64,000 bases of DNA from an uncultured SAR92 cluster bacterium (GTDB taxonomy: Bacteria > Pseudomonadota > Gammaproteobacteria > Pseudomonadales > Porticoccaceae). Position numbers and translations under genes: made by a program. The stretch lies in NCBI GenBank assembly GCA_902596775.1, contig CACJVE010000010.1, forward strand, positions 1 to 64,000, written 5' to 3'. Within the stretch, counting starts at the first letter, position 1. The number at the start of each line of letters is the position of its first letter. The notes beneath the pieces are model-generated. The model did no database searches and was not told the origin of the DNA. It saw only the letters and a program-made list of their open reading frames with translations. This document shows positions 1 through 64,000 of this stretch, piece by piece.

Positions 1-851
1 TGACAAATTCTATTATTAAGGCGCAAAGAAAAGTTGAAGGTAGGAATTTTGATATCAGAAAGCATTTGCTCGAATATGATGATGTGGCAAATGATCAGAG
101 ACAGGTTATTTATCAGCAACGTAAAGATATTTTGGAAGATGAGGATATTTCATCAATTGTTTCTAACATTAGAGACGATGTTGTCAACTTATGCATCAGT
201 CGCTTTGTTCCTGTAATGAGTGTAGATGAGCAGTGGGACATAAAAGGACTGGAAGAGGCTTTGACTCGAGATTTTGGAGTTAAGTTGGCTGTCTCACATT
301 GGCTGGAATCTGATAACAGGCTTGATGAGGAGGGCTTAAGAGAAAGAATAGTATCTTTGGTAGCGGACAACTACAAAATTAAGTGCTCTCAGTTTGGTGA
401 TCAAATTAAAGACGTAGAAAGGCAAGTAATGCTGCAAGTGGTTGACACACTTTGGAAAGATCACCTCTCGGCGATGGAGCAATTGCGACAAGGTATAGGA
501 CTGCGTGCCTATGCACAGAAGAACCCTAAACAAGAGTATAAGCGGGAATCTTTCAGACTTTTTGAAGAGCTACTAGACAATATAAAGTTTGAGACCGTCC
601 GCTATTTAAGTCATGTAAAGTTCGCAAGCGACGAGGAGTTAAAAGAGCTTGAGCGCAGACAAAAAATGGATCAAAAAGATCATGACTATAATCATGCGAA
701 AGCCCAAAGTTTAGGTGACAATGAAGAAGAAGAAACTAAATCAAACATTTCCTCAAAACCCTTAGTTCGAGAAGGACCAAAAGTGGGCCGAAATGAACTT
801 TGCCCTTGCGGGTCAGGAAAAAAATATAAGCTCTGTTGTGGCAAGATTTAA
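1..851 (+). CDS. secA: Protein translocase subunit SecA, C-terminal part (5' end outside window)
   Basis: SecA is the ATPase motor that drives unfolded preproteins through SecYEG. The reading frame is open from base 3, so only about the last 283 residues are present. The start of this fragment carries the conserved SecA stretch RNFDIRKHLLEYDDVANDQR, followed by the helical wing and scaffold region (WKDHLSAMEQLRQGIGLRAY). The protein ends in a charged linker and the zinc-binding tail CPCGSGKKYKLCC, which has the SecB/phospholipid-binding spacing of Cys-X-Cys-X8-Cys-Cys. The C-terminus is therefore complete. argJ follows 24 bp later on the same strand and could be read from the same transcript. 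The identification is secure; only the upstream part is missing because of the window edge. Confidence 0.98.
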   Translation, partial: TNSIIKAQRKVEGRNFDIRKHLLEYDDVANDQRQVIYQQRKDILEDEDISSIVSNIRDDVVNLCISRFVPVMSVDEQWDIKGLEEALTRDFGVKLAVSHWLESDNRLDEEGLRERIVSLVADNYKIKCSQFGDQIKDVERQVMLQVVDTLWKDHLSAMEQLRQGIGLRAYAQKNPKQEYKRESFRLFEELLDNIKFETVRYLSHVKFASDEELKELERRQKMDQKDHDYNHAKAQSLGDNEEEETKSNISSKPLVREGPKVGRNELCPCGSGKKYKLCCGKI

Positions 852-875
852 CCTGACTGATTGGAGAGATTGAAA

Positions 876-2060
876 ATGAAAGTCTCGAATTTTGATGAAT
901 TACTTCCGATCAACGGTATGAAGCTAGGAACTGCCTTTGCGGGAATTTTGGACGTAGATCATAGGCCAGATGTTGTAGTGATAGAAATTGGCAACACATC
1001 GAATACCGCAGCACTGTTTACGTCGAGTTCTTTTAAAGCTCCCCCTGTAATTGTAAGTAAAAATAAAATATCTCGAAAGAAACCAAAATACATCATTATT
1101 AATACTGGAATAGCTAACTCTGGAACTGGTGACAAAGGTATAAGTGATGCGTGTCATATTTGTGATTGCATCGCTGAATTGATGGGTGTGGACTCTGATT
1201 CAGTGCTCGCTTGCTCTACGGGAAGGGTGGGAGAATGTTTGCCAGTTCCAAAAATATTAGCTGCTATTCCAGAAGCCCTAAGTTCACTCTCAGTGGATGG
1301 TTGGGAGAAGGCTGCTAGTGGGATTCTAACGATAGATTCAGGGCCCAAAGGAGTTAGTAAAAAGATTTCATTTGATCATGAAGTTACAATTACTGGAATC
1401 GTCAAAGGTTCTGGAATGATTAAACCTAATATGGCAACAATGCTTAGTTTTGTTGCAACAGATGCATGCATTGATGACGAGTTATTAAATTATGCCCTTA
1501 AAAAAGTTGTTAATGAGACGTTCAATCAGATTACTATTGATAGGGATATGTCAACAAATGACAGTGTCTTTTTGATTGCGACTGGTAGGTCAGGATCGGT
1601 AATCGATGAGGGGAATTTTCATGTTTTTTATGAGAGCCTATTATTTATTTTTCAAGAGTTAGCATTGGCTGTAGTAAAAGACCCAATTGAAGCTGAACAT
1701 ATCATAGAAGTGTCTGTTTTTAATGCCTTGAGTGATGAAGAGGCCAAAAAGCTTGCTAATGAGGTTGCAGAATCTCTCTCAGTGAAAACAGCTATTTCTA
1801 ATAAGAAACCATATTGGGGTTATATGCTAGTGGCATTAGGGCATCTTGAAATAACTGATTTTGATACGAAATTGGTGAACATATGGATAAATGGATGCCA
1901 TGTGGTTAAAGATGGTGCTGCGAACAAACTGTTCTCGAAGATCTCGGATAATGTGTTTGACGAATTTTTAGAAATAAGAATAGATGTCGCAAGAGGTCGG
2001 TCTGTCAGGAAAGTGCTGTCTAACGATGTTCTGCATCATGCGCATCACCGAAGTATATAA
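876..2060 (+). CDS. argJ: Bifunctional glutamate N-acetyltransferase / ornithine acetyltransferase ArgJ
   Basis: ArgJ moves the acetyl group from N-acetylornithine to glutamate, closing the cyclic arginine pathway. It is made as a proenzyme that cleaves itself into alpha and beta chains. The cleavage motif is visible as KGSGMIKPNMATML, with the scissile Ala-Thr pair near residues 187-188, so Thr188 would be the new N-terminal nucleophile. STGRVGECLP earlier in the protein is also typical. The frame is open from a TTG at 861, but I chose ATG 876: GGAGAG at 863-868 lies 7 bases upstream and the product (394 residues) has normal family length. The gene sits between secA and mutT, as in Pseudomonas-type genomes. 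Whether it also has full acetyl-CoA:glutamate synthase activity cannot be read from the sequence. Confidence 0.96.
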   Translation: MKVSNFDELLPINGMKLGTAFAGILDVDHRPDVVVIEIGNTSNTAALFTSSSFKAPPVIVSKNKISRKKPKYIIINTGIANSGTGDKGISDACHICDCIAELMGVDSDSVLACSTGRVGECLPVPKILAAIPEALSSLSVDGWEKAASGILTIDSGPKGVSKKISFDHEVTITGIVKGSGMIKPNMATMLSFVATDACIDDELLNYALKKVVNETFNQITIDRDMSTNDSVFLIATGRSGSVIDEGNFHVFYESLLFIFQELALAVVKDPIEAEHIIEVSVFNALSDEEAKKLANEVAESLSVKTAISNKKPYWGYMLVALGHLEITDFDTKLVNIWINGCHVVKDGAANKLFSKISDNVFDEFLEIRIDVARGRSVRKVLSNDVLHHAHHRSI

Positions 2061-2077
2061 TTTATTTAGGCGCAATT

Positions 2078-2494
2078 TTGAATTCTCTCAATGTTGTAGT
2101 TGGAATCATTTCAAGGGATGAAACTCTTCGCAAGACCAGCGAGATTGTGATCGCTAAACGCTCTAAAAAAGTCGTGTCAGGAGATTTATGGGAATTCCCT
2201 GGTGGGAAAGTAGAGGCAAATGAAACAAGTTTTGATGCCCTCAAAAGAGAACTAAAAGAAGAATTAAATATTAATGTCAGTGTCGCGCATGAGGTTAAAA
2301 ACTTTCATCACCAATATACTAATTTATCAATTTATTTTAGCGTGTGGCATGTCACAGAGTTTAGGGGAAATCCTATTGGTAACGAGGGGCAATCAGTGGT
2401 TTGGAGCCCATGCAGTGAATTAAATCAATATACATTCCCTACAGCAAACACTATTATTTTAGAGTGGGTTTTTCAGAATATCTGCATTAAATAA
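2078..2494 (+). CDS. mutT: 8-oxo-dGTP diphosphatase MutT (Nudix hydrolase)
   Basis: MutT hydrolyses 8-oxo-dGTP to the monophosphate and so prevents A:T to C:G transversions from oxidised nucleotides. The Nudix box is intact: GGKVEAN at about residues 44-50, then E51, and REL-EEL at about residues 59-65, fitting G-x5-E-x7-REuxEExGu. The length of 138 residues is close to the E. coli enzyme (129). The start appears to be TTG at 2078, with a weak AGG at 2068-2070; there is no in-frame ATG near the required N-terminus. It lies 17 bp after argJ and converges with yacG, leaving only 7 bp between the two stop codons. The N-terminal Nudix part is convincing; a separate thiamine-synthase-like C-terminal fusion, as seen in some Pseudomonas MutT proteins, is absent. 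Confidence 0.93.
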   Translation: MNSLNVVVGIISRDETLRKTSEIVIAKRSKKVVSGDLWEFPGGKVEANETSFDALKRELKEELNINVSVAHEVKNFHHQYTNLSIYFSVWHVTEFRGNPIGNEGQSVVWSPCSELNQYTFPTANTIILEWVFQNICIK

Positions 2495-2501
2495 GAGAAG
2501 T

Positions 2502-2687
2502 TTAATAAATTGATGGCTCATCATCAGAATTTGCGTGAATATCATCGGATATAGTGAAGCTCTCTGTTGCCCAATCACCAAAATCGATTCGTTGACACCG
2601 AGAAGAGCAAAATGGTCGGTATTTTTCTTCCGCTACCCATGGGACTGGTGCGTTGCAAGTAGGACATTTTACTTTTAAAGATTGCAA
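2502..2687 (-). CDS. yacG: DNA gyrase inhibitor YacG (zinc-ribbon protein)
   Basis: YacG is a small zinc protein that binds GyrB and inhibits gyrase. Four cysteines form the family zinc site: CPTC near residues 8-11 and CSSRC near residues 27-31. The following residues RIDFGDWA match the conserved RxxDLGxWA segment. The 61-residue length is usual. Its start overlaps the 3' end of coaE by 13 bp, which suggests translational coupling, and coaE-yacG adjacency is conserved in gammaproteobacteria. The zapD gene, which lies between coaE and yacG in enterobacteria, is absent, as in the Pseudomonas arrangement. Confidence 0.93.
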
Positions 2688-3304
2688 AAATTCCTCCCTA
2701 GCTCACTAAATTTTTTGTGATAATATTTTACCTGTTTTTTCAGATCATCTTCAGATTTTGTATTGTCAGCAACATAAGTTGATAGTTTTATTTTTTCCGA
2801 TCGCGGCATTTGAGTTTTTATAATTTTTTTTATTTCATTACTCGTCGACTTATCTCGTTGGGAAGCTCTAATAACTTGCAATTCCTCAGGAACATCTATC
2901 AGCAATACCACATTAACCATTTTGTGCTGATTTGTCTCAAATAGCAGAGGAGACTCCAATAAAACATAGGATTCCGAGGCGTTATTTATGTCTAAAATTA
3001 TTTTTTCTCGAATTATTGGGTGTAATAGATTTTCAAGCCAAAGTTTTTCAGATGAGTTATCAAAAATTATCTCTCTAAGTTTGGATCTATCGAGCTTGCC
3101 TTTTTTATCAACGATTTTTTCACCGAAGTGTTGTATTATTTTTAAAAGTGCTTGGGATCCCGAAGAGACAGAGTCCCTCGCAACAACATCAGCGTTAATA
3201 ACCTTAGCTCCGAGTTTTTCGAAATACTTTGCAGCTGTCGACTTACCGCTTCCTATGCCGCCTGTCAGGCCAACTACAAAACGATTAAATGGATTCAATA
3301 TCAA
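2675..3304 (-). CDS. coaE: Dephospho-CoA kinase
   Basis: CoaE phosphorylates the 3'-hydroxyl of dephospho-CoA, the last step of coenzyme A synthesis. The P-loop [12 protein letters not shown] lies at about residues 13-24, followed by the substrate-binding ADVVARD region and the lid segment with SQRDKS. The length (209 residues) is normal. The start is uncertain. The first usable codon is TTG at 3304; another TTG at 3298 has a better-spaced AAGAG (about 9 bases), and both leave the P-loop near the N-terminus. The gene lies 12 bp downstream of pilD and overlaps yacG, so nadC-pilD-coaE-yacG probably form one leftward operon. Confidence 0.95.
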
Positions 3305-3316
3305 GTGCTCTTAGCT

Positions 3317-4153
3317 TTAAAATATCAAAGAGAAGTGAGGAAAAGAGAAATCATCATTTATTTTTGTAATCATATATACCCATCCTGCGATAGCTAAAAA
3401 TGGTCCAAAGGCAAACTCATTTTTTATTAAATTAGTTTTAACTCTCATAAAGACCCCGTAGATTATGCCCGTTATGCTCGCTACAAGTAAAATAGAAGGA
3501 ATTGATTGCCATCCTAACCATGCGCCTAAAGCTGCTAATAATTTAAAATCGCCATAACCCATGCCATTTCTTCCAGTTAATAATTTAAACAACCAAAATA
3601 CTGACCAAAGAACAGAATAGCCTACAACAGCGCCCATAACGGCGTGCTCTAAATTAATAAATAAGCTATCTGTATTCGCTAACAAACCAATCCATAACAG
3701 CGGGAGTGTGAGCTGATCTGGAAGAATCATTTTATTGATATCAATCATGGTGAGACTTATTAAAAATGCTGAAAAAATAACTATGAATGTTAATTGAGCA
3801 ATATTTGTTGAGATGTAAAATAAAAAGCAAAAACATACTGCTGTTAATAATTCTACAATGAGATATTGAATCGAAATCTTATTTTGACAATCAGAACACT
3901 TACCCTTTAAAAGTATATAACTCAATACTGGGATATTATGCTTAATACTTATAACAGCATTACAATGAGGGCACTTTGATCTTCCCCACCAAATCGTCCC
4001 TGCAAAAACTGAATCGCCGTTAGTTTTTGATTCACTTTTATTTGAATCAATATTCATATTATTTGGCAATCGAGAAATTACCACATTAAGGAAACTACCG
4101 ATTATCAATCCAAAGATAAAAACAGTATAAAAACTCAAAAAGTCATAATTCAT
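3317..4153 (-). CDS. pilD: Type IV prepilin leader peptidase / N-methyltransferase PilD
   Basis: PilD is an inner-membrane aspartyl protease that cleaves the leader of type IV prepilins and type II secretion pseudopilins and methylates the new N-terminus. The N-terminal membrane segment is followed by the cytoplasmic domain with two cysteine pairs (CPHC and CSDC), the zinc site of the bifunctional enzymes. The two catalytic aspartates are present in TMIDINKMILPD and in GMGYGDFKLL (the GxGD motif). The protein is hydrophobic, with several membrane helices, and 278 residues long, which is standard. It lies between nadC and coaE. In Pseudomonas aeruginosa pilA, pilB and pilC occupy the nadC-pilD interval; here only 29 bp remain, so the substrates must be encoded elsewhere. 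Confidence 0.96.
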   Translation of the reverse strand: MNYDFLSFYTVFIFGLIIGSFLNVVISRLPNNMNIDSNKSESKTNGDSVFAGTIWWGRSKCPHCNAVISIKHNIPVLSYILLKGKCSDCQNKISIQYLIVELLTAVCFCFLFYISTNIAQLTFIVIFSAFLISLTMIDINKMILPDQLTLPLLWIGLLANTDSLFINLEHAVMGAVVGYSVLWSVFWLFKLLTGRNGMGYGDFKLLAALGAWLGWQSIPSILLVASITGIIYGVFMRVKTNLIKNEFAFGPFLAIAGWVYMITKINDDFSFPHFSLIF

Positions 4154-4182
4154 AGATTAACATTAGCGTATTTGTTAATGGT

Positions 4183-5076
4183 TTAGCCTGTTTGCGTCAA
4201 TCTCATTGATAAATCAACCGAACTGACAGATTTGGTAAGACTTCCACAAGAAATTCGATCTATAATTTTATTTGCTGATAGATACTCTGCCAGGTTGTCC
4301 TCATTAATATTTCCTGAAACTTCTATCTTAGTAGCAGGATTTTTAAATTTACCGATTTTGTTGACTTCTTCAGCAGAGAAATTGTCAATCAAGATAATAT
4401 CTACGGAGGCGTTAATGGCCTCTTTAAGCTCATTTAAATTCTCCACCTCAACCTGAACTTCAAGATTAGGTCTAATTTCCCTTGCTCTTTTGACTGCTTT
4501 GGTTATGCCTCCACAAGCTTTAATATGGTTTTCTTTTATTAAGTAAGAGTCAAAAAGCCCAATCCTATGATTTTTGCAACCACCAACAGAAATTGCATAT
4601 TTTTGAGCTAATCTAAGTCCAGGAATTGTCTTACGTGTATCTAGTATTTGTACGCTAGAATTTTTTGCAATACTGGCATAACGGCTCGCGCTAGTGGCAG
4701 TGCCAGATAAGGTTTGCAAAAAATTGAGAATAGTCCTTTCTGCAGTTAGTAAAATTCGAGTAAGGCCCTTTATAGTAGCAAGTATTTGATTAGATTCAAT
4801 AAAATCACCATCTTTTACAAACCACTCTATTTCTGTTGACGGATCTAGTTGAGATAAAACTTCATTCACCCAGTTTATCCCACAAATAACTGCTTTCTCA
4901 CGTGATATTATTTCAGCTATGGAGTGGGAGTTTGGTGAGATTAACTCGGCAGTTATATCACCAGAATTTATATCCTCATCCAAAGCTCTCGAAACGCATT
5001 TTCGGATGTCTTTCTTTAGTAAAGTCGCTAATCCTTGCACACCTGAATTCTCATTATCTTTCCTTAAGTGTAACAT
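4183..5076 (-). CDS. nadC: Nicotinate-nucleotide pyrophosphorylase (carboxylating), quinolinate phosphoribosyltransferase
   Basis: NadC converts quinolinate and PRPP to nicotinate mononucleotide with loss of CO2, committing de novo NAD synthesis. The LDTRKTIPGLR motif, the KYAISVGGCKNHR segment and LIKENHI are the PRPP/quinolinate-binding signatures. The C-terminal barrel strands EVEVEN, IILIDN and EVSGN are also present. The length of 297 residues equals the E. coli protein. The ATG at 5076 has no clear ribosome-binding site, so a start slightly further in cannot be excluded. It is the first gene of the leftward nadC-pilD-coaE-yacG run and is divergent from ampD, sharing a gap of about 44 bp. 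nadB, the first gene of the same pathway, is also in this window at 46.4-48.0 kb. Confidence 0.96.
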   Translation of the reverse strand: MLHLRKDNENSGVQGLATLLKKDIRKCVSRALDEDINSGDITAELISPNSHSIAEIISREKAVICGINWVNEVLSQLDPSTEIEWFVKDGDFIESNQILATIKGLTRILLTAERTILNFLQTLSGTATSASRYASIAKNSSVQILDTRKTIPGLRLAQKYAISVGGCKNHRIGLFDSYLIKENHIKACGGITKAVKRAREIRPNLEVQVEVENLNELKEAINASVDIILIDNFSAEEVNKIGKFKNPATKIEVSGNINEDNLAEYLSANKIIDRISCGSLTKSVSSVDLSMRLTQTG

Positions 5077-5120
5077 TAAATATAATATAAATTTATTTGC
5101 GCAGCGCTTTGGGATGCAGT

Positions 5121-5675
5121 ATGTATCAAATAACGGATGGTTGGCTTGAGTCGGTAATTCATGTTCCCTCTCCCAATACTGATTCTCGACCTAAAAATTG
5201 TGATATCAGTTTGTTAGTTATTCATAATATTAGTCTTCCGCCAGGTATTTTTGGTGGTAGTTTTGTAGAGGATTTGTTTACAAATAATTTAGATTTAACG
5301 GTAAATCCTTATTTCCAGAATCTTAAGGATCTAAAAGTTTCATGTCATTTATTTATAAAAAGATCCGGTGAAATCACTCAATTTGTATCGTTCAATGAAC
5401 GGGCATGGCATGCAGGATTGTCAGTATTTAATGGAAGATCCAATTGCAATGACTACAGCATTGGTATCGAACTTGAGGGAACCGATGAAGACAAGTACAC
5501 AGATTATCAATACAACTCTTTAGTAAGTGTAACAAGCACGATTATGAGTATGTACCCGGCCATAACTTTGGATAGGATTGTAGGCCATAGTGACATCTCA
5601 CCGGGAAGAAAAACTGATCCTGGCAACTTATTTGACTGGATTCGCTATAAAAGAGAACTAAATATTATGTTTTAG
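5121..5675 (+). CDS. ampD: 1,6-anhydro-N-acetylmuramyl-L-alanine amidase AmpD
   Basis: AmpD is a cytoplasmic zinc amidase that removes the peptide from anhydro-muropeptides during peptidoglycan recycling; its loss induces AmpC in species that have AmpR. The zinc ligands are visible: His in LVIHNISLPP, and His and Asp in GHSDISPGRKTDPG. RAWHAG and CNDYSIGIELEGTD are further family hallmarks. I chose ATG 5121 (product MYQITDGWLE, 184 residues) rather than the longer frame from 5097: it matches the family N-terminus and has GGGA at 5111-5114. Its last 11 bp overlap the 3' end of the ampG-like gene on the other strand. Both products act on the same muropeptides. Confidence 0.96.
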   Translation: MYQITDGWLESVIHVPSPNTDSRPKNCDISLLVIHNISLPPGIFGGSFVEDLFTNNLDLTVNPYFQNLKDLKVSCHLFIKRSGEITQFVSFNERAWHAGLSVFNGRSNCNDYSIGIELEGTDEDKYTDYQYNSLVSVTSTIMSMYPAITLDRIVGHSDISPGRKTDPGNLFDWIRYKRELNIMF

Positions 5676-6918
5676 GTTTAGCTCCCCAAGGAGCAACTTT
5701 TAGTAATAAAATCATTCCAGGAAGCGCCAATAAAGTACATAGATAAAAGAAGGACTCCCAACCTATTGTCTCCACTATAAAACCCGATGAGGCGCTTATA
5801 GTGGTCCTTGGGATAGCAGTCATTGCGGTAAACAGTGCAAATTGAGTGGCTGCATACTGTTTGCTGGTAGTTCTGGCAATGAATGCAATGAATGCAGCAG
5901 TGCCTAAGCCTACTCCAAGATATTCGAAGCTAATTACTAATCCAAGAAGAATTATTCCTTCTCCTACTCGAGCGAGAATAGCAAATCCAAGAATTGATAA
6001 GATTTGAATTAATCCGAATATCCATAATGCTTTATTAATCCCGATTTTTATCATGATAATACCACCAGCAATGCCACCAAAAATACTTGGCCAAAGGGCT
6101 GCGTTTTTTGCAACTACACCAATATCCTCCATCGAAAATCCAAGGTCATAATAGAAAGGAGTTGCAAGTGATGTTGCCATGCTATCACCAAGTTTAAATA
6201 GAAGCATGAATAGTATAATTGCAATCCCATGCATTACTCCTTGCCGGGAGAAAAACTCAAGAAAAGGATCAATTAAGAAAGAATTTTTCTTATTCGATTC
6301 TATAGTATTCAACTCTGGCTCTCTGACCATCAGTGTCATTGCAATCCCCACAAGGATAAACGAGGAAGTTACAATGAATACAATCGTCCATGACATAAAC
6401 GTGGATAATATTAGGGCTAAACTACCTGGAATTAAACTGCTGATCCTATAAGCATTCACGTGAATAGAGTTACCTAAGCCCAGTTCTGGATCAGGTAAAA
6501 TCTGTCTCCTGTATGCGTCGACGGCGATGTCAAATGTTGAGCTGAATATGGCGATTCCTAAGCATAAGATGCTCAATTGGAATAAGTGCGCAGATGGATT
6601 TAAAAACCCTAGGGAGCCTATGAGTAAAATTAATATAATTTGCGTAAGGATCATCCAACTTCTGCGCAAACCGATTGTTCTGTGAAAAAAAGTAATACTG
6701 TATTTGTCTAAAAACGGGGCCCATAAAAATTTGAGCGTGTATGGCAAAGTGGTAAGTGATAAAAGTCCAATTTCTGCTAAACCAACTTCTTCATCTCTCA
6801 GCCAAATCGGGATCAGCTGAATAAGGATATACAAAGGTAAACCGGACGCAAAACCAGTGAAGATACACGTGATCATTCTCGTATTTAAAATATTTTTCTT
6901 GAAATTACTGTTTGACAC
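5665..6918 (-). CDS. ampG: AmpG-type muropeptide permease (MFS)
   Basis: AmpG imports GlcNAc-anhydromuropeptides from the periplasm in exchange for protons, feeding AmpD. The N-terminus GFASGLPLYILIQ followed by PYTLKFLWAPFLDKY is the characteristic AmpG opening. The D-AYRRQILPDPELGLG loop and C-terminal SFEYLGVGLGTAAF helix are also typical. Twelve or more hydrophobic helices can be traced over 417 residues, shorter than E. coli AmpG (491) but similar to many proteobacterial homologues. The start is GTG at 6918. The gene is tail-to-tail with ampD, overlapping it by 11 bp, which strengthens the assignment to peptidoglycan recycling. Confidence 0.92.
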   Translation of the reverse strand: MSNSNFKKNILNTRMITCIFTGFASGLPLYILIQLIPIWLRDEEVGLAEIGLLSLTTLPYTLKFLWAPFLDKYSITFFHRTIGLRRSWMILTQIILILLIGSLGFLNPSAHLFQLSILCLGIAIFSSTFDIAVDAYRRQILPDPELGLGNSIHVNAYRISSLIPGSLALILSTFMSWTIVFIVTSSFILVGIAMTLMVREPELNTIESNKKNSFLIDPFLEFFSRQGVMHGIAIILFMLLFKLGDSMATSLATPFYYDLGFSMEDIGVVAKNAALWPSIFGGIAGGIIMIKIGINKALWIFGLIQILSILGFAILARVGEGIILLGLVISFEYLGVGLGTAAFIAFIARTTSKQYAATQFALFTAMTAIPRTTISASSGFIVETIGWESFFYLCTLLALPGMILLLKVAPWGAKPKT

Positions 6919-7056
6919 TTATAGATCCATATTTAAAAAATTTTTCCGGATAGTTTCTATAGCCATAATTCTAATTATCCTATCACAATAATGATTTTCC
7001 TCTTTGTTGCAGTCTAATTAATTATTAGTGAAAAAAGTAATCTGGATTTAAATAAT

Positions 7057-7088
7057 TTGAAATTAGATTTTTTGCCTTGATATATAAT
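7057..7088 (+). promoter_or_regulatory. Possible sigma70 promoter upstream of fxsA
   Basis: A perfect TATAAT lies at 7083-7088, 33 bp before the fxsA ATG. TTGAAA at 7057-7062 could be the -35 element, but the 20-bp spacer is long. The rest of the 202-bp ampG-fxsA gap is very AT-rich and shows no gene. This is a pattern match only. Confidence 0.35.
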
Positions 7089-7120
7089 GGGTCAAGAAAA
7101 TTTGTTTAAGATATGTAAAA

Positions 7121-7615
7121 ATGCGGATAAAAATTTTTCCTTTAGTAATTTTCTTCCTGCTAATTGCTGAAATATACATTTTGATTTTAGTTGGTCAGAT
7201 AACTGGAGTACTGAATTTACTTTTATTAATCGTTGTTAGCGCTTTTGTTGGAATTGGTTTTATACGGAAGCAGGGTTTCGCGACCTTGATAAGAGGGCGG
7301 GAGAGAATATTCGGTGGAGAACTGCCAACTTCAGAATTAGTTGAAGGATTATTTTTAGTAATTGGTGGCATTTTTCTTTTAATGCCAGGATTTATTAGTG
7401 ACTGCTTAGGTATTACTCTTGCGGTGCCTTTTAGTCGAAAAATGATGATAATTTTTCTGGAGAAGTCTTCGTTTTTCAAATTTAGAGCAAATTTTAAGGC
7501 TGGCTCTGCTCAAAGTGAATCGGTAAAAGATAATTATCCAGAGGATATCATTGACGCCGAATTTTGGGATCATAGTGATCAAAAAGGCATAAAAAAAAGT
7601 AGTAAAGACCCTTGA
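7121..7615 (+). CDS. fxsA: FxsA family membrane protein
   Basis: FxsA is a small inner-membrane protein; in E. coli its overproduction relieves F-plasmid exclusion of phage T7, and its normal role is unclear. The sequence shows the family pattern of an N-terminal hydrophobic helix pair, the central FIRKQGFATLIRGRERIFGG loop and the C-terminal LLMPGFISDCLGITLAVP motif. A polar tail of about 50 residues follows. Length is 164 residues. The gene lies directly upstream of groES, the same position as in E. coli, and its stop codon (7613-7615) lies inside the -35 element of a heat-shock-type promoter for groESL. Identification rests on motifs and synteny. Confidence 0.92.
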   Translation: MRIKIFPLVIFFLLIAEIYILILVGQITGVLNLLLLIVVSAFVGIGFIRKQGFATLIRGRERIFGGELPTSELVEGLFLVIGGIFLLMPGFISDCLGITLAVPFSRKMMIIFLEKSSFFKFRANFKAGSAQSESVKDNYPEDIIDAEFWDHSDQKGIKKSSKDP

Positions 7616-7639
7616 AAAATGAAAATCACACCACCATAT
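7611..7639 (+). promoter_or_regulatory. Sigma32 (RpoH) heat-shock promoter for groESL
   Basis: CTTGAAA at 7611-7617 is identical to the core of the sigma32 -35 consensus. After a 14-bp spacer, CACCATAT at 7632-7639 matches the -10 consensus CCCCATnT at seven of eight positions. It is 66 bp upstream of the groES ATG at 7705. No CIRCE inverted repeat (HrcA operator) is visible in this interval. The -35 element overlaps the fxsA stop codon. Confidence 0.8.
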
Positions 7640-7704
7640 AGAAACGAGACCTACAAAATTGTGGGAAACTTTAAAATAAAATCTATTTTTTGGAGAAAAA
7701 CATT

Positions 7705-7998
7705 ATGAAAATTCGTCCATTGCACGATCGAGTTATCGTTCGTCGCGAAGAAGAAGAACAAACGACTGCAGGAGGTATACTATTGCCGGGCTCAGCGCAA
7801 GAGAAGCCAAATCAAGGGGAAGTTATAGCTGTTGGCAGCGGACGTATTTTAGACAACGGAGATGTAAGAGCAGTTGATGTAAAAGTCGGCGACATCGTTG
7901 TCTTTGGACAATACGCAGGGAATGACAAAATAGACGTTGATGGCGAGGAGTTGATAATCCTTAGTGAGAGTGATATCAAAGCCGTCATTGACGCTTAA
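7705..7998 (+). CDS. groES: Co-chaperonin GroES
   Basis: GroES is the heptameric lid of the GroEL folding chamber. The N-terminus [14 protein letters not shown] and the mobile-loop region [21 protein letters not shown] are diagnostic, as is the internal [12 protein letters not shown] strand. The frame is open from a TTG at 7690, but ATG 7705 is the real start: GGAG at 7692-7695 is 9 bases upstream and it gives the standard 97-residue protein. groEL follows 49 bp downstream, and a sigma32-type promoter lies just upstream, so the pair forms a classical heat-shock operon. Confidence 0.98.
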
Positions 7999-8032
7999 AA
8001 CAATCAAAATTAAGTTGCTTAAATAATATTAG

Positions 8033-9709
<1,677 letters not shown>

Positions 9710-9736
9710 CGTTCATTTTCCGTAGTAAATGACAGA

Positions 9737-9762
9737 AACCCGAGTTTGCACTCGGGTTTTTT
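9737..9762 (+). terminator. Intrinsic terminator after groEL
   Basis: AACCCGAG (9737-9744) pairs perfectly with CTCGGGTT (9751-9758) around a 6-base loop, and the 3' arm runs straight into a T tract (9757-9762). It lies 27 bp after the groEL stop codon. Confidence 0.92.
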
Positions 9763-9841
9763 ATGTCTTGTGGTTCTCGACCAAAATTATTGGTAAAGTG
9801 AGAGCCAAGCAAATAGATGGCAACTCGGTGATCTAAAACGC

Positions 9842-10636
9842 ATGGATAAAAAATCAGCACCGCCAATTGTCCCTGATAGAAGGGAAATGATAGGTCGGAA
9901 GGCGCAAAATAATCCAAATAACAAACCTAAATTGAATAGTGAGCAAATTGATTCGGGTACTAAAAATACTCCCAATCAAAGGATTCCATCTCTGATTGTT
10001 ATCACTTTGATATTGGTGTTGAGTATTTTGGTTTATGGAGGATATGAATATTTTTTATTAGCTCAAAAGCATGATAGCTTATCGTCACGTTTTGATGATC
10101 TAGAGTCTAGATTAATGAGTACCGACGAGTCTGTGAGTCAGACAGGCGCGGCCATGCAAGTAAAGTTGAGTAGGCATGATGATGATCTCAAGAAACATTG
10201 GAGTGAAATAAGAAAATTGTGGGGCGTATCAAACGATAGAAATAAAACGAGTATTGCTACAAATAAAAAAGATATTTCTTTCTTAGCAAGTCAAAGTAAC
10301 AAATCAAAAAGTGCCGTTGATTTAATTAGATTGAATTTGGAATCAACAGAAAAAAAGATTCTTCAAAACGAAAATTTGTATGGTCAAACAGAATCAAATA
10401 TTAAAGAGCTAAATAAAAGTTTGAGGGCACTTAATGACCAGTTAAACCAAATTAGAGCATTGCAACGTGATTTTGAGAACTCTCAAAACGATATTAGCGA
10501 TGCGATGCGGGCAATTGATAGTTTCAGACGAACAACTACACAAAAATTATATTCGTTAGAGCAAAAGTTGAAAGCAGTTAAAGAAAACAACAAAAGCGCG
10601 ACAATTCAAAGTAAACCTCAAGAAAAAGTTGAATAA
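9842..10636 (+). CDS. Hypothetical single-span membrane protein with long coiled coil
   Basis: I do not recognise this protein and assign no function. It has 264 residues: a polar, proline- and asparagine-rich N-terminal arm (1-47), one strongly hydrophobic segment (about 48-68, PSLIVITLILVLSILVYGGY), then about 180 residues dominated by charged and polar heptad-like repeats (LDDLESRL, IKELNKSL, LNDQLNQIRALQ, LYSLEQKLKAV). This suggests a cytoplasmic N-terminus, one transmembrane helix and an elongated periplasmic coiled coil. It starts at ATG 9842, after the groEL terminator, and ends 17 bp before sbcB, so the two may be co-transcribed. A similar build is found in many bacterial scaffold or envelope proteins, which is not evidence of homology. 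Confidence 0.75.
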   Translation: MDKKSAPPIVPDRREMIGRKAQNNPNNKPKLNSEQIDSGTKNTPNQRIPSLIVITLILVLSILVYGGYEYFLLAQKHDSLSSRFDDLESRLMSTDESVSQTGAAMQVKLSRHDDDLKKHWSEIRKLWGVSNDRNKTSIATNKKDISFLASQSNKSKSAVDLIRLNLESTEKKILQNENLYGQTESNIKELNKSLRALNDQLNQIRALQRDFENSQNDISDAMRAIDSFRRTTTQKLYSLEQKLKAVKENNKSATIQSKPQEKVE

Positions 10637-10653
10637 AAAAGCAAAGTAAGCTC

Positions 10654-12096
10654 ATGGGTCAATCTCTTTTTTGGCACGATTACGAAACATCAGGTGTAAA
10701 CCCCTCACTTGACCAACCTTTGCAATTTGCTGGTATTCGGACAAATGAGAGTTTAGAGATAATTGATGATCCAGTATTGATATACTGTAAGCCGCACCTC
10801 GATATAATCCCATCCCCCGTGGCTTGCCTTGTTACCAAGATCTCACCTCAAATAGCAGATCGAGAGGGGCTTAAAGAGCCTGAATTTATTAAAAAAATAT
10901 TCAATGAAATGATTAAACCTGGAACATGTACTGTTGGTTATAACAGCATAAAATTTGACGACGAATTTACCAGGTTTACTCTTTACCGCAATTTTTTTGA
11001 TCCTTATGAGCGAGAATGGAAAAATGGGAATACTCGATGGGATATTATAAACATGATGAGATTAGCCAGAGCCTTGAGGCCGGAAGGTATTGAATGGCCG
11101 AATCATGATGATGGAAAACCAAGTTTTAAACTAGAGGATTTGACTCGTGCAAATGGTATCGAACATTCTGGAGCTCATGATGCTCTGGCAGATGTTTATG
11201 CGACTATTGAGCTTGCGAAATTGGTTAGGTTAAAACAACCAAGATTATTTCATTACATTTATAGAATCAGAAAAAAAAACGAAGTTAGTAGAATAGTAAA
11301 TCTAGAAACGAGAGACCCTGTCTTTTGTGTCTCGGGAGTACTTTCTCACGCTAATATGTATGGTTCTATTATATTACCTCTTATAAGGCATCCTATAAAT
11401 CAAAATTCCATTATTTGCTGGGATTTATCTAAAGATCCAAGCCTTATGATTGATAGTGATATGGAATCTCTATCGGAGATATTTTTTGCATTAGGATCAA
11501 TGTCTTCAAGCACTCAAAAAAGCTTACCATTTATAGTTCATGTAAATAGATCACCAGTCGTTATGTCTGTAAATGTGGTGACACCGAATATTGCGAAAAA
11601 GCTCAGCTTAGATCTAGAAAAGTGTGAAGATAATTTGAATAAGCTTCTTAAAGCCAAAGATTTGTGTCAAAAATTGAAGCGTATTTATGATCAAAAATTC
11701 CCACAAGCACACGAGTCTGCAGAAACCGCACTTTATTCTGGTTTTATTCCAAAGGAGGATGCCGAAACATCAAAGAGTGTCAGGAATGCCCAACTAATAG
11801 ATCTTCGTGAGAGTCGTTTTATATTTCAAGATAAACGCTTGGATGAATTGCTGTTTCTTTATCGAGCAAGAAATTTTAAAGAATCACTGTCAAGTGCTGA
11901 AGTAAATTTATGGCGAGAAATGCGCAGAGATAAGCTTATCAGTGGACGTTTTGGAGTGCGTTACGTATCGCAGACAAGACAAGAAATTTCTGATCTCAAA
12001 AATAAATATACCTCAAAAGAGGATGTGAACATTCTAAATAATCTATTAGATTGGATTCTAAATTTGGAGACTGATTTTTTATCAGACCTAGAGTGA
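10654..12096 (+). CDS. sbcB: Exodeoxyribonuclease I (SbcB)
   Basis: Exonuclease I degrades single-stranded DNA 3' to 5' in recombination and mismatch repair. The DEDDh exonuclease motifs are present: WHDYETSG (catalytic Asp and Glu) near residue 10, GYNSIKFDDEFTR near residues 91-103, and EHSGAHDALADV near residues 169-180 with the catalytic His and Asp. The linker and C-terminal domains that form the C-shaped clamp follow, including LIDLRESRF and LLFLYRARNF. The length of 480 residues is close to E. coli SbcB (475). It is preceded by the unknown coiled-coil gene and followed 49 bp later by pyrB. Confidence 0.96.
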   Translation: MGQSLFWHDYETSGVNPSLDQPLQFAGIRTNESLEIIDDPVLIYCKPHLDIIPSPVACLVTKISPQIADREGLKEPEFIKKIFNEMIKPGTCTVGYNSIKFDDEFTRFTLYRNFFDPYEREWKNGNTRWDIINMMRLARALRPEGIEWPNHDDGKPSFKLEDLTRANGIEHSGAHDALADVYATIELAKLVRLKQPRLFHYIYRIRKKNEVSRIVNLETRDPVFCVSGVLSHANMYGSIILPLIRHPINQNSIICWDLSKDPSLMIDSDMESLSEIFFALGSMSSSTQKSLPFIVHVNRSPVVMSVNVVTPNIAKKLSLDLEKCEDNLNKLLKAKDLCQKLKRIYDQKFPQAHESAETALYSGFIPKEDAETSKSVRNAQLIDLRESRFIFQDKRLDELLFLYRARNFKESLSSAEVNLWREMRRDKLISGRFGVRYVSQTRQEISDLKNKYTSKEDVNILNNLLDWILNLETDFLSDLE

Positions 12097-12145
12097 TGAG
12101 CTAAAAACAGGTACCATTCATGAAATTTTTTGAGATAGCATTATT

Positions 12146-13153
12146 TTGAATTTTATTGGCGCAAATATTTTATCCGTAGATCAATTTAATCTGGACGATG
12201 TCAATACTTTATTTAGTGTTGCAGAAAAAATGCAACCATATGCGACCAGAGAAAAAGTAACTAAGGTTCTCGACGGAGCAATATTGGGAAATATATTTTT
12301 GGAGTCGAGTACTAGAACCAGAGTAAGTTTTGGTTCTGCATTCAATCTCCTTGGAGGTCACGTAAGAGAGACTTCAGATGTTTCAAGCAGTGCTTTTGTT
12401 AAGGGTGAGTCCGTTAGAGATGCGGCAAGAATTTTGTCTGGTTATAGCGATGTTATTTGTATAAGACATCCAAAAAGTGGATCAGTTAATGAATTTGCGG
12501 ATTTCAGTAGGGTGCCAGTAATCAATGGAGGCGATGGCTCTAACGAACACCCAACACAAGCTTTACTTGATCTTTTTACAATCAAAAAGGAATTAGAGAA
12601 TAAGAATAGGGATCTTTCTAAATTGCGGATAGCAATCGTAGGCGATTTACTTTTCGGAAGAACTGTTCATTCTTTGTGCAAACTGCTGAGTTTTTATCCT
12701 AACATCTCTGTAGTTTTAGTTTCTCCTGATCGTTTATCTATGCCAACTGATATAGTCGAGTATATGCGTTCTGCGGGCTTGAGTGTTTGCATCAGTAATA
12801 ATTTTAATGAAGGTATAAAAAATGTTGACATTATTTATACTACAAGGATTCAGGAAGAACGCTTCGAAACTAAGGAGCAAGCGGCTCTTTACCGGGGGAA
12901 ATTTATTCTTAACAAGGATATCTACTCAAAGCACTGCGCGCCCGAGACGGTAGTAATGCATCCGTTACCCAGAGATAGCCGACCTGAGGCAAATGAAATC
13001 GATTTTGATTTGGATAGCAATCCTAATTTGGCAATCTTTAGGCAAGCCGATAATGGGATTGCGGTTCGAATGGCAATATTTGCAATGGTTTTAGATGTTG
13101 TCAATCAAATTGAAACTAGTTCTGCCAAAGTCAACTGGCATGTTTCTCGATAG
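12146..13153 (+). CDS. pyrB: Aspartate carbamoyltransferase catalytic chain
   Basis: PyrB condenses carbamoyl phosphate with aspartate in pyrimidine synthesis. The carbamoyl-phosphate motif STRTRVSF, the IRHP motif, GGDGSNEHPTQALLDLFT and the aspartate-loop HPLPRDSRPE are all intact. The product is 335 residues from a TTG start at 12146, which gives a family-like N-terminus; the only nearby purine stretch is GAGA about 11 bases upstream. It lies downstream of sbcB. No pyrI regulatory subunit or pyrC-like partner follows, so allosteric control by a PyrI chain cannot be inferred from this locus. The 3' end is longer than the E. coli chain by about 20 residues. Confidence 0.95.
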   Translation: MNFIGANILSVDQFNLDDVNTLFSVAEKMQPYATREKVTKVLDGAILGNIFLESSTRTRVSFGSAFNLLGGHVRETSDVSSSAFVKGESVRDAARILSGYSDVICIRHPKSGSVNEFADFSRVPVINGGDGSNEHPTQALLDLFTIKKELENKNRDLSKLRIAIVGDLLFGRTVHSLCKLLSFYPNISVVLVSPDRLSMPTDIVEYMRSAGLSVCISNNFNEGIKNVDIIYTTRIQEERFETKEQAALYRGKFILNKDIYSKHCAPETVVMHPLPRDSRPEANEIDFDLDSNPNLAIFRQADNGIAVRMAIFAMVLDVVNQIETSSAKVNWHVSR

Positions 13154-13183
13154 TTTTTGCTTGTCCATACCATAATCATTTGA

Positions 13184-14362
13184 GTGGAAAAAATAGTGGA
13201 TAGTTTCGATGACATCCGACCTTACAATGACCAAGAGTCGAAAATTGCCATGGCGCGGCTGCTGCAAAATAATGAGTTTTTAGATTTACTCTCATCAAAA
13301 AATAATCCCTTTAAATTTATTTTATTTAATACTTTGTTTCGCTATTTAAGTCGACCCTTGCTAAGGCGCAATCTTTCAAAAATATTGATGAGAATTAACA
13401 ATGTCTATGACTTTCAAGAGGAGATATCAAAGAGATTAGTCAGAACATTGGATGAGACTACAAGTGGATATTTTTTCTCTGGTTTAGAAACTTTGAAAGC
13501 GAAAAAGTCTTACCTTTTTTTAAGTAACCACAGAGATATTGCTCTCGATCCAGCTCTTGTTAACTTAGCGATGCGTCAGGTCAAACGGGAAACAGTTCGG
13601 ATCGCAATAGGAGATAATCTGCTCAGCAAAGAATATGCAACCGACCTTATCAGAATCAATAAAAGTTTCATTGTGAAGCGCTCTTTCGCAAATAGGCGGC
13701 AGAAGTTAGAGTTTTTGAAAAGACTCTCTCAGTATATACAGCAATGTTTGTTAAAAGATAAATGCTCAGTATGGATTGCACAGGCGGAAGGAAGGGCGAA
13801 GACAGGTAAGGATTTTACTGATACAGCTCTTCTTAAAATGCTAGCACTTTGTAAATCAAAAGTTGAAAGTTTTTCTGATATTGTAGATCGAACAAATATT
13901 ATCCCTGTGTCAATAGCCTATGAATATGATCCTTGTATTAAAGAGAAGGTTTCTGAGATTTATGCTAAACAAAACGGACAAGAATACATCAAATCGACAT
14001 CTGAAGATCTTGACAGCATCGTCAAGGGATTTCTAGATTTTAAGGGTCGAGTAAATGTAACTTTTGGTAACGTTATCTCTGAAGGTATTGATACAGCTGA
14101 TTGTCTAGCAAAAGCAATTGATCAACAAATTCATAGCAATTATTGTCTTTTCCCATCAAATATTGTTGCATGGCAGTCATTGAATCCAGACAAGAAAGAA
14201 ATTCTGGTCGAATTGAAATCTAAATGGCCTAATGAAGATTGGGTAAAAGCAGAACTAGACTTTAAAAATCATCTCATCAGCTGTCTATCTGATGAATTTT
14301 TAAAAATAGCTATCCAAATTTATGCAGAACCCGTCAACAGTCGCCTTATGTATCCAATTTAG
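13184..14362 (+). CDS. Glycerolipid acyltransferase-like protein (PlsC/PlsB superfamily)
   Basis: The central domain resembles 1-acyl-glycerol-3-phosphate acyltransferases: LFLSNHRDIALDPALVN (about residues 109-125) occupies the catalytic position, and QAEGRAKTGKDFTD resembles the EGxR substrate motif. The usual catalytic H-x4-D is not exact, because the sequence reads H-R-D-I-A-L-D, so the Asp is six residues after His. I recall this variant from an annotated acyltransferase subfamily, but the acyl donor and acceptor cannot be predicted. The frame opens at GTG 13184; GTG 13196, with GGA seven bases upstream, is an equally good start. Length is 392 residues, with no clear transmembrane anchor. 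It follows pyrB by 30 bp. Confidence 0.7.
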   Translation: MEKIVDSFDDIRPYNDQESKIAMARLLQNNEFLDLLSSKNNPFKFILFNTLFRYLSRPLLRRNLSKILMRINNVYDFQEEISKRLVRTLDETTSGYFFSGLETLKAKKSYLFLSNHRDIALDPALVNLAMRQVKRETVRIAIGDNLLSKEYATDLIRINKSFIVKRSFANRRQKLEFLKRLSQYIQQCLLKDKCSVWIAQAEGRAKTGKDFTDTALLKMLALCKSKVESFSDIVDRTNIIPVSIAYEYDPCIKEKVSEIYAKQNGQEYIKSTSEDLDSIVKGFLDFKGRVNVTFGNVISEGIDTADCLAKAIDQQIHSNYCLFPSNIVAWQSLNPDKKEILVELKSKWPNEDWVKAELDFKNHLISCLSDEFLKIAIQIYAEPVNSRLMYPI

Positions 14363-14430
14363 CAACTAAAAGTAAAACTTTTAATTTTGGGGCACCAGTC
14401 TTTTTGTTTGAATATATCGCGTCAGATATC

Positions 14431-14439
14431 TGATACAAT
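14431..14439 (+). promoter_or_regulatory. Possible extended -10 promoter for the phosphatase-SDR-pdxH run
   Basis: TGATACAAT at 14431-14439 fits an extended -10 (TGn plus a TATAAT-like hexamer). There is no well-spaced -35: TTGAAT at 14408-14413 would give a 20-bp spacer. It lies in the 110-bp gap before the histidine phosphatase gene. Confidence 0.35.
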
Positions 14440-14472
14440 TTTTAGTGAAGACAAAAAAATAGGCTAAATGTA

Positions 14473-15165
14473 TTGAGTGAACTCTTTTTAGTGCGTCATG
14501 GGCAAGCTTCCTTCGGAGCTGCTGATTATGACCAATTGTCGTCGATTGGCTATAAGCAGTCTAAGTTGTTGGGTCATTTCCTTTCAGCTCAAAATCTCGA
14601 ATTTGATCGATTTGCGTGTGGTGATATGCGACGTCATTTTCAAACACTGACCGAAGTTTGCGTTGGTATGAAAATAAGTAACAAAAACCCTGAGATCATG
14701 CCAGGTTTGAATGAATATGATTTTGAGGGAATGTATGAAGCTTATGGAAAAGTTTTTGGTGACAATGAATTATTTAATATTGTTCAAAAGGATACTTCGA
14801 ACAAAAAAAATTATTACCGTTTGTTAAGACAAATTTTGTCAGCCTGGGTTGACAATCAAATTCCTGAAGTTCCAGAGTCATGGAACGATTTTCAGTTTCG
14901 TGTAAAGGACTCACTAAACAAAATTATGAGCAACTCAGAGACAGGATCGAAAGTTTTAGTAATTGCGTCTGGCGGATCAATAAGCGCACTAGTTGGACTA
15001 GTTTTAGGTATACCTAACAGTAAAGTTTTTGATTTAAATTTACAGTATTTAAATACTGGAGTTTCTCACTTCTTTTTTAACAAACAAAAAATAAATCTAT
15101 CTGGATTTAATAGTATTTCTCATTTGCAGTCCAAAGCGAATCGAGATCTTATTACCTATGGATGA
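14473..15165 (+). CDS. Histidine phosphatase superfamily protein (phosphoglycerate-mutase-like)
   Basis: The N-terminus FLVRHGQASFG carries the catalytic RHG of the histidine phosphatase/phosphoglycerate mutase superfamily. A second conserved histidine is expected late in the fold. The candidate region VLVIASGGSISALVGLVLG aligns with the usual V-x-HGG-x-I segment but reads ASGG, so the general-acid His is replaced by Ser or lies elsewhere. The 230-residue length is normal for the family. The substrate is unknown, and a true glycolytic mutase role is unlikely. The start is TTG at 14473. It overlaps the longest possible SDR frame by 8 bp and is probably co-transcribed with the SDR and pdxH. Confidence 0.82.
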   Translation: MSELFLVRHGQASFGAADYDQLSSIGYKQSKLLGHFLSAQNLEFDRFACGDMRRHFQTLTEVCVGMKISNKNPEIMPGLNEYDFEGMYEAYGKVFGDNELFNIVQKDTSNKKNYYRLLRQILSAWVDNQIPEVPESWNDFQFRVKDSLNKIMSNSETGSKVLVIASGGSISALVGLVLGIPNSKVFDLNLQYLNTGVSHFFFNKQKINLSGFNSISHLQSKANRDLITYG

Positions 15166-15175
15166 GGTGTGTATT

Positions 15176-15952
15176 GTGTCTATGTTGAATACCGAGTTTA
15201 ATTTAGAAGGGAAAGCAGCACTGGTAACAGGAGCATCGAGTGGCTTGGGCGCCCATTTTTGTAAAATTTTAGCAGAGAGAGGTGCAAAAGTAGTTGTTAC
15301 CGGTCGACGGGAAGATAAAATCAAAAATGTGGCTTCAGAGATCAGGAAAAAAGGGGGTGAGGCGATAAGTATACCTCTAGATGTTACTGACAATAATTCG
15401 ATTAAATGGTGCTTTGATGAGGCAGAGAATGCTTATGGAGTTGTGGATATCGTATCTAACAATGCGGGAGTGGCAAAACCAGAGAAGGCACTGTCAGTTG
15501 ATGAGGAGAGCTGGGATAAAGTGGTCGACACTAATTTAAAAGGAGTTTGGCTTGTGTCTACGGAAGCTGCAAGGCGCATGATCCTTAAGAAAGTTAACGG
15601 CTCAATTGTGAACACATCATCAATACAGGGCTTGAGAGTCGCAATGGATCGGGCTAGTTATGCTGCATCGAAAGCAGCGGTTATTCAGTTGACCAAGGCC
15701 TTAGCGCTTGAATGGAGTGAGCACAAGATAAGAGTGAATGCTTTGTGCCCGGGGTTTTTTTTCACTGAAATGACTGAAAATTATTTCACTAATCCTAAGT
15801 TCTCTAAGTATTTGAGCTCCTTAGTGCCCAAGCGAATTGGAAATATGGATGAGATTACAGCTCCATTTTTACTTTTGGCGAGTAATGCAGGGTCATATGT
15901 GAATGGGATCTCTATTCCAGTCGATGGTGGACATAGTCTTGGGAAAATGTAA
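15176..15952 (+). CDS. Short-chain dehydrogenase/reductase (SDR), NAD(P)-dependent
   Basis: A classical SDR. The nucleotide-binding motif TGASSGLG is near the N-terminus, NNAG stabilises the central sheet, and the catalytic Ser, Tyr and Lys appear in NTSSIQG and SYAASK. The C-terminal PVDGGHS matches the family end. The residue after the second dinucleotide-binding strand lies in the sequence VVTGRREDK, where the arginines favour NADP(H), but this is inference. The frame is open from ATG 15158; I chose GTG 15176 because GAGG at 15164-15167 is 8 bases upstream. ATG 15182 is a third option. The substrate is not predictable; family members include 3-oxoacyl reductases and polyol or hydroxyacid dehydrogenases. 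pdxH follows 18 bp later. Confidence 0.88.
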   Translation: MSMLNTEFNLEGKAALVTGASSGLGAHFCKILAERGAKVVVTGRREDKIKNVASEIRKKGGEAISIPLDVTDNNSIKWCFDEAENAYGVVDIVSNNAGVAKPEKALSVDEESWDKVVDTNLKGVWLVSTEAARRMILKKVNGSIVNTSSIQGLRVAMDRASYAASKAAVIQLTKALALEWSEHKIRVNALCPGFFFTEMTENYFTNPKFSKYLSSLVPKRIGNMDEITAPFLLLASNAGSYVNGISIPVDGGHSLGKM

Positions 15953-15970
15953 TTTTTATACGGAGTAGTA

Positions 15971-16609
15971 ATGGAAGAGTTGCAAAATGAGCGGAGGGAA
16001 TATAAGCGCTCTGTTCTTAAAAGAAGTAAACTAAATGCTGATCCATTTACACAGTTTAGTGGATGGGTTAATGATGCTAAAAATTCCTCTCTTACAGATC
16101 CAACAGCTATGGTCTTGGCAACATCTGATGAACGTGGTCAGAAAAGTCAGAGATCAGTCTTAATGAAAGGATTTAATCAAAAGGGTATTGTGTTTTTTAC
16201 TAATTTAAATAGTAAAAAATTTCTTGATATAAAAAAAAATACTCATGTGAGCGCTCTTTTTCCCTGGTTTCAACTAGATCGTCAAGTCCATATAAATGGC
16301 TATACTGAATTAATTGAGAGACATGAGGTAATTAAATACTTTAAAAGTCGGCCACGAATGAGTCAAATTTCGGCATGGGCATCGGAACAGAGTTCAAAAA
16401 TTGGCTCCAAAAAGATTTTAGAGAAAAGATTTGACGAATTTGAGAAGAGATTTACTGATCGGGAAATTGACGTACCTGATTTTTGGGGAGGAATACGTAT
16501 TATTCCAGATGAATTTGAATTTTGGCAGGGCGGTGAACGAAGATTGCATGATAGATTTCGTTACACCAAACGAGATAATTGTTGGATAATCAGTAGGCTG
16601 TCGCCTTAG
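15971..16609 (+). CDS. pdxH: Pyridoxamine/pyridoxine 5'-phosphate oxidase
   Basis: PdxH is an FMN enzyme that oxidises pyridoxine- and pyridoxamine-5'-phosphate to pyridoxal 5'-phosphate. The FMN-binding strands QRSVLMKGFNQKGIVFFTN and ALFPWFQLDRQVHINGY are present. The C-terminal signature includes EFWQGGERRLHDRFRY, and the protein ends in RLSP, the standard terminus. Length is 212 residues (E. coli 218). Its 3' end overlaps greB on the other strand by 4 bp. pdxJ, which makes the substrate pyridoxine phosphate, is missing from its usual place between recO and acpS later in this window, so the source of the substrate is not visible here. Confidence 0.96.
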   Translation: MEELQNERREYKRSVLKRSKLNADPFTQFSGWVNDAKNSSLTDPTAMVLATSDERGQKSQRSVLMKGFNQKGIVFFTNLNSKKFLDIKKNTHVSALFPWFQLDRQVHINGYTELIERHEVIKYFKSRPRMSQISAWASEQSSKIGSKKILEKRFDEFEKRFTDREIDVPDFWGGIRIIPDEFEFWQGGERRLHDRFRYTKRDNCWIISRLSP

Positions 16610-17115
16610 TACCAGAAATTAATAACTTTGTATTCTGTCTCGGCGATTTTTGTTTTGATTTTTACAACATCAGAACACGACCTCCCAATCAGACTTTTCC
16701 CTAGAGGAGAGTCAACATTTATCCAGTTTTCTGCAATATTAGTCTCGTCAATTCCTACTAATCTGCAAACAAAAGTTTTTTTATTATTTAAATTTTCGAG
16801 CTCTACAAAAGCTGAAAAATAAATGCAATTCACATCATTTGGTTTATCTCTAACTATGTTTACAACCGAAAGTTGATTTGTAAGGTATTTTAACCTTCTG
16901 TCAATCTCCCTGAGTTTTCTCTTACCATAAATATAATCTCCATTCTCAGAGCGATCCCCATTTTTAGCTGCTTCATGAACAGCATCAACTATTTTGGGAC
17001 GCTCAGTTGACCATAAGAAAGTGAGCTCTTTTTTTAACTTAATTGCGCCCTCTGAGGTTATATATTTTTTTTTAAGCTTGGAGCTTTTCATCTCATTTAT
17101 AATTTCGCTAAACAT
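16606..17115 (-). CDS. greB: Transcription elongation factor GreB
   Basis: Gre factors enter the RNA polymerase secondary channel and stimulate transcript cleavage in backtracked complexes. The N-terminal coiled coil carries the acidic tip in NGDRSENGDY, and the adjacent GKRKLREIDRRLKYL is the GreB-type variant rather than GreA. The C-terminal FKBP-like domain ends with SPLGKSLIGRSCSDVV. The product is 169 residues from ATG 17115, or about 161 from the internal ATG at 17091. The start overlaps the end of the S9 peptidase gene by 8 bp, which implies translational coupling. It is the last gene of the leftward run ubiK-yciH-peptidase-greB. Confidence 0.92.
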   Translation of the reverse strand: MFSEIINEMKSSKLKKKYITSEGAIKLKKELTFLWSTERPKIVDAVHEAAKNGDRSENGDYIYGKRKLREIDRRLKYLTNQLSVVNIVRDKPNDVNCIYFSAFVELENLNNKKTFVCRLVGIDETNIAENWINVDSPLGKSLIGRSCSDVVKIKTKIAETEYKVINFWY

Positions 17116-19003
17116 CTAGATAAAGAACATCAAGATAAAAACTAAGTTCCCTATACAAGGCATGAGCTATGTTTTTAGCTTTTTTAAATCCATGTCCTTC
17201 GTCGTCAAAAGTGACATATTCTACTTTTATTTTTTTTTGTACGAGTTTGTCTACCATTAATTGACTTTGATTTGGTGGAACTACCATATCTTCTAAACCC
17301 TGGAAGAAGATGACTGGACAATTTAAGTTATTAATATGATTTATTGGAGATCTTTCTTTGTACTCTTCAGATTTATCGATGCGATTTCCAATTAAGCTAT
17401 CTAAATAATTGGATTCAAATTTGTGAGTATCATCGGCAAGTTTTTCAAGATCACCAATTCCGTAAAGACAAGCGCCAGTTTTAAAAATATCTAGTTTTGT
17501 CAGGGCAGACAGAACAGTGAAACCCCCAGCGCTACTGCCTCTAATAATACATCGAGACTTATCAATTTTACTTTTGCTGGAAAAGTATTTTGCGGCATGA
17601 TAAATGTCTTGTATATCAAAGATACCCCAGTTATTTTTTAACCTCGCTCTATATTCTCTACCAAAGCCTGAGCTGCCTCGGTAATTGATATCTAAAACAG
17701 CAAAACCCCTGTTTGTCCAAAATTGAATTTTAAAATTTAAACTTCTATTTGTTGCACTCGTTGGACCACCGTGGCAGAGGAATATGGTGGGCGGTAATTC
17801 GTAGGAATTATCTATATATTGACTGTTTTTTGGAGAGTAATAAAAAGCGTGAACTAATTCTCCATTTGCGGATGGGTAATAATTTGATTCACCTATGGAG
17901 ATATCATTGATATTAAATTTAATGATATCTGGTTTATATCTTGTGCGAAAATTTAGATCTGAATCGAAGCTAACAATTTCTTGGGGCTTCAAAGGTCCGC
18001 TTGCTATTGCATAAATTCCATTTCGATGCTTGCAAATACATTTATAGGAAGTGTAGTCAGTCTGCTCAACTTTAATACTCGACGAGTCAGATGATGCAAA
18101 TCCAAATTCCCAATTTCCATCATTGGATCTAAAGAAACAAATATCACCATTATCTAGAACACAGTAATTTGCAGTCCCAAACTGCCAAAATGGTTCTGCA
18201 TAATCGTGATTTGATTTCATAGTCTGCTGAATTGAATTATTATTTTCTCGATAAATATTCCACCAACCAGAGCTATCTGAGATATAGAAAATCTCATTTT
18301 TTGAAGACCAACACGGTTGTGTGATTGATTGCTCTGACTTATCTTTAACAATACATTTTTTATTTGTAATTCCAATTTTTTCGTTGGAGGCAGTCCACAA
18401 CTCAGTGTGATCCCAAGGCATATTTGGATGATTCCATTGAATCCAACATAGATCAGAATTATCCGAGTTGAGGCGAGGATAAGCATAAAAGTCTGAGCCA
18501 GAAATTAAAGTAGTTATTTCAGATAATCCACCGGTTATCTGAATGCTAACAATATAATTTTTAATAGATCTTGCGTCTGAGTGATCCTCACAAATAGCAA
18601 TGATTCTTTTGTGTCGAGAGTCGAAAATTAGATCTGCATACCTGAGAGAATTTTTGGGTGTTAAAGGAGAAGGAGAAAGACCATCCTTCGACAAATCGAT
18701 GGAGTATATTCTTTGATCTTTAGCATTTACAAAATAAAGAGACCTGTCGAAGACTGTGTAGGCGATACCGCCATACTCATGGACTTTAGAACCATGACTG
18801 AACGGCGCAGGCAATACATCAGACACATTCCCGTGCTTATCTTGACAAACAATTACAGATCGACCATTTTCCTGAGCTCGATTTTCAGTCCAAAATAGAA
18901 CCCCATCAAACGACTGTAAGTAGTTGAGTTCAGTTAATGCCCTTGATGCGGAGTTGGCGTCGATTTCGGATGGCCAAACGCCATAGGGTTTTGATTTTTT
19001 CAT
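17108..19003 (-). CDS. S9 family prolyl oligopeptidase / acylaminoacyl-peptidase-like protein
   Basis: This is a serine peptidase of family S9, with an N-terminal beta-propeller-like region (about residues 1-370, repeated W/Y-rich strands) and a C-terminal alpha/beta-hydrolase domain. Hydrolase landmarks are HGGPTSATN, the catalytic serine in GSSAGG, Asp in FQGLEDMVVPP and His in DDEGHGF, so the triad is complete. There is no signal peptide, which predicts a cytoplasmic enzyme. At 631 residues it resembles S9C dipeptidyl/acylaminoacyl peptidases. The substrate is probably short peptides. It is 6 bp downstream of yciH and overlaps greB by 8 bp, so it belongs to the same transcript although the functional link is not obvious. 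Confidence 0.9.
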   Translation of the reverse strand: MKKSKPYGVWPSEIDANSASRALTELNYLQSFDGVLFWTENRAQENGRSVIVCQDKHGNVSDVLPAPFSHGSKVHEYGGIAYTVFDRSLYFVNAKDQRIYSIDLSKDGLSPSPLTPKNSLRYADLIFDSRHKRIIAICEDHSDARSIKNYIVSIQITGGLSEITTLISGSDFYAYPRLNSDNSDLCWIQWNHPNMPWDHTELWTASNEKIGITNKKCIVKDKSEQSITQPCWSSKNEIFYISDSSGWWNIYRENNNSIQQTMKSNHDYAEPFWQFGTANYCVLDNGDICFFRSNDGNWEFGFASSDSSSIKVEQTDYTSYKCICKHRNGIYAIASGPLKPQEIVSFDSDLNFRTRYKPDIIKFNINDISIGESNYYPSANGELVHAFYYSPKNSQYIDNSYELPPTIFLCHGGPTSATNRSLNFKIQFWTNRGFAVLDINYRGSSGFGREYRARLKNNWGIFDIQDIYHAAKYFSSKSKIDKSRCIIRGSSAGGFTVLSALTKLDIFKTGACLYGIGDLEKLADDTHKFESNYLDSLIGNRIDKSEEYKERSPINHINNLNCPVIFFQGLEDMVVPPNQSQLMVDKLVQKKIKVEYVTFDDEGHGFKKAKNIAHALYRELSFYLDVLYLDV

Positions 19004-19009
19004 AAGAAC

Positions 19010-19330
19010 TCAATTTATTATTTTAACGTTAAAGTTCTGGCGTGTTAATTCTGATTTTACTGACTTAATAAAATTCCCTTGAAGTTCAATTGAATTGTTT
19101 TTGACGGTTCCGCCCGTTGAGCATTTTTTCTTGAGTTGTCTCATGACAGATTTAATTTCTATTTGAGATAAATTGAATCCTGATGCGATCGTTACAACTT
19201 TTCCCTTCCTGGCTTTTGTATCTAATTTTAAAGCAATGATACTAGTGGATTGGGCATTGGTTGATAAACTCGATTCTTTGCTCCCGATACGACCTACATC
19301 TGTCGAATACACAAGGTTTGAGTTTTTCAT
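19010..19330 (-). CDS. yciH: SUI1/eIF1-like translation factor YciH
   Basis: YciH is the bacterial homologue of eukaryotic eIF1 and is thought to influence initiation fidelity or stress-related inhibition of translation. The start LVYSTDVGRI is highly typical, followed by the SUI1 domain with RKGKVVTIASGF, LKKKCSTGGTVKNN and the terminal IELQGNF region. The length (106 residues) is normal. It sits between ubiK (15 bp upstream) and the S9 peptidase (6 bp downstream) on the minus strand. Confidence 0.93.
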   Translation of the reverse strand: MKNSNLVYSTDVGRIGSKESSLSTNAQSTSIIALKLDTKARKGKVVTIASGFNLSQIEIKSVMRQLKKKCSTGGTVKNNSIELQGNFIKSVKSELTRQNFNVKIIN

Positions 19331-19345
19331 TCGATGTTCCTATCC

Positions 19346-19594
19346 TCAAATATTTTTAATTGTGTCTTGGAGTTTTTTTAATTGATCTTGCAGTTGTTCT
19401 AATTTTTGTTCAGCTCTATTTAGAACCGCCTTCTGAGCGTCAAATTCTTCTCTTGAAACAATGTCGAGATTATCAAGCGTGTTCAAAGCAGACGACCGAA
19501 TTAAGTCTTTTATTTCACCGCTAAAAAGTTTTGCATTGTTAAAAGTCTCACCAAAGTTATCTTGCAAAGCACTAATAAATTTTTCTTTATCCAA
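19346..19594 (-). CDS. ubiK: Ubiquinone biosynthesis accessory factor UbiK
   Basis: UbiK (formerly YqiC/BMFP) is a small coiled-coil, lipid-binding protein that assists the Ubi complex in aerobic ubiquinone synthesis. The C-terminal half reads LDIVSREEFDAQKAVL followed by a leucine heptad coiled coil (LEQLQDQLKKLQ), the family signature. The frame is open much further upstream, to 19702, but TTG 19594 is the likely start: GGAG at 19602-19605 is 7 bases before it and it gives an 82-residue protein of normal size (E. coli 96). It is the first gene of the leftward run and is divergent from the nitrogen-regulated porin operon. Confidence 0.88.
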   Translation of the reverse strand: MDKEKFISALQDNFGETFNNAKLFSGEIKDLIRSSALNTLDNLDIVSREEFDAQKAVLNRAEQKLEQLQDQLKKLQDTIKNI

Positions 19595-19707
19595 CCTAAT
19601 TCTCCGTTTTAAATTTCTAAGAGAATTGTACAGAAATAAGCAAGGATTTAAATAAACAAAACTTTGGATTCTCTTATGGTGCAAAAAAAAAGAGAGGGTC
19701 AACTAGT

Positions 19708-19724
19708 CGCACCATATTAGAGCA
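19708..19724 (+). promoter_or_regulatory. NtrC-like enhancer site upstream of the sigma54 promoter
   Basis: CGCACCA-TAT-TAGAGCA at 19708-19724 matches the NtrC dyad TGCACCA-N3-TGGTGCA at 11 of 14 positions. Its centre lies about 105 bp upstream of the start site predicted from the sigma54 promoter, a normal enhancer distance. A further half-site-like TGGTGCA is at 19677-19683. Confidence 0.6.
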
Positions 19725-19795
19725 TTAAAAATTTTAAGATCAATTCCTGATTAAGTAAAGTATTGAAATTGTTGTTATTTTTTTTTGTGTTGCTT

Positions 19796-19811
19796 TGGCA
19801 TGGTATATGCA
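19796..19811 (+). promoter_or_regulatory. Sigma54 (RpoN) promoter for the porin-glnK-amtB operon
   Basis: TGGCATGGTATATGCA contains the invariant GG (19797-19798) and GC (19809-19810) dinucleotides separated by exactly 10 bp, as required for -24/-12 promoters, within a good overall match to TGGCACG-N4-TTGCA. It is 69 bp upstream of the porin ATG. An upstream NtrC-like site and the nitrogen-sensing genes downstream support it. Confidence 0.82.
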
Positions 19812-19879
19812 AAACCAAAGGTAGGTCAGATTATTTTCCGGCCATGACTAATTTAAATTGCTAACCTTGGGAGTTAAAC

Positions 19880-20545
19880 ATGAAGTTTATTAAAACAACA
19901 ATTTGTGCAGCCACCTTAATGACAGCATCAGCGGCTATGACAGCTGAAGTTTCTGGAAATGTTGCGCTTGGATCAGAGTATTTCTTTAGGGGTGTCGACC
20001 AGTCTGGTGGTGCTGCACTTTCTGGAGGTTTTGATGTAAATTTTGACAGTGGTCTATACATAGGAACGTGGGCGTCTAGCATCGACTTCAGTAATGGGCC
20101 TGAGCTTGATTATTACATTGGGTACGGCGGCAGTATTACAGATGCTGTTTCTTTTGATGTGGGATATTTGATGTATGGATATCCAGGTGATACATCTAAT
20201 GACTTTAACGAGTTTTATGGAAGCGTTTCATTTGGTGATGCCACAGTTGGAATGGCTTACTCAGATGATTACTTTGCATCAACTGGTGAGACGACTTACC
20301 TCTACATAGATTATGGTTTTGACATTGCTGAAAACATGAGCATAGGCCTGCATTACGGGACGATTTCAGCAGATGATGATGAGGCATATGATGCTGTCTT
20401 CGAAGACACGATTGCTGACTACTCGGTTACACTCAGCACCTCGGCAGCTGGTTTGGGAATAGATTTTTCTCTTATCAACTCAAATGGTAGTGGAGCGCTG
20501 GATGCGGATACTGAATTTGCTGTGACAATCTCTAAGTCACTTTAA
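19880..20545 (+). CDS. TorF family putative outer-membrane porin
   Basis: A 221-residue exported beta-barrel candidate. The N-terminus is a signal peptide (about residues 1-22, cleavage after SAAMTA), and the mature protein consists of alternating hydrophobic strands rich in Gly, Tyr, Asp and Phe with an aromatic C-terminal end typical of barrels. The opening VSGNVALGSEYFFRGVDQS is the mark of the TorF/Gcw_chp family, which is often found beside glnK-amtB. It starts at ATG 19880 with GGGAG at 19867-19871 and is the first gene of the operon behind the sigma54 promoter; glnK follows 16 bp later. A role in outer-membrane passage of nitrogen compounds is inference from context. Confidence 0.82.
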   Translation: MKFIKTTICAATLMTASAAMTAEVSGNVALGSEYFFRGVDQSGGAALSGGFDVNFDSGLYIGTWASSIDFSNGPELDYYIGYGGSITDAVSFDVGYLMYGYPGDTSNDFNEFYGSVSFGDATVGMAYSDDYFASTGETTYLYIDYGFDIAENMSIGLHYGTISADDDEAYDAVFEDTIADYSVTLSTSAAGLGIDFSLINSNGSGALDADTEFAVTISKSL

Positions 20546-20561
20546 ATTTTGTAGATGTTGA

Positions 20562-20900
<339 letters not shown>

Positions 20901-20938
20901 TTTGCAGTTAAAAATTATTTTTTAAAGAGGATTTTATA

Positions 20939-22177
20939 ATGGATGGAATTTTTCAATTAAGCTATGCTCTTGATACCTTCTACTTCCTGATTTGTGGTGC
21001 GTTAGTCATGTGGATGGCCGCAGGATTCACAATGCTGGAAGCAGGTTTGGTCAGAGCAAAAAATACAACAGTTATACTAACCAAAAACGTTGCACTTTTT
21101 TCAATCGCGTGCACCATGTACATGGTTTGTGGTTACAGCATAATGTACGGTGGCGGTGACTTCGCTTGGTTTTTAAGCGGCATTACTGGCGACGGAGCAA
21201 CTGGCATGGAAGAGCCAGCAACATATGCACCATCTGCAGACTTTTATTTCCAGGTCGTCTTTGTCGCAACTGCAATGTCGATCATTTCTGGATCTGTAGC
21301 TGAAAGAATTAAGCTTTGGTCTTTCTTGGTTTTCGCGGTAGTTTTAACAGGCTTCATATACCCGAAAGAAGGTTCCTGGACCTGGGGTGGCATGGATGTC
21401 TTTGGTATGTACACATTGGGAGATCTTGGATTTTCCGACTTTGCTGGATCAGGGATTGTTCACTTAGCGGGAGCATCTGCGGCGCTTGCCGGGGTTATGT
21501 TACTTGGAGCAAGGACCGGCAAGTACGGTGAGGATGGATCAGTTAATGCGATACCGGGTAGCAGCTTGCCTCTCGCAACTCTTGGTACGTTCGTTCTTTG
21601 GCTAGGATGGTTTGGCTTCAACGGTGGATCTGTTTTAGCGACTGCAACAGTTGAGAGTGCAAACGCTGTCGCGGTTGTATTTATGAATACTAATGCAGCG
21701 GCCAGTGGTGGGTTGATTGCAGCCCTTCTTGTGGCAAAGCTAATGTTTGGAAAAGCAGATTTAACAATGGCATTAAATGGAGCACTCGCTGGACTTGTGG
21801 CTATTACTGCAGAGCCATCGACTCCAACACCCCTCTTAGCAACGTTATTTGGCGCAGCTGGTGGAGCATTAGTGGTCTTCAGTATTATTTTCTTAGACAA
21901 GATGAAAATCGATGACCCAGTTGGAGCAATTTCAGTACATGGGACCGTGGGAATCCTTGGGTTACTTCTTGTTCCACTTACAAACGATGGTGCAACTTTC
22001 TCGGGACAGATTATAGGTGCTCTTACCATCTTTGTATGGGTTTTTGCAACAAGCTACGCTGTATGGATGGCTCTAAAGATGACCATGGGTATTAGAGTCT
22101 CCCCTGAGGAAGAAGCAAATGGAGTTGATGCTTCAGAAACGGGAATGGATGCATATCCAGAGTTCACAGCAAAATAA
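20939..22177 (+). CDS. amtB: Ammonium transporter AmtB
   Basis: Amt proteins are trimeric channels that conduct ammonium. The 412-residue product has the expected 11 or so helices, the GFTMLEAGLVRAKN signature in the first helices, and the pore histidine pair in GIVHLAGASA and ISVHGTVGILG. The C-terminal tail RVSPEEEANGVDASETGMDAYPE resembles the GlnK-contacting region of other Amt proteins. There is no separate cleaved signal peptide, unlike E. coli AmtB. AAAGAGG lies just before the ATG. It is the third gene of the nitrogen operon and is followed 25 bp later by a strong terminator, so the second P-II gene downstream is probably a separate transcription unit. Confidence 0.97.
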   Translation: MDGIFQLSYALDTFYFLICGALVMWMAAGFTMLEAGLVRAKNTTVILTKNVALFSIACTMYMVCGYSIMYGGGDFAWFLSGITGDGATGMEEPATYAPSADFYFQVVFVATAMSIISGSVAERIKLWSFLVFAVVLTGFIYPKEGSWTWGGMDVFGMYTLGDLGFSDFAGSGIVHLAGASAALAGVMLLGARTGKYGEDGSVNAIPGSSLPLATLGTFVLWLGWFGFNGGSVLATATVESANAVAVVFMNTNAAASGGLIAALLVAKLMFGKADLTMALNGALAGLVAITAEPSTPTPLLATLFGAAGGALVVFSIIFLDKMKIDDPVGAISVHGTVGILGLLLVPLTNDGATFSGQIIGALTIFVWVFATSYAVWMALKMTMGIRVSPEEEANGVDASETGMDAYPEFTAK

Positions 22178-22202
22178 TTGGCGACCCCTTCGCACGATCT
22201 TT

Positions 22203-22230
22203 ATCCGGGGCCTAGCCCCGGATTTTTTTT
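22203..22230 (+). terminator. Intrinsic terminator after amtB
   Basis: A perfect 9-bp stem ATCCGGGGC / GCCCCGGAT (22203-22211 with 22215-22223) encloses a three-base loop and is followed by a T run to 22230. It ends the porin-glnK-amtB transcript. Confidence 0.95.
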
Positions 22231-22304
22231 ATCTAGATTTTAGGATGTTATGGTTGTTACTTACTGATTTTTTGAGCAATAAAGAGTATCATACGAGGCC
22301 GTAA

Positions 22305-22658
<354 letters not shown>

Positions 22659-22729
22659 GGTAGTTTTCATTACTTTTTATGGTGGATAATTTCGAGTGTC
22701 GTAACTTCTGATTCTCTCAGGTCATAGTT

Positions 22730-23464
22730 ATGTTAAATAGTGTTTTAAGAATTCAATACGTTTTTACCTGTGTTTTATTGTTGAGTTGCTCTGCTCCAGC
22801 TAGCGATGTCGATCTAATGGATAGATTGAAAGCTGCTAGAGCGGATCTAGAATATAAAATAATAGGGCCATCAGAGATACCTGGATTTGTGGAGTTGCAA
22901 ATCGGTGACGATCCAAATTTTTATGTATCAAATGATGGAAAATTCTTATTTGACGGGGATGTATATCTTGTAGGGGAAGGGGATTTTTCAAATGTCAAAG
23001 AATTCAAACTGAATGATGCTCGAAAGCAAGCAATCACTGGATTAGATCTAGAAGATTTAATAGTTTTTGAAGCCCAAGGTCAAAAAAAGGCAACAATAAA
23101 CGTTTTTACAGATATTGATTGCGGATTCTGCAGGAAACTGCATAAAGAAGTTCCAAGTCTTAATAAACTTGGTATAGAAGTTAGATATCTTGCATTTCCT
23201 AGAGCGGGTGTTGGCTCCAAGTCATATCAGAAAGCAGTAACTGCTTGGTGTGCCGGTAATCCTCTAACTGCACTGACTGAATACAAGAACGGTTTAGACA
23301 AACAAATTCGTGAATGTGATAACAATCCAGTTGCAGAGCAATATCAACTTGGACAAACGCTCAGGATAAACGGGACGCCAGCAATTGTTCTAGATGATGG
23401 AACTCTTGTTCCGGGATATCGCACAGCTGAGGCAATAGCAAAGATATTAGGTCTATCAAGTTAG
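22730..23464 (+). CDS. dsbC: Thiol:disulfide interchange protein DsbC
   Basis: DsbC is a periplasmic disulfide isomerase. It has an N-terminal dimerisation domain (about residues 26-90) and a thioredoxin-fold domain with the active site CGFC at residues 131-134, plus the cis-proline loop NGTPAIV. The second, structural cysteine pair (TAWCAG and IRECDN) is also present. The N-terminus is an export signal, but it reads LLSC at residues 17-20, so it could be processed as a lipoprotein at Cys20 rather than by signal peptidase I. Length is 244 residues. dsbC followed by hom and thrC is the arrangement in Pseudomonas aeruginosa. Confidence 0.94.
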   Translation: MLNSVLRIQYVFTCVLLLSCSAPASDVDLMDRLKAARADLEYKIIGPSEIPGFVELQIGDDPNFYVSNDGKFLFDGDVYLVGEGDFSNVKEFKLNDARKQAITGLDLEDLIVFEAQGQKKATINVFTDIDCGFCRKLHKEVPSLNKLGIEVRYLAFPRAGVGSKSYQKAVTAWCAGNPLTALTEYKNGLDKQIRECDNNPVAEQYQLGQTLRINGTPAIVLDDGTLVPGYRTAEAIAKILGLSS

Positions 23465-23556
23465 AAATAAAATAGACAATTCTCATTCATAAATGGATTT
23501 ATGTTTATAAATTTGTTTGAATCGAATTTTCACTCCTCAATAACGAGAATTAAACG

Positions 23557-24855
23557 ATGAAAGAACTGAATATTGGATTATGTGGTCTTGGGACCGTAGG
23601 TTCTGGCGTTTTTGATGTCCTATCAAGTAATTCTAGGATCATGTTTGAAAAGTCATTATGTGAGATCAATATCGTTCATATTGCTACTAGAAGTGATAAT
23701 CATAAATGTGATGTCGGCGATGTTCAGTATTCTAAAGATGTTTTTCAAGTAGCTAAGGATCCCAACGTTGATTTGGTTGTAGAGTTAATCGGTGGAACGG
23801 ATGTAGCCTTTGAGCTTGTTATGCTCGCAATATCAAATAAAAAACACGTCGTAACAGCTAATAAGGCGCTGATTGCTGAGTCTGGATCCATTATTTTAGA
23901 GGCAGCAAGGAATGCCAATGTAAATGTTGCTTTTGAAGCATCAGTAGGAGGCGGGATTCCCGTTTTAAAAAGTATTAGAGAAGGACTGGTTGCCAACAAG
24001 ATTAACTGGTTGGCAGGCATAATTAATGGGACTACCAACTTTATTTTATCTGAAATGTCCATCAAGAAAACAGCTTTTGGAGTCGTTTTGACTGAGGCGC
24101 AGAGTAAAGGTTACGCCGAGGCAGATCCAACATTTGATGTAGAGGGTGTTGATGCTGCACAGAAGCTTGCAATCCTCGCATCACTTAGTTTCGGAATACC
24201 ATTGAGTGTTTCAGAGTTCTTCGTGGAGGGAGTAACCAATATCTTATTGGAGGATATAACTTTTGCAAAAGAATTGGGCTTCACCGTCAAACATATTGGT
24301 ATTTGTCGGGAGACAAACGGCAGCCTAGAAGCTCGAGTTCATCCTGCTTTAATCCCATATTCATCTCTTCTTGCGCATGTCAATGGAGTATCTAATGCCG
24401 TAATGGTTAACTCGGATGCAGCTGATACAACCCTTTTCTATGGTCCTGGGGCAGGGAGCAAAGCTACGGCATCATCTGTCATTGCAGATATTATCGATGT
24501 TGCAAAAGCGCCCGAGTCTCCCTGCTTTTCCAGTTTGGGATATCCAATTGATAGACTCAAACGAAAGGATATTATTAATATTGAGGACATCGATTGCGGA
24601 TTTTATATTCGTTTTATTGCGCGAGATAAAGCAGGTGTCCTATCAGAACTAACGACGACAATGGCCGAGGCAAGTGTGAGTATCGAGTCAATAATCCAGA
24701 GAGATCATGCCAGCAAAATTGATCATGTAAATGTCGTTATACAAACAAACAAAATTAAATACAGTGCACTTGATCCCGTATTAAAAAAAATAAAGAAGCT
24801 CGAAAATGTGCTCGATGATATTGTATTAATTCGTGTTGAAAACTTAGACCAGTGA
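23557..24855 (+). CDS. hom: Homoserine dehydrogenase
   Basis: Hom reduces aspartate semialdehyde to homoserine in the threonine/methionine branch. The Rossmann motif GLCGLGTVGSGV is at the N-terminus, and VTANKAL, FEASVGGGIPVLK, INGTTNFIL and YAEADPTFDVEGVDAA are the catalytic and substrate-binding signatures. A C-terminal ACT domain (from about residue 350, IRFIARDKAGVLSEL) suggests allosteric inhibition by threonine. The length of 432 residues fits monofunctional ACT-containing enzymes; there is no fused aspartokinase. It is 92 bp after dsbC and is followed 33 bp later by thrC. Confidence 0.97.
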   Translation: MKELNIGLCGLGTVGSGVFDVLSSNSRIMFEKSLCEINIVHIATRSDNHKCDVGDVQYSKDVFQVAKDPNVDLVVELIGGTDVAFELVMLAISNKKHVVTANKALIAESGSIILEAARNANVNVAFEASVGGGIPVLKSIREGLVANKINWLAGIINGTTNFILSEMSIKKTAFGVVLTEAQSKGYAEADPTFDVEGVDAAQKLAILASLSFGIPLSVSEFFVEGVTNILLEDITFAKELGFTVKHIGICRETNGSLEARVHPALIPYSSLLAHVNGVSNAVMVNSDAADTTLFYGPGAGSKATASSVIADIIDVAKAPESPCFSSLGYPIDRLKRKDIINIEDIDCGFYIRFIARDKAGVLSELTTTMAEASVSIESIIQRDHASKIDHVNVVIQTNKIKYSALDPVLKKIKKLENVLDDIVLIRVENLDQ

Positions 24856-24888
24856 TTACTCATAACTTATTATTTGGAGCTACCTATT

Positions 24889-26283
24889 GTGAGATTTATT
24901 AGTACACGTGGGATTTCAGAATCCTGTACTTTTGAAGACGCAGTGCTAACTGGACTGGCTCCAGACGGTGGCTTGTACGTTCCAGAAGAACTCCCTGATT
25001 TTTCTATTGATACAATCTCCTCATGGTCTGAATTGAGTTATGAGGATCTTGCTGTAAACATTATGTATCCATTTGTTGAGACCGAAATTTCAAGAAAATC
25101 TCTGAAAGAAATCGTCAAAAAGTCTTATGCGGGATTTAGAAACTCAGAAATAGCTCCCATGCTAGAGTTTCAAAACAATAGCTGGATTCTGGAACTTTTT
25201 CATGGTCCAACGCTCGCATTCAAAGATTTTGCTTTACAGTTTCTGGGTAACCTCCTGGATCATATGGTTGAATCAAGAAAAGAAAAACTTGTAGTACTTG
25301 GGGCTACCTCTGGTGATACCGGATCCGCGGCGATTGAGGGGTGCCAAGATTGTCAGAATATAGATATCTTTATTTTACATCCTCACAATCGTGTCTCAGA
25401 GGTCCAAAGGCGTCAGATGACGACAATCAAAAAGAAAAATGTCCATAATATTGCAATAAATGGCAATTTTGATGATTGCCAATCAATTGTTAAAAGGGCG
25501 TTTTCTAATCAGTCATTTTTGAAGGGTGAGCATCGTTTAATAGCTGTGAATTCAATTAATTTCGCGAGAATATTGGCGCAAATTGTTTACTATTTTTGGT
25601 CATATCTGCGTGTAGGTTGTCCAAAAGACGGTATTGTTTATTCGGTTCCAACCGGAAATTTTGGTGACGTTTTTGCGGGATATTTGGCGCTAAAAATGGG
25701 GTTACCGGTCAAAAAATTGTTAGTGGCTACCAATAGCAATGATATCCTGCACAGATGTATTAATAATAATGATCACTCGCCCAAAAAAGTCGATGTAAGC
25801 TTAGCGCCTAGCATGGATATCATGATCTCTAGTAATTTTGAGAGATTATTGTTTGATGCTTATGCAAGGGATGCGAATCTTATAAGAGATATGATGTCAC
25901 GAGTGTCAACAGCACCAATAGTGCTCACTAATCATGCACTGTCGAGTATACGAGAGAATTTCTGGAGTTATAGATCTAGTGATGATGAAATCGTAGAGAC
26001 GATCAAGGCATACTTTAAAGATTTTAATTATATGCTTGATCCGCACACCGCAATTGGGATGTCCGCATCACTTGAATACCTAAAGTCATGCGATTATCCA
26101 ATTGTAACTTTGGCAACTGCTCATCCCTCAAAATTTCCAGAGATATCAAATCACACTCTCTTGGAAAGACCCGAATTACCGACAAATCTCCGATTTATTC
26201 TTAAAAATACAGAATATTTCTCAATTTTGAACAATAGTCAGCTAGAGGTGGAAAATTTTATTTTACAGAAAATTTTTCATTAG
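24889..26283 (+). CDS. thrC: Threonine synthase
   Basis: ThrC is the pyridoxal-phosphate enzyme that converts phosphohomoserine to threonine. The PLP lysine lies in GPTLAFKDFALQ, and GATSGDTGSAAIE and PTGNFGDVFAG are the phosphate- and cofactor-binding loops. The frame is open from a TTG at 24874, but GTG 24889 is preferred: GGAG at 24876-24879 is 9 bases upstream, and the product then begins MRFISTRG, the typical N-terminus. This gives 464 residues. It forms an operon with hom. No thrB homoserine kinase is present in the window, so that step must be supplied from elsewhere. Confidence 0.96.
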   Translation: MRFISTRGISESCTFEDAVLTGLAPDGGLYVPEELPDFSIDTISSWSELSYEDLAVNIMYPFVETEISRKSLKEIVKKSYAGFRNSEIAPMLEFQNNSWILELFHGPTLAFKDFALQFLGNLLDHMVESRKEKLVVLGATSGDTGSAAIEGCQDCQNIDIFILHPHNRVSEVQRRQMTTIKKKNVHNIAINGNFDDCQSIVKRAFSNQSFLKGEHRLIAVNSINFARILAQIVYYFWSYLRVGCPKDGIVYSVPTGNFGDVFAGYLALKMGLPVKKLLVATNSNDILHRCINNNDHSPKKVDVSLAPSMDIMISSNFERLLFDAYARDANLIRDMMSRVSTAPIVLTNHALSSIRENFWSYRSSDDEIVETIKAYFKDFNYMLDPHTAIGMSASLEYLKSCDYPIVTLATAHPSKFPEISNHTLLERPELPTNLRFILKNTEYFSILNNSQLEVENFILQKIFH

Positions 26284-26328
26284 CATCCTGACTGTAGTTA
26301 AATCCGTAATGCGACAGAGGATATTTTA

Positions 26329-26514
26329 ATGTTTGAAGAAAAGAAATTAACTGAGGAAGACCAAGAACGGGTAAATTCTTATCTTACATCCGGCTTTAAT
26401 AGCGTGGAGAGATCCCCCTTTAGGCCTTTAAGACTTCTTGTATTGGTTTGGGTTGTAGTTGCTATTTTGGGCTTTGTAAGTTGGTACATCGGTAAACAGG
26501 CAGGCTACCTTTAG
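26329..26514 (+). CDS. Small membrane protein, DUF3094-like
   Basis: A 61-residue protein with a soluble N-terminal half (LTEEDQERVNSYLTSGFNSV) and one hydrophobic helix (about residues 37-55). The pattern of a Glu-Asp-Gln start, a VNSYL segment, and VERSPFRPLRLL directly before the membrane helix matches, as I recall it, the small DUF3094 family of pseudomonads and relatives; no function is known. It lies 45 bp after thrC and 31 bp before the epoxide hydrolase, on the same strand, with a plausible ribosome-binding site. The family assignment is from memory of the motif and should be tested by a profile search. Confidence 0.75.
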   Translation: MFEEKKLTEEDQERVNSYLTSGFNSVERSPFRPLRLLVLVWVVVAILGFVSWYIGKQAGYL

Positions 26515-26545
26515 CCAGGAATATTAGGCTTAAATAAAAATCACG

Positions 26546-27484
26546 ATGAATTTTTTTGAGATTTGCACCTCCAAAATTGTACCTACAAATGGAATAGAAC
26601 TTGAGGTTTTTGAGGCTGGCAAAGGCGGAGTACCCATTATTTTATGTCATGGATGGCCCGAGCTGGCCTTCAGCTGGCGTTTTCAAATCCAAACGCTTGT
26701 CGAACTAGGTTTTCATTGCATCGTTCCAAATCTGAGAGGTTATGGGAATTCTAGCAAGCCCAACGAAGTATCCTCTTATGATGTCATTAACTTATCAGAT
26801 GATTTAAATGGTCTCTTGGATTACTACCGTATTCGTAGCGCTTTTTTTATGGGGCATGATTGGGGAGCTTGGTTACTTTGGTATTATGCTCTCTTGCATA
26901 AAGAAAGGGTTCTAGGACTTATAAATTTATCAGTGCCTTTTAGACAGAGAGAAAAGACTGATCCAATAAAGTTTTGGGAAAATGTGCTTGGTGAAGATTT
27001 TTATATTGTTCATTTTAATAATCAACCAAATGTTGCAGCAAAATCATTTAACGAAAATCCCCGCAGAGTTTTAACAAATCTATTTAGAACCGATCATTGG
27101 TTATCTGAAAGAAGTAAGAATTCAAATTATAAAATAATTAAGTCAGCTGATTCTGATTACGGTCTTGGGAAGTTAGCGATGAGTGAGAAAGACCTAGACG
27201 TGTTTGTTGAGGCTTTTTCCAACGGGGGATTCGAAGCTCCATGTAATTGGTATCGTAATATAAGTAGGAACTGGCGGCTGTCTGAGGGTCTAAATCAGGT
27301 AATCGAAACTCCGACATTAATGATATATGGTAAGTACGATATGGTGCCACAAGTTGATATGGCAAAATCTGTTAAAAATCTCGAGATTCGAACGCTAGAC
27401 TGTGGACACTGGATTCAGCAAGAGCGGCCTGAGGAGACCAATAATCTTATCACTGAATGGTTAAGGCTTCGATTGCAATTCTAA
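26546..27484 (+). CDS. Alpha/beta hydrolase, epoxide hydrolase-like
   Basis: The sequence follows the soluble epoxide hydrolase pattern. HGWPELAFSWR forms the oxyanion hole, GHDWGAWLLW carries the nucleophilic Asp, and NWYRNISRNW in the cap contains a candidate lid tyrosine. PTLMIYGKYDMV includes the acid and DCGHWIQQERPEE the catalytic His. The DWG nucleophile, rather than a Ser elbow, argues for an epoxide hydrolase or haloacid/haloalkane relative and against an esterase. The product has 312 residues and no signal peptide. The substrate is unknown. It lies between the small DUF3094-like gene and recJ, all on the plus strand. Confidence 0.87.
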   Translation: MNFFEICTSKIVPTNGIELEVFEAGKGGVPIILCHGWPELAFSWRFQIQTLVELGFHCIVPNLRGYGNSSKPNEVSSYDVINLSDDLNGLLDYYRIRSAFFMGHDWGAWLLWYYALLHKERVLGLINLSVPFRQREKTDPIKFWENVLGEDFYIVHFNNQPNVAAKSFNENPRRVLTNLFRTDHWLSERSKNSNYKIIKSADSDYGLGKLAMSEKDLDVFVEAFSNGGFEAPCNWYRNISRNWRLSEGLNQVIETPTLMIYGKYDMVPQVDMAKSVKNLEIRTLDCGHWIQQERPEETNNLITEWLRLRLQF

Positions 27485-27498
27485 GATATGAAGAATAG

Positions 27499-29247
27499 AT
27501 GAGAATAAGGCAGAGGGATCTCGATTCAAGTCTAATTGGCACGCTGAAGTTACATAATGATGTCCTTGAACGTATTCTTATATCCCGCGGAATCAGAAAA
27601 ACTGACGACCTTAATAAAAATTTGAGCAGGCTACCGGATCCTAGATCACTTAAAGATATAGATAAGGCTATCAATAGACTATTTCGAGCTCTGATGGATA
27701 ATGAATCTCTTCTTATAGTTGGTGATTTTGATTCAGATGGCGCATCAAGCACAGCTTTAATGTTTCTAGTATTATCGGAATTCGGGTTTAAAAAAATAAA
27801 TTACCTTGTACCCAATCGCTTTGAGTTTGGATATGGGTTGAGTAAAGAAATCGTGGCCGTCGCTGTTGAATCTAAACCAAATCTAATTGTTACTGTTGAT
27901 AATGGTATATCAAGCGTGGATGGCGTCAATTTGGCCAACAAACACGGCATCGACTGTATTATTACAGATCATCATATCTCCCCAGAAATTTTACCTAATG
28001 CTGTTGCGCTGATAAATCCAAATCAAAAAGATTGCCCTTTTCCAGCAAAAAATCTCGCCGGTGTTGGAGTAGTATTTTTTTTTCTTGTTGCTTTTAGGAA
28101 ATATTTGAGAGATCAGAATTGGTTTGTAAATGAAAATATGAAAGAGCCTAATTTAGCTAACTATCTTGACCTTGTTGCTGTAGGAACAATTTCTGATCTT
28201 GTTCCTTTGGATAGAGTTAACAGGACACTGGTGCATCAGGGTATTAAGCGAATTCAAAACAATCACTGCAGACAAGGACTTAAGGCATTAGTTGATATTT
28301 GTAGATTAGATAGGAAATATTTTTCCGCTCAGGATATAGGCTATCGGATCGCACCATATCTGAATGCAGCAGGAAGATTAGACGATATGTCTATAGGAAT
28401 AAAGTGTCTTATTTCTGAGGATCCAAAGAAATCGCGAGATATAGCTGAACAGTTGGAGCAACTAAATATTAAGAGAAAAAACATACAACAAACGATGCAA
28501 AATGAAGCCAATTCGGAAGTTGACAAATTAATTAAAAATCAAGAATCTGATTTGCCTCCGGTTATCTGTTTGTTTAAAGAGGATTGGCATGAGGGTATTG
28601 TTGGATTAATTGCTTCAAGGGTAAAGGATAACTTCGATAGACCAGTTTTCGCCTTCGCACAATCGAAGTCAGGCGAAATAAAAGGTTCCGCTCGCTCCAT
28701 CGATGGATTTCATGCAAGAGACGCTATACAGGCGTTGTCGTCCTTAAATCCCAATTTAATATTAAAATTTGGCGGTCATGCCAAAGCGGCTGGTCTCACA
28801 ATCAAAAGAAATTCGTTCAAAGCTTTTCGCGATTTAATTATTAAATACTTCAATAATTCATTTCATATTGAAATTCTCGAACAAAAATATATTACCGATG
28901 GAGTTTTGAGCAGCAAAAATATGAATCTTGATATGGCAAGATCATTGAGAGATGCAGAACCATGGGGAGAAGGTTTTCCACGCCCTAGTTTTGAAGGACC
29001 TTTTAAAATTATTGAAGACAAAATATTAATGAATAAACATCTCAAATTCGTGCTGGCTCCAATGAATTCGCCCGATTTAAAATTCACAGCTATTCACTTC
29101 AATGCAGATATCGATCAATGGAAACAGAGAGATTTTGAGGACATTTATTGCGTCTATGAACTCGATATCAATAATTATAGGAATTTTGAGTCGTTGCAAC
29201 TGCTTATAAAATTTCAAAAACCCTTATATAAAACTATTCAAGAATGA
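27499..29247 (+). CDS. recJ: Single-stranded-DNA-specific exonuclease RecJ
   Basis: RecJ is a 5' to 3' single-strand exonuclease of the DHH phosphoesterase family, acting in RecF recombination and mismatch repair. DHH motifs are seen in order: GDFDSDGASSTAL (motif I, with Phe-Asp-Ser in place of the commoner Tyr-Asp-Ala), VTVDNGIS, ITDHHIS (motif III) and, in the DHHA1 domain, KFGGHAKAAGLTI. The C-terminal OB-like domain follows. Length is 582 residues (E. coli 577). recJ downstream of hom-thrC is conserved in Pseudomonas-type genomes. Its stop codon overlaps the next start as ATGA. Confidence 0.96.
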   Translation: MRIRQRDLDSSLIGTLKLHNDVLERILISRGIRKTDDLNKNLSRLPDPRSLKDIDKAINRLFRALMDNESLLIVGDFDSDGASSTALMFLVLSEFGFKKINYLVPNRFEFGYGLSKEIVAVAVESKPNLIVTVDNGISSVDGVNLANKHGIDCIITDHHISPEILPNAVALINPNQKDCPFPAKNLAGVGVVFFFLVAFRKYLRDQNWFVNENMKEPNLANYLDLVAVGTISDLVPLDRVNRTLVHQGIKRIQNNHCRQGLKALVDICRLDRKYFSAQDIGYRIAPYLNAAGRLDDMSIGIKCLISEDPKKSRDIAEQLEQLNIKRKNIQQTMQNEANSEVDKLIKNQESDLPPVICLFKEDWHEGIVGLIASRVKDNFDRPVFAFAQSKSGEIKGSARSIDGFHARDAIQALSSLNPNLILKFGGHAKAAGLTIKRNSFKAFRDLIIKYFNNSFHIEILEQKYITDGVLSSKNMNLDMARSLRDAEPWGEGFPRPSFEGPFKIIEDKILMNKHLKFVLAPMNSPDLKFTAIHFNADIDQWKQRDFEDIYCVYELDINNYRNFESLQLLIKFQKPLYKTIQE

Positions 29248-30119
29248 AAAATAAAGAGATTATAAAAGCAGACTTTTTCTTGCTGATGACTGCCTTTATC
29301 TGGGGCTTTGCATTCGTCTTTCAGAGAATTGGATTAGAGTTTGTTGGACCAATTACTTTTGTCTTCTTTCGTTTTTTTATTTCAAGTAGCGTGTTCATTT
29401 TATTGTTTAAGTTATCTGCGACTAAATCAAAAAAATTAAGAGATAGTTCCAATGATCATTACGCTATATTACTTGGATTAATCATGGTAATTGGAATGAT
29501 ATTGCAACAAATAGGTCTCCAATATACGACTGTTGCTAGAGCAGGATTCGTGACCAGTCTCTATATAATATTTGTCCCTATACTTGGATTATTTATCTCT
29601 ATTAAGACAGATTTATTTACTTGGTTTGGCGTAAGTATTGCGTTAGTTGGTTTTTATCTATTATCTAACATTAGCCCTGAAGAATTTTTATTAGGTGATA
29701 TATTGATGTTTATAAGTTCAATTCTATGGGCTGTACATGTATTGATCATAAGTCGAATTGCCAAAAGAATTTCTGTTATTAGAGTTATGACTATCCAGTT
29801 TACCACCGTCACGATTATGAGCGGTATTCTGATGATCATCTTTGAGACATGGAGTTTTTCTGAGCTATCCGGAGCCCTTTACTCTTTATTGTTTGTGGCA
29901 ATAGTATCTTCTTGTATTGGTTTTTCACTTCAAGTCCTAGCGCAAAGAAAAGCACCTCCGGCACACTCAGCGCTATTATTGAGTATGGAGGCTATATTTG
30001 CCTCGGTTGGTGGTTGGTTTATTTTAAATCAATATTTAACTGCTTTCGAAGTTTTAGGGTGTTTACTAATACTAGTAGGTGGATTGACATCGCAAGCTAA
30101 GCTTTTTAAAAATAATTAA
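29244..30119 (+). CDS. EamA/DMT superfamily transporter
   Basis: This is a ten-helix drug/metabolite-type transporter: two related EamA repeats of about 140 residues, each with five hydrophobic helices. The first repeat starts ADFFLLMTAFIWGFAFVFQR and contains the conserved Arg-Phe (FFRFF), and the second starts LGDILMFISSILWAVHVL. Length is 291 residues. The start codon overlaps the recJ stop (ATGA), so it is probably translated by coupling. The substrate is unknown; family members export amino acids, metabolites or sugars. It converges with tesA. Confidence 0.88.
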   Translation: MKNKEIIKADFFLLMTAFIWGFAFVFQRIGLEFVGPITFVFFRFFISSSVFILLFKLSATKSKKLRDSSNDHYAILLGLIMVIGMILQQIGLQYTTVARAGFVTSLYIIFVPILGLFISIKTDLFTWFGVSIALVGFYLLSNISPEEFLLGDILMFISSILWAVHVLIISRIAKRISVIRVMTIQFTTVTIMSGILMIIFETWSFSELSGALYSLLFVAIVSSCIGFSLQVLAQRKAPPAHSALLLSMEAIFASVGGWFILNQYLTAFEVLGCLLILVGGLTSQAKLFKNN

Positions 30120-30143
30120 TTAACAAATGAGTTCAATAACAAA

Positions 30144-30746
30144 CTACAGATCATGGATTAAATCTTTTAAAGATTTCTTTACTGCATTCTTAATGAAATC
30201 TTGTGCTTTTGACGTTGGATGCATCCCGTCAGATTGAATCATTCCAGGTTCTGTCAAGAGTAGCTCGAATTCGAAAGAAATAGAGTGGACATTTAATTTT
30301 GAAATAATATCAGAATATACTTTTTCAAATGCGCTTGAGTATCGTTTTCCGTAATTTGGTGGAATACGCATTTTAAAAAGAATCGGGGTAATTTCTTCAT
30401 CAATACAAAGTTTAATCATTCTCTCAATGTTTTCTCTCATGGAGCTCAAAGGCTGACCTCTTAGTCCGTCATTTCCTCCAAGTTCTATAATCACGTAATC
30501 TGGAGAGACTGAACTTAGAAGTTTTGGTAATCTGGATACTCCACCTTGGGTCGTATCACCGCTGATACTTGCATTGAATATTTCATATTTTGGACTTATG
30601 TCTTCGGATAAAAGTTTTACCCAACCTTGATCTATCCTCATGCCATACCCTGCACTAAAACTATCCCCTAAAATCAATATCGTTGATCCATGAGAGAGAG
30701 AGGTTAGTAATAAAAAGCAGGCAGATAATGACCTAAATTTTAGCAA
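30144..30746 (-). CDS. tesA: Multifunctional acyl-CoA thioesterase I / arylesterase TesA
   Basis: TesA is a periplasmic SGNH hydrolase with thioesterase, protease I and lysophospholipase activities in E. coli. The signal peptide is at residues 1-20 (SACFLLLTSLSHGS). Catalytic blocks follow: GDSFSAGYGM (nucleophile Ser), ASISGDTT (Gly), ELGGNDGLRG (Asn) and SDGMHPT (Asp and His). The product has 200 residues, close to E. coli (208). It is divergent from ybbA-ybbP, exactly the E. coli arrangement, which confirms the name. The 90-bp gap to ybbA must contain both promoters; none is clear enough to mark. Confidence 0.94.
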   Translation of the reverse strand: MLKFRSLSACFLLLTSLSHGSTILILGDSFSAGYGMRIDQGWVKLLSEDISPKYEIFNASISGDTTQGGVSRLPKLLSSVSPDYVIIELGGNDGLRGQPLSSMRENIERMIKLCIDEEITPILFKMRIPPNYGKRYSSAFEKVYSDIISKLNVHSISFEFELLLTEPGMIQSDGMHPTSKAQDFIKNAVKKSLKDLIHDL

Positions 30747-30836
30747 ATGATTTTCCTAATAAATAAAACCGTCTAAAATACGCATTTATTTGCATGATTT
30801 CAATCGCCATAATTAGTTCAACATTCTGGAATTTCT

Positions 30837-31493
30837 ATGATCTCTGTTTCCAACTTATGTAAAGCGGTTCCATCCCCAGAAGGGCAACTTAACATTTTAT
30901 CTGATATTAATTTAGTTCTTTTAAAGTCGGAGAGCCTTGCTATCGTTGGCCCATCAGGATCTGGCAAATCAACGCTTCTCGGCATTTTAGCAGGACTTGA
31001 CACGCCGACCTCTGGGAGCGTCATTATTAATGATAAAGATATAGTATCTATGACTGAAGAGGATCGAGCCAAACATAGATCAGAATATGTAGGTTTTGTA
31101 TTTCAATCCTTTCATTTATTACCAGGTCTTACTGCCATCGAAAATGTCTCACTACCAATGGAGCTTAAAGGAGACTCTAATGCCTCCTGCATGGCTATAA
31201 ATTACTTAAAAATGGTTGGCTTGGAGGCGAGGTCATTACACTATCCTCAGCAGTTATCTGGAGGAGAGCAACAAAGAGTTGCAGTTGCGAGAGCTTTCGC
31301 ATGTAAACCTAAGATATTATTCGCTGATGAACCGACAGGTAATTTAGATCAACAAACCGGATCCAAGTTATCAAATTTATTGTTCGAATTAAATGAACGG
31401 GAGAAAACAACTCTCATTTTAGTTACTCATGATCTCCAGCTCGCGAATAAGTGTGATCGAACAATAAATTTAAGGTCTGGCAAATCGATATAA
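30837..31493 (+). CDS. ybbA: ABC transporter ATP-binding protein YbbA (LolD-like)
   Basis: The ATPase subunit of a MacB/LolCDE-type ABC complex. Walker A (GPSGSGKST), the Q-loop (FQSFHLLPGLTAIENV), signature LSGGEQQR, Walker B (ILFADEPTGNLD) and the switch His (VTHD) are all intact. Length is 218 residues. ybbP, the permease, follows 24 bp later, and tesA is divergent upstream. The substrate of YbbAP is not established; association with TesA suggests lipid- or envelope-linked work, but this is inference. Confidence 0.93.
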   Translation: MISVSNLCKAVPSPEGQLNILSDINLVLLKSESLAIVGPSGSGKSTLLGILAGLDTPTSGSVIINDKDIVSMTEEDRAKHRSEYVGFVFQSFHLLPGLTAIENVSLPMELKGDSNASCMAINYLKMVGLEARSLHYPQQLSGGEQQRVAVARAFACKPKILFADEPTGNLDQQTGSKLSNLLFELNEREKTTLILVTHDLQLANKCDRTINLRSGKSI

Positions 31494-31517
31494 ATCCAAG
31501 ATTAGTTGAAGGGCCGA

Positions 31518-34037
31518 ATGAATATTTCATCTAGAGTTTTAATCAGAGCACTCCGAGCAGGCGAATTAAACACGATATTATGGTCGTTATGTCTATCTGT
31601 AGCGGTGGTAGCGGCGGTTTCAATTTTTGCGGAGAGAATTGAAAGAGCTATCATAAATGAGTCTAAGGATTTATTGGGCAGTGATTATGTTATAAGAAGC
31701 AGTAAAGCTATTCCTCCGCAATGGACCGATGTTGCAAACGAGATGGGATTAGATGCGAGTAGAACTGCATCTTTTGCATCTGTCGTCTTTCGTGAAGAAA
31801 GGATGCACTTGGCGTATATCAAAGCAGTTCAACCTAACTATCCTTTGAGAGGAAATATACTAGTATCTCAAATACCGTTCACGGTTGATTATTCACAAAT
31901 TCAAGAGATAAAGTTTGGCCCAAAAATCGGTGAGGTATGGGTTGATTCAAGGTTATTGACGATCCTCGATGTGAACATTGGCTCTCAGATTGAAATTGGA
32001 GATGCCGAGTTTGAAGTATCGAACATTTTAATCGAAGAACCTGAAGGTTCATCATTTTCTATTTTAGGCTCTAAGATTTTAATGAATTTTTCAGACATAG
32101 ATTCTACCAAAATTGTCCAACCAGGCAGTCGTGTTACTTATAATTTGCTAGTTTCATCAGATAACGAAACTACCGTAAGCAATTATATTAATTGGGTTTC
32201 GAAGGAAATAGGTCCTCATGACCGTTTGATTTCTCCGGAAGAGGCACAAGAAAATGTATCATCAACAATAGAACGGGGAAGAATATTCCTACTTTTGGCA
32301 GGCAGTATTGGCGTTGTCTTGGCTTCTGTGGCACTTGCCTTGGCCAGCTACCTTTTTGCGGAAAAGCAGAAAACTCAAGTTGCACTTTTGAAAACTTGGG
32401 GAATGAATGAAAGTCAAGTCAGAGAACTCTATTTAAATCAAAGCTTTTTGCTTGGATTTATGGGATCAATTCTTGGTATCGGTTTGGGATTTTTATTTCA
32501 TTTAATATTGATTGATATCGCGAGGGAATGGTTGCCTCTGTTTTTACCAGCACCAACTTATAAAAGTTTTCTCATAGCATTAGTAACGGGGTTGACATGT
32601 GTGTTGGGTTTTGTATTACCTGCGCTTTGGCACCTCCCTAAGCAAGCTCCAATTTCAATATTAAAGGGTAACGTTGAAAACTATTCTCTTAACTCCCGAT
32701 TACGAATTTTGGTTGGTCTGTTGGTTATAACTTTTCTACTTACATTTTATAGTGAAAATATAAGCATAACGATAGCTATGATTATAGGAATATCTTTGAT
32801 TTCTCTTTTATCAGCCTTAACTGGTGGTTTGCTTTTCAAGGGTGCTTCATTATTAGGATCATTATTTGGTGGAATCTGGCGAATAGGATTAAGCAATTTG
32901 TGGCGTCGACGAAGACAAAACTTGATCCAACTTATTGGTTTCTCTACTGCGATTTTTTTATTTTTAGTTTTAGCAATAACGAGGAATTCACTTCTAGACG
33001 AGTGGAAACTGCAAATTGATGATGAATTACCTAATCATTTTCTGATAAATGTATCAAAAGACCAGGTTAAAGGGATTGAAAATCTTATTAAGGATGAAAA
33101 TATCATAAGTGCTGGATGGTATTCGATGACTAGAGGAAGAATTATAGAGATTAATAGGAAAATAATTACAAATGATCAGAAAGAAAGTCATGAATCATTC
33201 AATAGAGAATTAAATCTAAGTTGGAGTGCGGCAATACCCGAAGGTAATAAAATATCCAAAGGGCTTTGGTGGGAATCAGATTGGCAAAGTGGTGATTTTC
33301 AACAAAAAGATGGTGAAGAGGTAATCTCACCTGTGTCTGTTGAGCATGATCTTGCAAAAGAGCTTGGTCTAAAGCTTGGCGATACGATCACCTTTAGTAT
33401 TGGGGGATTAGTTTTTTATTCGGAAGTGGTTAACACTAGAATATTAGATTGGAACAAAATGACTCCAAATTTTTATTTCTTGTTCCCGGAGGGAACTTTG
33501 CAGGATTATCCAAAAACATCCATGACGAGTATGTTCATCCCCACAGACGAGAAGGTATTGATAAGTGAGATTCTTCAAGCATATCCTACCATTCAGATTA
33601 TAGAGCTAGATAAAATATTTGATCGCGTTAAAAAAACAATTAGTCAAATTACAAAGGCGTTAGAGGCGATGACTATTCTCATCCTATTTTGTGGGATTCT
33701 AGTACTCATCGCCTCGGTGCATTTATCTGTAAATGATAGGAAGCGCGAGGCTGCAGTTTTGAGAACTTTTGGCTGTAATCGAAATAAAATTATTTTAGTA
33801 CAGCTAATAGAGTTTGTAATTTTAGGACTCGTGTCTGGATTTCTTGGTGCTTTTGGAGCTGAGGCTGTAATTACATTACTATCACTAACAGTTTTTGAGT
33901 TTTCGCTAACATTGCATCCCTGGATTTGGTTTTTTGGACCATTGGCAGGCATGTCAGTCATTTCTATTTTTGGGATTTATGCATGCAGAGATGCCTTGTC
34001 AAGCCCTCCGCTGACGATACTGAGATCATATCAGTAA
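31518..34037 (+). CDS. ybbP: ABC transporter permease YbbP (FtsX/MacB-type)
   Basis: A large permease with two FtsX-like cassettes. There is an N-terminal helix (residues about 21-40), a periplasmic domain, three helices (about 260-380), and a further group at about 395-500. A second periplasmic domain (about 500-710) and three C-terminal helices (about 720-830) follow. The FtsX motifs are visible as LLKTWGMNESQVRELYL and VLRTFGCNRNKIILVQLIEF, the coupling-helix segments after each first helix. ATG 31518 is chosen over TTG 31506; GAAGG lies just upstream. The product has 839 residues, normal for YbbP. It converges with the histidine kinase gene, leaving 3 bp. Confidence 0.92.
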   Translation: MNISSRVLIRALRAGELNTILWSLCLSVAVVAAVSIFAERIERAIINESKDLLGSDYVIRSSKAIPPQWTDVANEMGLDASRTASFASVVFREERMHLAYIKAVQPNYPLRGNILVSQIPFTVDYSQIQEIKFGPKIGEVWVDSRLLTILDVNIGSQIEIGDAEFEVSNILIEEPEGSSFSILGSKILMNFSDIDSTKIVQPGSRVTYNLLVSSDNETTVSNYINWVSKEIGPHDRLISPEEAQENVSSTIERGRIFLLLAGSIGVVLASVALALASYLFAEKQKTQVALLKTWGMNESQVRELYLNQSFLLGFMGSILGIGLGFLFHLILIDIAREWLPLFLPAPTYKSFLIALVTGLTCVLGFVLPALWHLPKQAPISILKGNVENYSLNSRLRILVGLLVITFLLTFYSENISITIAMIIGISLISLLSALTGGLLFKGASLLGSLFGGIWRIGLSNLWRRRRQNLIQLIGFSTAIFLFLVLAITRNSLLDEWKLQIDDELPNHFLINVSKDQVKGIENLIKDENIISAGWYSMTRGRIIEINRKIITNDQKESHESFNRELNLSWSAAIPEGNKISKGLWWESDWQSGDFQQKDGEEVISPVSVEHDLAKELGLKLGDTITFSIGGLVFYSEVVNTRILDWNKMTPNFYFLFPEGTLQDYPKTSMTSMFIPTDEKVLISEILQAYPTIQIIELDKIFDRVKKTISQITKALEAMTILILFCGILVLIASVHLSVNDRKREAAVLRTFGCNRNKIILVQLIEFVILGLVSGFLGAFGAEAVITLLSLTVFEFSLTLHPWIWFFGPLAGMSVISIFGIYACRDALSSPPLTILRSYQ

Positions 34038-34040
34038 TTG

Positions 34041-35489
34041 CTAAACCTTAGGCAACCTCAGGCTGAATGTTGTGTTAACTTTGTTGTCAGAGAGAACAGC
34101 TAATTGACCTTGATGCTGCTCAGTTATAATGAAATATGAGAAGGATAGCCTTTGGGCTCCCTCCATTTGCTTGGAAGGAGTATTTTTAGCTGATTGATTG
34201 ATTGGATCAAATGAATCAAACAAGTATCGTTGTTCGTGATCAGTCATAAGTGATCCATTGTGTTCAATTTTTATCCAAATATCGTCGTAAAATGTTGACA
34301 CTGAGATTCGTAACTCAGGCAAGTAATCCGGAGAATCGATTTGTCCCATAAAAAAGCAAGCATTTCTTAATAGACTTAGAAATACTTGTTTTAACTCAGT
34401 GGCATAGCATGGAATTTCGGGTAGTTCTTTTTTATACTTTTTTGTTATTTTGATATCGTGGAAATTTACACCTGAACTCAAAGCAAGAACATCTGACGCA
34501 AGCTCAATACTTTGATCAATTATTGCTGTAACGTTTTCATGAGCCTTAGGCTGAGTGCCGCCGGTTGAAAAATGTATTAGATTTTCGACAACCGATCGTG
34601 CTTGCTGTGCTCCAATAAGCGAATTTTCCAACTCTTCCATTACTTCTGATTTTTCAAAAGTCTCTTTAGCAAGTTGAGATCGAGCTGTTTTCACGGAAAC
34701 CGACATCTTTTTAATTGGAAGGTTGACATCATGAGCCATAGTAGATGCTAATTCCCCTATTAAAGCCATCTTGTCTTTATGTATTAATTGAGTTTCAGAG
34801 TTTACGCGTTGTGTTATGTCATCCAGGAGTAAGACAACTCCTGTGGCGGAATTTTCTCGTAATGGATAGATCAAGATATCAAAATGATATTGCCCTTTTT
34901 GACTATATTTAATAGACACCGTTGCTTTTTTGCTTCGGGCTTCAGCGATTTTCTCAGGGCTAACGGTAATATCAGGATAGGCGTCCCACAAGAACCGCCC
35001 AAGGACATCACCGCTTGAAAGACCCGATATTTCCTCAGCTTTTGGATTCCATTGGGTTATATAATTATCCTTATCTAGCCCAATAAGCATTAATGGCATA
35101 GATTTTAAAACCTCAATTATGTATGCCTCAGAATTTTTCAGTTGTGTTGTGGTGGTTAAATGCTTTTTTATTTCGGTTTCAAGCGCCAGGTTGCTTTGGG
35201 ATAGTCTTTCATTTGCATCTTGGAGAGTCGCAGTCCTCTCGGACACACGTAATTCCAAATTCTTTTTAATTTCGATTAATTTTTGATTGAAAGATGTTAT
35301 TTTTCGCTGACCAAGAACTACTTTAATTAGAGCAAAAGATAGAGCAATAATGAGAAGGCTGCTTGATGTGTTTGCAACATACTGCCAATTTGTAGACCCA
35401 TCTGATTCCCGAAAAATAAAAAAAATGTCATTTGCTGCAATCGAGGATGCTGAGTACATCACTATTATTAATGTCGCTAGATATTTCAT
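34041..35489 (-). CDS. PAS-domain sensor histidine kinase-like protein with degenerate ATP lid
   Basis: 482 residues. Two hydrophobic segments (about 2-18 and 42-58) flank a short periplasmic loop. A coiled coil (about 62-118), a PAS domain (about 120-228, MPLMLIGLDKDNYITQWN) and a DHp helix with H-box GELASTMAHDVNLPI (His253) follow. The HATPase region has an N-box (LLRNACFF, Asn376), but the G1 box reads IEHNGSLM, with His410 where the adenine-binding Asp normally sits. The G2 box reads EGAQRLSFS (443-451), with every lid glycine replaced. It may therefore bind ATP poorly and act as a pseudokinase. No response regulator lies nearby. It is 27 bp downstream of the DUF411 gene, probably in one transcript. 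The signal sensed is unknown. Confidence 0.82.
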   Translation of the reverse strand: MKYLATLIIVMYSASSIAANDIFFIFRESDGSTNWQYVANTSSSLLIIALSFALIKVVLGQRKITSFNQKLIEIKKNLELRVSERTATLQDANERLSQSNLALETEIKKHLTTTTQLKNSEAYIIEVLKSMPLMLIGLDKDNYITQWNPKAEEISGLSSGDVLGRFLWDAYPDITVSPEKIAEARSKKATVSIKYSQKGQYHFDILIYPLRENSATGVVLLLDDITQRVNSETQLIHKDKMALIGELASTMAHDVNLPIKKMSVSVKTARSQLAKETFEKSEVMEELENSLIGAQQARSVVENLIHFSTGGTQPKAHENVTAIIDQSIELASDVLALSSGVNFHDIKITKKYKKELPEIPCYATELKQVFLSLLRNACFFMGQIDSPDYLPELRISVSTFYDDIWIKIEHNGSLMTDHEQRYLFDSFDPINQSAKNTPSKQMEGAQRLSFSYFIITEQHQGQLAVLSDNKVNTTFSLRLPKV

Positions 35490-35516
35490 ATAAAATTCAT
35501 GTTTGTTTGGTAAAAA

Positions 35517-36026
35517 CTAATCAAGTTCCGTTGAGTGCATATAAACTTCTTCTTTTCCATTTTCAAACATGACAAGTATTTCGTAATCGTCATTTCTGTT
35601 ATCAAACTCCATACCGGGTGATCCAACAGGCATACCTGGAACTGTTAGGCCCATAGAGTTGGGAATGGGGTCTGCAAGGAATTTCTTGATCGCCGCCGCA
35701 TGCACATGTCCCTCGAAGACAAAACCATCTTTTGAAACGCTCGTATGACAAGATTTATGTTTTGAGCTAATATCAAATTTATCTTTGATAACATCAAGAT
35801 TCTCATGATTGGTCTCGATGACATTTATGTTAGCCTCTTGCGCATGGCTTATCCATTTTTTACAGCATCCGCAATAGGCAGTTTTATGCACCTCGAGCGA
35901 TATTTCCGGCTCTCCGTCAGCTGAAAGTGAATTATTGAAAGTAAAAGCCAGTAAAAATATTAAGATTAGTTTAAAGTTTGTGCCAGACCTAAATATAAAA
36001 TGGCCTAGGAAATTAAATTCTTTCAT
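35517..36026 (-). CDS. DUF411 family periplasmic metal-binding protein
   Basis: A 169-residue exported protein. After an N-terminal signal or anchor helix (about residues 18-36) come the DUF411 hallmarks in order: AYCGCCKKW (Cys-X-Cys-Cys), a CHT motif (KSCHTSV), GHVHAAAIKKFL and MGLTVPGMPVGSPGME. The conserved Cys, His and Met residues suggest copper binding, and DUF411 genes are commonly found near copper resistance genes. That is family-level context rather than evidence from this locus, where no copper ATPase or CopA-like gene is seen. The start at 36026 leaves a rather long N-terminal region before the hydrophobic core. It lies between selO and the sensor-kinase gene on the minus strand. 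Confidence 0.87.
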   Translation of the reverse strand: MKEFNFLGHFIFRSGTNFKLILIFLLAFTFNNSLSADGEPEISLEVHKTAYCGCCKKWISHAQEANINVIETNHENLDVIKDKFDISSKHKSCHTSVSKDGFVFEGHVHAAAIKKFLADPIPNSMGLTVPGMPVGSPGMEFDNRNDDYEILVMFENGKEEVYMHSTELD

Positions 36027-36116
36027 GTTTACATCTCGCCTAGAATCTTAAAGAACAAGTATAGTCGCCTGATTCTAATTTTCTAGCTATTTAAAAGCTA
36101 ACTCTATTTCCTCTCA

Positions 36117-37607
36117 TTACGATGAGCAGCTCAATCGCTCTGAATGCAGTTCATCTGGTAAAGGTAAAGAATAGTTATAATAATTTTGGTGTTCATCAAA
36201 TGGTGACTGAATTAGAGTTTCTATCGTTTTTAATTCACTAAAATCACCGCGTTCTGCATTGGTAATTGCCCTTTGTGCTATATGGTTCCTGAGAGTGAAC
36301 TTCGGATTAACTTTTAACATAGATATGTTTGGAACTCTCGAGCTTTTTTCTTGATTCAATAGTGATTGATAATTTTTAAACCAAATTTTGATAGTTTCCT
36401 TTTCATTAAAAAGCTTGAGTAATTCATCGCTAAGCGATTGTGTATAGCTAAGCTGTCTAAAAAAGAATGTGTAGTCCACCTGGTTCTTTTGCAAAATTTT
36501 AAGTAAATCATCAACTAATTTATGATTTGATTTCTTATATCTGATGCCTAATTTATTGCTCATTATTTTTTGATACTTGGTAATCAGGGTTGGCTCATAT
36601 AATTTTAGTATCGAGATTATTTTTTCTCGAGAGAGGAGACTTGAAAAACATATAGCAAGTGCATTGAGGTTCCACAGACCGATTGAGGGCTGATTATAAA
36701 AGGAGTACCTGCCATTATAGTCTGACGTATTACAAATCCACTGGGGATCATATCTGTCAAGAAACCCGAAAGGTCCATAGTCAAGAGTCTGACCTAGAAT
36801 GCACATATTATCGGTATTTAGTACGCCATGACAGAAACCAACTGACTGCCATTGTGCTATCAAATACGCTGTGCTGATTACAATACTTTTGAAAAGTTTT
36901 TCATATCTGTCCTCTTGAGAATCCCAATCAGGGAAGTGGCGATTAATGATGTAATCGAGTAACTGCCGCACCGAATCGAAGTCATTTAAATAATGAAAGT
37001 GTTCTAATGAGCCAAATCGAATATGATTTGGTGCAACTCTGCATAGTATTGCTGCAGCTTCAGATTTTTCTCTTTGAACTTGTGTATTACTGGACACGAG
37101 GCAAAGCGCTCTTGTCGTCGGTATTCTCAGTCCATGCATAGCCTCAGAGCAAAGATATTCTCGAATAGTCGACCGAAGCACAGCTCTTCCATCAGCAAAT
37201 CTGGAGTAGGGAGTAAGTCCTGCGCCCTTTAGCTGAATATCCCACAGGACCTCTCGGTTTGCACTATGGTTTTTGACAGGAATCTCTCCAAGAGTGACTG
37301 CTCTTCCATCACCGAGTTGACCAGCCCAGGTCCCAAATTGATGTCCTGAATAAACGACTGAAGTTGGTTTCAGGTTTGTATTTGAAGTATCTGCTGACAT
37401 TAATTTCAGGGCTCCTTCGCAGTTAAAAATATCAGGATTTAAATTAAGATCCTCGCAGAGTGATTGATTGATATGAACAAGGTTGGGCTCCTCGAGTGGA
37501 GTCGGCTGGCAGTAATTGAAGATATCGATATTCTTAGCATAAAAATGGTCCGAGAAATGATTACATATTGCTGTAACAAATGAGCTAAATGTATGGCTTT
37601 TAGTCAT
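36117..37607 (-). CDS. selO: Protein adenylyltransferase SelO (YdiU)
   Basis: SelO is a pseudokinase-fold enzyme that transfers AMP to protein hydroxyl groups and has been linked to redox homeostasis. Landmarks are GHQFGTWAGQLGDGRAVTLG, LKGAGLTPYSRFADGRAVLR, the CSEAMHGLRIPTTRAL segment and GVLNTDNMCILG with LDYGPFGFLDRYDP, the metal-binding and catalytic region. The C-terminus is SCSS, so the residue that is selenocysteine in eukaryotic SelO is a cysteine here. ATG 37607 is preferred over TTG 37619 because GAGGG lies 5 bases upstream; it gives 496 residues (E. coli 478). It overlaps the upstream SMP-30-like gene by 8 bp, implying coupling. Confidence 0.94.
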   Translation of the reverse strand: MTKSHTFSSFVTAICNHFSDHFYAKNIDIFNYCQPTPLEEPNLVHINQSLCEDLNLNPDIFNCEGALKLMSADTSNTNLKPTSVVYSGHQFGTWAGQLGDGRAVTLGEIPVKNHSANREVLWDIQLKGAGLTPYSRFADGRAVLRSTIREYLCSEAMHGLRIPTTRALCLVSSNTQVQREKSEAAAILCRVAPNHIRFGSLEHFHYLNDFDSVRQLLDYIINRHFPDWDSQEDRYEKLFKSIVISTAYLIAQWQSVGFCHGVLNTDNMCILGQTLDYGPFGFLDRYDPQWICNTSDYNGRYSFYNQPSIGLWNLNALAICFSSLLSREKIISILKLYEPTLITKYQKIMSNKLGIRYKKSNHKLVDDLLKILQKNQVDYTFFFRQLSYTQSLSDELLKLFNEKETIKIWFKNYQSLLNQEKSSRVPNISMLKVNPKFTLRNHIAQRAITNAERGDFSELKTIETLIQSPFDEHQNYYNYSLPLPDELHSERLSCSS

Positions 37608-38712
37608 CTTTACCCTCAAAGTTAAGATATTTCTTACTTAGTCGCGCAAGATTTTTTGATTGTAAGGAGCTTATATAGAGCCATTGATCTGTCTCTAATG
37701 CACCAGTATTTGTATGATATTTGCCAATTGGATCTTGGAGCGTGATTAAAACATTGCCATCTTCATCTAAAGCAAAAACATGACTGTAATATGTCGCACT
37801 TGGGCGCAGAAATTCAGGTAATCTCTGCACTACTTTTCGCAGTTTTGGAAAATTCGAAAGAGCATCAATGATTTTACTTCTGGGTGACACCAAGCCTACC
37901 CAGAATCGACCATTTTGACCTCTTACAATATTATCAGGGAAGCCTGGCAGGTTATTAATTATTATCTCGGAGGAACCAGCCTTATCTCCTTTTAACCAAT
38001 ATTTGTGTATTTGATAAGAGCCAGTTTCTGTTGTCAGAAAGAAGTTGCTTTCTTTATCCAGGGCAACACCATTTGCAAAATTTAAGTTATCCATTAAAAC
38101 TTTTGTCGTATTATCAGAAGGATCATAAACCAAAATCCTTCCATGACCGCCGTGCTCTGCGATGTCCAACAAACTTGCATTGTATGTACCACCAAATTTA
38201 GCGCTGAATTTAGTTGAAGCATCGCTAAAAATAATCTTCCCACTTTTAGTTACATCCACGTCATCGGCATATCGAATTTCATCACCATTCACCATCTTAG
38301 TCAGGACAGAAATTTGCCCATTTGGAGAAATTTTAAGGAGTCCAAGGTAGGCATCCGCTACGATAAGATTATTTTTTTTGTCAAAAGTTATTCCTAGTGG
38401 ACTACCCTGAGTATTAACCCATTTAGTTACAGCGCCAGTTTGTTGATTATATTTAATTATCCACCCCTCTCTTGTTGAGGCAAAAATTTCATTGTTAGAA
38501 AGTGCTAAGTCTTCTGGCCCAGTGAGATCCGGAACCATTATGATTTCAAGATTACTTAATGAATCGTTAGCTTTAAATTTTCCTGTAAGACCCTTGTCAT
38601 ATGGCGCTTGCCATGGCACTGGATCGATCGGAACTGGCCAAAAAAGCATATATAAACTTAAGAGAAGCAAAAAAAAGATACCTGTTTTTTTTATTGAGTT
38701 TTTCAGATTCAT
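37600..38712 (-). CDS. Membrane-anchored SMP-30/strictosidine synthase-like beta-propeller protein
   Basis: A hydrophobic N-terminal anchor (KKTGIFFLLLLSLYMLFWP) precedes a six-bladed beta-propeller region of the SMP-30/gluconolactonase/strictosidine-synthase type. Blade-like repeats include GPEDLALSNNEIFASTREGWI, SPLGITFDKKNNLIVADAY, YADDVDVTKSGKIIFSDAS and ANGVALDKESNFFLTTETG. The Asp/Asn-rich loops match the metal-site pattern of the fold. The substrate is unknown; relatives include lactonases and arylesterases such as APMAP. ATG 38712 gives 370 residues; an in-frame TTG at 38751 would add 13, and neither has a clear ribosome-binding site. It is the first gene of the leftward run with selO. 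Confidence 0.83.
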   Translation of the reverse strand: MNLKNSIKKTGIFFLLLLSLYMLFWPVPIDPVPWQAPYDKGLTGKFKANDSLSNLEIIMVPDLTGPEDLALSNNEIFASTREGWIIKYNQQTGAVTKWVNTQGSPLGITFDKKNNLIVADAYLGLLKISPNGQISVLTKMVNGDEIRYADDVDVTKSGKIIFSDASTKFSAKFGGTYNASLLDIAEHGGHGRILVYDPSDNTTKVLMDNLNFANGVALDKESNFFLTTETGSYQIHKYWLKGDKAGSSEIIINNLPGFPDNIVRGQNGRFWVGLVSPRSKIIDALSNFPKLRKVVQRLPEFLRPSATYYSHVFALDEDGNVLITLQDPIGKYHTNTGALETDQWLYISSLQSKNLARLSKKYLNFEGKDD

Positions 38713-38874
38713 TGTGGAAGAATTAAACAGGTTTTTAAGATTAATATCCAATGACTATTTGGCTTCATAAAATTATAAATTTCAAAGCAGTAATGTGATC
38801 ATTGGATTATGTGAGTATACTTGACACCTGATGGCTCGCTAAAAGTATTGGAATTCAGATAACGTCCTAATCAT

Positions 38875-39970
38875 ATGGAAATAACTTCATTTAAAAATAA
38901 GCTAGATGATTTGAATGCGAGAGTGGAGCTCTTAAGGGGGTATCTTTGACTATGCCTCCAAAGCGGAACGCCTTCAAGAAGTTGAATTGGAGTTGAGCGA
39001 GCCAGACATCTGGAATAATCAAGATTATGCTCAAAAATTAGGTAAAGAACGATCCAAGTTAGAAACTGTGGTGAGCACGATTTCAGATATCTCAACAAAT
39101 CTCGCGGAAATCGGCGAGTTACTTGAAATGGTTTCAGAGGAAAATGATGATGCAGGCCTGAGTGCTCTGGAATTGGATATAAAAATTCTTGACAGTAAAC
39201 TAGAGAACTTAGAGTTTAGGCGAATGTTTTCTCGTGAAATGGACATTAATTCAGCATTTCTCGATATACAATCAGGATCAGGTGGAACAGAAGCTCAAGA
39301 TTGGGCTGAGATGTTACTACGAATGTATTTACGTTGGTGCGAAGCAAAGGGCTTTAAAGTAGATCTAGTTGAACATTCACCCGGTGACGTTGCTGGTATT
39401 AAAAGCGCCACATTGGAGGTGTCAGGTGAGTATGCATTTGGTTGGCTCAGAACTGAAATAGGGGTTCATCGTTTGGTTCGAAAATCTCCTTTTGATTCTG
39501 GTAATCGCAGACACACATCTTTTGCAGCAATATTCGTCTCGCCCGAAATAGATAATGATATTGATATTGAAATAGACGTATCAGATGTTCGAACAGACAC
39601 TTATCGCTCTTCAGGTGCTGGAGGTCAACATGTGAATAAAACGGATTCAGCTGTTAGACTCACGCATATTCCAAGTGGAGTGGTGGTGCAGAGTCAAAGT
39701 CAGAGATCGCAACATCAGAATAGAGATAAGTGTTGGCAGATGTTGCGCGCAAAATTGTATGAAATTGAAATTCAGAAAAGGAAAGATTTAGCTCAAAAAA
39801 GTGAGGATAGTAAGTCAGATATAGGTTGGGGAAGCCAAATAAGATCATATGTATTAGATGATTCACGAGTAAAGGATTTGCGAACAAATATCGAAACTCG
39901 AAATACACAAGCTGTCTTAGATGGTAACTTGGATCAATTTATCGTTGAATCTTTAAAAGCAGGACTATAA
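38875..39970 (+). CDS. prfB: Peptide chain release factor 2, with programmed +1 frameshift
   Basis: RF2 recognises UGA and UAA stop codons. The gene is in two frames: codons 1-24 run from ATG 38875 to a TGA at 38947-38949, and the rest continues in the +1 frame from GAC 38948. Joined, the product is 364 residues (E. coli RF2 365). The stop-recognition tripeptide SPF ([10 protein letters not shown]) and the catalytic GGQ ([12 protein letters not shown]) are both intact. The residue before the GAGGQ loop, at the position that is Thr246 in E. coli K-12, is Ser. lysS follows directly, as in E. coli, so the pair is likely one operon. A plain ORF caller would start the gene falsely at 38987. Confidence 0.97.
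38935..38950 (+). promoter_or_regulatory. Autoregulatory +1 frameshift site in prfB
   Basis: AGGGGG TAT CTT TGA C: an internal Shine-Dalgarno-like AGGGGG (38935-38940), the slippery CTT (38944-38946) and an in-frame TGA followed by C (38947-38950). This is the known RF2 autoregulation signal. When RF2 is scarce the ribosome slips +1 on CUU and makes full-length RF2. The layout matches the E. coli site. Confidence 0.96.
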
Positions 39971-39976
39971 TTGATT

Positions 39977-41476
39977 ATGAATAAGAATAATGAAGAAGAT
40001 GAAAATCGTTTGATCGCTGAGAGGCGTGCTAAGCTCCTGACCATTCGGGAAAATAAAAAAGTGGCCTTTCCTAACAACTTCAAGCCCAATACAAACGCTT
40101 CAGAATTGCAAGAAAAATTTATCCGGACATCAAAATCTGAATTAGAGGCTTTGTCGGATCTTTATGCTCTCGGGGGTAGATTGATTAGAAACCGAGGTGC
40201 ATTTTTGGTGCTTCAGGATAGTACTGGAGTGATACAGTTATATGTCAATAAAAATGCAAGAAAATTCGCGAAGAGTCTAGATCTCGGAGACATAATTGGT
40301 GTTCAAGGTAGGCTATATAGATCAGGCAAAGGAGATCTGTATGTTGATATGGAAGATTGTGTGTTGCTAACTAAGTCATTGAGGCCGTTACCAGACAAGT
40401 TTCATGGGTTAGCTGATCAAGAGCTTCGATATAGGCAGAGGTATGTTGATTTAATTGTGAATCCTGAAGCGCGAAGAGTATTCGATATTAGATCGAAATT
40501 AGTCAACTACATACGAATGTTTTTTAATGAATTGGGGTTTTTTGAAGTGGAGACTCCAATGCTACAAACAATACCAGGAGGTGCCGTGGCTAGACCATTT
40601 GTGACGCATCATAATTCACTGGGTATCGATATGTTTATGCGGATTGCACCAGAACTCTATTTGAAAAGATTGATTGTTGGAGGCTATGACCGAGTATACG
40701 AAATAAATAGAAACTTTAGAAATGAGGGATTATCTTCTCGACACAATCCAGAATTCACGATGCTTGAGTTTTATCAGGCATATGCGACTTACATTGATAT
40801 GATGGATTTGACTGAAGATTTGATAAAAGGTGCTGCTATTAATGTTTTAGGAACAGAAGACATAAAGATTTCGGTGGGCAATGAACAGAGCATAGATGAA
40901 ACTATATCTTTAAATTTGAATGAACCATTTGAGCGAATATCAGTTTTCGACTCAATTCTTAAATTTAATCCTTCTCTTAGGGCTCAAACTTTAAATTCTA
41001 TTGATGAGGCAAGTGAATTTTTGAGAGATCTCGGTTGCGATATAAAGCCAAGCTGGGGATTGGGTAAAATACAGATCGAGATTTTCGAGAAGACAGTCGA
41101 GCAAAAATTAATTAAGCCCACTTTCATTACTATGTATCCCGCCGAAGTCTCCCCCCTAGCGAGATTAAATGATGAAAATTCTTTTGTTACTGATCGATTT
41201 GAATTTTTTGTGGCGGGTCAAGAAATAGCTAACGGATTTTCCGAGTTAAATGATCCAGAAGATCAATCTGAAAGATTTAAGCATCAAGTGAACGAAAAAA
41301 AGTTAGGTGATCAAGAAGCGATGTACTTTGATGGTGATTATATCAGAGCTTTGGAGTACGGAATGCCTCCAACGGCTGGAGAAGGTATTGGTATAGATAG
41401 GCTCGTTATGCTATTTACAAATTCAAGCTCTATCAAAGATGTGATTTTGTTTCCCCATATGCGACCGGAGTCATAA
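39977..41476 (+). CDS. lysS: Lysyl-tRNA synthetase (class II)
   Basis: LysS charges tRNA-Lys. The N-terminal OB-fold anticodon domain (about residues 55-150, [18 protein letters not shown]) precedes the class II core. Motif 1 includes [21 protein letters not shown], motif 2 [19 protein letters not shown] and motif 3 [13 protein letters not shown]. About 499 residues result from ATG 39977; TTG 39971 is also possible, since AGGA at 39961-39964 is 6 bases before it. The gene follows prfB almost directly. Its last 44 bp overlap the 3' end of the heme A synthase gene on the other strand, an unusually long convergent overlap. Confidence 0.97.
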
Positions 41477-42521
41477 CCAATTTTCTTTTGTGCAAGCAGC
41501 AGTGGCTGAGAAACAAGGATATCGATAGCAATGCAACTGCAACTATCTGGTGTCCCGCCGCCACTGGTATTGGAATATACAATAGGAGAGTACTTATTCC
41601 CAAAACAACCTGGAGAATCAAGATAGCTAGGAATAACACGGCGCTATACTTCATGAATGGTGGCACATTACTTTTTAGTATCATAACTACAAACCCCGTA
41701 ATTAGTACTGTTAAAACGTACGCGAATATTCTGTGATTAAACTGTATGGTCGCCATGTCCTCGAATGCAGACAACCAGATGGGATTAAGAGTATAAATCT
41801 CTTTTGGGATAAATGTTTCTCCCATCAGCGGCCAAGTTGGGAATGGTATCCCTGCTCTTGTTCCAGCGACCAATCCTCCGGACAAAATCATCAGAAAAAT
41901 CAGCGCGCTTAGAAGCAGTGATGTACGCTTGATACCAGGGCTCACAATATGCTTGTGGTCAGTACCTAGGTCAAAGAGTGTCCAGATAATTATGCTGTAA
42001 ATGAGTATCGCCATACCTAGGTGCGACGTTAATCGATACTGACTCACGTTTGGATCATCAACAAGACCACTTTTAACCATGTACCAGCCAAGCAGTCCCT
42101 GCAATCCACCAAGAACAAATAGGCCATAGAGTCTGGGCATTAACGCCGATGGAATTTGCCTACGCACAGAAAAAATAATTAGAGGCACGAAAAAAATTAA
42201 GCCAATGATTCTCCCTAATACTCGGTGAAGGTACTCATACATGAATATAGGCTTGAATTCAGATAGTGTCATTTGGAAATTTGTTTTCTTGTATTCCGGA
42301 TACTGCTGATATTTCAGGAACATTTCCTGCCAATCAGCTTGTGATAGGGGAGGGATAACACCCATAATCGGCTTCCAATCGACCATTGAGAGACCTGAAT
42401 CAGTCAGTCTGGTCACCCCGCCCAATAGGATCATTCCATAGATAACAATTGCACACAGTAGCAGCCACCAAAATACCGGCGCTGCAACAGGATTAAAAAC
42501 TATCTGTTGATTTTTTCCCAT
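41433..42521 (-). CDS. ctaA: Heme A synthase, COX15/CtaA family
   Basis: Heme A synthase oxidises heme O to heme A for aa3-type cytochrome oxidases. The 362-residue protein has about eight membrane helices. Heme-ligand and signature segments are [53 protein letters not shown] and [13 protein letters not shown], each containing a conserved His. The long loop after helix 1 ([18 protein letters not shown]) is that of the COX15-like class found in alphaproteobacteria and mitochondria rather than the short Bacillus type. No ctaB or cytochrome oxidase gene is in the window, so the gene stands alone here. It converges on lysS with a 44-bp overlap. Confidence 0.93.
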
Positions 42522-42701
42522 TTATAAACCTATATACTACAGATGATAGAACCTACGGCAGGCATTGGATTTTAGACTGTTCGTAAGATTTTGCAAAATT
42601 ATCAAAAAGAGCATTAGGTTTAATGGAGAGATTTACAAACAAAAATGTCAGTTTTAAGTTAATGATACACTATTATTCCCCCATGGTTCTCACCAAATAA
42701 T

Positions 42702-43430
42702 ATGTCCAATCTATTAAAAAAAGCACAAGATAAAATAAGACCCTCTTGGAGACAATTGCTGGAACAAGAATTTGAAAAGCAATATTTTGCGGATCTGACT
42801 TACTCTCTAAGTGATCGATATTTATCAAACAGACAAATATATCCACCATTGGATCAGATATTTGCTTCTCTTTCATTTGTGGAGTTTAAAGAAACAAAAA
42901 TCATTATAATTGGTCAGGATCCATATCATAGTGAAAATAAGGCAAATGGGCTTGCATTCTCTGTCAACAAGGGTCAAAGGATCCCGCCATCTTTAACGAA
43001 TATATTCAAAGAATTGTCTTCAGATATGCAGATTGAGATTCCAAAAACTGGATGCTTGAGCGGTTGGTGCAAGCAGGGTGTATTATTGTTAAATACCGTT
43101 TTAACCGTTGAGGAAGGTTTGCCCAACTCACATAAAAATATTGGTTGGGAAACGTTTACATCATTCATTGTAAAAATTATAAATGATCAGTTAACCAGTT
43201 GTGTCTTTATGCTTTGGGGGATGAATGCAAATAAATTTAATAATCTTCTAGATAAATCAAAACATTTGGTGATGTCTGCCCCACATCCATCACCGTTTTC
43301 AGCAAGAACTGGTTTTTTTGGCTGCAAACATTTTTCGAAGGCGAACAAGTTCCTTCAGGAGCAAAATAGGGATATTGTTGATTGGTCGATTCTCGATCTA
43401 ACTGATGTCCAGTATGAGTTAAAAGTGTAA
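42702..43430 (+). CDS. ung: Uracil-DNA glycosylase
   Basis: Family 1 uracil-DNA glycosylase, which removes uracil from DNA. The water-activating motif GQDPYHSENKANGLAFSV and the DNA-intercalating loop HPSPFSARTGFFG are intact, as is VLLLNTVLTVEEG. The product has 242 residues (E. coli 229). The 180-bp gap shared with the divergent heme A synthase gene is AT-rich and has no convincing promoter that I would mark. The MFS gene begins 12 bp after its stop codon, so the two are probably co-transcribed, although their functions are unrelated. Confidence 0.96.
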   Translation: MSNLLKKAQDKIRPSWRQLLEQEFEKQYFADLTYSLSDRYLSNRQIYPPLDQIFASLSFVEFKETKIIIIGQDPYHSENKANGLAFSVNKGQRIPPSLTNIFKELSSDMQIEIPKTGCLSGWCKQGVLLLNTVLTVEEGLPNSHKNIGWETFTSFIVKIINDQLTSCVFMLWGMNANKFNNLLDKSKHLVMSAPHPSPFSARTGFFGCKHFSKANKFLQEQNRDIVDWSILDLTDVQYELKV

Positions 43431-43441
43431 AGATTAATAAT

Positions 43442-44638
43442 ATGAAGCCAAGATTTTTAAATAATCCAAAATATCTCCTCTATATGATGTCAATTGCAAT
43501 GACGCTAGCTTTTGCAACCTGGATGGTCTTGCTAAATAATTTCGTCGTTGAACGAGCGGAGTTTTCCGGAAGAGAGATCGGTATTTTGCAAAGTATTCGA
43601 GAGATACCTGGTTTTCTGGCTTTCACGACTATCTTTGTCTTACTTTTAATCAGGGAACAGAAATTTGCTTATTTTTCGCTAATTATGTTGGGAATAGGCG
43701 TGTTATTAACCGGATTTTTCCCCTCTGAAATAGGCTTATATTGCACGACTTTACTGATGTCAGCGGGTTTCCACTACTTTGAGACTGTCAAGCAATCCTT
43801 GTCTCTCCAATGGTTGAGTGTCAGCGAGACTCCTGAGGTGCTAGGTAAGCTTATTGCTTTAACATCTTTGACGTCTCTTTTAACCTATCTTTTCATTTGG
43901 TTCTCTCAAGAGTATCTGTCCCTCGGTTTTGAAATAATATATTTAATATCTGGCGTTGTTTGTTTGCTCTTGACTGTATTTATGTGGTTTGGAGCACCCT
44001 TATTTGAAGGTAAAGTTAATCAAAAAAAGAACTTGGTTCTCAAAAGAAGTTATTGGTTATATTACGCGCTTACGTTTATGAGTGGTGCTCGTCGACAAAT
44101 ATTTGTTGTTTTTGCTGCCTTTTTGATGGTCGAAAAATTCAAATACAGTGTCTCAGACATTGCAATTTTGTTTATTATTAACCATACATTTAATTGGATA
44201 TTTGCGTCGAAAATTGGAAGACTGGTCGGTAAGGTTGGAGAGAGAAGCGCCTTAACGTTTGAGTATTGTGGCTTATTTTTAATTTTCTTCGCGTATGCTT
44301 ATGTTGATAGTGCAATTATGGCAGGAGCCCTGTATGTGCTCGACCATTTATTTTTTTCCCTTGCCATTGCAATTAAAACGTATTTTCAGAAAATAGCAGA
44401 TCCTTCAGATATTGCTTCTACGGCGGGCGTGGCTTTCACTATAAATCATATCGCTGCTGTTTTTATACCTGTAAGTTTTGGCTTAGTTTGGCTGTTTTCA
44501 CCTAAACTGGTATTTCTAATGGGCGCCATGATGTCACTTATAAGTTTAATTCTTGCCAGAAATATACCTAAGGATCCTAAATATGGACATGAAGTGATTT
44601 GGGATATCAAAGGTGGGTTAAGGCTCACAAGACTATAG
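43442..44638 (+). CDS. Major facilitator superfamily transporter
   Basis: A 398-residue protein with about twelve hydrophobic helices in two halves separated by a hydrophilic loop near residues 188-205 (FEGKVNQKKNLVLKRSYW). The helix 2-3 region reads FSGREIGILQSIREIPGF. The overall layout is that of an MFS permease, but I do not recognise a specific subfamily, and the classical sugar or drug motifs are weak. It follows ung by 12 bp and ends directly against the convergent PGPGW-type gene. The substrate is unknown. Confidence 0.8.
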   Translation: MKPRFLNNPKYLLYMMSIAMTLAFATWMVLLNNFVVERAEFSGREIGILQSIREIPGFLAFTTIFVLLLIREQKFAYFSLIMLGIGVLLTGFFPSEIGLYCTTLLMSAGFHYFETVKQSLSLQWLSVSETPEVLGKLIALTSLTSLLTYLFIWFSQEYLSLGFEIIYLISGVVCLLLTVFMWFGAPLFEGKVNQKKNLVLKRSYWLYYALTFMSGARRQIFVVFAAFLMVEKFKYSVSDIAILFIINHTFNWIFASKIGRLVGKVGERSALTFEYCGLFLIFFAYAYVDSAIMAGALYVLDHLFFSLAIAIKTYFQKIADPSDIASTAGVAFTINHIAAVFIPVSFGLVWLFSPKLVFLMGAMMSLISLILARNIPKDPKYGHEVIWDIKGGLRLTRL

Positions 44639-45079
44639 CTAATTCTTTCTGTTATCCGGATTTATAATTGGATTCTTGTTAACTTTGTGCCGCAACCAAT
44701 TTAATTTTGGTAAAACTGATTTATTTAAAATAATTTTTTTTTCAATCATCGACTTTTTTGGATAATCCAGCATAATCATACCAATGAAAATAGTCAGGAT
44801 GCCTTGACCGGGCGTTACGAGCATAACAAGCCCTGAAATTAGCATTAAAACGCCGATAGCATTCTTAATTATGATTATCAAAGGCCAAATGTATGGAAAC
44901 TGGTTTCGCCAAAAGATGAACCGGCTTGTTTCTTTTAAAAAGTAATCCTCAGGGATTTTAGAAACAAGCCAAGGAAGACTCAGAATACTTGCAAAAAAGA
45001 TGAATAAAGATAGAAAGCCTGCAATAGTAAGTAAAAGCTGATTTACACTAAGCCAACTCGTCATGCTAGTCGCTAACAT
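44639..45079 (-). CDS. PGPGW-type transmembrane protein
   Basis: A 146-residue membrane protein with an N-terminal helix pair and a C-terminal pair around the motif LVTPGQGILTIFIGMIMLDYP. This corresponds to the PGPGW motif of a family of small putative membrane proteins of unknown function; here the tryptophan position is replaced and Pro-Gly-Gln-Gly appears. The ATG at 45079 is used, with ATG 45064 as an alternative. The start lies 15 bp downstream of the ygfZ stop on the same strand, so the two may be co-transcribed. No function is proposed. Confidence 0.75.
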   Translation of the reverse strand: MLATSMTSWLSVNQLLLTIAGFLSLFIFFASILSLPWLVSKIPEDYFLKETSRFIFWRNQFPYIWPLIIIIKNAIGVLMLISGLVMLVTPGQGILTIFIGMIMLDYPKKSMIEKKIILNKSVLPKLNWLRHKVNKNPIINPDNRKN

Positions 45080-45094
45080 GGTCTTGCATATACC

Positions 45095-46060
45095 CTATGC
45101 GAAGTCTAAACGTTTTACTGCTACTACGCCGTTGTCATCTAGGAACATTTCTGTTGTCTCCCTATTTTCTTCGGCTGTAACTAATAGTGCACGTAGAGTT
45201 TTTTCGCTCGAGCGAATCGAGTCCACGACCGTTGCTATCGCTACTTTTTCGCAGTTAAATAGCTTCTCATTTAAATTTATATTTTTGCTTATTTTTATTT
45301 CCCACAAACTTACCCGTTTTTTCGCTTTCCCAAGATAATGAGTTCTTGCAACGATCTCTTGACCGGTGTAGCACCCTTTTTCAAAGCTTATGAAATTGTT
45401 CAAATCATAATTCAACACTTGAGGTATGAACTTTGAAGAGGTTTCTGGATATATGTCTGTTAGCCCAGCATTAATTCGTATGTATCGAGAAGTATCATTA
45501 TGTATAAGCGTGATGTCATCTTTAATTAGATCAAACCATTTACTGAAGAGTGTTTTAGGCACGATTGAGTATATTATTCCTTTTGACAATTTTTGTATGG
45601 ATGAATATTCAGTAAGTTTTGGTAAATCATCACTGGCCTTGGATGATATTAAAAAGGAATAAAAATTCTCAGAAAGTGAGAGCGTGACTTTTGAGAAAAC
45701 AGCATATTTTTCTAAACTTGACATTGCAGTTGCTAATATTGGTTTATTTACATCCAGAATAATCAGTCCTTTTTTTAATTTTGATAATAGAAATGAAAAT
45801 ATTACTTTCCCTTGGGGATTTAAATGAGCTCCATTTACGGATGCACCTTGGACTACATTACTTACATCACAAGTCACTTGGCCTTGCAAAAATACCTCTG
45901 CATCAGGACCTTCCACTATTATGTAGCCTGATTCTTGGGTACAGACTGCTTTGTTTTTAAAAAAAAGAGAAGCCTTTTCACCAGTTTCAGAATTAGTTTT
46001 TAGGATATTATGCTGGTTAATATCTTGTGAATGATTTGATAGTAAACTTCTCCAATCCAA
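45095..46060 (-). CDS. ygfZ: tRNA-modifying / Fe-S cluster repair protein YgfZ
   Basis: YgfZ is a folate-binding protein related to GcvT that helps maintain certain iron-sulfur enzymes such as MiaB. The diagnostic KGCYTGQEIVAR with its reactive cysteine is present. The N-terminal FLQGQVTCDVSNVVQGAS and NPQGKVIFSFLL segments are also typical. The product has 321 residues from a TTG start at 46060. It is divergent from sdhE, as in E. coli, with a 61-bp gap. The pairing with sdhE and nadB places three cofactor-linked genes together. Confidence 0.93.
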   Translation of the reverse strand: MDWRSLLSNHSQDINQHNILKTNSETGEKASLFFKNKAVCTQESGYIIVEGPDAEVFLQGQVTCDVSNVVQGASVNGAHLNPQGKVIFSFLLSKLKKGLIILDVNKPILATAMSSLEKYAVFSKVTLSLSENFYSFLISSKASDDLPKLTEYSSIQKLSKGIIYSIVPKTLFSKWFDLIKDDITLIHNDTSRYIRINAGLTDIYPETSSKFIPQVLNYDLNNFISFEKGCYTGQEIVARTHYLGKAKKRVSLWEIKISKNINLNEKLFNCEKVAIATVVDSIRSSEKTLRALLVTAEENRETTEMFLDDNGVVAVKRLDFA

Positions 46061-46121
46061 AGTTATCTGTACCTAGCAGTTTATGGGCTATACTTCACCT
46101 TTTAAATTCTAATACCTTATT

Positions 46122-46355
46122 ATGGAAAAAAATAGACTTATTTGGGCATGTCGGCGGGGTATGCTTGAGCTTGATATCCTTTTGTCTCGTTTTGTCGAGA
46201 CGCGTTACGAAAAATTATCAGATCAGGATAAATTAAGATTTGATGTTTTATTAGAATGTGAAGACCAAGATTTATACAATTGGTTAGTCAAGAAAATTCC
46301 TCCAGAGAGCTCAACTTCCAAGAGGATAGTTGATGTAATCCTGAATACACTTTAA
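46122..46355 (+). CDS. sdhE: FAD assembly factor SdhE (CptB)
   Basis: SdhE promotes covalent flavinylation of succinate dehydrogenase and fumarate reductase. The 77-residue protein carries the conserved RGMLE motif in ACRRGMLELDILLSRF, followed by the typical LLECEDQDLYNWL helix. It is divergent from ygfZ and convergent with nadB, which encodes a related but non-covalent flavoenzyme. No YgfX-like partner follows; the 43 bp to nadB contain nothing recognisable. Confidence 0.92.
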   Translation: MEKNRLIWACRRGMLELDILLSRFVETRYEKLSDQDKLRFDVLLECEDQDLYNWLVKKIPPESSTSKRIVDVILNTL

Positions 46356-46398
46356 CCCAAATTAGGTGATACAGATATTCATATTTGAGCTATATTTG

Positions 46399-48018
46399 CT
46401 AGCTGCTAATAAATATTTCTTGGCCTGCAAAATTTACAGGTACTAAAATTGTGTCTTTGGCAAATTTGGATTTATCGGGGAAATCAATTGTATAGTGAAG
46501 ACCCCGGCTCTCCTTCCTTTGTTGTGCTGATTTTATGATGAGTTGTGAGACTGACGCTAGATTTCTCAATTCTATAAGATCTCGAGAAATACTGAAATTT
46601 TTATAAAATTCTTGAATTTCATTTTGAAGAAGCTCGATTCTGTTAGCTGCACGCAGAAGTCTCTTTTTTGTTCGGACAATCCCGACATAATCCCACATAA
46701 ATCTCCTTAATTCGTCCCAGTTATGTGAGATTACGACATTCTCATCAGAGTGAATGACACGTGATTCATCCCACTGTGGAATTTCAAAAGGTAAACTTAT
46801 TTCAGGTAGACGATAATTTATGCTACTCGCTGAGGATTCTGCGTAAACAAGGCATTCGAGTAGCGAGTTGCTTGCCATTCTGTTTGCCCCATGCAAGCCT
46901 GTGAAAGAGCTCTCACCTATTACATACAAATTTGACAGATCAGTCTGACCATCTTTCGAGACAATTACACCCCCACATGTATAGTGTGCAGCTGGAACCA
47001 CTGGAATTTTGTCCTTGGTTATATCGATACCATACTTTAGGCACTCCTCATAAACATTTGGGAAAGATTCCCTTATAAAAGATGACTCTCTATGGCTTAT
47101 ATCCAGATACAAACAATCACATCCGATTCTTTTCATTTCGTGATCTATAGCTCTGGCAACTACATCTCTTGGAGCGAGCTCTCCATCTTTATGGAATTTA
47201 TTCATAAATCTCTCTCCGTTGGGTAGAAGGAGAATACCTCCCTCTCCACGAATTGCCTCTGTAATAAGAGAAGACTTAGCGTCAGCATTGAAGAGACATG
47301 TCGGATGAAATTGGTTAAATTCCATATTCGCGATTCTGCATCCTTTTCGCCAGGCCATTGCGATTCCGTCACCGCTAGCACCATCAGGATTGCTTGTATA
47401 CAAGTATGCTTTACTCGCACCTCCAGAGGCTAAAACGACAGTTTTTGCCTGAAAAAGGCCAATTTCGGATGATTTTAAGTTTAATAAATAACTTCCTACG
47501 CATTTCATTCGATTCGTGGTGCTGTCTTCTTGAGTGATTAAATCAACAGCGCAGTGCTCTTCAAAAATTTGTATATTGCTTGCTTCTTTTACTTTTTGAA
47601 TAAGTGCTCTCGTTATTGCTTTACCTGTGGCATCTGCGCTGTGAAGAATTCTTCTAAAGCTGTGGCCACCTTCTTGCCCAAGATGGAAATTCTTATTGGA
47701 TTTATCTTTTGTAAATAAGACTCCTTGATCTACGAGCCATCGAATTGTTTTTTGACCGTTTTCGACTACAAATTTAACGGTATCTTTATGACACAAACCA
47801 TCACCTGCTATAAGTGTGTCATCAACATGTGCCTCAATGCTATCCTCTTCATCGAGAACTGCAGCGATACCTCCTTGAGCTAGCCAAGAGGATCCATCGA
47901 CTAGAGATCCTTTGCTGATCAACGCAATTGATAAATTTTTGTCGAGTTTGAGCGCACAAGCTAAACCGGCAACGCCAGAACCAATTATAAGAACATCAAA
48001 CTGAAAAATTTGTTTCAT
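46399..48018 (-). CDS. nadB: L-aspartate oxidase
   Basis: NadB is the FAD enzyme that oxidises aspartate to iminoaspartate, the first step of bacterial NAD synthesis. The N-terminal FAD motif LIIGSGVAGLACALKL, SSWLAQGGIAAV, the SHNWDEL region and EAIRGEGGILL with GERFM are signatures. The capping domain and the C-terminal helical domain with RGLHYTIDFPD are complete. The 539-residue length matches the family. It is divergent from rpoE, the arrangement in E. coli and Pseudomonas. nadC lies 41 kb away in this window; nadA is not seen. Confidence 0.96.
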   Translation of the reverse strand: MKQIFQFDVLIIGSGVAGLACALKLDKNLSIALISKGSLVDGSSWLAQGGIAAVLDEEDSIEAHVDDTLIAGDGLCHKDTVKFVVENGQKTIRWLVDQGVLFTKDKSNKNFHLGQEGGHSFRRILHSADATGKAITRALIQKVKEASNIQIFEEHCAVDLITQEDSTTNRMKCVGSYLLNLKSSEIGLFQAKTVVLASGGASKAYLYTSNPDGASGDGIAMAWRKGCRIANMEFNQFHPTCLFNADAKSSLITEAIRGEGGILLLPNGERFMNKFHKDGELAPRDVVARAIDHEMKRIGCDCLYLDISHRESSFIRESFPNVYEECLKYGIDITKDKIPVVPAAHYTCGGVIVSKDGQTDLSNLYVIGESSFTGLHGANRMASNSLLECLVYAESSASSINYRLPEISLPFEIPQWDESRVIHSDENVVISHNWDELRRFMWDYVGIVRTKKRLLRAANRIELLQNEIQEFYKNFSISRDLIELRNLASVSQLIIKSAQQRKESRGLHYTIDFPDKSKFAKDTILVPVNFAGQEIFISS

Positions 48019-48071
48019 GGGCGCATTTATTATTTTTTATTTCTGAAGTGATATTATACGCAATTAGATCT

Positions 48072-48098
48072 GAACTTACTTGAAATTGATTAGTCAAT
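48072..48098 (+). promoter_or_regulatory. SigmaE/AlgU-type promoter for rpoE
   Basis: GAACTT at 48072-48077 matches the ECF sigmaE -35 element, and after a 16-bp spacer TCAAT at 48094-48098 fits the -10 element. It lies 78 bp upstream of the rpoE ATG. Autoregulation of rpoE/algU from such a promoter is known in related bacteria. Confidence 0.65.
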
Positions 48099-48175
48099 AT
48101 TTTTCGAATCGCTTTAAGCGAAGTTAATTGGACCAATGTCTAGAATAGATTTCCTTTAAGAAGAGTTAAAATGAG

Positions 48176-48742
48176 ATGGCAGATAAAACTGATTTGCAAT
48201 TAGTGAAAGAGGCTCAAAAGGGAAATATTGGAGCTTTTGATTTGTTAGTTATAAAGTACCAAAATAGATTGCAATCAATTATCGCGAAGTACGTAAGCAA
48301 CTTTGATGACGTCCCTGATATTGCGCAGGAGACTTTTTTGAAGGCATATCGTGCCCTCCATAATTTTCGGGGAGATAGTGAGTTCTATACTTGGCTGTAC
48401 CGTATTGGCGTTAATACTGCGAAGAATTATTTGGTATCGAAGTCAAGGCGACCGGTATTTAGTGACTTAGATATTCAAGAGAGCGATTATCTTCATCCAG
48501 AAGATACCTCGACGCCAGAGAGTAATATTATGACTTTAGAGCTTGAGTCTATAATTAAAAACTCTATTTCAGAGTTGCCTGAGGATTTGAGGATGGCCAT
48601 TACTTTGCGAGAATATGAGGCCTTATCATATGAGGAAATTGCATCTATTATGAAGTGTCCGGTCGGCACTATAAGATCTCGTATATTTAGAGCTAGAGAA
48701 ATAATCGATGATGTTATTAATAAAAATCTAAATGTCCTATGA
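48176..48742 (+). CDS. rpoE: RNA polymerase sigma factor RpoE/AlgU (ECF, sigmaE)
   Basis: An extracytoplasmic-function sigma factor of the RpoE/AlgU group controlling the envelope stress response. Region 2 is seen in DVPDIAQETFLKAYRALHNF with FYTWLYRIGVNTAKN, and region 4 in SELPEDLRMAITLREYEALS followed by YEEIASIMKCPVGTIRSRI. The product has 188 residues, as in the family. ATG 48176 is chosen, with AAGAAGAG at 48159-48166. It is divergent from nadB and followed by rseA, 60 bp downstream, and a sigmaE-type promoter lies upstream. Confidence 0.96.
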   Translation: MADKTDLQLVKEAQKGNIGAFDLLVIKYQNRLQSIIAKYVSNFDDVPDIAQETFLKAYRALHNFRGDSEFYTWLYRIGVNTAKNYLVSKSRRPVFSDLDIQESDYLHPEDTSTPESNIMTLELESIIKNSISELPEDLRMAITLREYEALSYEEIASIMKCPVGTIRSRIFRAREIIDDVINKNLNVL

Positions 48743-48802
48743 ATTGGGAACTTAATGAAAAATGCCTGGTCATACATTATGTTGGTTGAAGAGTGAAGTT
48801 AT

Positions 48803-49444
48803 ATGAGAGATAAAAAAGAGGATAGTATTTATGAGTCGCTTTCTTCGTTCAAGGACGGTGAAGCTTCTGTATTCGAAGAAAAAAGAATATTTAAATCTAT
48901 TGTAAGCGCAAGTAAAAATTCTGAGATCAGGAAAGTATGGAAAAACTATTGGCGCATTTCTGAATCAGTTGACACAGATGTTTCGAATTACCCGGATGTA
49001 AGTGACAATGTTCTTCAATCTCTAGTCTCCACTGAAACAGACTGGTCTGAAAATACCAGATTTAAAAGAAGTGTTTTTGAATCATTGAGTCAAATTGGAA
49101 TAGCTGCATCATTCGCATTCTTAACGATTCTAGGAGTTCAAAATTTTACTATTAACGATATACCTTCCCCAATTCAGATGTCTTATGAGGCAGAAATATC
49201 AAATGTGGATGTTAAAGGTCCCGTTCAGCAGTATCCGATCGGTTGGAGTTTAAATAGGGACGTCAATCTTAGGCAAGCAAACTCTGAACGTAATCTGGGT
49301 CCAGTTAAAGCGCCAAAGAGAGTTAAGCCTTATGTGATTCGTGTTATCTCAATCCATGATAAATCAAATTTGAATTATAAGAATCTACAGTCCTCCCCTG
49401 ATATTCGTAACGAATCTATTCGAGATATCAAAAAAACTAAATAG
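48803..49444 (+). CDS. rseA: Anti-sigmaE factor RseA/MucA-like
   Basis: RseA/MucA is the single-pass membrane anti-sigma factor that holds sigmaE at the membrane until stress-triggered proteolysis. The N-terminal cytoplasmic domain reads YESLSSFKDGEASVFEEKRI, the family opening, followed by a WKNYWRISE helix. One membrane helix lies at about residues 96-112 (IGIAASFAFLTILGVQNF), then a periplasmic tail of about 100 residues. The length is 213 residues. Position directly after rpoE supports the call, since these proteins diverge fast. The downstream rseB/mucB gene that normally protects the periplasmic tail is absent. Confidence 0.88.
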   Translation: MRDKKEDSIYESLSSFKDGEASVFEEKRIFKSIVSASKNSEIRKVWKNYWRISESVDTDVSNYPDVSDNVLQSLVSTETDWSENTRFKRSVFESLSQIGIAASFAFLTILGVQNFTINDIPSPIQMSYEAEISNVDVKGPVQQYPIGWSLNRDVNLRQANSERNLGPVKAPKRVKPYVIRVISIHDKSNLNYKNLQSSPDIRNESIRDIKKTK

Positions 49445-49666
49445 ATTGATAATGTCTGCGATTTTTCGAGTTTAGTAAGTATTTTATTATGCTCTGATTT
49501 TTGGAACTAAGAGCTTTAAAAAGATTTATGAAGAGGTTCAGAAGGAATTTTGATTCTAACAAGCTCGACCAACTCTGGAGAACTTATGAAACCAGTGATA
49601 AAAGCATCTAACAAAAATTTAACTACGTAGGAAGTCGTAAGATTTGAGAATTTTGGGTAACAAGTA

Positions 49667-51049
49667 ATGAGTGATAAAAAAAAGAGTAAGACAAAAATAT
49701 TATGGTTGATCGTTTTAATAAGTATTTTTAGTGGCAGGGTAAACTCAACCTTACCTGACTTTACAGATCTTGTTGATGCAGTAGCTCCGGCGGTGGTAAA
49801 AATAAATACTGTCAGTATTCAGAAGGAGTCAAATCAGGGATCCATGCAAGGTCAAATGCCAGAAATTTTCCGAGAGCTCCTTGAGCAGAGACGACGACCA
49901 ACCCGACCAGCAAGAACTATGGGTTCAGGATTTGTTATATCAGGTGATGGATATATATTGACGAATCATCATGTAGTTAGCGATGCTGATGAAATACAGG
50001 TCCAGTTCGCGGATCGCAGTGAATATATGGCGAAAGTAATTGGTTCAGATAGGCGGTCTGACCTTGCTTTGTTAAAAATTGAGGCTGAGGGTCTGCCAAG
50101 CTTGGAGTTCGCAGAGTCGGAAAATATTAAGGTTGGATCTTGGGTTATAGCAATTGGCTCGCCATTTGGACTTGATTATTCAGTCACTGCGGGAATTGTT
50201 AGTGCTTTGGGAAGAAGCTTGCCTACTGAGCAAGGAGAAAACTATGTCCCGTTTATCCAAACAGATGTGGCCATCAATCGTGGAAATTCCGGAGGACCGC
50301 TGTTTAACTTGAACGGGAAAGTTGTTGGTATCAATTCACAAATATATTCACCAACAGGAGGCTCAGTTGGCTTATCCTTTTCTATACCTGTGAGCATTGC
50401 AAGAAACGTTGTCGATCAGCTTAAGGATAATGGAAAGGTAAATCGCGGCTTTTTGGGAGTGAGCATAACAGATGTTGATAAAAATCTTGCTGAGGCACTC
50501 GGACTGCCAGGTCCAATGGGTGCTGCTGTGAGTCAAGTGACGAGAGGGAGTGCAGCGGATATAGGGGGTATTTTAGATGGAGATATTATTGTAACGATTG
50601 ATGGAAATGCAATTCTTCGGTCTGGCGATTTACCTCATGTTGTCGGATTGATTTCTCCAGGGACTAGAGTAGATGTTGAAGTTTATCGCGAAGGCAGGAA
50701 AAGAAAGCTCGAGGTAGAAGTAGGGTCCTTAGATGGTGATGAGGATATCCGTCTGGCTGGAGATATGCCCTCTGATAGACTTGGTTTGGTTGTTGAAGAA
50801 ATTGAATCAGTGGAAGCGCGTCAGAACCGAATTCGATCAGGCTTAAAAGTTATCAGTCTCGAGACAGATTCTGCTGCAGATGTGGCAGGATTAAGAGTAA
50901 ATGATATTATTGTTCAGATTGGGTATAACAGAATTAGTAATCTTGACGAATATGAGACTATTGTTCGGCAACTAGATGAGGGAACTCCGATCGCTTTACG
51001 GTTCTATCGGTCTGGTCAGGCCTTCTTTACAACTCTTGAAATTGATTGA
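49667..51049 (+). CDS. mucD: Periplasmic serine endoprotease MucD (DegP/HtrA family)
   Basis: A DegP-type quality-control protease. After a signal peptide (about residues 8-26) comes the trypsin-like domain with the complete triad: His102 in TNHHVV, Asp132 in RRSDLALLK and Ser208 in RGNSGGPL. Two PDZ domains follow (about 250-345 and 365-455). The length (460 residues) is that of MucD/DegQ-like proteins. It lies downstream of rseA with a 222-bp gap in which I see no gene except a doubtful 27-codon frame. In Pseudomonas mucD follows mucA-mucB-mucC; mucB and mucC are missing here. A tie to sigmaE control is inferred. Confidence 0.94.
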   Translation: MSDKKKSKTKILWLIVLISIFSGRVNSTLPDFTDLVDAVAPAVVKINTVSIQKESNQGSMQGQMPEIFRELLEQRRRPTRPARTMGSGFVISGDGYILTNHHVVSDADEIQVQFADRSEYMAKVIGSDRRSDLALLKIEAEGLPSLEFAESENIKVGSWVIAIGSPFGLDYSVTAGIVSALGRSLPTEQGENYVPFIQTDVAINRGNSGGPLFNLNGKVVGINSQIYSPTGGSVGLSFSIPVSIARNVVDQLKDNGKVNRGFLGVSITDVDKNLAEALGLPGPMGAAVSQVTRGSAADIGGILDGDIIVTIDGNAILRSGDLPHVVGLISPGTRVDVEVYREGRKRKLEVEVGSLDGDEDIRLAGDMPSDRLGLVVEEIESVEARQNRIRSGLKVISLETDSAADVAGLRVNDIIVQIGYNRISNLDEYETIVRQLDEGTPIALRFYRSGQAFFTTLEID

Positions 51050-51260
51050 ATAAGATCTCGAAATTGGTTGCTCTTGAATTAGCGACTAGGATATTTGCCT
51101 AATTTTTGTAAAAGGGATCATATTCTGATTTCGTTTAAAAACAGCCGATAGAGAGTTCTCAGTAGCAGCTTCTCCAGTCCTGCATTTGCTAGATGGATTG
51201 CTACTAGGAATTTAATGAAATAATACGCTAGAATCGCGTTTCACAGAATATGGATCGGTC

Positions 51261-53054
51261 GTGGAAGAGATAAAAAACATACGAAATTTTTCTATTATTG
51301 CTCATATTGATCATGGGAAATCCACTATTGCTGATAGATTTATCCAACTCTGTGGTGGATTGAGTGAAAGAGAGATGGAGTCTCAAGTGTTGGATTCAAT
51401 GGATATCGAGCGTGAAAGAGGTATAACAATTAAAGCTCAAAGCGTTACTTTAAAATACACCGCGTATGATGGCGCAGTGTATCAGTTAAATTTTATTGAT
51501 ACTCCTGGGCATGTAGATTTTTCTTATGAGGTTTCAAGATCTCTTGCTGCATGCGAGGGCGCGCTTTTGATCGTGGATGCGGCTCAAGGTGTGGAGGCTC
51601 AGTCTGTTGCAAATTGCTATACAGCGATCGCTCAAAACTTAGAGGTCTTGCCAGTTCTCAATAAGATGGATCTCCCTCAAGCAGAGCCTGATCGCGTTAT
51701 TGAAGAAATCGAAAATATCATTGGTATTGAATCGCAAAATGCTATTCGTTGCAGCGCTAAAACAGGTGAAGGAATATCAGAAATTCTTGACGAAATTGTA
51801 AAAACTATTCCAGCGCCGATTGGAAATGAAAATGCTAAACTTCAGGCGTTAATAATCGATTCATGGTTCGATAATTATCTTGGAGTAGTGTCTCTGATAA
51901 GAGTTGTTGAAGGAAAAATCAATCTAAAAGATAAAGTGGTTATGAAGTCTGTAGGTCGTGCTCATGTGGTAGATAAATTGGGGATTTTCTCTCCAAAGAT
52001 TAAAGAAAAGAGTGTTCTTAGGGCTGGAGAGGTTGGATTCTTAGTGGCAGGAATTAAAGATATCCAGGGGGCTCCTGTAGGTGACACAGTCATTTCACAA
52101 GGTGATTTGGATGTGTCAGCACTACCGGGATTTCAAAAGGTTAAGCCTCAAGTGTATGCTGGAATGTTTCCAATTGATTCAAATGATTTTGAGGATTTCC
52201 GTGAAGCCCTCAGTAAGCTTTCCATTAATGATGCTTCGCTTTTTTATGAGCCTGAAAGTTCTGATGCATTAGGATTTGGATTTCGTTGCGGGTTCTTAGG
52301 AATGCTGCATATGGAAATTATTCAAGAGAGATTAGAGAGAGAGTACGGTTTAGATTTAATCACAACAGCACCGACAGTTGTGTATGAAATATTGACTGAA
52401 AAAAATAGTATTTTGAGTGTGTCTAATCCATCAAGTCTGCCTGAATCTAACCTAATCCAGGAAACAAGAGAACCAATTTGTGAGGCTAATATTTTAGTTC
52501 CAAAAGATTATGTTGGAAATGTAATAACCCTTTGCGTTGAGAAGAGAGGAGTCCAAAAAGATATGCAATTTGTTGGTAACCAAGTATCAATTTGTTATGA
52601 GTTACCTATGAGCGAAGTTGTTATGGACTTTTTTGATAGACTTAAATCTGTAAGCAGAGGATTTGCCTCTCTCGATTATTCTTTTATAAGATTTCAGTCT
52701 GCATCTTTGGTGAAATTAGATGTTTTAATAAATGGTGATAAAGTTGACGCACTTGCGGCAATAACTCATCGAGACAACGCTCAGCAAAGGGGAAGACAGC
52801 TTGCGGAGAAAATGAAAGAACTAATTCCGCGACAAATGTTTGATGTGGCTATTCAAGCGGCGATTGGGGGACACATAATTGCCCGAACAACAGTAAAGGC
52901 ATTACGAAAGAATGTCACAGCAAAATGTTACGGTGGTGATGTCACAAGAAAGAAAAAATTATTAGAGAAGCAAAAAGCTGGTAAAAAGAGGATGAAGCAA
53001 GTAGGTAATGTTGAGATTCCTCAGGAGGCTTTTCTTGCTGTGCTGAGAACTTAG
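51261..53054 (+). CDS. lepA: Translation elongation factor 4 (LepA)
   Basis: LepA/EF4 is a ribosomal GTPase that acts in translation, with reported roles in back-translocation and initiation/ribosome assembly. G-motifs are AHIDHGKST (G1), DTPGHVDF (G3), NKMDLP (G4) and CSAKTG (G5), followed by EF-G-like domains and the LepA-specific C-terminal domain with [20 protein letters not shown]. Length is 597 residues, near identical to E. coli (599). The start is GTG 51261. A 211-bp gap separates it from mucD; no convincing gene or promoter is found there. lepB follows 33 bp later. Confidence 0.98.
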
Positions 53055-53087
53055 AAATTATAAGATCTTTAATATTGAGACTATTTT

Positions 53088-53816
53088 ATGAGTTTGAATT
53101 TTGAGTTAATTTTATCTCTTTGTGTGATTCTTTCAGGTTTTTTTTGGATACTTAATCGCGCATTAAAAAACACATCACAAATTGTCGTTTTCTTTGGATC
53201 TTTAGCACCGGTTCTTCTTTTCGTTTTAATTCTCAGATCCTTTTTAATCGAACCATTTCAGATCCCCTCCAAATCGATGGTGCCCACTCTCGTGGTTGGA
53301 GATTTTATTTTAGTTAGCAAGTGGAATTATAGTGTTAGATTACCGGTTCTCAGAACTGAATTATTAGAGGTTTCAAAGCCAGAGAGAGGCGATGTTGTAG
53401 TATTTTTCCCGCCTCATGAGAGTCGATACTTTATCAAACGGTTGGTTGGTTTGCCGGGAGATAAGATCAATGTAATACAGGGTATTCTTTATATAAACAA
53501 CAAGAAAATTGAGGGAAAAACTTTGTCAGCCTCGAATTATCCTTTCAGAAGCGTGATTGTCGAAGAGAAAATTGATGAAAAATTATTTTTGACGAAAAAA
53601 CATCAACCACCCGGGAGATTGAGTAAAAATTTCTCTACGATTGTCCCGGAGGATCATTACTTTATGATGGGAGATTACAGAGATAATTCTAGTGATAGCA
53701 GAATTTGGGGACCAGTACCCAGTGACAGGATCGTAGGGAAGGCTTTTGCCAGGTGGATGTTTTGGGACAAATTTCTGAGTTTGCCTAGCTTTCACCGAGT
53801 AGGATCTATCCAATAG
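53088..53816 (+). CDS. lepB: Signal peptidase I (LepB)
   Basis: LepB removes signal peptides from exported proteins. There are two N-terminal membrane helices (about residues 3-20 and 34-52), with the catalytic domain in the periplasm. The nucleophile lies in QIPSKSMVPTL (the second Ser of SKS), and the general-base Lys in RYFIKRLVGLPGDKI. MMGDYRDNSSDSRIWGPV closes the active site. The length is 242 residues, shorter than E. coli (324), because the inserted domain is reduced. It is part of the lepA-lepB-rnc-era block. Confidence 0.96.
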   Translation: MSLNFELILSLCVILSGFFWILNRALKNTSQIVVFFGSLAPVLLFVLILRSFLIEPFQIPSKSMVPTLVVGDFILVSKWNYSVRLPVLRTELLEVSKPERGDVVVFFPPHESRYFIKRLVGLPGDKINVIQGILYINNKKIEGKTLSASNYPFRSVIVEEKIDEKLFLTKKHQPPGRLSKNFSTIVPEDHYFMMGDYRDNSSDSRIWGPVPSDRIVGKAFARWMFWDKFLSLPSFHRVGSIQ

Positions 53817-53870
53817 GGAGCCTTTTGTTGATTTCATGAAGATTTGTTTTTCAAACTCGGGAACCAATTG

Positions 53871-54542
53871 ATGCGAGATCAATCAGAACTCGAACAAATT
53901 ATTGGGTATAGCTTTCGTGATGCCTCCTTGCTTACCCTCGCTTTGTCGCATCGGAGTGTTGATGGAGCGAATAATGAACGTTTGGAGTTTCTGGGAGATT
54001 CGGTCTTAGGGCTAATTATAACCAATCATATTTTTAAAAATTCCAAAAATGTTGATGAGGGAGATTTAAGTAAATTACGCTCGGCGGTTGTCTGTGGAAA
54101 GGCCCTTGCTGGTGTGGCAACTAAGCTTAGTCTAGGCAACTACCTAATACTCGGAACTGGTGAAAGAAAAAGTGGAGGGTATTTAAGAGAATCTATTTTA
54201 GGTGATACTGTAGAGGCTTTGATTGGAGCAATCTTTCTAGATTCGAATATTGAGATAACCGATAAATGCATTATGGAGTGGTTTAACCCACTTATAAGAG
54301 ACGCGTTATCGAGGAAAAATAAAAAAGACTCAAAGACTAGGTTGCAGGAATGGCTTCAAAAAAGAGGACACGCGCCACCAATCTATACTTTGTCTTCCAC
54401 GGAGGGTAGCCCCCACTCTAAGATATTTTTTATAGAGTGTGTTTTAGATGAATTTGAGATCACTGGTCGCGACAAAGCATCGAGTAGGAAAGCTGCAGAA
54501 CAATTGGTTGCGTCCAAAATTCTTAAAGAGCTCGGCGTGTAG
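53871..54542 (+). CDS. rnc: Ribonuclease III
   Basis: RNase III cleaves double-stranded RNA in rRNA maturation and regulation. The endonuclease motif NNERLEFLGDSVLGL contains the catalytic acidic residues, and ILGDTVEALIGAIFLD the second metal site. The double-stranded-RNA-binding domain is at the C-terminus (about residues 155-223). ATG 53871 is chosen over an upstream in-frame TTG at 53844: it has GGGA at 53859-53862 and yields 223 residues (E. coli 226). era follows 8 bp later, the usual pair. Confidence 0.97.
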   Translation: MRDQSELEQIIGYSFRDASLLTLALSHRSVDGANNERLEFLGDSVLGLIITNHIFKNSKNVDEGDLSKLRSAVVCGKALAGVATKLSLGNYLILGTGERKSGGYLRESILGDTVEALIGAIFLDSNIEITDKCIMEWFNPLIRDALSRKNKKDSKTRLQEWLQKRGHAPPIYTLSSTEGSPHSKIFFIECVLDEFEITGRDKASSRKAAEQLVASKILKELGV

Positions 54543-54550
54543 ACGATTAA

Positions 54551-55459
54551 ATGAGCAATTTAACGAAAAAAGATTTCCCAGATAAATGTGGTTATGTAGG
54601 TATAGTTGGCAGGCCGAATGCTGGCAAATCGACGCTTTTAAATCACATTATTGGGCAGAAGTTATGTATCACTTCGCGTAAGCCTCAAACATCTAGGCAT
54701 AATATTTTAGGTGTTAAGAATATTAGAAATTCTCAACTTGTTTTTATTGATACTCCGGGTATGCATAAGGATCAGACGAGTAAGTTAAATAAAATCATGA
54801 ATAAATCCGCCAAAAATACTATTTTGGATGCCGACGTAATCCTATTTGTTGTTGACAGACTCGATTGGGATACAAGAGATGATTACGTCGTAGAGCATTT
54901 AAGGAATATACCGAGACCAATAATCTGCGTTGTTAATAAGTTAGATCTAATTAAGGATAAAAATCTTCTCCTGCCTCATATGAGAAAAATAAAGCAGATG
55001 TTTGAGAAGGTTTTGATAGTTCCTGTTTCTGCATTAAAAAATCAATATCTGGTAGAATTAGAAAATGAAATAGTTGAATGTTTACCCCAACAATCACATT
55101 TTTTCCCTCCTAATCAGATAACAGATAAAAGTGAACGCTTTTTTTGCGCTGAAATTGTAAGAGAAAAAGTAATTAGACAACTCGGCAATGAATTACCTTA
55201 CCAAACTTCAGTTGATATTGATCGCTTTGAGGTAAAAGAAAACATTACTTTTATTGACGCCTGCATTTTTGTTGAGCGTCGAGGACAAAAAAAAATTATT
55301 ATTGGAGATAAGGGTCAGAAATTAAAAAAAATTGGTGAGGCAGCAAGGTCAGATATCGAAAAATTAATACAAGAAAAGGTTATGTTGAAAATTTGGGTAA
55401 AGGTGCGTAATGGTTGGTCAAACAGCGACGATATGTTAAAAAATTTTAATCTTCAATGA
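54551..55459 (+). CDS. era: GTPase Era
   Basis: Era is an essential GTPase that binds 16S rRNA and helps 30S maturation. Walker A GRPNAGKST is near residue 23, DTPGMHKD is the G3 region, NKLDLI is G4 and VSALK is G5. The C-terminal KH domain includes GQKKIIIGDKGQKLKKIGEAAR with the GxxG loop GDKG. Length is 302 residues (E. coli 301). It is immediately downstream of rnc and 12 bp before recO. Confidence 0.97.
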   Translation: MSNLTKKDFPDKCGYVGIVGRPNAGKSTLLNHIIGQKLCITSRKPQTSRHNILGVKNIRNSQLVFIDTPGMHKDQTSKLNKIMNKSAKNTILDADVILFVVDRLDWDTRDDYVVEHLRNIPRPIICVVNKLDLIKDKNLLLPHMRKIKQMFEKVLIVPVSALKNQYLVELENEIVECLPQQSHFFPPNQITDKSERFFCAEIVREKVIRQLGNELPYQTSVDIDRFEVKENITFIDACIFVERRGQKKIIIGDKGQKLKKIGEAARSDIEKLIQEKVMLKIWVKVRNGWSNSDDMLKNFNLQ

Positions 55460-55471
55460 TACCTGAAAAGT

Positions 55472-56218
55472 ATGCAAATTGAGTCAGACGGTTTCATCTT
55501 ACATACACGTCCTTACAAAGAAACGAGCTTTTTGGTTGACGTCTTCTCTAAGGATCATGGACGTATCAAATGTATTGCAAAAGGTTATCGATCCTCTTCG
55601 CGGAAAAAGATATCTGGTAAATTGTCGCTGTTCATGGAATATCAATTTTTGTTGCGAGGGAAAGGCGAGCTAAAAGTAATATCTTCATCTGAAGAAATTG
55701 GAGATGCCGTTCATTTTGGAGGTGAGCGGTTGTTTGTTGGTCTTTACCTCAACGAGTTACTATTTCATTTTCTTGCCGATTACGATCCATGCGCCAAAAT
55801 CTATGTGAAATACCATGAGTTGCTTAAATTATTGCAATCTGGGAATAGTTATAGTCCTATTTTGAGGCGATTCGAGCTCTTGATGCTTGACGAACTGGGT
55901 TATGGTTTGGTTCTTGACTCTGAGTATGAATCAGGACAGCCTGTTCTGATGTCAAAAAATTATAAATATATTTTTGGGCTTGGTGTGACCTCTATCTTAA
56001 ATCGATCTGAAGAGGGTAATTTTTTCTCTGGTGAAGAGCTTTTAGGAATATATAACAATGAGTTTAATGATTTGCTAATAGATAGAGCGGCCAGACGTTT
56101 ATTGAGGGGAGTATTCGATTTTTACTTGGAAGGAAAACAAATGAATAGTCGTGAGTTATACAGACAATATCTGGAAGGTATAAGAAATAATGCCTCAAAT
56201 GTTCGGAGTATTAAGTGA
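55472..56218 (+). CDS. recO: DNA repair protein RecO
   Basis: RecO acts with RecF and RecR to load RecA on SSB-coated DNA. The N-terminal OB-fold reads GFILHTRPYKETSFLVDVFS followed by AKGYRSSSRK, the family pattern. The helical C-terminal part includes FERFELLMLDELGYG-like RRFELLMLDELGYGLVLD. No zinc-finger cysteine cluster is apparent, as in many gammaproteobacterial RecO proteins. The product has 248 residues. Its stop overlaps the acpS GTG start by 4 bp. pdxJ, normally between recO and acpS, is absent. Confidence 0.94.
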   Translation: MQIESDGFILHTRPYKETSFLVDVFSKDHGRIKCIAKGYRSSSRKKISGKLSLFMEYQFLLRGKGELKVISSSEEIGDAVHFGGERLFVGLYLNELLFHFLADYDPCAKIYVKYHELLKLLQSGNSYSPILRRFELLMLDELGYGLVLDSEYESGQPVLMSKNYKYIFGLGVTSILNRSEEGNFFSGEELLGIYNNEFNDLLIDRAARRLLRGVFDFYLEGKQMNSRELYRQYLEGIRNNASNVRSIK

Positions 56219-56589
56219 TTATAGGAATTGGCACAGATATTGTGGAGATCTCAAGAATCGAAGCGACTTTAAAAAAAGCTGGTGATAGATTCGTAGATAG
56301 AATTTTAACTGCCAACGAGAAGCAAGAATATAAAAAGTCAGAAAAAGTATATTTTTTATCAAAGCGTTTTGCCTCAAAAGAGGCATTATCAAAAGCGTTA
56401 GGGACAGGAATTTCTGGTGGCGTGAGCTTTTTAGATTTTGAAGTATCTCATAATGACTTTGGAGCACCTCTGGTGAGACTATCCGGCGTAGCAAAAGCGA
56501 TTTTTGACAAAAAAAGTGGTAAAGATATATTTTTATCATTATCTGACGAGAAAAAATACTCCGTCGCCTTTGCGATAATGACCGATTAG
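56215..56589 (+). CDS. acpS: Holo-[acyl-carrier-protein] synthase AcpS
   Basis: AcpS transfers 4'-phosphopantetheine from CoA to acyl carrier protein. The metal-binding GTDIVEISRIEATL at the N-terminus and RFASKEALSKALGTGI with the catalytic Glu are diagnostic, and SLSDEKKYSVAFAI is the C-terminal conserved strand. Length is 124 residues (E. coli 126). The start is GTG 56215, overlapping the recO stop by 4 bp. It is followed 8 bp later by mazG. Confidence 0.96.
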   Translation: MIIGIGTDIVEISRIEATLKKAGDRFVDRILTANEKQEYKKSEKVYFLSKRFASKEALSKALGTGISGGVSFLDFEVSHNDFGAPLVRLSGVAKAIFDKKSGKDIFLSLSDEKKYSVAFAIMTD

Positions 56590-56597
56590 AGCGATTT

Positions 56598-57434
56598 ATG
56601 AGTCGAAGAGTGAATATGTCTTCAAATTATGTTTTAGATGATCTCAAATATGTAGTGGAACGCCTGAGAGATCCTGAGACGGGCTGCCCATGGGATACCC
56701 AACAGAATTTTGAATCATTGCAACACTATCTTCTTGAAGAGGTTTATGAGGTTATAGATGCTATATCTAGTAAAAATTTCATTGGTCTTAAAGAGGAACT
56801 CGGCGATTTACTTTTTCAGATTATTTTTCTTGCACAGATTGGACAAGAGAGAGATCTTTTTGATTTTGATAAAGTAGTGGATGGGCTCACTGCGAAATTA
56901 ATTGACCGCCACCCCCATGTTTTTCCAAATGGATCATTGACTTCCATACCTTCTGGTCAGAATAAGATACCTAGCTCAAAATTAATGGATTATTGGGAGC
57001 AAAAAAAGATTAAAAAAAGACAAGAAAGTGGGTTTCAAAGTGTACTTGATGACGTCCCTAGTGCAATGCCAGCGTTAATGAGAGCTGGAAAATTACAAAA
57101 AAGAGCGAGCCTTTTGGGGTTGGATTGGAGTAATAGTGAGAATGTCCTCAACAAGATATCAGAGGAATTGGATGAACTCAAAAGTGAAATCGAGTTCAGT
57201 GATAGCAAAAACATATCGATGGAACTTGGAGATTTGTTATTTTCATGTGTAAATTTAGCGAGAAAATTATCTGTGGATCCCGAGAAATCTTTGAGGCAAT
57301 CAAATGAGAAATTTTCAAACCGGGTGAAATATATCGAGAGTTTAGCGGATTTCGATAAATTGAAAGCGATGAGTGCAGAAAAGTTGAATGCTTTATGGGA
57401 TAACGCAAAGAAAAATGAGGATTATTACAGCTAG
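56598..57434 (+). CDS. mazG: Nucleoside triphosphate pyrophosphohydrolase MazG
   Basis: MazG hydrolyses all canonical NTPs and dNTPs to monophosphates and lowers (p)ppGpp in E. coli. Two MazG domains are present. The first contains CPWDTQQNFESLQHYLLEEVYEV and the metal-binding EELGDLLFQIIF. The second contains ELDELKSEIEFSD and MELGDLLFSCVNLAR. Length is 278 residues (E. coli 263). ATG 56598 is used, but GTG 56610 or ATG 56616, with GAAGAG just upstream, could be the start. It follows acpS here; it is often next to relA in gammaproteobacteria, and relA is not in the window. Confidence 0.95.
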   Translation: MSRRVNMSSNYVLDDLKYVVERLRDPETGCPWDTQQNFESLQHYLLEEVYEVIDAISSKNFIGLKEELGDLLFQIIFLAQIGQERDLFDFDKVVDGLTAKLIDRHPHVFPNGSLTSIPSGQNKIPSSKLMDYWEQKKIKKRQESGFQSVLDDVPSAMPALMRAGKLQKRASLLGLDWSNSENVLNKISEELDELKSEIEFSDSKNISMELGDLLFSCVNLARKLSVDPEKSLRQSNEKFSNRVKYIESLADFDKLKAMSAEKLNALWDNAKKNEDYYS

Positions 57435-57514
57435 GGCGACCAATTTGCTAGCTTGTTAAGCGGCTTTATTAGGTGTATTGTTCATTTCCGCGAAGTATAA
57501 GTGACGAGAAAAGT

Positions 57515-58159
57515 ATGAGATTAATTCTATTAGGCCCACCAGGTGCAGGCAAAGGAACGCAGGCGCAGTTTGTTACGAGTTCTCTGGGCATCCCTCAAAT
57601 TTCTACCGGTGACATTTTGCGATCAGAGGTAAAAGACGCATCAGATTTAGGAATGAAGGTCAAAAGGATTATGGACTCGGGAGGTCTAGTTTCTGATGAT
57701 TTGATCGTCTCAATAGTTAAAGGCCGCTTAGAAAAAGATGACTGCAAGAATGGTTTTCTGCTAGATGGCTTTCCAAGGACTATTCCTCAAGCTGAGTCGT
57801 TGATGGAAGCAAAAATAGCCATCGATCTCGTGATAGAGCTTAATGTGAGTGATGAAGAAATTATTTCTCGATTGTCGGGAAGACGAGTTCATGAGGCATC
57901 AGGTAGGGTGTATCATATTACAAATAATCCTCCCAAAATTCTAAATACTGACGACATAACGGGTGAGCCCCTGGTGCAAAGACCCGATGATTTAGAGACC
58001 ACTGTACGTAAAAGACTGGGCGTATACAGAGCTCAAACTAAGCCATTAGTATCTTTTTATCAGCAAATTAGAAGCGTGGGTGATGTGAGATTTGAAAGTG
58101 TCGATGGATCTGTAAATATGGAAAATGTTCGAGAGCAACTTCTAAAAATCATTTGTTAA
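57515..58159 (+). CDS. adk: Adenylate kinase
   Basis: Adk interconverts ATP, ADP and AMP. The P-loop [13 protein letters not shown]-binding [20 protein letters not shown] and the lid region with [13 protein letters not shown] are present. The frame opens at 57473, but ATG 57515 is the real start because it gives [10 protein letters not shown] and 214 residues, the exact E. coli length. The lid lacks the four-cysteine zinc site, as in other gammaproteobacteria. It lies 80 bp after mazG and 45 bp before tsaB. Confidence 0.98.
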
Positions 58160-58204
58160 TTTATAACTCAGCTTATTCTGAGTTTGCATTAATTGTGAGC
58201 AATT

Positions 58205-58906
58205 ATGACCAATACACTTACGATTGAAACATCAGGTCTTACATGCTCTGTGGCAATAAAGACACCGACTATAGAAAAACATAAGGTACTTGCAGAACCG
58301 CGGTCTCACGGAAAAGTCTTGTTACCATACATATCAGAGCTTTTAAATGACGCAGGCATACAAGTCAAAGACATAAATACTATTGGTATTTCAATCGGTC
58401 CAGGCTCATTTACCGGTTTGCGAATAGGATTTGCGATCACTCAAGGTCTTGCATATTCAAATAAAATCCCGGTAGTTCCGATTAGCTCATTAGAGGGAAT
58501 GATCCATTCTTTTTGCAGTCAATCGAATCTTCCTAACACTTGTGAAAATATTAAAAAATCAATTGTAGTAGTAACTAATGCGAAAATGGGTCATCTTAAT
58601 TTTGGACATTATCGTGTAAATGGTCTGGAGGCAGAGACTATTTTAAAAGATAGACTAATTGAAATTAGTCGAGTTGAACGTCTTATTCTCTCATTAAAGC
58701 CTGAACTTATACTTGTCGACAATCTATCATATTTTTCCAAATTTAAGATTGATTTTGAAAACACATTTGAAGTCCATTCTCGTGCACAGGACTTAATTCG
58801 AGTGACAGAGTATCGTCATCATATTGGGTTATCTGAGGACGTCAAAGATTTAGAATTATCGTATCTTAGAGAGGCGGATGCATGGCAAAAAAACAGACAT
58901 CCATAA
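58205..58906 (+). CDS. tsaB: tRNA threonylcarbamoyladenosine biosynthesis protein TsaB
   Basis: TsaB is the non-catalytic ASKHA-fold partner of TsaD that scaffolds t6A synthesis with TsaE. The N-terminal LTIETSGLTCSVAI strand, the SHGKVLLPYISELL segment and ISIGPGSFTGLRIGFAITQGLA are diagnostic. The product has 233 residues (E. coli 231). Its last 25 bp overlap the next gene, whose ribosome-binding site lies inside tsaB. tsaD and tsaE are elsewhere. Confidence 0.94.
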   Translation: MTNTLTIETSGLTCSVAIKTPTIEKHKVLAEPRSHGKVLLPYISELLNDAGIQVKDINTIGISIGPGSFTGLRIGFAITQGLAYSNKIPVVPISSLEGMIHSFCSQSNLPNTCENIKKSIVVVTNAKMGHLNFGHYRVNGLEAETILKDRLIEISRVERLILSLKPELILVDNLSYFSKFKIDFENTFEVHSRAQDLIRVTEYRHHIGLSEDVKDLELSYLREADAWQKNRHP

Positions 58907-59787
58907 AAAGACTTAAAAACAAACAGATCGGTTTTGTGGGCCTTGGAACTATGGGATATGCCATGGCTGGTTGGATATCGAAAGCAGACTTCAAAGTGTC
59001 AGTTTTTAATAGAAATTGTAAAGTATCGGAGAAATGGATAAAGGAGTTTGACGGTACAGCTCATGCTACCCCATTGGATCTCGCAATACACTGTGATGTT
59101 ATATTCATTTGCGTAGGACGTGATGAGGATGTGCTTGATGTGACATCAGGATCTAAGGGAATATTTAATTCAATAAAGCCAGGTGCATTAGTCGTAGATC
59201 ACACTACTACCTCGGCTAAATTATCACGTGAATTGGAGAGAATAGCTGATAGTTTAGGCTGCAGTTTCCTTGATGCACCTGTCTCAGGAGGGGAAAAAGG
59301 AGCGGTTGATGGAAAGCTGGCTGTCATGTGTGGAGGCTCTAAAGAAAGCTTTATGAGCGTTAAACCAGTTATGGAAAGTTATAGTTCAAGAATATCCCTT
59401 ATGGGTCCAGTTGGCAGTGGACAGCTCTGTAAAATGGTCAATCAAATATGTATTGCAGGTTTGATTCAAAGCTTGTCCGAGGGAATTAACTTCGCGATTA
59501 ATGCGGGATTAAAAGTGGATCAAGTCATAGAAATAATATCTCAAGGTGCTGCTCAATCTTGGCAAATGGACAATAGAGCATTAACTATGTCTAAAAATAT
59601 GTTTGATTTTGGTTTCGCTGTTAAATGGATGCGGAAGGATTTAGACTATGCGATCGAAGAAAGTATAAGGAATGATAGCCCACTACCCATTACTCAAAAG
59701 GTCCTAGAATACTACTTAGATCTAGATAATATGGGAGGAGGCAAGCTAGATACCTCAAGTTTAATCAAAAGGCTAAGTAGCAACTAA
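58882..59787 (+). CDS. 3-hydroxyisobutyrate dehydrogenase-type beta-hydroxyacid dehydrogenase
   Basis: A member of the beta-hydroxyacid dehydrogenase family. The Rossmann motif GFVGLGTMGYAMAGW, DHTTTSAKLSRE, the substrate motif DAPVSGGEKGAVDGKLAVM and the catalytic-Lys helix GQLCKMVNQICIAG are complete. The second dinucleotide strand ends VFNRNCK, where Asn-Arg favours NADP(H). Length is 301 residues. The specific acid (hydroxyisobutyrate, tartronate semialdehyde, succinic semialdehyde) cannot be told from the sequence. ATG 58882 is supported by GAGG at 58871-58874; this overlaps tsaB by 25 bp. Confidence 0.87.
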   Translation: MAKKQTSIKRLKNKQIGFVGLGTMGYAMAGWISKADFKVSVFNRNCKVSEKWIKEFDGTAHATPLDLAIHCDVIFICVGRDEDVLDVTSGSKGIFNSIKPGALVVDHTTTSAKLSRELERIADSLGCSFLDAPVSGGEKGAVDGKLAVMCGGSKESFMSVKPVMESYSSRISLMGPVGSGQLCKMVNQICIAGLIQSLSEGINFAINAGLKVDQVIEIISQGAAQSWQMDNRALTMSKNMFDFGFAVKWMRKDLDYAIEESIRNDSPLPITQKVLEYYLDLDNMGGGKLDTSSLIKRLSSN

Positions 59788-59834
59788 AAAATTTTGTTCT
59801 TGAATCATATGAATTTTACATTAGGAACTTACAG

Positions 59835-61127
59835 ATGAGTGAGCATGTTCAATTTAATCAAAAGCTAATTGACTTTTTAGATGCGTCAGTCTCAAAGTAT
59901 CATGCAGTCTCTGAAATAACTAAGCTACTTACACAAAATGGATTTATGAGGCTCGAGGAACGGGATAGTTGGTCTCTTGAAAAGGGTGGCAAATATTTCG
60001 TTGTGAGGAATAACTCTTCAATAATAGCATTTGTTAATGGAGAAATATCACCGCAGGAGACCGGATTAAGTATCGTTGGTGCTCACACCGATAGTCCATC
60101 TTTGATGTTAAAACCAAATCCAATTATTAGAAATTCGGGATATATTCAGTTGGGGGTTGAGGTATACGGAGGAGCTCTTTTAAAGCCATGGTTTGATAGA
60201 GATCTCTCGATTGCGGGTAGAATATTTGTTAGAGACAAAACTGGAGAGCTTTCCGAGAGACTGGTAGATTTGGAGAACCCCATCGGATTTATCCCCAGTT
60301 TGGCTATCCACCTCAACAGAGATGCTAATGGAAACAGCCCCATTAACGCTCAAACTGATATTTTACCGATATTGTCTCAAGAAAATCTATCTGATGATTT
60401 GACTGGATCTCCTTTAGAAGAATTGTTGAAAAGTCAGTTTATGGATCCTGAAGATAGTTTGCTTGCGCATGATTTGTGCTTATACGATACACAACCAGCT
60501 TCTGTTGTTGGTTTGAGCAATGAGTTTATCGCCTCTAGATGTCTTGACAATTTAGTAAGTTGTTACACAGGAATAGAAGCGCTGTTAGGCTCATCGCATG
60601 GAAAGCTGAGCATGGTCGTGTTGAATGATCATGAGGAGGTGGGAAGTCTCTCGACCACTGGAGCAGATGGGCCATTTCTTGAAAGTATCATCAGACGATT
60701 GTGTAAGTCTTGGATTGACTGCGATGAGGAAGTAGTTAAGGCAAGATCAATGGTCTTATCTTGTGATAATGCCCATGCGGTTCATCCAAATTTTTCCGAC
60801 AAGCATGATCCTAACCACAGGCCCTTATTGAATCGTGGCATAGTGATAAAATATAACGCTAAACAAAGATACGCTACCGATGGTTTTTCAGCAGCATTCT
60901 TTAAAGATTTATGTGAAGAAGATATTGCTGTCCAATCCTTTGTGTCACGGAATGATATGCCATGTGGAAGCACGATAGGACCGTTGACAGCTGGTAAAAT
61001 TGGTGTGCGAGCAATAGACATTGGAATAAGTCAACTTGCAATGCATTCATGTAGAGAAATTATTGGTGCAAGAGATCCGCTTTATCTCTATAAAGCGTTA
61101 GGTAAGTTTTTTTCAATCGAGCAATAA
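59835..61127 (+). CDS. apeB: M18 family aminopeptidase
   Basis: A metallo-aminopeptidase of family M18, forming dodecamers and preferring acidic N-terminal residues in known members. Zinc ligands and catalytic residues are seen in VGAHTDSPSLMLKPNP (His, Asp), LNDHEEVGSLSTTGADG (Glu-Glu), SCDNAHAVHPNF (Asp) and the C-terminal AMHSCREIIGARD (His). The product has 430 residues, typical for bacterial ApeB. No signal peptide is present, so it acts in the cytoplasm. It is 47 bp after the dehydrogenase gene and 34 bp before trpS. Confidence 0.94.
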   Translation: MSEHVQFNQKLIDFLDASVSKYHAVSEITKLLTQNGFMRLEERDSWSLEKGGKYFVVRNNSSIIAFVNGEISPQETGLSIVGAHTDSPSLMLKPNPIIRNSGYIQLGVEVYGGALLKPWFDRDLSIAGRIFVRDKTGELSERLVDLENPIGFIPSLAIHLNRDANGNSPINAQTDILPILSQENLSDDLTGSPLEELLKSQFMDPEDSLLAHDLCLYDTQPASVVGLSNEFIASRCLDNLVSCYTGIEALLGSSHGKLSMVVLNDHEEVGSLSTTGADGPFLESIIRRLCKSWIDCDEEVVKARSMVLSCDNAHAVHPNFSDKHDPNHRPLLNRGIVIKYNAKQRYATDGFSAAFFKDLCEEDIAVQSFVSRNDMPCGSTIGPLTAGKIGVRAIDIGISQLAMHSCREIIGARDPLYLYKALGKFFSIEQ

Positions 61128-61161
61128 ATCGATATCAATTATATTTTTAGGGTGAAGGTGC

Positions 61162-62169
61162 ATGAAAAGACCAATTGTATTAACTGGCATAACCACTTCA
61201 GGATCTCCTCATTTAGGTAACTATGTTGGAGCAATCAAGCCAGCCATTGATGCAAGTAAAAAAGAGAATAATAATTCATTTTTTTTTCTTGCAGATTATC
61301 ATGCGATTGTTAAAACCAAAGATAGTAAGCGAATTGCGCAGTCAACCCTAGAGATTGCGTCTGCTTGGATTGCGCTCGGTCTCGATCCAACTCAGGTAAC
61401 GTTTTACCGACAATCTGATATTCCTGAAATAACTGAGCTCTCATGGATTTTGAACACTATCGCAGCAAAGGGTCTTTTAAATCGAGCCCACGCCTACAAG
61501 AGTGCTGTACAGCAAAATTTAGCAATAAAAGAAGATGAGGATGCTGGTATTTCGATGGGTTTATTTGGTTATCCAGTGTTAATGGCAGCTGATATTTTGA
61601 TGTTTAACGCAGAGGTTGTTCCGGTTGGAAAAGATCAGGTTCAACACATCGAAATGGCTAGAGATATTGCGCAGCGGTTTAACCATCTCTATGGTAAAAC
61701 TTTTGAATTGCCAAATGCACATATAGACCAGAAAACTTCAGTTTTGACGGGACTAGATGGCAGGAAAATGAGTAAAAGTTACGATAATACAATCCCCCTG
61801 TTTTGTACTGAAAATCAATTGAAGAAATATATCAACAAAATAAAAACAAACATACTCGAGCCTGGGGAATCAAAGGATCCTAACGACTCGATAATATTTG
61901 AAATTTGGAGTGCTTTTGCAACTGAGGAAGAAACCGAATTTATGAGATTAGCTTTTAAAGATGGTATAGGTTGGGGCGATGCTAAGCGGAAACTATTTCA
62001 TCTAATAAATGGTAGTTTGATCGAGGCAAGAGAAACCTATTTTCAATTATTAAATAAGCCAGAGGATATTGAAGAAATATTGAATGAGGGTTCAAAAAAA
62101 GCAAGACCGCTAGCACAGAGCCGGATCAAAAAGATCCGTGAATCAATTGGTTTAAAACCTTTATTTTAG
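61162..62169 (+). CDS. trpS: Tryptophanyl-tRNA synthetase
   Basis: TrpRS charges tRNA-Trp. The class I signatures are PHLGNYVGAI (HIGH-like) at about residue 15 and GRKMSKSYDN (KMSKS) near residue 200. ITELSWILNTIA and the GYPVLMAADILMFNAEVVPVG segment are family-specific. Length is 335 residues (E. coli 334). GGTG precedes the start at a suitable distance. The C-terminal helix ends with LAQSRIKKIRESIGL. It is the last gene of the rightward series before the cupredoxin. Confidence 0.97.
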   Translation: MKRPIVLTGITTSGSPHLGNYVGAIKPAIDASKKENNNSFFFLADYHAIVKTKDSKRIAQSTLEIASAWIALGLDPTQVTFYRQSDIPEITELSWILNTIAAKGLLNRAHAYKSAVQQNLAIKEDEDAGISMGLFGYPVLMAADILMFNAEVVPVGKDQVQHIEMARDIAQRFNHLYGKTFELPNAHIDQKTSVLTGLDGRKMSKSYDNTIPLFCTENQLKKYINKIKTNILEPGESKDPNDSIIFEIWSAFATEEETEFMRLAFKDGIGWGDAKRKLFHLINGSLIEARETYFQLLNKPEDIEEILNEGSKKARPLAQSRIKKIRESIGLKPLF

Positions 62170-62258
62170 GTCGAAGAATTGCATACCGATTGGCGAAACT
62201 GCAAAACTTTTCCTGTATACTGGCGCATTAAATTGTTTAAACATTTTTAGGAAGTCTT

Positions 62259-62858
62259 ATGTTCTTATGGATAAGAAACATTTGTTTATCGATCATAATT
62301 TTTCAATTGACTGCTTGCGGACTTAGCAATGAAGATTTTGGTCCTAATGAGGAGCAAAAAAAACAGATAGCTGAACGAATTGCGCCGGTGGGTCAGATTA
62401 TTATGGCTGGAGACATTCCGAGTTCTGATGTGAATATATCTATTATGGATATTAAAAAAGTTGAGCTTTCTCCTGGCCGGGAACATACCGTAAATATGTT
62501 AAATAATGGTGAGGACGGGGCTATGGTTTTTGAGCCTGCAGTTTTAAAAGTCTCGACTGGAGATACTATACATTTCAAAGCTGTCGACTTATCTCATAAC
62601 TCGGCCAGTATTCAAGGGATGATCCCTGAAGGTGCACAACCCTGGGCAGGTTCTATGAATCAAGACATTAGCATCACTTTGGATGTCGATGGTATATATG
62701 TGTATCAATGTGACCCGCATGCAATGATGGCAATGGTTGGGGTCATTCAAGTAGGGGAGCCAATAAACAAACAAGAGATAGATGCTTTAGTGGGTGATCA
62801 CAAAGATTCATTTATGATGAATGAGACACGCCTATCTAACTATTTGGCAAGACTATAA
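62259..62858 (+). CDS. Pseudoazurin-like type I copper lipoprotein
   Basis: An exported blue-copper (cupredoxin) protein. The lipobox LTAC ends at Cys20, so it should be acylated. A spacer of about 60 residues precedes the cupredoxin domain (about 75-166). Copper ligands fit pseudoazurin: His113 (SHNSAS), Cys151, His154 and Met159 with the C-x2-H-x4-M spacing, and MIPEGAQPW is strongly pseudoazurin-like. The N-terminal segment AERIAPVGQIIMAGD resembles, in my memory, the lead-in of cytochrome c5-type proteins, but there is no CxxCH heme site. A role as periplasmic electron carrier is inferred. TATACT at 62216-62221 may be its -10. It converges with pckA. Confidence 0.85.
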   Translation: MFLWIRNICLSIIIFQLTACGLSNEDFGPNEEQKKQIAERIAPVGQIIMAGDIPSSDVNISIMDIKKVELSPGREHTVNMLNNGEDGAMVFEPAVLKVSTGDTIHFKAVDLSHNSASIQGMIPEGAQPWAGSMNQDISITLDVDGIYVYQCDPHAMMAMVGVIQVGEPINKQEIDALVGDHKDSFMMNETRLSNYLARL

Positions 62859-62915
62859 ACTGCCACGACAATACACTTTCAGCAGTTTATTCGTGAACAA
62901 TGAGTCTTTATTTAA

Positions 62916-64000
62916 CTAAGGGCCTGCTTTGACGATAGATTCTGATATATCAAACCGCTTCATATTTTCTTTGAAAAGCTGAGTTAAGTTTTTAGCGCAA
63001 CGCATATATTTCTCTCTATCCTGCCAACATTCAATAGGATTTAAATATGCGGACTCTACCCCTGTAACTGACTTTGGAATGTTTAAGTTTAATATCTCCA
63101 AATTCTCTGTTTCCGCATTAATCAATTCATCATTTATGATCGCTTTAATAATTGCTCTTGTAGTTGGAATTGGGAAGCGCTTCCCTTCTCCCAAAGATCC
63201 TCCGGTCCAACCTGTATTAACAAGGTAAACGTTGGATTTAAAGGCACTTACACGATCGATGAAAAGGTTAGCATATTCATTTGCTCGTCTTGGCATAAAA
63301 GGTGCACCAAAGCATGCTGAGAAAATCTGTTCTATACCATTATTATCGCCAGTCTCAGTAGAGCCCATTTTTGCAGTATATCCACTGATAAAGTGATAAG
63401 CAGCTGCCTCTTTAGTAAGCACTGAGACAGGCGGCAGTATTCCGGTTATATCGCATGTAAGGAATATAATATGTTTTGGCTCATTACCGAAATTTTCGGC
63501 AGATCTTCTTTCAATGTGACTTAAAGGATAACTGCATCTTCCATTCTCAGTAATAGACGTATCATTGAAGATTGGTTTCCTTAAAACCTTATCGATTTTT
63601 ACATTTTCCAAAATCGACCCCTGCTTAATAGCACCCCAAATTAATGGCTCATTTGCCTTGCTTAAGTTATTTGTTTTAGCATAACACCCGCCTTCCATAT
63701 TAAATACCGCCCCCGGACCCCACGCATGCTCATCGTCGCCAATTAGTAGTCGGTCGGGATCTGCAGAGAGCGTTGTTTTGCCAGTTCCCGATAGTCCAAA
63801 AAAGAGGGCGGTTTTGCCGTCTTTATCTGTGTTGGCTGCACAGTGCATTGGCATTATCCTTTTTGTAGGCAAGAGAAAATTTTGCACTGAAAACATTGCT
63901 TTTTTGATCTCACCTGCGTACTTCAGCCCCGCTAGTAAAATTCTTTTAGATGAAAAATCAATAATTGCAGCGGCATCGCTGTTAGTCTCATCGGTATCAG
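62916..64000 (-). CDS. pckA: Phosphoenolpyruvate carboxykinase (ATP), C-terminal part (5' end outside window)
   Basis: PckA decarboxylates oxaloacetate to PEP with ATP for gluconeogenesis. The open frame continues to the window end, so about 361 C-terminal residues are present, and the internal Met at 63896 is not the start. The P-loop [18 protein letters not shown] (kinase-1a), [24 protein letters not shown] (metal-binding, kinase-2), [17 protein letters not shown] and the [13 protein letters not shown] region are intact. The chain ends with SIVKAGP. The truncation is due to the window edge only. It converges with the cupredoxin gene. Confidence 0.97.

Follow-up and report, generated by a model that had tools for sequence, protein, structure and literature searches.

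The locus and the predicted protein

The stretch of DNA analysed here (the window; 64,000 nucleotides) comes from a member of the family Porticoccaceae/SAR92 and carries, at 34041-35489 on the reverse strand, an open reading frame of 482 aa with an ATG start, the product of which resembles a sensor histidine kinase (PAS, DHp, and CA parts). The features of the locus, including those within the product, are as follows:

31506..34037 (+), YbbP-like FtsX permease, the convergent neighbour, a synteny marker of SAR92 relatives
34041..35489 (-), pseudo-histidine kinase ORF, 482 aa (Pfam, AlphaFold2 model, orthologues)
35433..35489 (-), residues 1-19, N-terminal hydrophobic segment, possibly a Sec signal peptide (AxA-like pattern)
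35361..35432 (-), residues 20-43, short predicted periplasmic tail (conserved T33, W35, Q36, N40)
35298..35360 (-), residues 44-64, predicted transmembrane helix (hydropathy; model helix 35-130)
34785..35135 (-), residues 119-235, PAS domain (PAS_9, 33.1 bits, and other PAS models in Pfam)
34560..34814 (-), residues 226-310, DHp helical hairpin (AlphaFold2 helices 226-274 and 280-310)
34731..34733 (-), His253, the phospho-acceptor position (replaced in 42/120 members)
34044..34553 (-), residues 313-482, CA (HATPase_c) fold (Pfam, model, structural neighbours)
34362..34376 (-), residues 372-376, N-box remnant SLLRN (alignment)
34248..34262 (-), residues 410-414, G1 box HNGSL, with His for the adenine-binding Asp (alignment)
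34209..34220 (-), residues 424-427, F-box FDSF, in most relatives FEPF/FEPY (alignment)
34140..34163 (-), residues 443-450, G2/ATP lid EGAQRLSF replacing GTGLGLSV (alignment)
35517..36026 (-), DUF411 protein, directly upstream across a 27 nt gap, perhaps in one operon (Pfam)

Pfam finds an HATPase_c domain in the product (35.6 bits, E 1.4e-8, cut-off 26.4) and, at E 0.01, no HisKA, receiver, or Hpt domain; the protein ends with the CA domain. The closest family model is AtoS (NF008468), matched at 102 bits, below its cut-off of 646. Hydropathy in 19-residue averages reaches up to 1.95, from residue 43, and the loose AxA-like pattern behind the putative signal peptide (a permissive pattern, applied without a control) fits 114 of 122 members of the family (group B, below).

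We modelled the protein with AlphaFold2, using a model based on a 117-sequence family alignment (mean pLDDT 89.7, pTM 0.66; pLDDT 40.9 from the single sequence). It runs from an N-terminal helix through a short segment, a long helix, PAS, and the DHp hairpin to the CA domain; its weakest block, residues 431-440 (mean pLDDT 61), adjoins the lid. The long helix is predicted from hydropathy to cross the membrane and to continue as a coiled coil. Neighbours found by Foldseek and VIA-align include the sensor kinases ThkA, ZraS, HK853, and DivL, and also pyruvate dehydrogenase kinases; DivL (4q20; Z 17.8, 4.0 A over 201 residues) appears there in a list made up mostly of active kinases. The best PDB profile match is ThkA (E 1.2e-50), and RetS is a weak one (E 1.6e-6). 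The confident PAS-DHp-CA model therefore argues for a histidine kinase-like protein and against a chance match, and an earlier, sequence-only reading of the locus was right that fold, PAS domain, and frame are intact.

ATP-site and phospho-acceptor residues across the family

The G1 region of the window protein reads IEHNGSLM, with His410 at the position of the adenine-binding Asp, and the G2 region reads EGAQRLSFS, with E, A, and R at the lid-glycine positions 443, 445, and 447 and thus RLSF where a canonical GLGLS lid is expected; the F-box is altered too (FDSF), and the DHp histidine, His253, is present. All of what the sequence-only reading had listed here (His253, both altered boxes, and the replacement of the three lid glycines) is confirmed by the sequence, but its statement that the N-box Asn is retained applies only to the second Asn (N376), since the first is Ser372, and N376 itself was probably re-acquired (see below).

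Relatives of the gene are common in the family: 83 of 112 Porticoccaceae genomes match at E 1e-70 or better, a few of them partially, and no inner stops were seen among the orthologues listed from these genomes. The best 80 of 227 named relatives, from a search that also used the WQ motif of the N-terminal tail, include Porticoccus, SAR92 (with HTCC2207), Marinobacterium, Nitrincola, Teredinibacter, Dasania, and HTCC2148, as well as MAGs named Hahella and Kangiellaceae. Among 369 genomes sampled from the class, six (the window's own included) have the degenerate type at 1e-129 or better; the five new ones belong to other orders by kinship assignment, and 5/5 have His at G1 and the RLSF lid. 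There were also nine weaker matches in the class (E 8.8e-50 to 2.1e-58), and the six of them that were aligned (L305-L310) keep Asp at G1 and a GTGLGLS lid.

We sorted the sequences by the WQ motif of the N-terminal tail into group B (123 sequences) and group A (20 rows, after removal of two N-terminally short fragments, L158, of the intact type, and L195). Group A consists of canonical kinases with other N-termini. Their H, N, G1, and G2 boxes are intact: every one of the 20 rows has Glu at H+1, Asn at both H+3 and H+4, an Asp at G1, and glycines at 443/445/447. Two group B sequences from MAGs, L156 and L157 (38% identity to the window protein), keep HDIN, NLFRNA, DNGVG, and GTGLGLS, as read on the same genes under the labels L060 and L067. 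Without these two and the chimeric-looking L131, group B comprises 120 degenerate members, to which the following counts refer. The tail residues T33, W35, Q36, and N40 are present in 120/120, the invariance of W35/Q36 being partly by construction, because the degenerate group was sorted by the WQ motif; among the rows sorted out (canonical kinases and the two N-terminally short fragments) there is no full-length degenerate sequence without WQ.

Position 410 is His in 118 members and Phe in 2, and position 447 (the third lid Gly) is Arg in 112, His in 7, and Pro in 1. At position 376 there is His in 91, Tyr in 16, Asn in 6, Ser in 4, and Cys in 3, so the second N-box Asn is lost in 114/120, with the window among the six that have Asn; the adenine-binding Asp, the Mg-binding Asn, and the third lid Gly are jointly lost in 114/120. 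Leu448 and His459 are each found in 120/120. All three lid glycines are absent in 59/120, but the middle lid position is still Gly in 54, which counts against the explanation preferred below, as does the fact that the degenerate family retains its F-box and HNG and, following the lid, the LS. Two sequences outside the count of 120 have His at G1 with lid Gly present: L195, which is N-terminally short and of the degenerate type, with Gly at 447; and L131, with Gly at 443, 445, and 447 and a C-terminus that looks chimeric. Adding both, the third lid Gly is absent in 120/122. After its F-box, L131 (G172:C13) reads like a different HATPase, either an assembly chimera or a recombination. By sequence, the canonical ATP and Mg contacts are gone, and the residues suggest that activity is lost with them, although some weak or atypical binding of nucleotide may persist.

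The phospho-acceptor position is more variable: position 253 is His in 78 members (including the window, which also counts against the preferred explanation), Gln in 18, Asn in 9, Tyr in 7, Ser in 4, Arg in 3, and Phe in 1. The phospho-His is thus dispensable in part of the family, while the adjacent Asp254 and Pro258 are invariant (120/120); in a survey of HisKA domains, it was missing in 0.9% (722 of 76,471; PMC12632262, in excerpt).

For the tree, 145 deduplicated sequences were reduced to 118 at 90% identity, the trait columns were removed, and group A served as outgroup. Group B forms one clade (SH-aLRT 100), in which L156 and L157 are sister to the degenerate clade (SH-aLRT 100, stem 0.86); a 125-row tree with 100 degenerate rows has the same topology for the groups and the intact sister. 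The minimum number of changes on the tree is 1 for G1 (Asp or not), 2-3 for the third lid Gly, 5 for the N-box Asn, and 14-15 for the phospho-His. With one change at G1 vs. 14-15 at the His, the G1 site was lost once and early, on one deep branch, and the His later and many times. Since Asn at 376 is found in only 6/120 and the site shows five binary changes on the tree, N376 of the window looks re-acquired rather than kept. The sequence-only reading had proposed an alignment with homologues, with intact sisters as a sign of recent loss: the G1 and G2 changes turn out to be common to the orthologous family, and the intact L156/L157 are sister to it, so the loss is not recent.

Omega was computed with our own Nei-Gojobori script for 23 pairs of close relatives that have no member in common. 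It ranges over 0.028-0.218 across the whole gene (median 0.060) and 0.016-0.29 in the CA domain alone (same 23 pairs; median 0.064), so by this measure the gene is under purifying selection in 23/23. The highest whole-gene value, 0.218, belongs to the window's own pair, in which synonymous changes are few and the partner sequence contains unresolved bases. Because the orthologous family shares the loss, G1 changed on a single deep branch, and dN/dS is low, this is, judged from its sequences, a selected pseudo-histidine kinase family that is old and widely kept. That agrees with the earlier suggestion of a selected pseudokinase rather than simple decay, the same replacements being found across families and orders.

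Neighbouring genes and candidate partners

The DUF411 gene, whose linkage had been pointed out in the sequence-only reading, does adjoin the pseudokinase gene in the window, but the linkage is not a family trait: among the 105 loci of relatives that are at least 4 kb long (some with only about 1.5 kb of flank), a DUF411 neighbour is found in 8, in each case on the pseudokinase strand and no more than 150 nt away, and by reading of the tree all 8 are in or very near one SAR92 subclade. The ybbP-like gene lies within 3 kb in 35 of the 105 loci, always on the opposite strand. Which genes flank it depends on the clade: ybbA/ybbP-tesA in SAR92, galE or genes for ribosomal proteins in Porticoccus, and different ones in other clades. 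By eye, among the loci listed, no conserved neighbour cluster beyond the gene itself spans the 71 loci compared. A conserved neighbour as partner was rejected, because the neighbours differ by clade.

Two genes upstream of the pseudokinase, at 36117-37619 (-), is a gene for a SelO-type protein adenylyltransferase (455.9 bits); its linkage to the pseudokinase gene recurs in SAR92 relatives and is probably a matter of synteny only. SelO is a pseudokinase-fold enzyme. In addition, a permease-like membrane protein with a Cys-rich N-terminus is encoded upstream of the pseudokinase in 8 SAR92 loci (for example, L170, L173, L182, L183, L056, and L065), on the opposite strand in at least 6 of the 8. 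With DUF411 there are thus two metal-like neighbours, in different subclades.

The statement that no response regulator is encoded nearby holds for the window and beyond it. The 7 REC matches in the window's own genome are on C21, C25, and C33; the window's contig (C10) has none. A home-made profile of 4 REC domains, run on the 90 degenerate loci that span at least 6 kb, found no receiver gene closer than 3.7 kb (76/90 reach 3.7 kb on both sides); 8 of the 90 contain a receiver ORF somewhere, the nearest not under 3.7 kb, and 0/2 intact group B loci have one. In contrast, a receiver gene lies at most 1.4 kb away in 5 of the 14 group A loci. By the absence of a linked receiver gene in these loci, the pseudokinase gene is an orphan.

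By reading, the window's own genome (78% complete) encodes four other sensor kinases (PhoR, NtrB, an AlgZ-like kinase, and a hybrid), none of them on the window's contig. The AlgZ-like and hybrid kinases were searched for as partners among 110 Porticoccaceae genomes; neither tracks the family across genera, and this search yielded no partner. The AlgZ-like kinase occurs in g12, a genus that lacks the pseudokinase, and in the pseudokinase genera g4 and g8 the genomes listed show weak matches at best; the hybrid kinase is found in only 12/110 genomes, partial matches included. The AlgZ-like match in G046 (genus g10; C41:45416-46528) has 7 in-frame stops, an apparent decay, and the pseudokinase frame of that genome is open.

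Only one genome of the 110, G094 (L012; SAR92, 1.3 Mb, 80% complete), has 0 REC matches; it carries the pseudokinase, with no other sensor kinase by frame length. This case was set aside, because glnA, the neighbour of ntrBC in the window's genome, likewise gave no match there at 1e-40; the locus is therefore more likely absent from the assembly than lost.

Possible modes of action

We consider it probable, with room for doubt, that the protein is a conserved pseudo-histidine kinase without canonical Mg-ATP binding that serves as a docking partner in trans without phosphate chemistry; it would probably signal by binding another protein, not by passing phosphate. On our analysis the best reading would be an ATP-free allosteric sensor like DivL or RetS. 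The short periplasmic tail and one membrane helix would lead through a coiled coil into PAS, the DHp dimer, and the CA domain; on sensing a signal, the PAS domain or the conserved tail in the periplasm may shift the DHp/CA module to another conformation, and the module would then dock a partner in trans. This partner could be a second histidine kinase, giving a heterodimer of the RetS kind, or else a receiver or some other regulator, as for DivL. No autophosphorylation, phosphotransfer, or phosphatase chemistry would be involved, and the partner is probably encoded elsewhere.

Known systems resemble this in part. DivL of Caulobacter is also a PAS-DHp-CA pseudokinase and, without kinase or phosphatase activity, works by binding a receiver (PMC4211667, in excerpt), but it has Tyr for His and keeps its N, G1, F, and G2 boxes (same source), whereas in the window's family loss began with the ATP-site boxes and reached the His later, and not uniformly; DivL is alphaproteobacterial, and this family was found in Gammaproteobacteria. 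The RetS-GacS network of Pseudomonas is similar in that a kinase-like protein controls another kinase; RetS, however, is described as a hybrid kinase, and no receiver domain was found in the window protein. A ChrS variant of Corynebacterium glutamicum has a dead CA domain and still promotes signalling through the paralogous kinase HrrS (PMC9491836, in excerpt), but it is a laboratory-evolved frameshift and not a natural conserved family. RcsD differs in that phosphate passes through its Hpt domain, and no such domain was found here. NtrB-like kinases of the AtoS/ZraS type and group A are homologous over PAS-DHp-CA; group A, unlike the window's family, keeps the H, N, G1, and G2 boxes.

Of the three roles suggested in the sequence-only reading, partner of another kinase fits best, while phosphatase and phosphotransfer scaffold are disfavoured because the phospho-His and the H+4 Thr/Asn both vary. 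The phosphatase motif after the His is E/DxxT/N, with H+4 as its phosphatase position. An ATP-independent phosphatase, in which DHp would dephosphorylate a receiver through the acidic H+1 residue and its neighbours, would be consistent with Asp254 (H+1) in 120/120 and Asn at H+3 in 99/120, and the His is reported not to be essential for HisKA phosphatase activity (PMC12632262, in excerpt). We think it unlikely, however: Thr/Asn at H+4 (257) is found in 22/120 vs. Asn in 20/20 canonical relatives, the window itself reads DVNL after His253, with Leu at H+4 and hence without the motif, and no linked receiver gene was found.

It is likewise doubtful that the old ATP pocket has turned into a site for a metal or some other ligand, to which H410, H376, and C378 might bind. 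His410 and His376 are frequent, as counted above, and Cys378 is found in 85/120, and the gene follows a DUF411 gene in one subclade; but only half of the members (60/120) have all three residues, the window (N376) is not one of them, and the other 97 loci, some of which are short, yielded no DUF411. Unlikely too, though it can be put forward, is a broader proposal: that these are marine gammaproteobacterial receptors without phosphate chemistry, with the pocket rebuilt (His410, Arg447, often His376/Cys378) for a ligand or metal, DHp as a docking switch, and possibly targets outside two-component systems.

Quite improbable, in our estimate, is a kinase that has diverged but is still active, with an unusual mode of binding for ATP or a different nucleotide in which His410 and Arg447 make contacts instead. 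The retained CA fold, F-box, and HNG, the conservation of the replacements themselves, and the confident fold model would fit it; the joint loss of the adenine Asp, Mg Asn, and third lid Gly in nearly all members argues against it, and so does the repeated loss of the phospho-His, a residue that no autokinase could do without. That the gene is simply decaying towards loss is hardly credible: the window's genus sits on a long stem (0.79) and its closest pair has the highest omega of the 23, on few synonymous changes, but the listed orthologues are free of inner stops, the same substitutions span families and orders, and omega is low.

A literature search by title and the start of abstracts returned no paper on the window's pseudokinase family, and few natural pseudo-histidine kinases (DivL, RcsD) turned up in the literature so searched. 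In the window's family the order of events can be read (ATP site first, His later), an intact sister group is there for comparison, and the natural variants allow tests of how a kinase turns into a sensor without catalysis. Streamlined ocean bacteria keep the family although they have few regulators; in G005 (1.3 Mb), for example, frame length and adjacent receiver genes point to three other likely sensor kinases.
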